Source: Bacteroidota bacterium (GTDB taxonomy: Bacteria; Bacteroidota; Bacteroidia; Bacteroidales; F082). From it: DNA of 37,253 nucleotides. The notes under the pieces are model-generated. The model saw nothing but the letters and a program-made list of their open reading frames with translations, did not search any database and had not been told where the DNA came from. This document shows positions 1-37,253 of this stretch, one piece after another; within the stretch, counting starts at the first letter, position 1; every line of letters begins with the position of its first letter. Both the position numbers and the translations under genes were made by a program. The stretch is taken from NCBI GenBank assembly GCA_003650425.1, contig QMPP01000006.1:1-37253 (forward strand). The letters are read 5' to 3'.

Positions 1-1078
1 CGTGGGCACCTGACGACTGGGTGAGGTTACGGGTGATGCCATGTTTGGCGGGAACCGTGTAAACATCGCCACGGGCACCAAAAGCTACTCTTTTACCATC
101 GGGGGCAAGCGCCCACGAGCGGATAAGTTTGGAAGCATCTTTCAAGGCGTTACGGCCTGTGATCAAGTCATTTTCGATATAAACAGGTATTTTGGTGGTT
201 ACGCCAGTAGAGAATTCATAATTGAACAGCTCGCCGCCATTTTCGTAAATAATGGAATGATCGCCCAGGCTGGGAAATTTAATATCGTAATTGGTGTAGT
301 TAGTAAGTTTGGTGGTTTGTCGGGTGTCGAAATCGTAAACAAACAGGTTCATGGTTCTGTCGCGATCCGACAGGAAATAGACCTTGTTGCCATGCCACAT
401 GGGAAAAATTTCCTGATTAACCGTGTTGGTGATGTTGTCCACTTTTTTGGTGTTGAAATCGTAAATCCAAACATCGTCGGCCATACCGCCTTTGTAATAT
501 TTCCAGGTACGAAATTCACGGAACACCCTGTTGTAGGCCAGTTTTTTCCCATCGGGGGAATAGGAACAAAATCCTCCCGAAGGCAGGGGCAGCTCTTCGG
601 ATAATCCTCCTTCGACAGAAACCTTAAAAAGCTGTCCTTTAAACGAGTTGAACGACTGTTTACGAGAGCGATAAACAATATGGTTATTATCTTCCCAGGC
701 CATTACAATGTTGTTGGGACCCATCCTGTCAGAAATATCATCACGATGAAGGGTGGCCGTATAGGTTAACCGTTTGGGTGTTCCCCCTTCCGCAGGGATA
801 AGAAAGACTTCGGTGTTTCCATCGTACTGGCCTGTAAAGGCAATCTGTTTCCCATCGGGAGAAAAGCGGGCAAACACTTCGTATCCGTCGCTGTATGATG
901 TTAGTTTACGTGCCACACCGCCTGTTAAAGGTACGGTGTAAAGGTCGCCGGCATAGGTAAATACTACCTGGTTTCCGTGCACGGCCGGGAACCTGAGTAA
1001 TTTGGTTTCGTCGTTTTGTGCCAGGCTTATGCTCCAGAAGAGGAGTGAGGCCAGCATGAGGGTGAATAATTTTTTCAT
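1..1078 (-). CDS. tricorn-like / S41-type protease, N-terminal PD40 beta-propeller part (partial, runs off left edge)
   Basis: Minus strand from ATG at 1078 reads MKKLFTLMLASLLFWSISLAQNDETKLLRFPAVHGNQVVFTYAGDLYTVPLTGGVARKLTSYSDGYEVFARFSPDGKQIAFTGQYDGNTEVFLIPAEGG: signal peptide plus PD40/WD40-like repeats. Not in the ORF track because no stop lies in the window. Confidence 0.85.
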   Translation of the reverse strand, partial: MKKLFTLMLASLLFWSISLAQNDETKLLRFPAVHGNQVVFTYAGDLYTVPLTGGVARKLTSYSDGYEVFARFSPDGKQIAFTGQYDGNTEVFLIPAEGGTPKRLTYTATLHRDDISDRMGPNNIVMAWEDNNHIVYRSRKQSFNSFKGQLFKVSVEGGLSEELPLPSGGFCSYSPDGKKLAYNRVFREFRTWKYYKGGMADDVWIYDFNTKKVDNITNTVNQEIFPMWHGNKVYFLSDRDRTMNLFVYDFDTRQTTKLTNYTNYDIKFPSLGDHSIIYENGGELFNYEFSTGVTTKIPVYIENDLITGRNALKDASKLIRSWALAPDGKRVAFGARGDVYTVPAKHGITRNLTQSSGAH

Positions 1079-1168
1079 TTTTTTAGAATTTTATTTTTTA
1101 TTGTTTGTGTTATAATTATGTTTTTCACGCCTACTCCGGGCATGACTATCTCTTTTTTCAGTAGTTGG

Positions 1169-1208
1169 TTTTAAGCAGCGGCGCACGGCCGTGCGCCGCT
1201 GCTTAAAA
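1169..1208. repeat. perfect 40-bp palindrome ttttaagcagcggcgcacgg|ccgtgcgccgctgcttaaaa
   Basis: The two 20-nt halves are exact reverse complements; sits 22 nt beyond the helicase stop. Confidence 0.95.
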
Positions 1209-1229
1209 TCCATCAGCCTGTTTTATCAT

Positions 1230-4200
1230 TTATATTTCTATCAATTCAACCTTATTACCAAGGTAAACCAATATTCCTTTAACGGTTTTATATCCAAGTT
1301 GGTAAAAAGCCTGCTTGTAACCATTTATCTGCACGATGTGTTTTTTCTCTTTTTCACCGGTTTTATAATCGATGACAACAACCTCGTCATGATTGATTAC
1401 TACGCGGTCGGGGCGCACGATTTCACCATCTGCTACTAAGATTTCCGTTTCGTTTTTAACAATAACTTCGTCCGAAAAGTAGGCTTTTAATGCCGGATGT
1501 TTAGTTACCTCGCGAATAGATATCGATAGCTGTTGCGCTTCCATATTATCAATGACTCCTTTCGCCAGAAAAAGGTTTACTGCCCTCTCAATATCTTTTG
1601 TTGTACGAATAGCGGAAAGGATTTCGTGTACCAGTTTTCCTCTGGCACGATGCGAGGCTTCTCCTGTCAACGCCCAGTAAACCTCCTCGGCGGATGCCAC
1701 TTGTACAGGAAAATCGCCTCCGTTGCTAATCCACTGGCTTAGGGTGATATTTTTTTGTTGTAAGGTTTCAGGGGGATCCAGCTTTTTCAGTTCACCAAAT
1801 TCGTAGTGTAGCTTGTTATCATCAAATATTTCTGCTGCTTTTAAAAAGCTAATAACCTCTTTTGAGAACTTCTCTTTACTACTTTCAGCTTCACAAACCA
1901 TAAACAGCGCCTCCACGGGTCGGGTAAAGGCTACATAGGCCAGGTTTAGAAAATCCATACGGGTTTTTTCCCATTCGTGATCGTAGATTTTATTTAACCC
2001 CAGGGCTGCCAGCGGTTCCTTACTTAAGGGAAGCAGCGTTTTGGCAAGATCGGGTGCACCCGGAATATTGATATCAGTCCAAAATTCCTCTTTTGAGAGT
2101 TTGGTTCTTCGGTTTTGATAATCAAGAATTACCACCTGAAACTTGAGCCCCTTGGCTTTGTGGATGGTCATTATCCGAATGGCATCTTCTCCTTCGGGCA
2201 TGATGATGTAGAGTTTCTCCTTTTTCTTTTCCCATAACTCCAAAAAGGCATCCAGCCTGTTTTCAAAGATGGCTTCTTTTTCTGTAATAAAATCTAAAAA
2301 ATAGTTGAAATAGATGTTGGGTGTGTTTGTCTGAGCAATAGAATTGTACAGGTATTCAGCCAATTGAAATAGTGGTTTTTGCTTTAGAATTTCTAATGGT
2401 AAATCAATGCCTGCCCATTGAAGGATGTTGGTTACAGCAGTATTGGAATCTGATAAGAACCGAAGTGTCACGCTTTCAAAATCGGCTGATTGATGTTGTA
2501 TCAACAATCTGGTTTCGATTAGCTCAGCCAGCACTACACTGTTATTTGGTTCCAGAAGCGCCTTTATGACGGTAATGATAAAACGAACTTCCGGCGAGCT
2601 TGTCAGAAGCAACGATTCGGAGGAAATCACCGGAATATTATTTGTTAGCAAGTGTGATGCGATTTCAACAGCATCGCTTCCATTATGGGTAAGAACACAA
2701 ATATCGCGATAGCTAAATCCTTTTGCTTGCAGCGTGTTAACATATCCATTGATGGTTTCCAAACGCTTTTTCTTATACTCTTCTGCTTTTCCGGCTTCTA
2801 TAAGGTCGATGGAAACATAACCGCCGTCTTGCTTTCCGGAGGCGACTTCCTGATCATGGTTCGCGTAAATAGTGCTGAGCAGGGTTTTGTCGTTATCCGT
2901 TGCCAGCGAAAAAAAACGGTTATTGAAATCAACAATCTCGCGGTACGATCTGTAATTGGTTGTCAGATGTTTTTCAACCATCGACTGTGCTAAAAGTGCC
3001 TCCCGTTGTTCAAGGTTTGGAAGATCGGGTTTGCCATAGAGTTTTGGCAGGCTTGAAAAGAGCTCAACCTCACCGCTCCTAAAGCGGTAAATGGCCTGCT
3101 TGGCATCACCCACCAGCATATTAAAATGACCTGCTGCCAGCGAGTTTTCAATAAGTGGGAACAGATTGTACCATTGTAATACCGAGGTGTCCTGAAATTC
3201 ATCGATTAGAAAGTGAGTATATTTTACCCCCAGCCGCTCGTAGATAAACGGTGTAGACTGCCCGGCTATGGAATTACTGATTTTTTTGTTAAACTCCGAA
3301 ATATGAACCTTGTTGGTTCTGACGGTAAAATCGTCGAAAAGCTGCCTGATCTCTTTTAGTAAGGCCACAGCGTAGAGTTTGTTGTAAACAAGTTTAAGCA
3401 ACAGGTATTCTTTGCCTTTTTTCCGTATTAGTGTAAAGGCTGTTATCAGCTCCTCTTTGATTAGGTCGATGGTGGCTTTGTCGTTGGCCTTGGCTTTGCC
3501 GCCATACCAATTGTCAGCTTCCACGTTTTTTACAATCGTTGCTGATGGTGCGATGGTTTTAGTTGCCAGTTTGTTCGTGTTTTTTGAAAAATAAGCTATT
3601 ATTCCTTTGGAGCCTCCCCGGAAAGCGGAAGCTTCCAGCCCATTGGTTTCAATTAGGCTAAGTGCTTCTCGGGCTGTTTTATTAATGAGTGCTTTTAACT
3701 TGTTTTGCTTGGTACTAATCAGCTTTAAGATTTCCAAAAACCGTGTCATTTCCAGTTCCGATAGTTTTTTTATTTCTTCAAAGCCCTCTTCGTTGGTTTG
3801 CTTGTTGATAAACTCAATTAGTGGCATTTCGGTATTGTAACTTTTCTCTTGATCGGTGAGCGAAAGCACAAACTCAACCATCACCTCGGTTAATGCCTTG
3901 TCATCCCCCAGCTTAAAGTACAAATCTTCAATAATATCGGGTACAATATCATCGCTATCAATCACCACCTCAAAACCGTGGGGCAGGTTTACATCAGCAG
4001 CAAACGTACGGATAACGCGGTGCACAAACGAGTCAATGGTACTTACTCCGAAATCCTCGTAATGATGGATAAGATTGGCCAGCAGGGTAGTGGCATTTTG
4101 TTGCAGTTGTGTTTTGGAAAAGTGTAGCTTATTGAGTAGCGTTGTTGCCATGGAGCTAATGAGTTTGCCTTCGGAGAGTTCCTGTAGCGTGGTAATGATG

Positions 4201-4355
4201 CGTTGTTTCATCTCGGCCGCCGCTTTGTTAGTAAAAGTTATGGCCAGTATATGACGGTAGCTCTCGGTATTTTCAAGTGTAATTTTCAAATACTCCAATA
4301 CCAGTGTGTGGGTTTTGCCCGATCCGGCAGACGACTTATATATTACGAGGCTCAT
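1230..4355 (-). CDS. UvrD/AddA-like ATP-dependent helicase-nuclease
   Basis: Walker A SSAGSGKTHTL, motif Ia ITFTNKAAAEMKQRI, DEFQDTS, GDAKQAIYRFR, TIHKAKGLKFQVV, C-terminal PD-(D/E)XK-like RPDRVV...VVVIDYKTG. Confidence 0.93.
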   Translation of the reverse strand: MSLVIYKSSAGSGKTHTLVLEYLKITLENTESYRHILAITFTNKAAAEMKQRIITTLQELSEGKLISSMATTLLNKLHFSKTQLQQNATTLLANLIHHYEDFGVSTIDSFVHRVIRTFAADVNLPHGFEVVIDSDDIVPDIIEDLYFKLGDDKALTEVMVEFVLSLTDQEKSYNTEMPLIEFINKQTNEEGFEEIKKLSELEMTRFLEILKLISTKQNKLKALINKTAREALSLIETNGLEASAFRGGSKGIIAYFSKNTNKLATKTIAPSATIVKNVEADNWYGGKAKANDKATIDLIKEELITAFTLIRKKGKEYLLLKLVYNKLYAVALLKEIRQLFDDFTVRTNKVHISEFNKKISNSIAGQSTPFIYERLGVKYTHFLIDEFQDTSVLQWYNLFPLIENSLAAGHFNMLVGDAKQAIYRFRSGEVELFSSLPKLYGKPDLPNLEQREALLAQSMVEKHLTTNYRSYREIVDFNNRFFSLATDNDKTLLSTIYANHDQEVASGKQDGGYVSIDLIEAGKAEEYKKKRLETINGYVNTLQAKGFSYRDICVLTHNGSDAVEIASHLLTNNIPVISSESLLLTSSPEVRFIITVIKALLEPNNSVVLAELIETRLLIQHQSADFESVTLRFLSDSNTAVTNILQWAGIDLPLEILKQKPLFQLAEYLYNSIAQTNTPNIYFNYFLDFITEKEAIFENRLDAFLELWEKKKEKLYIIMPEGEDAIRIMTIHKAKGLKFQVVILDYQNRRTKLSKEEFWTDINIPGAPDLAKTLLPLSKEPLAALGLNKIYDHEWEKTRMDFLNLAYVAFTRPVEALFMVCEAESSKEKFSKEVISFLKAAEIFDDNKLHYEFGELKKLDPPETLQQKNITLSQWISNGGDFPVQVASAEEVYWALTGEASHRARGKLVHEILSAIRTTKDIERAVNLFLAKGVIDNMEAQQLSISIREVTKHPALKAYFSDEVIVKNETEILVADGEIVRPDRVVINHDEVVVIDYKTGEKEKKHIVQINGYKQAFYQLGYKTVKGILVYLGNKVELIEI

Positions 4356-5426
4356 CTAGGGTAGAAAAACAAGCTTAATGGTGCTGGTGCGGTTATTTGC
4401 CGTAACTTGTAAAAGGCAGGTGCCGGGGTTCAGGTTCATTTGAAGGGCGTCAAGAGTTATTTCGTGAAAACCACTAACCATCTCCTGCTGTGGCGACTGC
4501 CATATTTCTTTGCCTGATAAATCAACTGCCGTAAATACCACCGTACTTTTTTGCTTTAAGTTAAAGCGCAGGGTTGCTGTCGATTTTACAGGGTTGGGAT
4601 AGATTGCCAATTTTGTAACGATATTTTGTTTTTCATTAACACCCAAGCTGTTTCTGATAGAGTCAGGATATTCTACAACAGCACCTTCGGCGATATCGCG
4701 AACCAATAATAAAGGTACTTTTTGATTGTTGCCAAGCCATTTGTACTCGGTGTAAGAGTAGGGGAGGCCAATGCCGGTTCCCTGCGATTCAAGATAAACA
4801 CTATCGTATTCGGTTACTTCCGATTTTATTCTAATCACATCGAAAGTGCCATAAGGTGTCGTCAGAGTTCCCCAACCATCCACGGTGTTGTGGCGATGAC
4901 GGTCAACCAACAGGTAGCCGGTGCCGGGAAGATTCATATCTACACCGGAAGCTGATGAGTCGGTATGAGGATAGGTTAGTGGGAATTGATACAGAATATC
5001 AGAGTTTGAAAAGGGAGCCGGAATGGGAAAGTTATCCATGGTAAAGGCAAAGCCGGTGTTTTTGTATGCGCTGCTCGTTGATTTAAAGTAGAGGTAGGGC
5101 TGCGAAATGCCGGTGCCTGGAAATGAAAAAGTACCTGCCATGTTTACGGCAAAATCGGAGGTGAACATAAACAATAAGCCGGCGGGCGTTTCGCTCACGC
5201 TAACAAAGGTGTCGATGCGTTGCTGAAAGGGAATCAGCCCTGAGTAGTCCCAGGTATGGTTTTCTCCGGTTTCGGAAAGGTCGATAATGCCGGGGTTAAT
5301 GCCAACACTAATTCTTACCGTGTCGTTCTGCTGTGGCATATCACCTTTTGTCAGGGTTATTTGGCCAATGGACGTGCCTGAAAACAGCATAACGGCAGCT
5401 GTTAAAATAAGGATATGTTTTTTCAT
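4356..5426 (-). CDS. secreted protein with T9SS type A C-terminal sorting domain
   Basis: Signal peptide MKKHILILTAAVMLFSGTSIGQ; C-term LAIYPNPVKSTATLRFNLKQ...VDLSGKEIWQ...LNPGTCLLQVTANNRTSTIKLVFLP. Its stop abuts the downstream helicase ATG. Confidence 0.88.
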   Translation of the reverse strand: MKKHILILTAAVMLFSGTSIGQITLTKGDMPQQNDTVRISVGINPGIIDLSETGENHTWDYSGLIPFQQRIDTFVSVSETPAGLLFMFTSDFAVNMAGTFSFPGTGISQPYLYFKSTSSAYKNTGFAFTMDNFPIPAPFSNSDILYQFPLTYPHTDSSASGVDMNLPGTGYLLVDRHRHNTVDGWGTLTTPYGTFDVIRIKSEVTEYDSVYLESQGTGIGLPYSYTEYKWLGNNQKVPLLLVRDIAEGAVVEYPDSIRNSLGVNEKQNIVTKLAIYPNPVKSTATLRFNLKQKSTVVFTAVDLSGKEIWQSPQQEMVSGFHEITLDALQMNLNPGTCLLQVTANNRTSTIKLVFLP

Positions 5427-8400
5427 GGTTTTTTTGATTTTCGTTGTTTACGGTTATTGGTAAAAAGTTCTTTTATATTATTAAATTCTTTTTTATAGGC
5501 GACACCAACTCCTTGTGTGTAGGGTGAAATTTTATCGTAGTTATTGTAGTAGTACCACGAGTTCACGTTGGAGTGGTTGTAAGCTTTTAGCAGCCATCGT
5601 CCATCTTCGGTTATCTTGTATGAGATGTCAACATCACCTACAATGTTGCTGGCATTGCCCTGCGTTCGGTCGTATGTCATGCCGAAATTGCCATTAATGG
5701 TGAGCCGGTCGTTAAAAAGCTGGGTTGAAAGGGCAACCTCAAACTCCTCTTGCGAAACGGCATCTCCCGGGCGGTAATTTACCCCGATATCAAATTTATC
5801 ACTCATCTTCGACAGCATGCTGCTTAACTGGTTGGTAAGGATACTGTATCCCGAGGTGGCCAGATTGACATTGCCCGCATTGCTGTAATTAAAAGTTCCC
5901 AGAACAAGCAGCGAAATTACCTGCTCGTTTACAACGGCCGCATTGGTGGTGTCGAGATTGGCAAAGATGCTTCGCTTTAAATCGGGATCGGCATCGGGGA
6001 TGTCGATGGAAAACTTGATGGTTGGATTCAACAGCTTATTCGTTAACGATATGTAACAATATACATCCAGCTTATTTTTGTAAGAGGCTGTTGAATCGAT
6101 TATCACTCCAAGGTTTGCCACATTGGTTTTTACCTTGTACAAACCCCTGATATTAAGGTTAGCTCCGGTGGGGTCGCCGGTCCATGATATTTTTCCCCCT
6201 TCAACCAAATCAAATCGTTTGCTTACCAGATTCTTAAAAGAAAAATGGAAGTATCCTTTTTTGATAATATAATCTCCAATCATACTAAAAGTACCCTTTG
6301 AGTTGGTCTCAATTTTTAATAACCCGTCGCCTTGCGATTCTATTCTTCCCAATTCAGAAGGAAGATAGATGTTTACTTTTGCCTCGGGATTAACTTTCGT
6401 TTTTAGCTTGATGTCGTACTCAAGATTCTTGTCGGCAGTTTCAAGATTCAGTTGCTGCTCCTTGGTAATTTTTTTGCTTTTCTTTTCCAAAAGAGAAGAG
6501 TCCATGGGAGGTGGAATAAACTGAATGTAATCGTTATCCGAAACGTCGTAAACATAATCCAGGGGAATATTTAAATCGGTTCCCTTTACGGTGGTAGCAT
6601 CAGCATTAAGCTGAATAGAGCCGGGATCGCCCCACAAATGAATAACGCCAGAAACCAAAGCGCTGCCATAGTACAGCTCGTTCATTTTACGGCTGGTGTT
6701 AACAAACAGCAGCTTGTCGGTATTAACCTTGATGTTGTAGCTAAAATCGTTGAAATAGTTGTGTTTTAAGCTGCCGCTAACCACCCCCTTGTTGCCCAAT
6801 GTGTCGTAAACCACAATGCTGTCGAAACTAATTTCATTTTTCTTAAATTCCAGAAAGTTTGAAAACGAGTACCTGGTATTTAAGTAATTAACAATTAAAC
6901 TGGCTCTGTCGAGTACTGTTTTTCCGTTAAGAACCGGTTTGGCTAGTGTTCCTGAAATGTCGAGATGTCCCTTGCCTTTTCCTTCGATACCATGAAAAAG
7001 GTCGCGTAAAAAGGGGTTTAAAAGTTCAATGTTTATTCGGTTAAAGTCAGCGGTCAGCTGGAGAGCGCTGTCCTCTTTAAACGGGTAGTAAAAGCCATCC
7101 AGCGAAAACACTTTTCCGCTTCCTGCATTTCCTGTTTGTATAATTTGGGACTTAATAAAAATCGAGTTGTCGATATTGTTCCAGGTATTCATCAGCCGGG
7201 CTTCACCCAGCAGCACATGGTTCAATCCAAAATGATCGATTGTGAGATCAGATACAATGGTGGGATTGTTGTTAAACATGCTTACTTCGAAAATCCCATT
7301 GATATATCCATCGAAGTTGATGCCGGTGTTTTTGGTGAGGGCGTCAAAGTTAGAGAGATTCCAATGATTGAATTTTACCATAAGGGAATCACCGTTGACT
7401 TTTGGTACTTCGCCCTGCACCGATAATTTAGAGCTGCCCCCTGTCAGGTTTATGTTTTTAAAGTGAACGCCTGACCGGTTAAAAACAATTTTGTTGTTTT
7501 GGTCGAGAGACCATAACGTGTCGGAAATGTACACTTTAGCCTGGTCAAAGGTTAACTCACTCAGACTGTCTTGCTGGAAGAAATAGCCTTTAATGTTTCC
7601 TTTGTCAAGATGGGTGGTATCAATATTTTTCCACACTACCCCAAAATCAAGCATGTTTTGTAAAGCTGAGGCTTTGATGGTTAAACTATCCATCCCTACC
7701 CGTTCTTTATCGTTGCCCGTTCTGTCTTTTAATATCAGGTGAGCAACCTCAAACTGTAGGGATAATTTGTCGCTATTGTTTTTAATGGTTAGGGTATTGT
7801 TTTTAAACCGGACATTATTAATAGCCATAAATGAAGACTTAAAGGTGAGATTGGTTTTTTTTCTGGCAAAGTCGATGTCGGCCTTTAGGTGGGAATTATT
7901 TTCCATCGTGAAGCCGTGCAGAAACTGCTCTTTCAACAGCTTGTCATTTTTTATGTTGACAGTTAAATGCAGATAGTTTGTTGAGTCGCTGCTCTCATTA
8001 ATATCGTCATTAATTACAAAGTAGTGGTTAACCAGCGTAATAAAATCATTTTTAAGGCTTAAAAGCTTGAATTGTCCTGAAATCCTGCTGTCCAAAATAT
8101 CGGATGTTAAAGTAATTGTTTTGGTACGTTGGATGTTGTGTTTGTGGATAGAGATGGTGTCGATAAAATAGGTTGAATCGCCAAAACTTAAATAGGTGCT
8201 GTCGAAATCCATATCTGCTACGAGGTTTTCCATCTGGTTGCCCTGAATGGAAAGATCGGCGGTGGTGGAAAAAGCAAAGTTGCTGGTCAGCAGGCCAAGG
8301 TTTTTAAGATTTGCCCTGTCAACATCAACGTGCGCCAAATAGTTTCCTGTGCTATCGAACCGAATGCTCCCTTCTGTTTTTATCATCAGGTTTTTATCGT

Positions 8401-9916
8401 TACAATTCAGCATTCCGGTGAGCTTGTTTTCGTGATAGTTACCTGTAAAAGTTATTGAGTCGTAGATGTAATTTAATATTTGAAGGTTGGTAGTAGTTAG
8501 TTTAGCGCTGATGCTGGCATCATCAAAACTGTTTCCATATCCTTTGATACTGCCTTTAATGTCGCCGCTTCCCATCATGTTGTTAAGGTCAAACAGATGT
8601 CCTAAAGCCAGTTGTTTTCCTGCAAGGTTGGCTGAAAATAACAGGGTGTCGTTTTCCAGATACTTGAAACTGATGTCCGTAACCAAAGGCTTGTTATCAA
8701 TTTTCCATTCAAGGTTAGAGGAGAAATCAAAATAGTTTCCTTCAAAGGTTCCGTTTAGCTGAATCACATCGCCGTCATTTAAGTTTTTGGGTATTGGCAG
8801 ACTTTCGCCCGAAGGGAGTTTGAAATTCCGAATATCACTAAAGTTGGCTGTTAGGTGTCTGATGTCGGCTTTAAGGTGCGTTTTCTTGTATTCTGTAATT
8901 TTTGAAAAATCAAAATCACCTTCAAGCCGGGTGGCATTTCCCACGGCTATTTTCATATTTTTTGCCTTGAAGTTTTCAATGGTTCCGGCAACTTCTCCGC
9001 TAAAGGTAATGGTGTCTTTCATGGAAAAAAGCACATCGGAGAAATATCCCAAATCAGACATTAACAACTTTGTATTCCGGAAGTTTCCTGTCATCTGAAC
9101 CGAATCTAGAATATCGTTTAGTTGACCCCAATTGCGATAGTTCATTTGAAAATCTGCATCAATACTGGAGTGGTTCAATTGTCCTTTTAATCCTTTTCCT
9201 CTTAAAGTGGTGCCGCTTAAAATAAAGTTTGTGTGGAGATTTTTAGCCGTTAAGCCGCTTTTTTCGCGTGCGGAAAGATTTTCCACCATAAAATTAAGTG
9301 AGTCGTCAATAAGTTTGAAATGTTTTATCTTTAGATTGATGGCATGGAAATCCATGTTGCTATAATCCATGGCTTTGCCGTTGCCAAGTGTATCGTTCAG
9401 GTTGAAGAGTTGAAAATGTGATTGCTTCAATACAATGCTGCCTATTTCAAGCTTGAAAGGAGCGCGGTGACCGCTGGAAGGGATAGTGTCGGATAGTGAA
9501 TTGATAAAATATACCAGATTCAAGTTATCTTCATCGCGGTAGGTTCCAAGCCTGAAATCGAGGCTGTCGAGGTCAATGGACTTTGCAATGATACCAAACA
9601 CCCTGGCATCGGCAAAAACAGGCTTTAGTTTCATTTCGCCAATTTTTATCATCGGATTATTGTGATGATCATAAAGGACAAGTCCACCGGCTTCAATACC
9701 GTTAGCCCACGATAACTTAAGCGCGTTGACGTTAAAGCGGTAGCCCGTGTATTGCGTAAGCAGGTTGGTGGCAAGTCTGGCCGAAAAAGTTTGAAAAAGC
9801 GGTTGATTGGATAGAAACACCAATCCCACAGGAATATAAAACAATACCAGTAAAAGCCAAAAGACGCCTTGTAATAACTTCTTTTTTATATTTTTGCGAC
9901 CTTTATCGTTATTCAA
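5423..9916 (-). CDS. TamB-family translocation/assembly module protein
   Basis: About 1500 aa, N-terminal TM segment (KKKLLQGVFWLLLVLFYIPVGLVFL), long beta-rich AsmA/TamB-type body, C-term DIGVNYRPGDAVSQEEFEVALSTQLFNDRLTINGNFG. ORF track extends to 10012; a TTG at 9916 is a more plausible start than the codons inside tsaD. Stop overlaps the next gene start (ATGA). Confidence 0.88.
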   Translation of the reverse strand: MNNDKGRKNIKKKLLQGVFWLLLVLFYIPVGLVFLSNQPLFQTFSARLATNLLTQYTGYRFNVNALKLSWANGIEAGGLVLYDHHNNPMIKIGEMKLKPVFADARVFGIIAKSIDLDSLDFRLGTYRDEDNLNLVYFINSLSDTIPSSGHRAPFKLEIGSIVLKQSHFQLFNLNDTLGNGKAMDYSNMDFHAINLKIKHFKLIDDSLNFMVENLSAREKSGLTAKNLHTNFILSGTTLRGKGLKGQLNHSSIDADFQMNYRNWGQLNDILDSVQMTGNFRNTKLLMSDLGYFSDVLFSMKDTITFSGEVAGTIENFKAKNMKIAVGNATRLEGDFDFSKITEYKKTHLKADIRHLTANFSDIRNFKLPSGESLPIPKNLNDGDVIQLNGTFEGNYFDFSSNLEWKIDNKPLVTDISFKYLENDTLLFSANLAGKQLALGHLFDLNNMMGSGDIKGSIKGYGNSFDDASISAKLTTTNLQILNYIYDSITFTGNYHENKLTGMLNCNDKNLMIKTEGSIRFDSTGNYLAHVDVDRANLKNLGLLTSNFAFSTTADLSIQGNQMENLVADMDFDSTYLSFGDSTYFIDTISIHKHNIQRTKTITLTSDILDSRISGQFKLLSLKNDFITLVNHYFVINDDINESSDSTNYLHLTVNIKNDKLLKEQFLHGFTMENNSHLKADIDFARKKTNLTFKSSFMAINNVRFKNNTLTIKNNSDKLSLQFEVAHLILKDRTGNDKERVGMDSLTIKASALQNMLDFGVVWKNIDTTHLDKGNIKGYFFQQDSLSELTFDQAKVYISDTLWSLDQNNKIVFNRSGVHFKNINLTGGSSKLSVQGEVPKVNGDSLMVKFNHWNLSNFDALTKNTGINFDGYINGIFEVSMFNNNPTIVSDLTIDHFGLNHVLLGEARLMNTWNNIDNSIFIKSQIIQTGNAGSGKVFSLDGFYYPFKEDSALQLTADFNRINIELLNPFLRDLFHGIEGKGKGHLDISGTLAKPVLNGKTVLDRASLIVNYLNTRYSFSNFLEFKKNEISFDSIVVYDTLGNKGVVSGSLKHNYFNDFSYNIKVNTDKLLFVNTSRKMNELYYGSALVSGVIHLWGDPGSIQLNADATTVKGTDLNIPLDYVYDVSDNDYIQFIPPPMDSSLLEKKSKKITKEQQLNLETADKNLEYDIKLKTKVNPEAKVNIYLPSELGRIESQGDGLLKIETNSKGTFSMIGDYIIKKGYFHFSFKNLVSKRFDLVEGGKISWTGDPTGANLNIRGLYKVKTNVANLGVIIDSTASYKNKLDVYCYISLTNKLLNPTIKFSIDIPDADPDLKRSIFANLDTTNAAVVNEQVISLLVLGTFNYSNAGNVNLATSGYSILTNQLSSMLSKMSDKFDIGVNYRPGDAVSQEEFEVALSTQLFNDRLTINGNFGMTYDRTQGNASNIVGDVDISYKITEDGRWLLKAYNHSNVNSWYYYNNYDKISPYTQGVGVAYKKEFNNIKELFTNNRKQRKSKKP
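9889..9896 (+). promoter_or_regulatory. putative Bacteroidota -7 element (TATTTTTG) for tsaD
   Basis: Matches TAnnTTTG, 22 nt before ATG 9918. Confidence 0.5.
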
Positions 9917-9917
9917 A

Positions 9918-10934
9918 ATGAGTATATATATTTTAGGTATTGAATCTTCGTGCGACGACACTTCTGCAGCCGTGTTGCAAAACACCCGTATGCTATCGAG
10001 TGTCATTGCCAACCAGGAGGTGCATCAAAAATTTGGTGGCGTAGTCCCCGAGTTGGCTTCACGTGCTCACCAACAGAACATTATACCGGTGGTGGAGGTG
10101 GCGTTGCAAAAGGCAAAGATAACCAAAAATCAGTTGAGTGCCGTTGCTTTTACACGTGGTCCTGGATTGCTGGGCTCGTTGTTGGTGGGAACCTCTTTTG
10201 CCAAGGCCTTTGCCATGGGGCTCGGTATTCCTATCATCGAAGTTAACCACCTAAAAGCGCATATCTTGTCGCATTTTGTAGAGGATGATGCTCAACAAAA
10301 TCACCCGGAGTTTCCCTTTTTATGTTTGACTGTCTCGGGAGGCCATACCCAAATTGTAAAGGTGAATAGCGCTTCCAACATGGAAATATTGGGAAAAACC
10401 ATTGATGATGCCGCTGGCGAAGCGTTCGATAAGGCTGCCAAAATTATGGGGCTTCCTTATCCCGGAGGGCCTGAAATTGATAAGTTGGCCGGCACAGGTA
10501 ATCCCTTGGCCTTTTCTTTTCCTGAACCACGAATTGGCAATTTAGACTTTAGTTTTAGCGGGTTAAAAACATCTTTTCTTTACTTCCTTCGGGATAGGCT
10601 TAAAGAGGATGATGACTTTATTGAAAAGCATAAAGCCGATTTGGCAGCATCCATTCAGCATACCATTATTTCTATATTAATGAAGAAGTTGCGGATGGCT
10701 GTAAAACAAACCGGGCTAACCCAAGTTGCTATTGCGGGAGGCGTGTCGGCAAACTCCGGTTTGCGTCATGCTATTGAAATGGAATCGGAAGCCGGCGACT
10801 GGAAAGCTTTTTTGCCTCCTTTTAAATATACTACCGACAATGCGGCTATGATTGCCGTGGCAGGCTATTTTAAATATCTCGATGGAGAGTTTACTTCGCA
10901 AGATATTACCCCTTATGCAAGGGGAGGCTTTTAA
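9918..10934 (+). CDS. tsaD: tRNA N6-adenosine threonylcarbamoyltransferase
   Basis: MSIYILGIESSCDDTSAAVL, HQQNIIPVVEVAL, GPGLLGSLLVG, NHLKAHILSHF, SGGHTQIV: classic TsaD/Gcp motifs. ATG 9918 chosen over upstream TTG 9894. Confidence 0.97.
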   Translation: MSIYILGIESSCDDTSAAVLQNTRMLSSVIANQEVHQKFGGVVPELASRAHQQNIIPVVEVALQKAKITKNQLSAVAFTRGPGLLGSLLVGTSFAKAFAMGLGIPIIEVNHLKAHILSHFVEDDAQQNHPEFPFLCLTVSGGHTQIVKVNSASNMEILGKTIDDAAGEAFDKAAKIMGLPYPGGPEIDKLAGTGNPLAFSFPEPRIGNLDFSFSGLKTSFLYFLRDRLKEDDDFIEKHKADLAASIQHTIISILMKKLRMAVKQTGLTQVAIAGGVSANSGLRHAIEMESEAGDWKAFLPPFKYTTDNAAMIAVAGYFKYLDGEFTSQDITPYARGGF

Positions 10935-11049
10935 CAATGACACCGGATTATTTAATTTTGTCATGAAAATCTAATCATTTTTTGAAGTTTTTTTTACTTA
11001 TCTTTGAATCGATTTTAAAATGGATAACATTATTGTTAAATAATATTGT

Positions 11050-11736
11050 ATGGATATTAAAACCAGGGTTTTATTACTGATTGGCTTCTTGGCATTAACC
11101 ATTTTCGGTGCTTGTCACCAAGGAGGTGTAACACCAGGCCCTGACCCTTCTAAGCCTGATTACGATTTCTCGCAGTCATCAAAAGATTATCTCTATTTTT
11201 TACCCAACAGTTATTGGGTGTATCAAAACGATAGTACCCTGAATGCCTATTCGGTAAAACTTTTCTCGGCACACGAAGAGATACGTCAAAGTGGAGCCGG
11301 TGCTTCCCAATACACGTATAATGCCTATTGGATGTATTATTCAAACAATGATGCCGGGTTACTTAAAGGAGAGCTTTTTTCAACTAACTTTAGTGTGCCC
11401 GACGATGTGCCGAATACAGAGGAACGGATTTATTTTGACGATAACCATTATAAAATTGCTTTTGCCCCAATGTATCCTTTCGGACAGCGAATTTTGCTTG
11501 GTGGCGAGGAGGGTACTTTTATTAATAAGGAATTTTTGGATGTTATGCCGGTAAGCGACAAAGTGTATGATAGTGTTTATCACTCCATCTCAGAAGATTA
11601 TACTGCTGCGGCTCCCGATACGGTATTTTATCATTTCTATTTTGCAAAACATTACGGCTTGATTAAGTATAGCATATTGCATAAAAATAATGCGGTTAGT
11701 TTTAGCTTGTTGGAATCTAACGTGCTTCAAGAATGA
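11050..11736 (+). CDS. hypothetical lipoprotein
   Basis: Signal peptide with lipobox-like LTIFGAC; start ATG at 11050. TATCTTTG at 10999-11006 could be its promoter. Confidence 0.75.
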   Translation: MDIKTRVLLLIGFLALTIFGACHQGGVTPGPDPSKPDYDFSQSSKDYLYFLPNSYWVYQNDSTLNAYSVKLFSAHEEIRQSGAGASQYTYNAYWMYYSNNDAGLLKGELFSTNFSVPDDVPNTEERIYFDDNHYKIAFAPMYPFGQRILLGGEEGTFINKEFLDVMPVSDKVYDSVYHSISEDYTAAAPDTVFYHFYFAKHYGLIKYSILHKNNAVSFSLLESNVLQE

Positions 11737-11770
11737 TTAAAAGTTTGTAAATCAAAAAATTAGTATTAAG

Positions 11771-12373
11771 ATGAAAAAAGCATTTGTATTTTTGGCCATG
11801 ATGGCTATTGTTGTTAGCGTAAGCGCCCAAAAAGTTAAACTGGTTGATGGAAACCTTAAATTTTTAAAGGGTCAAAAAGTGATTAAAGCCGAGTTTACTT
11901 ACAATAACATGAAGATTGGTAAGATGAAGGCTGATGATTACATTAACAAAAAAGTTTCTGAGAAGAATAAAAAAAAGGCCGGCTCTGGCGATATCTGGCT
12001 AAAGAAGTTTAAGACTGATTTGGATACTGCTTTTCCAAGATATTTTGTTAATATGTTTAACATGTTTAAAAAGCATCTGGCAGTGGCTGACATAGATGGA
12101 GCCGAGGCTGACTACACGATGATAATCAACACCACTTTTATTGAACCCGGATACAATGTGGGCATCAGTAGCAAACGGCCTGAGGCTGCCATGGATGTGT
12201 CAATTGTTGCTAAGGATAATCCTGATAAGGTGTTAGCAAAATTTGAAATTACCAAAGCACCCGGCGGTTCTATGTTTGGTTCGGGATACAGTTTTAAAGA
12301 CAGAGTGGGCGGATGTTACGAAAATGCAGCGAGCCGTCTAGCCTCCTATTTTCTGAAGAAAAAAATATTTTAA
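11771..12373 (+). CDS. hypothetical secreted protein
   Basis: Signal peptide MKKAFVFLAMMAIVVSVSAQ; 200 aa ORF ending at 12373. Confidence 0.75.
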   Translation: MKKAFVFLAMMAIVVSVSAQKVKLVDGNLKFLKGQKVIKAEFTYNNMKIGKMKADDYINKKVSEKNKKKAGSGDIWLKKFKTDLDTAFPRYFVNMFNMFKKHLAVADIDGAEADYTMIINTTFIEPGYNVGISSKRPEAAMDVSIVAKDNPDKVLAKFEITKAPGGSMFGSGYSFKDRVGGCYENAASRLASYFLKKKIF

Positions 12374-12471
12374 AAAAAGGCTGCTCTTTCCCTCCAATTG
12401 GAATGCCAACAGTAAACATGAAATTACTGTTATGAACGTCGCTTTGGATTGTTAAAGGTTTCAGGTTAATA

Positions 12472-13611
12472 TTAACGTTGTGTTACTGTCAGGTAGTTAT
12501 AAACAGGGTTGGCATACAAATGTAAAAACAAATTCCATAATTCATCTTTATTGCCATTCGGTAAATATTGATCAATAGTTGAAAATCGTTTTTTAAATAA
12601 CCCGAGTGTGGAGTCATTATACTGATTGCTATGGATGCTGTTTCCTTCCAATAAATCGTAAGCCAGCCAGTTAACGGGCCATAACTTGTAGTTTTTGTAT
12701 ATTTCTTTATCAATTTGTTGTGCCACCAATGCAAGGTAGGCGTTATTTAGTTTTTTTGCTTTAATACTATCCAGTACATTGTTAAGTGGGATTCCCATGG
12801 CAAAATGTATTCTTCCTTTATGACCTGTGATTCCGCCAATCGTACTTTGCAGGTCTTCTTTTTCCTTTTTAATGTATGTGTTTTGCTTTGATAAGTAAGT
12901 CTCCCGAATTTTCATGATATCGCATGGTTCCCATTCATAGGAAATTGAAACAGGGATAATATCGAGCTTTTTGATGGCTTCGTAATAATTGTCCTTTTGA
13001 TAAAAAGAGAGCATTTTTAGAATACTGATTTCGGTTTTGTCGAATCCGTCTTTGGTTCTGCCCGGCCGCTGTGCCACCCATACGGAGCTATTGCCATTTA
13101 TTATTTCGTTGCTGATGTATTTAGATAGTCGAATAGAGTTAAATAGTAATTCGCGGGGAGAGCCATCCCGAATAACGGTTATCATTTTGTTTACTTTAGC
13201 GGCTTGTTCAAAGAATGGAGAGATGATAAGGTTGTTACCAAAAGTAATTTCGGCCGTTTCAAAGTTCTTATCCATTAAAATAATGTTCAGAATACCCGAG
13301 TCGAGCAGAATGTCCCTGTGGTTACTTAAAATTGTGTGGCCTGTGTCAGTAAAATTTTCAAATCCGCTTGTGCTTAACCCGTCCGACGATCGTGCCAGAA
13401 TACGGTGAATAACCTTGTGCATGAAATGTTGCTGTACATCTTTTACCGTTTTTGAGTTAGCAAAAATTTTCCTGTATTTGTCCTGCTCTCCCGGAAAAAG
13501 AAAATCAAGCACCGATTGAAATTTGCTGTTGGATACAATTTGCTCAATGGCAGGTGCAATTTCATCATCCCTAAATGGCCTGATTGAATCAAAATCCTGT
13601 TCACTCATCAT
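12472..13611 (-). CDS. PlsB/PlsC-like acyltransferase
   Basis: TGHTILSNHRDILLDSGIL (NHRD...D motif), WVAQRPGRTKDG. Start set at ATG 13611; upstream TTG at 13635 lies inside a putative -7 box (TAACTTTG, 13633-13640). Confidence 0.75.
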   Translation of the reverse strand: MMSEQDFDSIRPFRDDEIAPAIEQIVSNSKFQSVLDFLFPGEQDKYRKIFANSKTVKDVQQHFMHKVIHRILARSSDGLSTSGFENFTDTGHTILSNHRDILLDSGILNIILMDKNFETAEITFGNNLIISPFFEQAAKVNKMITVIRDGSPRELLFNSIRLSKYISNEIINGNSSVWVAQRPGRTKDGFDKTEISILKMLSFYQKDNYYEAIKKLDIIPVSISYEWEPCDIMKIRETYLSKQNTYIKKEKEDLQSTIGGITGHKGRIHFAMGIPLNNVLDSIKAKKLNNAYLALVAQQIDKEIYKNYKLWPVNWLAYDLLEGNSIHSNQYNDSTLGLFKKRFSTIDQYLPNGNKDELWNLFLHLYANPVYNYLTVTQR

Positions 13612-13632
13612 TTTATTTCTGTTTTGGTTTAG

Positions 13633-13640
13633 CAAAGTTA
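13633..13640 (-). promoter_or_regulatory. putative -7 element (TAACTTTG) for the divergent acyltransferase
   Basis: Matches TAnnTTTG on the minus strand, 22 nt before ATG 13611. Confidence 0.45.
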
Positions 13641-13662
13641 CCTAAATATTTAAAATATTAGT

Positions 13663-13670
13663 TATTTTTG
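13663..13670 (+). promoter_or_regulatory. putative -7 element (TATTTTTG) for the ACP/dar genes
   Basis: Matches TAnnTTTG, 21 nt before ATG 13691. Confidence 0.5.
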
Positions 13671-13690
13671 CAACCTTAATTCCGATAAAA

Positions 13691-13936
13691 ATGCAAAAAG
13701 AAGATATAATAGAAAGAGTTAACCTATTTTTGGTAGAGGAGTTTGAACTGGAGGAGGAGCAGCTTGTAGCCGAAGCTTTGTTAAAAGATGATTTGGATAT
13801 TGAAAGCCTCGATTTTGTTGATATTGCAGTTATCATCGAAAAAGAGTTTAACTTTCAGATGAAAACCGAAGAGATGGCCAAGTTGAAAACACTCAACGAC
13901 TTTTATAACTATCTTGATCAACAACTGAATAAGTAA
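13691..13936 (+). CDS. acyl carrier protein
   Basis: 82 aa; KDDLDIESLDFVDIAVIIEKEF contains the D-S-L phosphopantetheine attachment context. Confidence 0.92.
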   Translation: MQKEDIIERVNLFLVEEFELEEEQLVAEALLKDDLDIESLDFVDIAVIIEKEFNFQMKTEEMAKLKTLNDFYNYLDQQLNK

Positions 13937-14835
13937 TGGCTACCTGGCAAGGTAAAACGCGAGGTGGTGTAGCCGGATATCTTACCTTTATTTTTATTTT
14001 AAAATATCTTGGGCTAAATTTTGCCTATTTCATTTTACGTTTTGTAGTGGTGTATTTTGTTCTATTTGCTCCGTTGGCACGCAAATCGTTGTGGTTTTAT
14101 TTCCGAAAAATTCATGGTTGGGGATTTTGGAAAAGTTTTATCGGACTTTTTCGTAACTTCTATATTTTTGGGCAAACATTGCTCGATAAGGTAGCTTTAT
14201 TGTCGGGAGTCACAACAAAATTTACTTTTGATTTTGATGGAGAAGAGCATTTACGTAAAATGGCTTTGGAGGGTAACGGGGGTATGCTTATCGGGGCACA
14301 TCTCGGCAACTGGGAAATTGCCGGACAGCTACTCGATCGCCTTGAAACCCGCGTTAATATTGTAATGCTGGATGCCGAACATCAAGCCATTAAAAAATTA
14401 CTCGACGCTGTCATTCAAAAACGGGAGGTCAATATAATTCCGATTAAACCCAATAGCTTCGAACATCTTTTCGCCATCAAAGAAGCTTTGTTTAATAATG
14501 AGCTGGTAGTAATCCATGGCGACAGGTACATTCCCGAAAACAAAACGGTAACTAAATTGTTTATGGGTCGTGAAGCCGATTTCCCACTAGGGCCTTTTCA
14601 GCTGGCAACTAAATACAATAAGCCGGTTACCTTTGTTACTGCCGTGAAGGAGACAAAACGGCATTACCATTTTATGGCCACCTCTCCGAAAGTATATTCC
14701 AACAAGCCGGGGCCACAGCGAAAACAGCAATTAACCCTGATTATGTCTGATTATATTTCCTGGCTCGAAGATAAGGTTGCAAAATATCCCTACCAGTGGT
14801 TTAATTATTATTATTTTTGGAAACTTTTGAAATAA
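13936..14835 (+). CDS. lysophospholipid acyltransferase, LpxL/HtrB-like
   Basis: GAHLGNWEIAGQLL (HX4E motif), VIHGDRYIPENKTV, FPLGPFQLATKYNKPVTFV. Overlaps the ACP stop by one base (taatg). Confidence 0.85.
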   Translation: MATWQGKTRGGVAGYLTFIFILKYLGLNFAYFILRFVVVYFVLFAPLARKSLWFYFRKIHGWGFWKSFIGLFRNFYIFGQTLLDKVALLSGVTTKFTFDFDGEEHLRKMALEGNGGMLIGAHLGNWEIAGQLLDRLETRVNIVMLDAEHQAIKKLLDAVIQKREVNIIPIKPNSFEHLFAIKEALFNNELVVIHGDRYIPENKTVTKLFMGREADFPLGPFQLATKYNKPVTFVTAVKETKRHYHFMATSPKVYSNKPGPQRKQQLTLIMSDYISWLEDKVAKYPYQWFNYYYFWKLLK

Positions 14836-14870
14836 GTTGGACTATTGTACAAAATAGCAGGAGATATTAA

Positions 14871-15122
14871 GCTCTACCCCGGGGTTTAGCCCGGGATAGA
14901 TGGGGCTTTAACCTGAGCTCTGCCCCGGGCTAAACCCCGGGATAGAAAGGGTTTAGCTTGAGTTTTACCCCGGGCTAACCCCCTAGGTAGAAAGGGTTAA
15001 CCTGAGCTCTGCTCCGGGCTAAACCCCGGGGTAGAAAGGATTTAGCTTGAGTTTTACCACGGGCTAAACCCCTATGTAGAAAGGTTTAGCTTGAGTTTTA
15101 CCCCGGGCTAAACCCCGGGGTA
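14871..15122. repeat. tandem/palindromic repeat array, six ~44-45 bp units, first core inverted
   Basis: Units at 14871, 14915, 14960, 15004, 15049 and 15093 share ccccgggctaaaccccgggg-type cores; 14875-14898 is the reverse complement of 15099-15122 with one mismatch in 24. Confidence 0.95.
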
Positions 15123-15169
15123 TAATAGACTTCGTGATGATGTAATAATTGTATATTAATAAAAAGTGG

Positions 15170-16240
15170 ATGAAAGATTACGGAAACGATACTAAATCAG
15201 CGTTGCTGGCTAAGTTTGATGCGCAAAAAATCACTTTTGGTCCCATTATGTTTCAAGCGGCAAAAGCCCTTCGCGATTTGGGAATCCTGGAATATCTGAT
15301 GAAAACCCGTCGGAAAGGAGCTGCCATTGAAGAGGTTGCCGAGGCACTTGACCTGTCGGTTTATGGAGTAAAGGTGTTGCTTGAAGCTGCCATTAGCCTT
15401 GAAATGGTGTTGGTGCGTGAGGATAGATTTTTTATAACTAAAACCGGTTATTTTTTATTGAGCGATAAGCTTACCCGTGTTAATATGGATTTTACACACG
15501 ATGTTAATTATCTTGGCATGTTTCATCTGGAGGAGGCCATAAAAAATGGTAAACCTGAGGGGTTGAAAGTCTTTGGTGAGTGGGACACGGTTTATGAAGC
15601 ACTGTCGGAGTTGCCGGAGAAAGTACGAGAGAGTTGGTTTGGTTTCGATCACTACTATTCCGATGTGGCTTTTCCCGAAGTGCTGCCTGTGATTTTTAAC
15701 GAAGGAGTTAAGAAGATGATGGATGTGGGTGGAAATACTGGTAAATTTGCTATCGAGTGTGCTAAATTTTCTGATGATGTTGAGGTTACTATCCTTGACT
15801 TGCCCGGTCAGCTTAAGGATGCCGAAAAAAATATTGTTGCCAATGGTTTTGAACAGCGGGTGAATTTATTTCCTATTAATTTGCTTGATGCTGAAGCCCC
15901 ATTCCCAAAGGGTCACGATGCCATTTGGATGAGCCAGTTTTTGGATTGTTTTTCGCAAGAGCAGATACTCACTTTGCTAAAACGAGCCAACGATGCACTA
16001 GATAAAGAAGGTTCGGTTTATATTTTGGAAACCTATTGGGATAAGCAGGCTTTTGAAGCATCTACGTACAGTTTGCATGCTACAACGCTCTACTTTACTG
16101 CTATTGCTAACGGAAACAGTCAGATGTATCATTCTGACGATATGCGCAAACTGGTTGAAAAATCAGGGATGGTGATTGAAAAGGAATTTGAAAACATTGG
16201 CGTAAGCCACACCTTGTTTAAATGCAGGAAGAAGAAATAG
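15170..16240 (+). CDS. SAM-dependent methyltransferase (O-methyltransferase family 2-like, with winged-helix N-domain)
   Basis: MMDVGGNTGKFAIECAKF SAM motif I, VTILDLPGQL, WMSQFLDCFS; N-terminal wHTH-like segment. ATG 15170 preferred over TTG 15149. Confidence 0.87.
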   Translation: MKDYGNDTKSALLAKFDAQKITFGPIMFQAAKALRDLGILEYLMKTRRKGAAIEEVAEALDLSVYGVKVLLEAAISLEMVLVREDRFFITKTGYFLLSDKLTRVNMDFTHDVNYLGMFHLEEAIKNGKPEGLKVFGEWDTVYEALSELPEKVRESWFGFDHYYSDVAFPEVLPVIFNEGVKKMMDVGGNTGKFAIECAKFSDDVEVTILDLPGQLKDAEKNIVANGFEQRVNLFPINLLDAEAPFPKGHDAIWMSQFLDCFSQEQILTLLKRANDALDKEGSVYILETYWDKQAFEASTYSLHATTLYFTAIANGNSQMYHSDDMRKLVEKSGMVIEKEFENIGVSHTLFKCRKKK

Positions 16241-16364
16241 ATTGCAACGTAAAAAATTAAGTAGATTTAAAATTCCTGCCCGCCGGTTTTTTGAACAAAG
16301 GATGACAGGCAGGCATGACAAAACAAAAGGTAGGTAAATCAAATAATAAGAAAAGTATAAACAC

Positions 16365-17291
16365 ATGAAAAAGATTCTTGTGGTTACCTATTCCCAATCG
16401 GGACAGCTTAACGAAATTGTTGACAATGTTGTAAAAACGTTTAATAGCGATGTTCAGATAGTGATTGAACACCTGCAACCCGACCCCCTATTCCCATTTC
16501 CATGGACTAACATCAGCTTTTGGGATGCCATGCCTGACGCCGTAAGTTTAATACCCCATAAACTCAAACCCTTCGCTTTTAATCCGGACGAGGATTTTGA
16601 TTTAATCATGCTGGGGTTTCCCGTGTGGTTTTTATCACCGGCCATTCCCATGACCTCCTTCCTGAAATCGCCGGAGGCAGCCAAAGTGATGAAAAACAAA
16701 CCCGTTGTTACTGTCATTGGTGCCCGCAATATGTGGGTCAATGCGCAAGAGGATATTAAAAAGATGATTGCTAATAATGGTGGGCGGTTGGTGGGAAACA
16801 TCGCGTTGCGCGACAAGGCCAACAACCTCTCCAGTGTGGTTACCATTATTTATTGGATGATGACGGCCAAAAAAGAGAAACTTTGGGGAATCTTCCCAAA
16901 ACCGGGTATTTCCGATGAAGACATCGCCGCTGCCGCCCGCTTTGGAAAGCCCATTTCCGAATCGTTAACAACGGGCGAGTTTACTGAGTTGCAGCAGAAC
17001 CTGCAATCGCTTGGCTCCATTGACTTGATTCCCAACGTTGTTTTTATGGAGTTGAGGGGTAAAAAGTTTTTTTATAAATGGGCTAAGTTTATTCGGAAAA
17101 AAGGAGAGCATGGTAACCCCAATAGGGTTGGCCGGCTGAAAATGTTTAAATGGTATCTGCTTATTGCTATTTTTGTCGCTTCGCCCATTGCCATTTTGCT
17201 GTTCTATCTGTTTTTACCTTTGACTTGGTGGAACTTTAGAAACAAACTGGCCTATTTTAAGGGGGTTGATTTAAATGATGAACTAATTTAA
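16365..17291 (+). CDS. darA: DarA-like dialkylresorcinol biosynthesis protein (flavodoxin-like fold, C-terminal TM segment)
   Basis: TYSQSGQLNEIVDNVV flavin-binding loop, LIMLGFPVWFLSPAIPM, C-terminal hydrophobic WYLLIAIFVASPIAILLFYLFL; directly upstream of a KAS III-like gene, as in Bacteroidota dar pairs. Confidence 0.8.
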   Translation: MKKILVVTYSQSGQLNEIVDNVVKTFNSDVQIVIEHLQPDPLFPFPWTNISFWDAMPDAVSLIPHKLKPFAFNPDEDFDLIMLGFPVWFLSPAIPMTSFLKSPEAAKVMKNKPVVTVIGARNMWVNAQEDIKKMIANNGGRLVGNIALRDKANNLSSVVTIIYWMMTAKKEKLWGIFPKPGISDEDIAAAARFGKPISESLTTGEFTELQQNLQSLGSIDLIPNVVFMELRGKKFFYKWAKFIRKKGEHGNPNRVGRLKMFKWYLLIAIFVASPIAILLFYLFLPLTWWNFRNKLAYFKGVDLNDELI

Positions 17292-17293
17292 AT

Positions 17294-18430
17294 ATGAATA
17301 ACGTTTACATAACACGCATCGAAAAATTTATGCCCAACGAACCCGTCTCCAACGATGAGATGGAAAGTATTTTGGGATTGATTGATGAGAAGGAGTCAAA
17401 GTCGAGGGCGCTGATTCTGAGAAGTAACGGTATCAAAAACAGATATTATGCACTAGACAAAGAGGGGAAGGTTACCCACACCAATGCACGGCTTACTGCC
17501 GAGTCAATAAAAAAACTCTTTGACGATAAAATTCAATACGATGACATCGATTTGTTGACTGCCGGCACCTCTTCACCCGATGTAATACAGCCCGCTCACG
17601 CATTAATGGTGGCCGGTGAACTGGGAGGCAAACCCATCGAAGCGGTATCGGCTCAGGGCACTTGCAACGCGGGCATGTTGTCGATGAAATATGCTTACCT
17701 GGCTTTAAAGTCGGGTGATAAGGAACGGGCAGTTGTCGCTGGTTCCGAAGCCTTTTCCTCCTGGATGAAAGCCGAAAATTACGAAGCAGAAATCGACAGG
17801 AGGAAAGAAGTTGAAGAGAATCCATACATTGCCTTTGAAAAAGATTTTCTTAGATGGATGCTGAGTGATGGTGCTGCTGCCATGATGATGCAAACAAAGC
17901 CTGAAGAAGGAAAGCCTGCCTTAAAAGTTGAGTGGATTGATGTGCTTACCTACGCGGTAGAGTTGGAAACCTGTATGTATGCCGGATGTGAGAAAGAGAA
18001 AGATGGCAGCATGAAAGGATGGCGCGAGATGACACCACGGGAGCAGCAGGTAAAATCGGTATTTTCTTTAAAGCAAGATGCACGAATATTGCAAAAGCAT
18101 ATAGTCGAAAAAGGGGTGGAGCACCTTAAAATGGTTGTGGATAAGTACAACCTCGACCTCGATAAAGTGGACTACTTTTTACCTCATATTTCATCTATGT
18201 TTTTCAAAAAACCATTGAGTCAGGGATTTAAAGATGCCGGGCTTAAGGTTGACGATAAAAAATGGTTTTTAAACCTTCCCAAAGTAGGAAACGTTGGCGC
18301 GGCTTCTGTTATGCTGATGCTGGAAGAGCTTTTCAATTCCGGAAAACTTAAAAAGGGAAACCGGATTATGCTGATGGTTCCCGAAAGTGCCAGGTTTTCG
18401 TACGCGTTCGCGATGTTAACGGTGGTGTAA
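17294..18430 (+). CDS. darB: DarB-like 3-oxoacyl-ACP synthase III family ketosynthase
   Basis: KAS III residues all present: Cys in AQGTCNAG, His in YFLPHISSMFF, Asn in VGNVGAASV; starts 3 nt after darA. Confidence 0.85.
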   Translation: MNNVYITRIEKFMPNEPVSNDEMESILGLIDEKESKSRALILRSNGIKNRYYALDKEGKVTHTNARLTAESIKKLFDDKIQYDDIDLLTAGTSSPDVIQPAHALMVAGELGGKPIEAVSAQGTCNAGMLSMKYAYLALKSGDKERAVVAGSEAFSSWMKAENYEAEIDRRKEVEENPYIAFEKDFLRWMLSDGAAAMMMQTKPEEGKPALKVEWIDVLTYAVELETCMYAGCEKEKDGSMKGWREMTPREQQVKSVFSLKQDARILQKHIVEKGVEHLKMVVDKYNLDLDKVDYFLPHISSMFFKKPLSQGFKDAGLKVDDKKWFLNLPKVGNVGAASVMLMLEELFNSGKLKKGNRIMLMVPESARFSYAFAMLTVV

Positions 18431-18458
18431 AAAATTACAACAGATTATTGGTTTATCT

Positions 18459-20363
18459 ATGAATTACCTTTCCATAAAAGAGCTAACGAAAAGCTATGGC
18501 GAAAAAATCCTGTTTGAGAATATCAGTCTGGGTTTGCACAAGGGCGAAAAAACAGCCCTGATTGCCAACAACGGAACGGGAAAATCGACTCTGCTGAAAA
18601 TTATTGCAGGAAAAGAGGATGCCGATGGGGGAGAGGTGGTGCTGCGAAATGGTATCAAACTGGGCTACTTGCCACAGCAGCCTCTTTTTGACGAATCTTT
18701 AACCATCAACGAGCTTATCACGGGATCGCATTCTGAGGTGTTGGCGGTTATTAAAGCTTACGGGCAGGCTTTAGATTACCAGGCGGTTAATCACAACAAA
18801 GAGGCTCAACAACGGGTTGAAAAAGCGACTGAGAACATGGATTTGTGGCAGGCATGGGATTACGAACGCCGGCTTAAACAGGTGCTTACCAAGTTTTCGA
18901 TTACCCGTCTCGACCAAAAAGTATCCACCCTCTCCGGAGGGCAAAAAAAGCGACTGGCATTGGCATTGGTGTTGTTGGATGAGCCCGAAATTTTGCTGCT
19001 TGATGAGCCTACCAATCATCTGGATATCGATATGATTGAGTGGTTGGAGAAATATTTGCAACAAAGCAATATCACCCTTTTTATGGTAACCCACGATCGT
19101 TATTTTCTCGACAGGGTTTGCAACCATATTGTTGAAATGACTGATGGTACCATTTATAATCACCAGGGTAATTACAGTTATTTTTTACAAAAAAAGGCCG
19201 AGCGCGAAGAGGTTCAAAGCGTGGAAATTGACAAGGCTAAAAAACTGATGAAAAAGGAACTGGACTGGATGCGCCGCCAACCCAAAGCTCGAACCCATAA
19301 ATCGAAGTCGCGTATTGATGCTTTTTATGATATTAAAAAGAAGGCGTCTTCTGGTAAGCGGGAAGAGGAGTTGCTGCTTGATTCGGTGAATCGCCGCATG
19401 GGCGGGAAAATTTTAGAGGTAAAAGGGCTGGCAAAGCATTACGGTGATATCGCCATCATTAACAATTTTGAATACACCTTCAAAAAGGGGGAACGTATTG
19501 GAATTATCGGGAAAAACGGCACGGGAAAATCTACTTTCCTAAACCTCCTTGCAGGGACGGAAACGCCTGACACAGGCACGGTTGTGATGGGTGACACCAT
19601 CGTTCAAGGGTATTACAAGCAGGATGGATTGCCACACATAAGAGACGACCAAAAGGTAATTGATGTGGTAAAAGAAATTGCCGAAGTTATCGAAACCTCC
19701 AAGGGCAACAGCATGACGGCATCGCAGTTTCTGCAGTATTTTATGTTCCCTCCCGAGATGCAGCACGCGTTGGTTGCTAACCTGAGTGGTGGCGAAAAGC
19801 GGAGGCTTTATCTGCTAACGGTTCTGATTAAAAATCCCAATTTTTTAATTCTTGACGAGCCCACCAACGACCTTGACCTGCTGACGTTGTTTAAGCTGGA
19901 GGAATTTCTGATGAATTTTAAAGGTTGTTTGCTGTTGGTTTCGCACGATCGTTATTTTTTGGATAAACTGAGCGATCATCTTTTTATTTTTAAAGGTGGT
20001 GGTGAGGTAAAAGATTTTTATGGCCCCTATAAAGCGTATCGTCAGCAATTATTGGAGGAAGAGAAAGTACGAAAGGAGTTAAAACAGGCTGAAAAGCGGG
20101 AGCAGTCAGCCGGTGTACCCGAAAAAAAACCGGTTAAAACCAAGCTTAGTTACAAAGAACAAAAAGAGTTTGAGCAACTTGAAAAAGAGATTGAAATACT
20201 GGAGCAACAAAAGACCGGGCTGGAAAACAAGTTAAATTCAGGGATCAGCGATTTTGAAAAGCTTCAAAAGCTCTCGAAAGAGATAAAAATAATCATCGAA
20301 TCGATTGATGAAAAAACCATGAGATGGATGGAGCTGGAGGAGCTGCACGACCGGTTTTCATAA
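18459..20363 (+). CDS. ABC-F family ATPase, Uup-like
   Basis: Two Walker A motifs (NNGTGKST, KNGTGKST), two signature motifs (LSGGQ, LSGGE), DEPTNHLDI / DEPTNDLDL, C-terminal coiled coil. Confidence 0.95.
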   Translation: MNYLSIKELTKSYGEKILFENISLGLHKGEKTALIANNGTGKSTLLKIIAGKEDADGGEVVLRNGIKLGYLPQQPLFDESLTINELITGSHSEVLAVIKAYGQALDYQAVNHNKEAQQRVEKATENMDLWQAWDYERRLKQVLTKFSITRLDQKVSTLSGGQKKRLALALVLLDEPEILLLDEPTNHLDIDMIEWLEKYLQQSNITLFMVTHDRYFLDRVCNHIVEMTDGTIYNHQGNYSYFLQKKAEREEVQSVEIDKAKKLMKKELDWMRRQPKARTHKSKSRIDAFYDIKKKASSGKREEELLLDSVNRRMGGKILEVKGLAKHYGDIAIINNFEYTFKKGERIGIIGKNGTGKSTFLNLLAGTETPDTGTVVMGDTIVQGYYKQDGLPHIRDDQKVIDVVKEIAEVIETSKGNSMTASQFLQYFMFPPEMQHALVANLSGGEKRRLYLLTVLIKNPNFLILDEPTNDLDLLTLFKLEEFLMNFKGCLLLVSHDRYFLDKLSDHLFIFKGGGEVKDFYGPYKAYRQQLLEEEKVRKELKQAEKREQSAGVPEKKPVKTKLSYKEQKEFEQLEKEIEILEQQKTGLENKLNSGISDFEKLQKLSKEIKIIIESIDEKTMRWMELEELHDRFS

Positions 20364-20432
20364 TGGGGTGCACGGATTAGCCCGATTGGATATGATATAA
20401 AACCACTTCTTCCTTTTATTTCTACGAAGTTT

Positions 20433-20440
20433 TATCTTTG
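20433..20440 (+). promoter_or_regulatory. putative -7 element (TATCTTTG) for shikimate kinase
   Basis: Matches TAnnTTTG, 16 nt before GTG start 20456. Confidence 0.45.
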
Positions 20441-20455
20441 AAAAAAATATAGCAA

Positions 20456-20959
20456 GTGATCAGAATTTATCTAGTCGGTTTTATGGGAGCGGGAAAAACA
20501 ACGCTGGGAAAAAAATTAGCCCGTCAATTGGGTTATTCTTTTTACGATATTGATAAAGCATTTGAGCACAAATACAAAACTTCTGTCGACCTGTTTTTTA
20601 ATAAATATGGCGAAGAGTTATTTCGTAAACTTGAATACGAATTACTGGTTTCAACATTTGATTTTGAAAACACGGTAATTTCTACAGGAGGCGGTACTCC
20701 CTGCTTCCATAACGGGATGGAACTAATCAACCAAAATGGTGTCAGCCTCTATATTAAGCTTTCACCCGAAGCTCTTTATTACCGACTCACAAAGGCAAAA
20801 AAACGCCGCCCCCTGGTAGCCAAGAAAAGCAAGGAAGAATTACAGAAGTTTATCAACGAGAAACTTCACGAAAGAGAAGTTTATTATAATAAGGCGGACT
20901 ATGTTATTTCAGGGATTTCGATAAAGGTAAGCCAAATAGTAACCATGATAGGCCGATAG
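20456..20959 (+). CDS. aroK: shikimate kinase
   Basis: IYLVGFMGAGKTTLGKKLA, FYDIDKAFE, STGGGTPC, KKRRPLV: shikimate kinase signatures; GTG start. Confidence 0.92.
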   Translation: MIRIYLVGFMGAGKTTLGKKLARQLGYSFYDIDKAFEHKYKTSVDLFFNKYGEELFRKLEYELLVSTFDFENTVISTGGGTPCFHNGMELINQNGVSLYIKLSPEALYYRLTKAKKRRPLVAKKSKEELQKFINEKLHEREVYYNKADYVISGISIKVSQIVTMIGR

Positions 20960-21100
20960 TTTGATGTTGATAAATTTTTCATTTATCCGTCTCAAAAAAC
21001 TACTACTCTATACTATTTTAAATAACTAAAATGGGTTATTCTTTTATGTGTCAATGGTTTTCAACAAAGGATAAAAATATTATCAAATTTTTATAAAAAT

Positions 21101-21133
21101 TTGTTGCACAAATAAATTAACAGTGTATATTTG
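21101..21133 (+). promoter_or_regulatory. putative Bacteroidota promoter for tRNA-Val (-33 TTG and -7 TATATTTG)
   Basis: TTG at 21104, 19-nt spacer, TATATTTG at 21126-21133; about 21 nt before the tRNA 5' end. Confidence 0.65.
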
Positions 21134-21147
21134 CACTCGCTTTTTGA

Positions 21148-21525
<378 letters not shown>

Positions 21526-21529
21526 ATAT

Positions 21530-21788
21530 TCATATCCCAAAACCACCACCGCCCGGAGTTTGTAAAATAAGCTTATCATGCTTTTTAGCTTTAAAGTTAG
21601 CAATGCCGGCCAGTTTTTGTATTTGACCATCAGGCTGAACAATCCACTACTTTCCTTACTACCTCGTTCCGCTCCATTCATATCGTAGTGTTTCCAAACA
21701 GCACGTTATTCATCGTTCCCTGACTGCAACCCGCTATTTCAAAGGTCTTAAGTAAAGTGTCGTCTGCCGCTGACTGATTTTCGTCTAT
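21530..21788 (-). pseudogene. decayed hydantoinase B / 5-oxoprolinase C-terminal fragment
   Basis: Minus-strand translation gives NIDENQSAADDTLLKTFEIAGCSQGTMNNVLFGNTTI* (21678-21788), then in another frame GK*WIVQPDGQIQKLAGIANFKAKKHDKLILQTPGGGGFGI* (21530-21655). SQGTMNN and TPGGGG(F/Y)G are hallmarks of the HyuB C-terminus. Confidence 0.8.
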
Positions 21789-22522
21789 ATTATCTTTTCG
21801 TAAAGCCGCTCCATCATTTCGCCGGCTTTACCTTTTAAAAACAGATCGGTAATGTGATGGGTGTAGTTGGAAGGCTCCACATTTATTTCGATAATTTTAG
21901 CACCTTTGTTTTTTGCCATGATGGGAATTTGGCTGGCCGGCATAATCTCTCCCGTGGTTCCTATTACCAAAAAAACCTCGGCATTTTCGGCCGCTGCCAA
22001 CGACTTTTCATAAGCTGCCGGAGGAATTCCTTCTCCGAAAAAGATAAAGTCGGGTTTTACCAGGCCACCACAACTATCGCAAGTTACCGGAAGTTTAGCA
22101 AAGTTGACATCCCCCATGGTAAACCGTTTTCCGCATTCAGTACAAACCAGCTCACGCGAGTTACCATGAAACTCATACACTTCCCTGCTCCCTGCTTCCT
22201 GATGCAGGTTATCGATGTTTTGGGTAATGATGTTTTTCAGCAAGCCTGCCTGTTCCATTTTTGCCAATACCTTATGAGCCTCGTTAGGTTTTGCCTCGCC
22301 AAAAAAGTCGTAAAAAATCTCTTTTATCACGCGCCACGATTCCAGCGAATGGGAATGGAAATAGTCGATATCCAACACGATGGGGTTGTATCTGCTCCAA
22401 AGTCCGGTGGCACCACGAAACGGGGGAATACCGCTCTCTACCGATATACCGGCACCGGTGAAAGCGGTCGTGTATTTTGATTGTTTTATTAGCCCGGCTG
22501 CCTCGTTAATAAGTGAATCCAT
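21785..22522 (-). CDS. cobB: NAD-dependent protein deacylase, Sir2/CobB family
   Basis: FTGAGISVESGIPPFRG, TQNIDNLHQEAGS, HGN, CxxC pairs (CTECGKRF, CDSCGG), GTTGEIMPAS. Confidence 0.95.
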   Translation of the reverse strand: MDSLINEAAGLIKQSKYTTAFTGAGISVESGIPPFRGATGLWSRYNPIVLDIDYFHSHSLESWRVIKEIFYDFFGEAKPNEAHKVLAKMEQAGLLKNIITQNIDNLHQEAGSREVYEFHGNSRELVCTECGKRFTMGDVNFAKLPVTCDSCGGLVKPDFIFFGEGIPPAAYEKSLAAAENAEVFLVIGTTGEIMPASQIPIMAKNKGAKIIEINVEPSNYTHHITDLFLKGKAGEMMERLYEKII

Positions 22523-22541
22523 GATAAGTTTTTAGGTACAT

Positions 22542-22549
22542 CAAAGGTA
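22542..22549 (-). promoter_or_regulatory. putative -7 element (TACCTTTG) for the sirtuin
   Basis: Matches TAnnTTTG on the minus strand, 20 nt before ATG 22522. Confidence 0.45.
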
Positions 22550-22676
22550 ATAAAAACTCTTTTCACTAATAAAAATGCGCCATCTATTACCTGAAACAGT
22601 AAGTAAACTTTTATCGAACTCAGGTTAACTTTAAACAACTTCATATTGGAAGTTACTTCAACAGCCAACTAATTTA

Positions 22677-23150
22677 CTAGTATGGAATTTTATTCTCTGT
22701 TTCGATCCACTCTTCAAAAACCTTTACGGCATCTTCGCGCATTAGCTGAACCGACTGAAGTTGGCGTTGATCTTTTGGTTTGGCAATTTCGGCATAAATA
22801 AACGAATCATCAAAATTAGCTTTGGCAGCATCATCTTTGGTAGCAGCATAATAGAGCTTGTCAATCCTTGCCCAATAGATAGCACCAAGGCACATGGGAC
22901 AGGGCTCGCAACTGGCATAAATTTCGCAACCCGACAAATCGAAAGTACCAAGATTTTTGGCTGCTTCACGAATGGCTACTATTTCCGCATGCGCCGTAGG
23001 ATCGTTTTGCGTAGTTACTTTATTACCACCTTTTCCTACAATCTCCCCATCTTTCACAACCACCGCCCCGAACGGGCCACCATTACTACTATTAACATTG
23101 TTGGCAGCCAGACTAATAGCTTTGGCCATAAATGCTCTATTTTTTTCCAT
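22677..23150 (-). CDS. guanine deaminase-like cytidine/deoxycytidylate deaminase family protein
   Basis: PTAHAEIVAIREAA and EPCPMCLGAIYWARI zinc-binding deaminase motifs; domain-swapped GuaD-like C-term ending in Y. Confidence 0.88.
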   Translation of the reverse strand: MEKNRAFMAKAISLAANNVNSSNGGPFGAVVVKDGEIVGKGGNKVTTQNDPTAHAEIVAIREAAKNLGTFDLSGCEIYASCEPCPMCLGAIYWARIDKLYYAATKDDAAKANFDDSFIYAEIAKPKDQRQLQSVQLMREDAVKVFEEWIETENKIPY

Positions 23151-23163
23151 GATATATCCTTTT

Positions 23164-23847
23164 TCAATGATTTGTCCAACGACCTTGTTTTGTCGGCTTG
23201 TCCAAACTTTTGTTCAACAAATGTAAAAACTTTTTTCGTTCAATGGCAATGGCACCCAAACTGGCCAGATGCGGGGTTTCCTGCTGGGCATCAATCATAT
23301 CAAAATCCCACAATAACAACCTGTCAACCAAATGCCACAAAGCCACTTTAGAAGCATCGGTTACCCCATAAAACATCGACTCGCCAAAAAAGGTTCCTCC
23401 CAACGAAACACCATACAGCCCTCCCACGAGTTTGTCCCCTTGCCATGTTTCCACCGAATGAGCCAGTCCCATCTTATGCAGAGCAACATAAGCCTCTATC
23501 ATCTCTTTTGTAATCCACGTTCCCGACTCATCGGTTTGCCGGGTTCGTGCGCACTGTTGTATTACCTCATCAAAAGCAGTATCGAAAGTTACTTCAAACA
23601 GTTCTTTGTTAACCATTCTTCTCAAGCTTTTATGTCGCTTAAAATCCTTCGGGAAGAGTACCATTCTCGGGTTAGGCGACCACCATAAAATGGGGTCTCC
23701 ATCAGCATACCATGGAAATATTCCATTGGCATAAGCTTGTACCAGCCGCTCCGGCTTAAGATCCCCTTCAATGGCAAGCAGTCCGTCCTCCCGCGCCAGG
23801 TTAGGATCGGGAAAGTATGGTTCATCCGATAACAGATATACCGGCAT
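23164..23847 (-). CDS. aat: leucyl/phenylalanyl-tRNA--protein transferase
   Basis: FPDPNLAREDGLLAIEGDL, ANGIFPWY, WWSPNPRMVLFP, TWITKEMIEAY, SVETWQ, GGLYGVSLGGTFFGESMF. Confidence 0.96.
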   Translation of the reverse strand: MPVYLLSDEPYFPDPNLAREDGLLAIEGDLKPERLVQAYANGIFPWYADGDPILWWSPNPRMVLFPKDFKRHKSLRRMVNKELFEVTFDTAFDEVIQQCARTRQTDESGTWITKEMIEAYVALHKMGLAHSVETWQGDKLVGGLYGVSLGGTFFGESMFYGVTDASKVALWHLVDRLLLWDFDMIDAQQETPHLASLGAIAIERKKFLHLLNKSLDKPTKQGRWTNH

Positions 23848-24029
23848 TATAGCTGTTTTATAAATTTGACGCTTTGTACTTCCCGGGCGGTTTTCAAAAG
23901 GAGCAGGTAGCTCCCGGGTGTAACCGGGCCGCTTATTTCAATTCTTCGGTTACCGCCAGCAGTTTTCTGTTGCATTACTTTTCCTGTCATATCGGTAATT
24001 TTGTATCTCGTTATATTCGTCTGCCAATG
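23847..24029 (-). pseudogene. orphan T9SS type A sorting-domain C-terminus remnant
   Basis: Immediately after the aminotransferase TGA and in the same frame: HWQTNITRYKITDMTGKVMQQKTAGGNRRIEISGPVTPGSYLLLLKTAREVQSVKFIKQL*; its TAA overlaps the aat ATG (TAATG). Confidence 0.8.
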
Positions 24030-25235
24030 TCATCCGGCAGCTTTCATCAACTCGTCCAGCGATTTTATCACTCTTGAAACTACTTCATCAATCTCTTTTT
24101 CCGTAATGGTTAATGGGGGTGCAATGCGAAAGCTGTGCTCGCTAAACAAAAACTGATCGACAATCATTTTGTTCTTTTTAAGAATACTGACCATATCGGA
24201 AGCAGTGTATTCCTTTTTTAATTCAATACCCAACATCAAACCGATTTGTCGTATTTCGGCTACTGCCGGATGACTTTGCAGTGCCACTTTAATCTGCCTG
24301 CCTTTACCCACTACCTTTTCAGCCAGGCTTTCATCAAGAATGACTTTCAGGCTTGCCAACGCTGCTGCTGCCGATACCGGATGTCCTCCAAAAGTAGTAA
24401 TATGACCCAGGGCAGGGTTGAATGTCAGCTGACTCATATTTTCTCTTGACGACACGAAAGCACCGATGGGCATTCCCCCTCCCATCCCTTTGGCAAGACA
24501 TAGGATATCGGGAATCGCCTCAAAGTTTTCAAAGGCGAAAAGCTTGCCGGTTCGCCCAAAACCCATCTGCACTTCGTCAAAAATAAGCAGGGTTCCTGTT
24601 TCATCGCAACGCTGCCGGAGCGCTTTCAAATAATCCGATTCCGGGATAATTATTCCGGCTTCCGCCTGAATCGGCTCAACAATAACAGCGGCAGTTTTAC
24701 TGCTAATTAACGCCAAATCTTCCTTTTGGTTAAAACGGATAAACCGGATATCGGGCAACAGAGGACGAAAAGCATACTTCATCTCCTCGTTACCCAACAC
24801 GCTTAAGGCACCATGCGTACTACCGTGATAAGCATTTTTAAACGAAACTATTTCCGTTCGCTCTGTAACACGTTTGGCAAGCTTTAATGCCCCCTCAATA
24901 GCTTCGCTACCTGAATTTACAAAGAAAACGCTATCCAGCGATTTTGGCAGATTATCAGCCATTAACGCCGCCAGCTTAACCTGCGGCGACTGAATGTACT
25001 TTCCATAAACCATCAGGTGCATGTAGTTGTCAAGCTGCTCCTTAACGGCGCTCACCACCTTAGGATGAAGGTGTCCCACGTTGCTCACCGACACACCCGA
25101 TACAAGGTCGATGTATTTATTGTTATCATCGGTATAAAGATAAATTCCTTTTGCCTTAACCACTTCCAAAGCCTCAGGATCGACAGAGGGTAAAGCAACA
25201 TGCTGCAAAAACAGCTGTCGGTTGGTAAGTTGCAT
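24030..25235 (-). CDS. class III (acetylornithine-like) PLP-dependent aminotransferase
   Basis: YIDLVSGVSVSNVGHLHPKVV, FVNSGSEAIEGALKLAK, YHGSTHGALSV, LIFDEVQMGFGRTGKLFA, AKGMGGGMPIGAF. Confidence 0.93.
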   Translation of the reverse strand: MQLTNRQLFLQHVALPSVDPEALEVVKAKGIYLYTDDNNKYIDLVSGVSVSNVGHLHPKVVSAVKEQLDNYMHLMVYGKYIQSPQVKLAALMADNLPKSLDSVFFVNSGSEAIEGALKLAKRVTERTEIVSFKNAYHGSTHGALSVLGNEEMKYAFRPLLPDIRFIRFNQKEDLALISSKTAAVIVEPIQAEAGIIIPESDYLKALRQRCDETGTLLIFDEVQMGFGRTGKLFAFENFEAIPDILCLAKGMGGGMPIGAFVSSRENMSQLTFNPALGHITTFGGHPVSAAAALASLKVILDESLAEKVVGKGRQIKVALQSHPAVAEIRQIGLMLGIELKKEYTASDMVSILKKNKMIVDQFLFSEHSFRIAPPLTITEKEIDEVVSRVIKSLDELMKAAG

Positions 25236-25252
25236 ACTTATTTATTTTGTGA

Positions 25253-25260
25253 CAAAAATA
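25253..25260 (-). promoter_or_regulatory. putative -7 element (TATTTTTG) for the aminotransferase
   Basis: Matches TAnnTTTG on the minus strand, 18 nt before ATG 25235. Confidence 0.45.
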
Positions 25261-25395
25261 GGCAAAAGAAGAATAGTATTTCTACCGTTAATTTAACAAT
25301 TAATCGACACTAAATAGTTTCCAAACGATGGATAAATAAGATAGTAATTTGATACTAATCAGCTCAAGACGTGCAGATTGAAAGAAAAGCCAAAG

Positions 25396-25468
25396 AGCCT
25401 CCCACGGGACTCGAACCCGCGACCTGCTCATTACGAGTGAGCTGCTCTACCAGCTGAGCTAAGGAGGC
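25396..25468 (-). tRNA. tRNA-Thr (anticodon CGT)
   Basis: Minus strand GCCTCCTTAGCTCAGCTGGTAGAGCAGCTCACTCGTAATGAGCAGGTCGCGGGTTCGAGTCCCGTGGGAGGCT; loop CTCGTAA. TATCTTTG lies upstream at 25485-25492. Confidence 0.96.
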
Positions 25469-25546
25469 TTTTTTATTGCGGCTGCAAAGATAGCCGTTTT
25501 GAATTATTCAGCAAATTATTAAAGGTTAAAGAAGTTGTTTGCGTAC

Positions 25547-26644
25547 TTATTCCTTGTTTTCAATAAGTGCCGCTATTCTCTCTTCCAGAAGCTGCCCGTT
25601 GTTTTGCATCTTCAAACCATAATAGTTTTCTGATTGTAACAACGCTTTCTGCAGGTTAAATTCTTTTTGATTTTGATAGTAATAAAGTCCTTTTTGTTTT
25701 AACGACTCTGCCAGAAACTCCTGCTCGGTCTGCCCTGGCGTGGGGATAAAAACCGCCCTCTTTCCAAACCATGCCAAATCCATCAAACTGGAGTAGCCCG
25801 GACGACAAATAATGGTTTTTGCTTTTAGTATCATGCCGGAAAACTGATTATCAGGAAGATGCGAAAAAGTTTCAACATTCCCCATTTTTATCTGATGGCT
25901 TTCCTCGGTGCGGCCTTGTAGGATAACGGTATTCAAACCCGACTGAAACGCCTGATCTTTCAGTTTAATTTCTAAAATGGTTCGTTGAGGCTCGGGACCC
26001 GAAAGTAAAATTAACAAATCAATATTCTGTTCGGGAAGCTGTGGTTTAACATACTGAAACCTTGTTAAAGGGCCAATAAAATGATAATTGGTTAATGGAA
26101 AATTACTGATATGCGAGAGCGCACCGGAAAGATTATTATCACCGGCAACATCAGGAATCCAAAGTTCATCATATTTTTTAATGTAGCTGTAAATCATCTG
26201 GCGCAAGGCAGGTTTAGCTACTCCTCCATACCTCGGTGTTTGAACATTAAGCTGATGAGTAATAAAAACTGTTTTTGCCTTGTCTGACCAAAGTTCGTAT
26301 CTGTTATCAGAAATAACGAGGTCAATTTTCATTTCGTCGATAAGTGTTTCCAAAAACAGATGTGCCTTATCTGCCTGCTTTTTCATTTCAGGCATCTCGG
26401 AAAGCATCTTTAAAACCATGGCACCCTTAACAGGATATCGCGGTGCATAGCCAGGAAACTTAATCATCTCTAATTCGGGATAGCGCTGTTTTAAAAATTC
26501 CAGCGGACGGTTGTCGGCACCCAAAATAATCCGAATGTTTTTTTTCTTTTTTAGCGCCTCGATAACAGGAACCATACGGGTTGCATGTCCTAAACCCCAA
26601 TCCATAGGGCAAACCAATATGGTTTTTTTGTGTTCCATTGACAA
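25547..26644 (-). CDS. glycosyltransferase, MurG/GT28-like
   Basis: ILVCPMDWGLGHATRMVPVIEALKKK, KTIICRPGYSSLMDLAWFGKRAVFIPTPGQTEQEFLAE. Confidence 0.82.
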   Translation of the reverse strand: MSMEHKKTILVCPMDWGLGHATRMVPVIEALKKKKNIRIILGADNRPLEFLKQRYPELEMIKFPGYAPRYPVKGAMVLKMLSEMPEMKKQADKAHLFLETLIDEMKIDLVISDNRYELWSDKAKTVFITHQLNVQTPRYGGVAKPALRQMIYSYIKKYDELWIPDVAGDNNLSGALSHISNFPLTNYHFIGPLTRFQYVKPQLPEQNIDLLILLSGPEPQRTILEIKLKDQAFQSGLNTVILQGRTEESHQIKMGNVETFSHLPDNQFSGMILKAKTIICRPGYSSLMDLAWFGKRAVFIPTPGQTEQEFLAESLKQKGLYYYQNQKEFNLQKALLQSENYYGLKMQNNGQLLEERIAALIENKE

Positions 26645-26739
26645 TACAAAACTAATAAAATACCATTGGAAACATCTTTTTATTCTCCATGATTTTAATC
26701 AAGTCTGACTACGAACGGCAGATTCTACGAATTACACGA

Positions 26740-27021
26740 CTATTTAGTAATATTTTCGGCTTCTCTTGCTATTTTCTTTTTTCTGATTCTGGCACCAGCC
26801 CACTGCCCACCAAAAAATCCTAATACCATGAAAGGATAAGTATAAAGTTGAAAACCCATCCCGAACAGATAACGGTAGGCCACCACCATGGGGATGGGCA
26901 GGTGGACAAACAAAAACCATTGCCACGAAAATTTTTTAACCCCCTGACGCCAAAACCCAAAGGGGATGTTAGTTACAAAAGTTGCCAGCACGGCAAATGT
27001 CAATGCTAAATATTCATTCAT
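26740..27021 (-). CDS. small conserved membrane protein of unknown function
   Basis: 93 aa with three hydrophobic segments; 2 nt downstream of the flippase-like gene. Confidence 0.7.
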   Translation of the reverse strand: MNEYLALTFAVLATFVTNIPFGFWRQGVKKFSWQWFLFVHLPIPMVVAYRYLFGMGFQLYTYPFMVLGFFGGQWAGARIRKKKIAREAENITK

Positions 27022-27023
27022 AA

Positions 27024-28076
27024 TTAAATTTCTTTGTAAGTGACATCGTTTTTAAAAACGCGTCGCAGCCAAATAGGTAGAATAATGGCTCCAATAAACA
27101 GATAGGGGTAATAACTAATAAGACGCCACAATATTGCCAATAGTGCATACCAGGAAGCGTCAGGAATGAAATCGCCTAAAAAGTTGGAAAATATAAACTC
27201 GGCAATACCGCTGCCCCCGGGTGTAGGACTTACCAAAAGAATAATCCACATGGTAAGTTGCCGCCCGTAAATCAGTAAATGGTCGGAAAAGCTATAAATG
27301 TTCCCGAAAAAAGCCATCAGCATAAAATTAACCACCCAATACCTGCCACCCCAAGAAAAGACAGTAGCCGTCATGCTTTTGAACCAGTATGAAAAGGGTT
27401 TTTTCTTTATGCGTTTTGAGGTATAAATTAACTGATTGGCAGACCTGCGAGCCTGTATCCGCCACTTTTTTAAAATAGGGAAAAGAAAAACCCATGAAAT
27501 GAACGACTTAAAAAGTTGAGGATTGACAAACAGGGCGTAAGCAAGAAACATGGTGTAAACAAACAAAGCAATGTACCCGCCAAAAAAGGCCCATCTTATT
27601 TCTTCAATGTTAGCCGAATCGGGTGGAAAGATATTGTTTCCAAATAAAAAATAAACAAAGGGAACCGATAAAATAAAAAACAGCTCATCCAAAAAAATAG
27701 CCGTGAGAATAACCGCTGTACTTTTTCCGCTGCTAACACCCTCTTTGTATAAAAAAAAGATGGCCGGCCCGGTTCCTCCTACTACTGATGGTGAAATGGC
27801 AGAGCTGAATTCCCAAAGCATGATAATGTTAAAAGCCTGCTTCCACCCTATTTGATAATCGGTTAGCACCAAAATACGATATATGTAAGCGATATCCCTG
27901 AGGAACATCATCAAAACAGCAATCACCAAAAAAAGCAACGTGTGCCAGGTAAAGGTTACAAAAGTAAAGGTGTCAGGATTAAAATTCCTTGACAAAAGCC
28001 ACCCGCTAACTGTTAGACCAATCAGTATTGGCCACACAATTTTTCTGGTATTTAAGCTTTTTACAATTCTGTCCAT
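27024..28076 (-). CDS. UPF0104/YbhN-type (lysylphosphatidylglycerol synthase TM) flippase-like protein
   Basis: Multi-TM protein with SPSVVGGTGPAIFFLYKEGVS and SPTPGGSGIAEF motifs. Confidence 0.88.
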   Translation of the reverse strand: MDRIVKSLNTRKIVWPILIGLTVSGWLLSRNFNPDTFTFVTFTWHTLLFLVIAVLMMFLRDIAYIYRILVLTDYQIGWKQAFNIIMLWEFSSAISPSVVGGTGPAIFFLYKEGVSSGKSTAVILTAIFLDELFFILSVPFVYFLFGNNIFPPDSANIEEIRWAFFGGYIALFVYTMFLAYALFVNPQLFKSFISWVFLFPILKKWRIQARRSANQLIYTSKRIKKKPFSYWFKSMTATVFSWGGRYWVVNFMLMAFFGNIYSFSDHLLIYGRQLTMWIILLVSPTPGGSGIAEFIFSNFLGDFIPDASWYALLAILWRLISYYPYLFIGAIILPIWLRRVFKNDVTYKEI

Positions 28077-28220
28077 TCAAATATTTTAATATATGACAAA
28101 GATAAAAACAGTTGGACTAAGAAAGTGTGAAATTATCATAAACGGCCATATTGGCAGCACTTACAAGGTGATAGCGTCATATAGGCAGTTATTGAGGTTA
28201 TTTTCATCCATTTTCAGCAT

Positions 28221-28235
28221 TGGAACGCCATTTGA
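28221..28235 (+). promoter_or_regulatory. candidate sigma-54 type -24/-12 element
   Basis: tggaacgccatttga vs TGGCACGNNNNTTGC; 63 nt before the hsp20 start. Confidence 0.3.
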
Positions 28236-28297
28236 AAAGAAGCTGATGAAATGATAAAAAAACAGATGTTTAATAAAAAATAAAGGAGGACAAAGTT

Positions 28298-28717
28298 ATG
28301 GCACTAGTAAGATTTAATCAGTATCCGGCTTTAACCGATTTGTTTGAAAGTCTGGAAAAAAATTTCTTCAACAACGAAGAAAAATTTGAAGGAACCGTTC
28401 CTGCAGTGAACATTAAAGAAGACAACGATAAATACACGTTGGAGATGGCTGCACCAGGAATGAAGAAAGCCGATTTTCATATCAATCTTGAAAAAGATGT
28501 GTTAACCATTTCGTCAGAACAGAAAGAGGAAAAAGAAGAAAAGAAAGATGATTTTGCAAGACGTGAGTTTTATTACAACTCATTCAGCCGTTCGTTCAGC
28601 TTGCCTGAAACCGTTGATGTGGAAAACATCAAGGCGGATTACAAAAATGGGATTTTGAACGTTGTTTTGCCTAAAAAAGAGGAAACTAAGGTTACCCGCG
28701 AGATTAAAATCTCATAA
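28298..28717 (+). CDS. Hsp20/alpha-crystallin family small heat shock protein
   Basis: PAVNIKEDNDKYTLEMAAPGMKKADFHINLEKDVLTIS, FSRSFSLPETVDVENIKADYKNGILNVVLPKKEE. Strong SD aaaggagg at 28282-28289. Confidence 0.95.
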   Translation: MALVRFNQYPALTDLFESLEKNFFNNEEKFEGTVPAVNIKEDNDKYTLEMAAPGMKKADFHINLEKDVLTISSEQKEEKEEKKDDFARREFYYNSFSRSFSLPETVDVENIKADYKNGILNVVLPKKEETKVTREIKIS

Positions 28718-28740
28718 TGGCAAAAACAATCTGAATCTGA

Positions 28741-28778
28741 AAAAAAAGTCCGGCTGCGTACGCAGCCGGACTTTTTTT
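28741..28778. terminator. bidirectional Rho-independent terminator (perfect 38-bp palindrome)
   Basis: aaaaaaagtccggctgcgt|acgcagccggacttttttt, between convergent hsp20 and rluB. Confidence 0.93.
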
Positions 28779-28874
28779 ATTTAACCTCTTCTCCTCTTTT
28801 TCCTTAGCTGGTTACGCGTAAGTGTTTCAAAATCTTGTGGTAAAAGATCAGGCATGTTTAATAAATCGGGTTAG

Positions 28875-29732
28875 CTATGGAAGCATCTTTAACATGTTCA
28901 CCTCTTTTTCGGTGAGCTTACGCCATTTTCCTCGTGGGATGTCTTTTTTGGTCAGACTGGCAAACATCACCCTGTCGAGACGAACAACCTTGTATCCAAG
29001 ATGCTCAAAAACCCTGCGAACAATCCGGTTTCTACCCGAGTGTATCTCTATTCCCACTTCCGTTTTATCGTGAGCCTTTTGATCATAAGCAATTTTATCG
29101 GGCTTTATGGCACCATCTTCCAACTCAATGCCGGCAGCAATTTCCAAAAGATGACTTTTGGTGAGCGGTTTATCTAACACCACGTGATACAACTTTTTAA
29201 CCCCATGCCTGGGATGGGTAAGTTTTTTAGCCAATTCGCCATCGTTGGTAAACAGCAGAAGTCCGGTAGTATTTTTATCAAGACGTCCTACAGGATAAAT
29301 TCTTTCGTTGCAGGCGTTTTGTACCAGCGACATCACAATTTTTCTGTCTTGTGGATCGCTGGAGGTGGTTATAAAGTCTTTGGGTTTGTTAAGCATTATG
29401 TATTGCAACTTTTCAGCCCTCAGGGTTTGATCGCCATACATCACTTTGTCGGTACGTTTTACTTTTGTACCCATCTCAACAACCACTTTTCCGTTAACGG
29501 TTACAGCCCCACTTTCAATGAGTCTGTCGGCTTCACGACGTGAACATACCCCTGCATCGGCCAGAAATTTGTTTAACCGTATTAATCCGTCAGAATTTAT
29601 TTTGGGTTGTTGCGTCCGGCTTGCTTTCTTTTTAAACTTGTGTTCGGTTGAGTCGGCTTTGGGAGCGAAGCTCTTTCGCTTTTTGGTGGTTTTTTTAATG
29701 AATTTATCAAATCCACCTTTTTTCTTATCCAT
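28875..29732 (-). CDS. 23S rRNA pseudouridine synthase, RluB/RsuA family
   Basis: S4 domain IRLNKFLADAGVCSRREADRLIESGAVTVNG, YPVGRLDKNTTGLLLFTNDGEL, SGRNRIVRRVFEHLGYKVVRLDRV; basic N-terminal extension. Confidence 0.94.
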   Translation of the reverse strand: MDKKKGGFDKFIKKTTKKRKSFAPKADSTEHKFKKKASRTQQPKINSDGLIRLNKFLADAGVCSRREADRLIESGAVTVNGKVVVEMGTKVKRTDKVMYGDQTLRAEKLQYIMLNKPKDFITTSSDPQDRKIVMSLVQNACNERIYPVGRLDKNTTGLLLFTNDGELAKKLTHPRHGVKKLYHVVLDKPLTKSHLLEIAAGIELEDGAIKPDKIAYDQKAHDKTEVGIEIHSGRNRIVRRVFEHLGYKVVRLDRVMFASLTKKDIPRGKWRKLTEKEVNMLKMLP

Positions 29733-29833
29733 AGTTAATCAAATATTTGACCTGCAAAAGTACACAAAAGTGGTTGATTAGTTGCATAGCGTGTCAAATT
29801 TCAGTATATTTAACAATTGAAAAAAATGATTCT

Positions 29834-30721
29834 ATGTACAATAATAAAAATTTGGTCATCGTTCCCGTCAACTTTTCAGAAGAGGCGGAAAACGGTGCTG
29901 TTTACGCTTTGCAAATAGCCACAGGCATCAATGCCAACATTGTATTACTGAACGCCTACTTTAACCCCGCCCTGTATGTTCCGGGAATGCTCGAGCCATA
30001 TTCGAACCTTGTTAGTATTGAGGAAGACATCAGAGCATTGGAAAAGGAGGCGTACATTAACCTTGTGGCATTAAAGCAGCTACTTGACGAGAGAATTAAC
30101 AAAGAGGGCATCTCAAATGTTGAAGTTGCCTACGATTTAGTTCAGGGATATCCTGTTAACGCAATTCTATCGTATGCCGATGAGTTTAAACCCAACGTGA
30201 TTGTGATGGGATCACCGGGGAAAAAGCCGGGTGGTACCACAGCCTTTGGAAAAGTTACCACCCGAATCATGGAAAAAGCCAATATGCCGGTAATTGCCGT
30301 GCCAATAGGCTATAGCGCCGAGCAATTTACAAAACCCCAAAAAGTACTCTACCTCACCAGTCTCGATAATACCGACTACTCAGCCCTTGAACGACTGACA
30401 GGTTTTGCCAGGTTTTTTGATGCCCGCATACTTTGCGTCCACACTTCCACCATCCAAAGTAACGAATCAGATGAAGAAAAGATGCGGGGAATAAAAAAAT
30501 ATATTATTAAACAGTTGGGGGTAACTAACCTGGAATGCGGCATTCTGGAAACAGCTAACCCGTTGTCAGGCCTTGAAAAATTTATTAACGAACGGGGTGT
30601 TGACATCATTGCCTTTTCAACTCAAAAACGAAATGTGCTGCTCAGGTTTTTTATACCCGATTCAAGCCACTGTTATTTACATCAAACAGGCATACCACTA
30701 CTGGTGTATCACGCCCGGTAA
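29834..30721 (+). CDS. tandem-domain universal stress protein
   Basis: MYNNKNLVIVPVNFSEEAENGAVYALQIA ... IVMGSPGKKPGG...GKVTTRIMEKANMPVIAVP; second Usp-like half to the end. ATG 29834 preferred over ORF start 29747. Confidence 0.88.
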   Translation: MYNNKNLVIVPVNFSEEAENGAVYALQIATGINANIVLLNAYFNPALYVPGMLEPYSNLVSIEEDIRALEKEAYINLVALKQLLDERINKEGISNVEVAYDLVQGYPVNAILSYADEFKPNVIVMGSPGKKPGGTTAFGKVTTRIMEKANMPVIAVPIGYSAEQFTKPQKVLYLTSLDNTDYSALERLTGFARFFDARILCVHTSTIQSNESDEEKMRGIKKYIIKQLGVTNLECGILETANPLSGLEKFINERGVDIIAFSTQKRNVLLRFFIPDSSHCYLHQTGIPLLVYHAR

Positions 30722-30728
30722 GGCAGAC

Positions 30729-30923
30729 TTATCGCTTTCGCGAAGCTAAATCCGACAAAATATAATACCCGGTTACCGTCAAAACAAAAAGTCCGCATAG
30801 CCACAGCTCGCAATGCCCAATTATTAGCTTTAACACCAACAACATAACCAGCATCAGCAAGGTTATCCACCCTAGGTATTGCTGAAACCTTTTTGATTTT
30901 ATCAGTCTGTCATACCACTTCAT
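30729..30923 (-). CDS. small membrane protein of unknown function
   Basis: 64 aa with two hydrophobic segments; start overlaps the yraN stop. Confidence 0.6.
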   Translation of the reverse strand: MKWYDRLIKSKRFQQYLGWITLLMLVMLLVLKLIIGHCELWLCGLFVLTVTGYYILSDLASRKR

Positions 30924-31282
30924 AAGCCTGGTGTAAATGCATCGATAATATGATTAATGGTATGGGATTGGTTGGTTAGCACAATGGAAACAATGTCGTA
31001 CCGTACGCCGCCCTCCCAGTCTGTTTTATCAACATAGTCCTGTGCCGCGCTTATCAGAAGTTTTTGTTTTTTAGCATCCACCGCCTCTTCGGGGTAGCCA
31101 AAATAGTCGGTACTACGTGTTTTAACCTCCACGATAACCAGCTCACCGTTATCTATGGCAATAACATCAATCTCCTTGTGGATACTGCGCCAGTTGGTTT
31201 CCAAAATCTCATACCCTTTCGATTTAAGATGCTGAACTGCGAGAGCTTCCCCCTTCTTTCCCATTTCAATGTGTTTGGCCAT
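30920..31282 (-). CDS. YraN/UPF0102 family endonuclease-like protein
   Basis: GKKGEALAVQHLKSKGYEILETNWRSIHKEIDVIAIDNGELVIVEVKTRS. Confidence 0.93.
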   Translation of the reverse strand: MAKHIEMGKKGEALAVQHLKSKGYEILETNWRSIHKEIDVIAIDNGELVIVEVKTRSTDYFGYPEEAVDAKKQKLLISAAQDYVDKTDWEGGVRYDIVSIVLTNQSHTINHIIDAFTPGL

Positions 31283-31387
31283 AAATCAAGTTAAGTTGAT
31301 AAGCGAAGATAGGAAACTTTTGGAAATGATTCGTTGCTTTGTTTTCGGATTTTCCTTAAAAATATTTTTATTCAACTGTAAGATTAT

Positions 31388-31395
31388 TACCTTTG
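31388..31395 (+). promoter_or_regulatory. putative -7 element (TACCTTTG)
   Basis: Matches TAnnTTTG, 32 nt before ATG 31427. Confidence 0.45.
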
Positions 31396-31426
31396 AAAAG
31401 TGTAACGAGTTTAAAAACCAGTCATT

Positions 31427-34400
31427 ATGAAAAATCTATTAACCCTAGTTTTGTTAATTGTAACGGCCTTTACCCTCGAAAGCCGGCCAACTGCCATCCA
31501 TCGCGACCTGATAACCATAACCGTTTACACGGAAAATTGTTTAAGCAATCCCATCGACAGCGTATCGATAAAGCTAATACAAAAGGATTCGCCTTATCAA
31601 ACATGGACAAGCCTAAGCGATACTGTCGGTTTTGTACAATTCGACACCATTCCCACCGGCACTTACGATATTGTTGCTTTTAAAAGGGGATGCCAGGAAT
31701 CCGAATTACAAAACATCTCCATTACCTCCAACTATACGACCCATATTACACTTGACCGAAAGCTTTACAAAGTACGCAATCTGCATGTAGATTCATTAAC
31801 CTCGGAAGTAACTTGGGATAAACCGCTTATTACTGCTTTAAATACAGATTTTGAAGCAGCCACCTTTCCCCCCGAAAACTGGCAAATTGAAACAGACGGT
31901 GAAGGATGGTATCAATCAAGTATATCCGACAGTCTGTTTAACAACTGGACTATCCCGGCATGGCCCGGCCAATATGCCATAGTCAACCATGACTACTCAA
32001 CGCAGGGAGGTAGTTACGACTATCTTATCACCTCTGAAATCGATGTAAGGGTTAGCAATCAGCTTAAACTCTGTTTCGACAGCTATTACGATTCGCTTTA
32101 CGGTGGAACGGCAAAGGTTGAATATAGTGCCGATAACGGTGCTACGTGGCAACTGCTGAAACAACTTTCGCCCGATACGATATGGCAAAAAGATACTGTT
32201 GATTTATCACCCATCACCCAAAGCGGGATAGAAAACATTAAAATCCGGTTTAACTTCACAGCCGGAAACGGGCCATTATACGACGGCTGGGCTATTGACA
32301 ATGTAAACATACATGGAGAAGAGGCCTGGTACGAAGGGTTTGAATTGTATTTCAATAATAACTTCTTCGACAGCTTGCCTCACGATCAGTTTTCATATTT
32401 TTTGAATGATCTGATTTATGGCACATCTTATACCGCCAGCCTGAAGGCAACAGGAGAATGTACTATGTCGGAAGAGGTTTTGTATCAGTGGATATCTCGT
32501 TATTTGTATCCACCGCGAAATGCACACGAAAACTATACCTATAATACCAGTGTCGTTTCTTTTTTATGGTTGCCACCCCAAAAATGCGATACTACCTGCC
32601 ATGTTCCTTACGGTTTACTGTCTTACAACATCTTTCGCAACGGAGCACTCATTAGTAACACGCCTTACAACAACGAACCTGATACGTCCGAATATGTTTA
32701 TACCGACCCATTTGTAATGCCCGGCACCTATTATTATCAGGCTACTGCCCTGTACGATCTGGCACAATTTGGTTATCCCGGTGAAATCGGCGAGTCAATG
32801 ATTACTCCCGTTGATACCATTACCGTGATATGGGGATACGACCTCCCTTTTAGCGAAAATTGGGATCTGGGTTCATTTAATTTTAATAACTGGACGATTG
32901 AAACAAATAACTGGATTATCAACAGCACTTCAGGCGACAATGCCCCTTCAGCTCAATTTATCAATACACCTCATTTAACGAATGACTATGAATCATGCTT
33001 AACCTCCTCTCCCATTAAGGCCGACAGCATTACCGAAGGCGAAATATGGCTCGATGGCAACCTGAAACTTGACGACCTGAACGAAACCGGCGAAGAGCAT
33101 CTTGTCGTTGAAGTATATAACGGCGAACAGTGGTATCAGGTTTACGATGTGGCAAACCACGGTAGTTTTGATTTTGATGAAGGACAGATTCATCTTAATA
33201 TTTCCGATTATACAAAAGGTAAAGTTTTTCAAATAAGGTTTAAAGCAACAGGGCAAAACTCTGCTGACATCAATTCATGGTTTATTGATAACATAAACAT
33301 TTACAGAACTTGTGATGCACCTTCTGATTTTACGGGAGAATATTTTTGGGAAGGCCCGGGTGCAAATGGTTATGGGGTTCAACTTGAGTGGGAAGCTCCC
33401 ACAATGCCCATGGGGCCAAGATGGATATTTTGGGGGTATGGAGAAAACAGTTCGGCAATTGGCTTGGCAGATGGCGGTGATTTTTCGGTGGCTGCACGAT
33501 GGGATAGTAATCAAATTGCTGAATATGTAGGGGGTAGTATTACCAAAATGGAAATCTATATTCAGGATACTGATTATTCCAACCTCATCCTTAAGGTATG
33601 GAAAGGAGCTGAAGCATCCAGTCTTGTTTATAGTGAAGATGTAACGAGTTCGATTGTAGCAAACACTTTTAACGAATTTACGCTTTCCTCACCGGTTTTA
33701 ATTGAAGAGGGTGACGAAATATGGGTTGGTTATACCATTCTTGGACAAGCATTCGGGGTTTGTCCAGCCGGAACTGATGCCGGGCCTGCATTTACGGGAA
33801 ATGGCGACAAAATAACAACTGATGGCGTTACCTGGGAAAATCTTTCCGATTTTGGTTATGATATGAACTGGAACATAGCCATGCATATTGAAACGATTTA
33901 CTTTAATTCTTCACGCTCACAGACTAAAACGGATGGTACAGTTTATACTACTCCGGGAGCAACCCTGTCGCTGAGTGAAATGAATCCGAGCCCGGTAAAA
34001 ATGAAGACCGGTAATTCTAAAGAATTTAGTGGTTTTACCATTTATAGAAGTGAGACAGGAAATAAAGGAGATTACGTGCCCTACAAGACGGTTCCGTACA
34101 AAGAGGGTACTACTCATTACAACTTAAAGGATATGTATCCGAATGTCAACTCTCAGCAAACTTACTGGTATAAAGTAAGCGCGAATTGGACAAGTGATCT
34201 GGATAATTGTGAATCGGGATTTGCCAATTCTCAACTAAACCCTGAGGAAGATTTTGTTGAAATTTTTGTAACCGGAGTAAATGAACTACAAGCAGGTTCC
34301 GTCACACTTTACCCTAATCCCGCAACAAATAGCATCACCATTACATCAACACGGGGAATTGAAAAACTGACTGTATTCAATGCTACAGGTCAGATGGTTG

Positions 34401-34540
34401 AGCAAATATCACTTGGCAACAAACAACAAATAGTACTTAATACTTCAAAATACAAAGCCGGGGTTTACCATGCCAAAATAGAAACCGGTTCAATAACAAA
34501 TTCAGAAAAAATTGTTAAACGGTTTGTTGTTGTAAAATAA
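31427..34540 (+). CDS. large secreted protein with MAM/choice-of-anchor-J-like domains and T9SS type A sorting domain
   Basis: Signal peptide; FEAATFPPENWQIETDGEGWYQSS...YAIVNHDYSTQGGSYDYLITSEIDV; second ENWDLGSFNFNNWTIETNNWII; C-term VTLYPNPATNSITITSTRGIEKLTVFNATGQMVEQ...AGVYHAKIETGSITNSEKIVKRFVVVK. Confidence 0.9.
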   Translation: MKNLLTLVLLIVTAFTLESRPTAIHRDLITITVYTENCLSNPIDSVSIKLIQKDSPYQTWTSLSDTVGFVQFDTIPTGTYDIVAFKRGCQESELQNISITSNYTTHITLDRKLYKVRNLHVDSLTSEVTWDKPLITALNTDFEAATFPPENWQIETDGEGWYQSSISDSLFNNWTIPAWPGQYAIVNHDYSTQGGSYDYLITSEIDVRVSNQLKLCFDSYYDSLYGGTAKVEYSADNGATWQLLKQLSPDTIWQKDTVDLSPITQSGIENIKIRFNFTAGNGPLYDGWAIDNVNIHGEEAWYEGFELYFNNNFFDSLPHDQFSYFLNDLIYGTSYTASLKATGECTMSEEVLYQWISRYLYPPRNAHENYTYNTSVVSFLWLPPQKCDTTCHVPYGLLSYNIFRNGALISNTPYNNEPDTSEYVYTDPFVMPGTYYYQATALYDLAQFGYPGEIGESMITPVDTITVIWGYDLPFSENWDLGSFNFNNWTIETNNWIINSTSGDNAPSAQFINTPHLTNDYESCLTSSPIKADSITEGEIWLDGNLKLDDLNETGEEHLVVEVYNGEQWYQVYDVANHGSFDFDEGQIHLNISDYTKGKVFQIRFKATGQNSADINSWFIDNINIYRTCDAPSDFTGEYFWEGPGANGYGVQLEWEAPTMPMGPRWIFWGYGENSSAIGLADGGDFSVAARWDSNQIAEYVGGSITKMEIYIQDTDYSNLILKVWKGAEASSLVYSEDVTSSIVANTFNEFTLSSPVLIEEGDEIWVGYTILGQAFGVCPAGTDAGPAFTGNGDKITTDGVTWENLSDFGYDMNWNIAMHIETIYFNSSRSQTKTDGTVYTTPGATLSLSEMNPSPVKMKTGNSKEFSGFTIYRSETGNKGDYVPYKTVPYKEGTTHYNLKDMYPNVNSQQTYWYKVSANWTSDLDNCESGFANSQLNPEEDFVEIFVTGVNELQAGSVTLYPNPATNSITITSTRGIEKLTVFNATGQMVEQISLGNKQQIVLNTSKYKAGVYHAKIETGSITNSEKIVKRFVVVK

Positions 34541-34618
34541 TATTTGAATATCGAACACCAAAGCAGTCAGGGCTCTTTATCTCCAATAAAATTTATGTTT
34601 TAAACTCTTGCCGATTTT

Positions 34619-34650
34619 CTTGATATTTCATCTGCCATAGAGTACCTTTG
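34619..34650 (+). promoter_or_regulatory. putative Bacteroidota promoter for the UDG/CGGC/NifX/radical SAM cluster
   Basis: TTG at 34620-34622, 20-nt spacer, TACCTTTG at 34643-34650. Confidence 0.55.
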
Positions 34651-34747
34651 TTGCATTAATTAATTATCATGTAAAAAGCGATATCATTGAGTCCACTCAT
34701 CATTAACAAATATTGTTTTGATACCCTTTTGTGATATTTAACATCAA

Positions 34748-35344
34748 ATGGAACAATTCAGCCCTATAGAAAAACAGGAATCACTGGATGTGCTTAATTA
34801 TCAAATTAGGTCGTGCAAAAAATGCGGACTGCACACTACCCGCAAACATGCTCTTGTCGGCGAAGGAAACATTAATGCTAACATCATGTTCGTGGCGCTT
34901 TCACCGGGAGCAAAAGAGGATGTCCAAAACAAAATGTTTGTAGGCCCTTCGGGAAAGGTCTTTAACAAGTTACTGTATGCCGCAGGCATTGACAGAAACA
35001 GGGTTTTTATGACTAACCTGGTAAAATGCATCTTACCCGGAAACCGAAAACCCAAAGTCGATGAAATTGAATCGTGTAGCCTGTTTTTAAATGATGAAAT
35101 AGCCATTATTCAGCCCAAAATAATTGTTCCTTTAGGCTATTATGCCACCCGTTCAATTTTATTAAAATTCAATGCAAATCCTGATTACGCTGCCATGAGT
35201 TTTAAAAACATTAACGGACAGCTATTAAATTTTAGCGGCGTAAAAGTTTATCCGCTAACCCACCCGTCGGCATTACTTTACAACCCCTCGTTTGAAGCAG
35301 TGACCATCGAAAAATATAAAAATTTAAAAGGTCTCACAGAATAA
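34748..35344 (+). CDS. uracil-DNA glycosylase family protein, Fe-S (family 4-like)
   Basis: SCKKCGLHTTRKHALVGEGN, ALSPGAKEDVQNKMFVGPSGKVFNKLL, FMTNLVKC...ESC, PLTHPSALL; four Cys spaced as in Fe-S UDGs. Confidence 0.85.
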   Translation: MEQFSPIEKQESLDVLNYQIRSCKKCGLHTTRKHALVGEGNINANIMFVALSPGAKEDVQNKMFVGPSGKVFNKLLYAAGIDRNRVFMTNLVKCILPGNRKPKVDEIESCSLFLNDEIAIIQPKIIVPLGYYATRSILLKFNANPDYAAMSFKNINGQLLNFSGVKVYPLTHPSALLYNPSFEAVTIEKYKNLKGLTE

Positions 35345-35355
35345 AAGATAAGCAG

Positions 35356-35805
35356 ATGAAGAAGACAAAAAAAATAGGAATTATCATTTGTGATCGTTAT
35401 CGAAACTGTGCCGGCGGTAAATGTTTTCGTGCCATGAAAAACCACGAAGGAGCTTTCAGCATATACGACAGCGATACTGATTTGGAAATTGCAGGCTACA
35501 CCTCCTGTGGAGGATGTCCCGGTGGAAACATCGAATATGCTCCTGCCGAAATGATTAAAAACGGAGTGGAAGTTATTCATTTTGCAACAGGGTTTGTGGT
35601 GGGTTATCCCCCTTGCCCGTACATCAGTCATTTTAAATCGTTTATCGAAGAAAACTATAAAATCCCCGTTGTCATAGGAACCCATCCTATTCCTGAGAAG
35701 TATTTAAAAGTCCATAAAAAATTAGGTACATGGAAAACAGAAGTGTGGCAAAAAATGATTGCCTCTACACTTTGTGATAAAAAAACCCGCCTGTCATACG
35801 ACTAA
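35356..35805 (+). CDS. CGGC-domain protein
   Basis: IGIIICDRYRNCAGGKCFRAMKNHEGAF ... GYTSCGGCPGGNIEYAP ... GYPPCPYISHF. Confidence 0.88.
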   Translation: MKKTKKIGIIICDRYRNCAGGKCFRAMKNHEGAFSIYDSDTDLEIAGYTSCGGCPGGNIEYAPAEMIKNGVEVIHFATGFVVGYPPCPYISHFKSFIEENYKIPVVIGTHPIPEKYLKVHKKLGTWKTEVWQKMIASTLCDKKTRLSYD

Positions 35806-35807
35806 AT

Positions 35808-36011
35808 ATGAAGAGACAAAAACAATGTAAATGGTTTCCCGTTTGCCCCATGAAATTTTTTTTGGAACAAGGTAAATTGGATCGTTATTGGGTAGATAAG
35901 TATTGTCAGGGCAACTGGGAAAAGTGTGTCCGCTATCAAAAAGAAGAAGCGGGAATATATCATCCTGATAATATGATGCCTAACGGAATAATAAATGTTA
36001 ACTTAAAATAG
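35808..36011 (+). CDS. small Cys-rich protein (CKWFPVCP...YCQGNWEKC)
   Basis: 67 aa: MKRQKQCKWFPVCPMKFFLEQGKLDRYWVDKYCQGNWEKCVRYQKEEAGIYHPDNMMPNG; four Cys; 2 nt after the CGGC gene, 4 nt before the NifX-like gene. Confidence 0.8.
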   Translation: MKRQKQCKWFPVCPMKFFLEQGKLDRYWVDKYCQGNWEKCVRYQKEEAGIYHPDNMMPNGIINVNLK

Positions 36012-36015
36012 TATT

Positions 36016-36435
36016 ATGAAAATAAAATTAGCTTTTGCAGTAAATCAAACAAACGAATTTGAAGAAAGACATTTTGGAGATACTTATAAATTCTTAATTT
36101 ACGAGTCTGAAAATGACTCGTTTAACTTAGTTTCAGAACAAATAAATATTTATAAGAACTTGCCTCACGGAACAAAAAACAAAGGCGACAGTATTACTGA
36201 ATTATTAAAGAAGCATGAAATCAATGTACTAATATCAATGCAATTTGGTAGAAATTTAACCATTGTAAATAAAAGTTTTATTCCAGTCGCCGTTTCGCAT
36301 AACACCCCGGATGAAGTGATAAAGATTATAAAAAAACAAATACACTGGATTGAAGATGAATTAAATAACAACACTTCAGACTATAGCCTGTTTACTATAA
36401 ATTCAGGCATTATGAAATCTAAAATTGAAGAGTGA
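36016..36435 (+). CDS. NifX/NifB-associated (dinitrogenase iron-molybdenum cofactor biosynthesis) domain protein
   Basis: MKIKLAFAVNQTNEFEERHFGDTYKFLIYE...KNKGDSITELLKKHEINVLISMQFGRNL...FIPVAV. Confidence 0.82.
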   Translation: MKIKLAFAVNQTNEFEERHFGDTYKFLIYESENDSFNLVSEQINIYKNLPHGTKNKGDSITELLKKHEINVLISMQFGRNLTIVNKSFIPVAVSHNTPDEVIKIIKKQIHWIEDELNNNTSDYSLFTINSGIMKSKIEE

Positions 36436-36474
36436 GTTCACTTTGAAAAGCAATTTATTTTAAAACAAAGAGAT

Positions 36475-37253
36475 ATGTATAAATACCTTTTCGGCCCTGT
36501 GCCATCACGACGATTGGGAATGTCGTTGGGAGTAGATTTAGTTCCTAAAAAAGTTTGTTCACTCGATTGTGTCTATTGTGAAGTGGGCCATACCACGAAG
36601 CTCACCACCGGAAGAATGGAATACATTCCTTACGATAAGGTAATAGCTGAGTTGACAGATTACTTTCATAATAATCCTAATCCCGATTACATTACCTTCT
36701 CAGGTTCGGGGGAGCCAACCCTAAACTCGAAAATAGGGGATGTGTTACGGTTTGTTAAGCACGAAAAACCAGAAATCCCAGTGGCTGTATTAACCAACGG
36801 AACACTGCTTTACGATAAAAAAGTCCGCAGTGAGCTTGTCAATGCCGATGTCGTTCTCCCATCGCTTGATGCCGTGACTGAACATACTTTTCAAAAAATA
36901 AACCGCCCGGCCAACGAGCTCAAGGTTAATGAGTATATAAAGGGTCTTGTTGAGTTTAGAAAAGAATATACCGGGCAGATATGGCTTGAAGTATTTATCT
37001 TGCCCGGATACAATGATAATGTTGACGATTTAAAAGCAATGAAAAAAGCCTTTGAGCAAATAAAGCCCGATGAAATTCAGTTAAATACGCTCGACCGCCC
37101 CGGTACAGTAAAAGGCCTCACCCCTGCCAGTAAAGATGGCTTACAAAAAATAGTTGATTTTTGGAAGCTTCCAAACGTGGTGATTATTGCAGCTGCTCCC
37201 GAAAGAAAAAAGATAAAATCGTACCGTAAAGATGCAGAAACTACTATTCTTGA
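36475..37253 (+). CDS. radical SAM protein (COG0731-like), partial at right edge
   Basis: MYKYLFGPVPSRRLGMSLGVDLVPKKVCSLDCVYCEVGHTTKLT (CxxxxxCxxC variant CSLDCVYC), ITFSGSGEPTLNSKIGD, VAVLTNGTLL. No stop in the window. Confidence 0.92.
   Translation, partial: MYKYLFGPVPSRRLGMSLGVDLVPKKVCSLDCVYCEVGHTTKLTTGRMEYIPYDKVIAELTDYFHNNPNPDYITFSGSGEPTLNSKIGDVLRFVKHEKPEIPVAVLTNGTLLYDKKVRSELVNADVVLPSLDAVTEHTFQKINRPANELKVNEYIKGLVEFRKEYTGQIWLEVFILPGYNDNVDDLKAMKKAFEQIKPDEIQLNTLDRPGTVKGLTPASKDGLQKIVDFWKLPNVVIIAAAPERKKIKSYRKDAETTIL

Follow-up and report, generated by a model that had tools for sequence, protein, structure and literature searches.

A DarA-DarB locus in a Bacteroidales genome as probable part of a dispersed flexirubin-type pathway

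Gene content of the locus

The window, i.e., the whole stretch of DNA analysed (37,253 nucleotides), is the entire contig C6 of a Bacteroidales genome (G000; assembly of 3.1 Mb in 311 contigs, 92 % complete), and linkage could be followed as far as the contig ends. All six genes of the region 12472-18430 are intact open reading frames (Table 1), in agreement with a preliminary description of this DNA, which had called them acyltransferase, ACP, LpxL-like acyltransferase, methyltransferase, DarA and DarB. The flanks given there (tsaD-side genes, ABC-F/aroK) were likewise recovered by profile search as TsaD, an ABC-F ATPase and shikimate kinase. The linkage of the ABC-F gene to DarA-DarB seen in the window recurs in two congeners, and congener G011 has the gene without them; the gene is a mere neighbour outside the pathway.

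Table 1. Features of the DarA-DarB region and its immediate surroundings (positions in the window)
Feature	Position	Strand	Remarks
GPAT/PlsC-like acyltransferase	12472..13635	-	divergent; predicted model matches GPAT1/PlsC
Acyl carrier protein (ACP)	13691..13936	+	PF00550; orthologue of the ACP in the TAL-KR-KS-ACP-LpxL-FlxJ polyene cluster
LpxL-like acyltransferase, polyene cluster type	13936..14835	+	PF03279
Palindromic 44/89-bp tandem array	14875..15122		between the genes for the LpxL-like protein and the FlxJ-family methyltransferase
FlxJ-family methyltransferase	15149..16240	+	probable methylation of the polyene's aryl head; NF053543 match just below cut-off, supported by relatives
Junction of two cassettes unlinked in congener G025	16240..16364		
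DarA, dialkylresorcinol condensing/aromatising protein	16365..17291	+	flavodoxin-like domain and C-terminal helix
DarB ketosynthase	17294..18430	+	Cys124/His298/Asn333 present
ABC-F ATPase	18459..20363	+	neighbour, not a pathway gene

The product of the divergent gene matches no Pfam or NCBIfam profile; its predicted structure (pLDDT 85.7) matches GPAT1 (E=6.6e-8) and PlsC (2e-4), and it has an invariant NHRDIxLD motif. Since congeners show TGA in the extension, translation probably begins at an ATG near 13608, about 8 codons downstream of the called TTG. Orthologues of this acyltransferase adjoin TAL in relatives. Whether it belongs to the pathway is uncertain, as an orthologue also occurs in congener G011, which lacks flexirubin genes.

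The tandem array, with the motif TACCCCGGGCTAAACCCCGGGGTAGAAAGGGTTTAGCTTGAGTTT, possibly represents a terminator or a rearrangement site. The same motif lies in the equivalent LpxL-FlxJ gap of congener G025 (L109 7875-8024), and a zero-mismatch search of the other loci fetched by then found it nowhere outside the window and G025.

DarA and DarB

The 17294 product falls within the DarB family, scoring 576 bits against resorcinol_DarB (NF053539, cut-off 550) and 558 bits against StlD/DarB (NF005293, cut-off 450). It aligns end-to-end with StlD (PDB 5gk0; E=2.6e-113), and its catalytic residues Cys124, His298 and Asn333 coincide with those of StlD, so that the intact Cys/His/Asn of the preliminary description is borne out. 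A search of the same genome for a second DarB copy found none.

In case of DarA, profile searches gave weak flavodoxin matches only, and no curated model in the libraries fits. The AlphaFold model (pLDDT 88.7) predicts a flavodoxin-like domain followed by a long C-terminal helix, and flavodoxins are among its significant Foldseek matches; G-protein-coupled receptors, also high in the list, were disregarded (TM-scores of about 0.3 or less, rmsd near 30 A). In 24/24 loci examined the corresponding gene lies immediately 5' of DarB (34-81 % identity). By this adjacency, the identity and the predicted fold, the product is assigned as DarA.

A single scan of genome contigs with DarB yielded three loci, and a search of plasmids for an annotated DarA returned only Streptomyces homologues labelled hypothetical. 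On Streptomyces plasmid NZ_CP108315 (L168), ACP-DarB-DarA homologues are accompanied by a FAD monooxygenase, FabF and a P450, likely a different dialkylresorcinol-type cluster. On the Phocaeicola salanitronis plasmid pBACSA01 (L169), a TetR regulator adjoins a ketosynthase of StlD/DarB type (44 % identity), without an annotated DarA, and plasmids of gut Bacteroides contain matches similar to this ketosynthase.

Pathway genes elsewhere in the genome

The locus had been described as lacking polyene machinery. A search of the genome family by family, in stretches, did find such genes on five other contigs: (i) KS-KR-FlxA on C3, the flexirubin tyrosine ammonia-lyase (TAL) FlxA scoring 828 bits (cut-off 700), (ii) a FabZ-like dehydratase, DarG (NF053545, 178 bits, cut-off 170), DarH (NF053550, 466 bits, cut-off 300), an ABC ATPase and an ABC-2 permease on C55, (iii) a KS-like protein, a polysaccharide deacetylase and LolA on C75, (iv) a thioesterase, an ACP and a KS on C85, as well as (v) a thioesterase, a KS and a small conserved protein on C95. 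The polyene functions KS, KR, DH, ACP and TE are thus all represented, spread over C3, C55, C75, C85 and C95. Two further aromatic lyases (C195 and C7) were set aside as HutH-type.

On C3, C6, C75, C85 and C95 the cassettes are bounded on both sides by unrelated genes inside the contig, e.g., RsgA, PrsW and an iron-sulfur protein on C95 or ribulose-phosphate epimerase and a LuxR/TPR regulator on C85; dispersal is therefore more than an effect of contig ends. The permease on C55 runs into the contig end. The LuxR-type regulator with TPR repeats lies directly 3' of the C85 ACP-KS cassette (L019 10146-11720) and could control the dispersed pathway.

Of the genes that the preliminary description had proposed to look for, KS, KR, DH and TAL are thus present, but no exporter linked to pathway genes was found. 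The genome contains three pairs of RND/MMPL and LolA-like genes (C60, C33, C130), considered as candidate pigment exporters, none of which adjoins the pathway genes found. Similarly, none of 12 AMP-binding matches, searched for a 4-coumarate ligase, lies beside them.

Distribution and clustering in related genomes

Within a sample of 119 genomes of the family, DarB occurs in 30, and FlxA and FlxJ in 59 each; contig ends truncate FlxA in three of its genomes. FlxA accompanies DarB in all 30 DarB genomes (truncated at a contig end in two), and DarB without FlxA was not encountered; ignoring relatedness, the chance of this nesting is 5e-12. FlxA and FlxJ occur together in 56 genomes, out of 59 for either gene, and 27 of these 56 lack DarB; the ACP and LpxL-like genes are present wherever such DarB-less loci were read. 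Single genera show the pattern as well; among the genomes listed for genus g3, all three genes occur only in G083. Three genomes (G001, G021, G092; loci L112, L113, L114) have FlxJ and other polyene genes, and FlxA was not found in them. In G021 and G092, KR-KS-ACP-LpxL-FlxJ is intact with no TAL ahead of KR, which suggests use of another starter unit.

Typical DarB-positive relatives possess two clusters, one with the order acyltransferase-TAL-KR-KS-ACP-LpxL-FlxJ, often extended by polysaccharide deacetylase and LolA, and another with DarA-DarB-DH-DarG-DarH-ABC-TE-KS-small protein-ACP-KS-KS'. In DarB-less relatives (genus g14, G005) there is a single cluster of TAL-KR-KS, ACP, LpxL and FlxJ plus the later KS set. 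DarH was found only alongside DarA-DarB in the relatives' loci examined. The locus comparison that had been recommended for this DNA thus places DarA-DarB and ACP-LpxL-FlxJ in different clusters.

The ACP, LpxL-like protein and FlxJ of the window are 52-74 % identical to their counterparts in the TAL-KR-KS cluster of DarB-positive genomes. The methyltransferase matches the FlxJ family (NF053543) over its full length with 526 bits, just below the cut-off of 560; it is 64-74 % identical to FlxJ of DarB-positive relatives and orthologous by position. Because orthologues of all three adjoin TAL-KR-KS even in DarB-less relatives, the genes at 13691-16240 are assigned by orthology to the polyene half of the pathway.

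Two cassettes and their maintenance

In congener G025, the arrangement TsaD-h1-acyltransferase/ACP-LpxL-FlxJ spans contigs C192 and C280, which overlap exactly over 151 bp, and is followed by unrelated genes, while DarA-DarB-ABC-F is located on C46 in a different setting. Over the stretches covered by their contigs, congeners G038 and G048 are consistent with this arrangement. The two pieces join at 16240-16340 of the window, with about 100 bp lacking a counterpart in G025. As G025 has the pieces on separate contigs, gene order indicates that the supposedly compact locus is two cassettes side by side rather than one locus.

Comparison of the window genome with G025 covered the dispersed genes outside C75, C85 and C95 and yielded pN/pS values of 0.07-0.15, with 0.23-0.25 for the dehydratase and the ABC ATPase. 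Since this range (0.07-0.25) compares with 0.11 in TsaD, the genes so compared are under purifying selection and maintained. A tree of TAL, KR and KS, rooted on DarB-less lineages, places the window's genus beside all other DarB-positive lineages. Because outgroup and sister group both have clustered genes, break-up of the cluster within the window's genus is the simpler reading of this one tree.

Proposed pathway and alternative interpretations

Flexirubin-type compounds are known yellow-orange bacterial pigments. The locus very probably forms part of a complete-looking but dispersed pathway for such a pigment, i.e., an aryl polyene-dialkylresorcinol ester. Counting against this reading, neither a 4-coumarate ligase nor an RND exporter could be assigned. 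Which genes are present, the families they belong to, their linkage and their co-occurrence were observed; from these, we infer the enzymatic steps in this organism, the enzyme forming the ester and the end product as follows. DarB and DarA would condense two fatty-acid-derived units to a 2,5-dialkylresorcinol, while FlxA would convert tyrosine to 4-coumarate, to be extended to an aryl polyene by the KS, KR, DH and ACP enzymes. The cassette upstream of DarA would serve the polyene half, with the ACP as carrier, the LpxL-like protein in acyl transfer and FlxJ in methylation, probably of the aryl head group, a role also proposed for ApeB of E. coli (PMC8253772). Formation of the ester bond between polyene and resorcinol may be attributed to DarH, a BtrH-type acyltransferase. 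The LpxL-like protein is a less likely candidate than DarH for this step, since it is kept also without DarB. Delivery of the product to the outer membrane may fall to the ABC exporter (C55) and LolA (C75).

The preliminary description had put first a minimal pathway to an acylated and/or O-methylated dialkylresorcinol. In a self-contained form of it, DarB/DarA would turn ACP-loaded acyl chains into a dialkylresorcinol, to which the methyltransferase adds an O-methyl group and/or the LpxL-like protein an acyl group. Such a pathway would agree with the adjacency of the genes on one strand of the window and with known stand-alone ACP-DarB-DarA loci, e.g., on Streptomyces plasmids. It is nevertheless highly improbable, given that the supposed tailoring genes and the ACP accompany TAL-KR-KS in relatives, DarB-less ones included, that they lie on a different contig from DarA-DarB in G025, and that polyene genes are present in the same genome. 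The other possibility considered at that time, one half of a split pigment cluster, is upheld by the complementary flexirubin genes elsewhere in this genome. A complete standard cluster elsewhere, which had been named as an outcome that would overturn the minimal pathway, exists in spirit only: the complementary genes are there, but as dispersed cassettes, and DarB is single-copy.

The adjacency itself might be an artefact, a false join of the ACP-LpxL-methyltransferase piece to DarA-DarB during assembly. The pieces are unlinked in G025, homology to that genome ends in the intergenic gap from both sides, and their G+C contents differ slightly (0.398 and 0.435). However, a search of the same genome with the junction sequence found no good repeat, only 50-bp matches of about 77 %, which leaves no repeat that could have misled the assembly, and the breakpoints are intergenic. 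A chimaera at 16240-16340 is possible but not favoured, and we consider it quite improbable.

Dispersal could also have functional consequences. Mixed use of the genes, with formation of a flexirubin-type pigment and of free dialkylresorcinol as signal or antioxidant under regulation of DarA/DarB apart from the polyene genes, would be in line with the separation of DarA-DarB from every pathway gene but the ACP/LpxL/FlxJ piece. Free dialkylresorcinols serve as signals in other bacteria (cited in PMC9606717). Against this, no dedicated regulator adjoins DarA-DarB, the LuxR/TPR gene lying instead by the ACP-KS cassette on C85, and in the family sample DarB never occurs apart from FlxA; mixed use therefore appears improbable. 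A broader proposal, that a once-clustered flexirubin pathway was split in the window's genus into at least six separately placed mini-operons, all under purifying selection, and that their dispersal is functional, e.g., by separate expression of DarA/DarB to yield free resorcinol beside the pigment, is conceivable but rather doubtful.

Comparison with known systems

The dispersed flexirubin-type pathway proposed here resembles that of Chitinophaga pinensis (flxA-flxY), where darA/darB are located apart from the flx genes and yield 2,5-dialkylresorcinol upon heterologous expression (PMC3992019). Shared elements are the FlxA TAL, KS/KR/DH/ACP, acyltransferase, polysaccharide deacetylase, LolA and DarA/DarB. 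In contrast to C. pinensis, the polyene genes are themselves fragmented here (C3, C6, C75, C85, C95), and the ligase FlxY and an RND exporter were not assigned.

The arcuflavin genes of Azoarcus sp. BH72 offer a precedent for unlinked loci contributing to one aryl polyene-dialkylresorcinol pigment: two unlinked arc loci coexist with a dar locus, and disruption of either polyene locus abolishes pigmentation (PMC3949708). The dar locus there also comprises BtrH-like and ABC genes. Azoarcus differs in its starter, 3-/4-hydroxybenzoate (XanB2 type), as compared to the FlxA TAL found here, and in the lower number of sites (two polyene loci and the dar genes versus at least six places).

The aryl polyene cluster of Escherichia coli CFT073 has methyltransferase, acyltransferase, ACP, KS, KR, DH, TE and LolA-like functions in common with the present genome, but it is one contiguous cluster without dialkylresorcinol part and TAL (PMC8253772). 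Head-group methylation was proposed for its ApeB and is also mentioned for flexirubins in the same work. The stand-alone locus of Streptomyces plasmid NZ_CP108315 is similar in that an ACP adjoins DarB/DarA homologues, whereas the window ACP goes with TAL-KR-KS genes in relatives and its genome has polyene genes. A literature search for dispersed flexirubin genes returned nothing further.

Implications

We regard the locus as a fragment of a scattered known pathway and not as a new minimal one; the chemistry is ordinary and the evolutionary interest modest. Splitting of dialkylresorcinol and polyene loci is already published for Chitinophaga and Azoarcus; what is new is limited to how widely the genes are scattered (at least six places) while still under purifying selection. 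For genome mining based on clusters the case is a warning, as a fragment of a dispersed pathway can pass for a new compact one. Since DarB is nested within FlxA in the family, and FlxJ, ACP and LpxL-like genes persist where DarB is absent, the accessory genes can tentatively be divided into those acting on the polyene and those (DarG, DarH, ABC) acting on the resorcinol or on its joining to the polyene. The genome also provides a clean natural case of a biosynthetic cluster dismantled while its genes stay selected, with congeners and clustered relatives for comparison.
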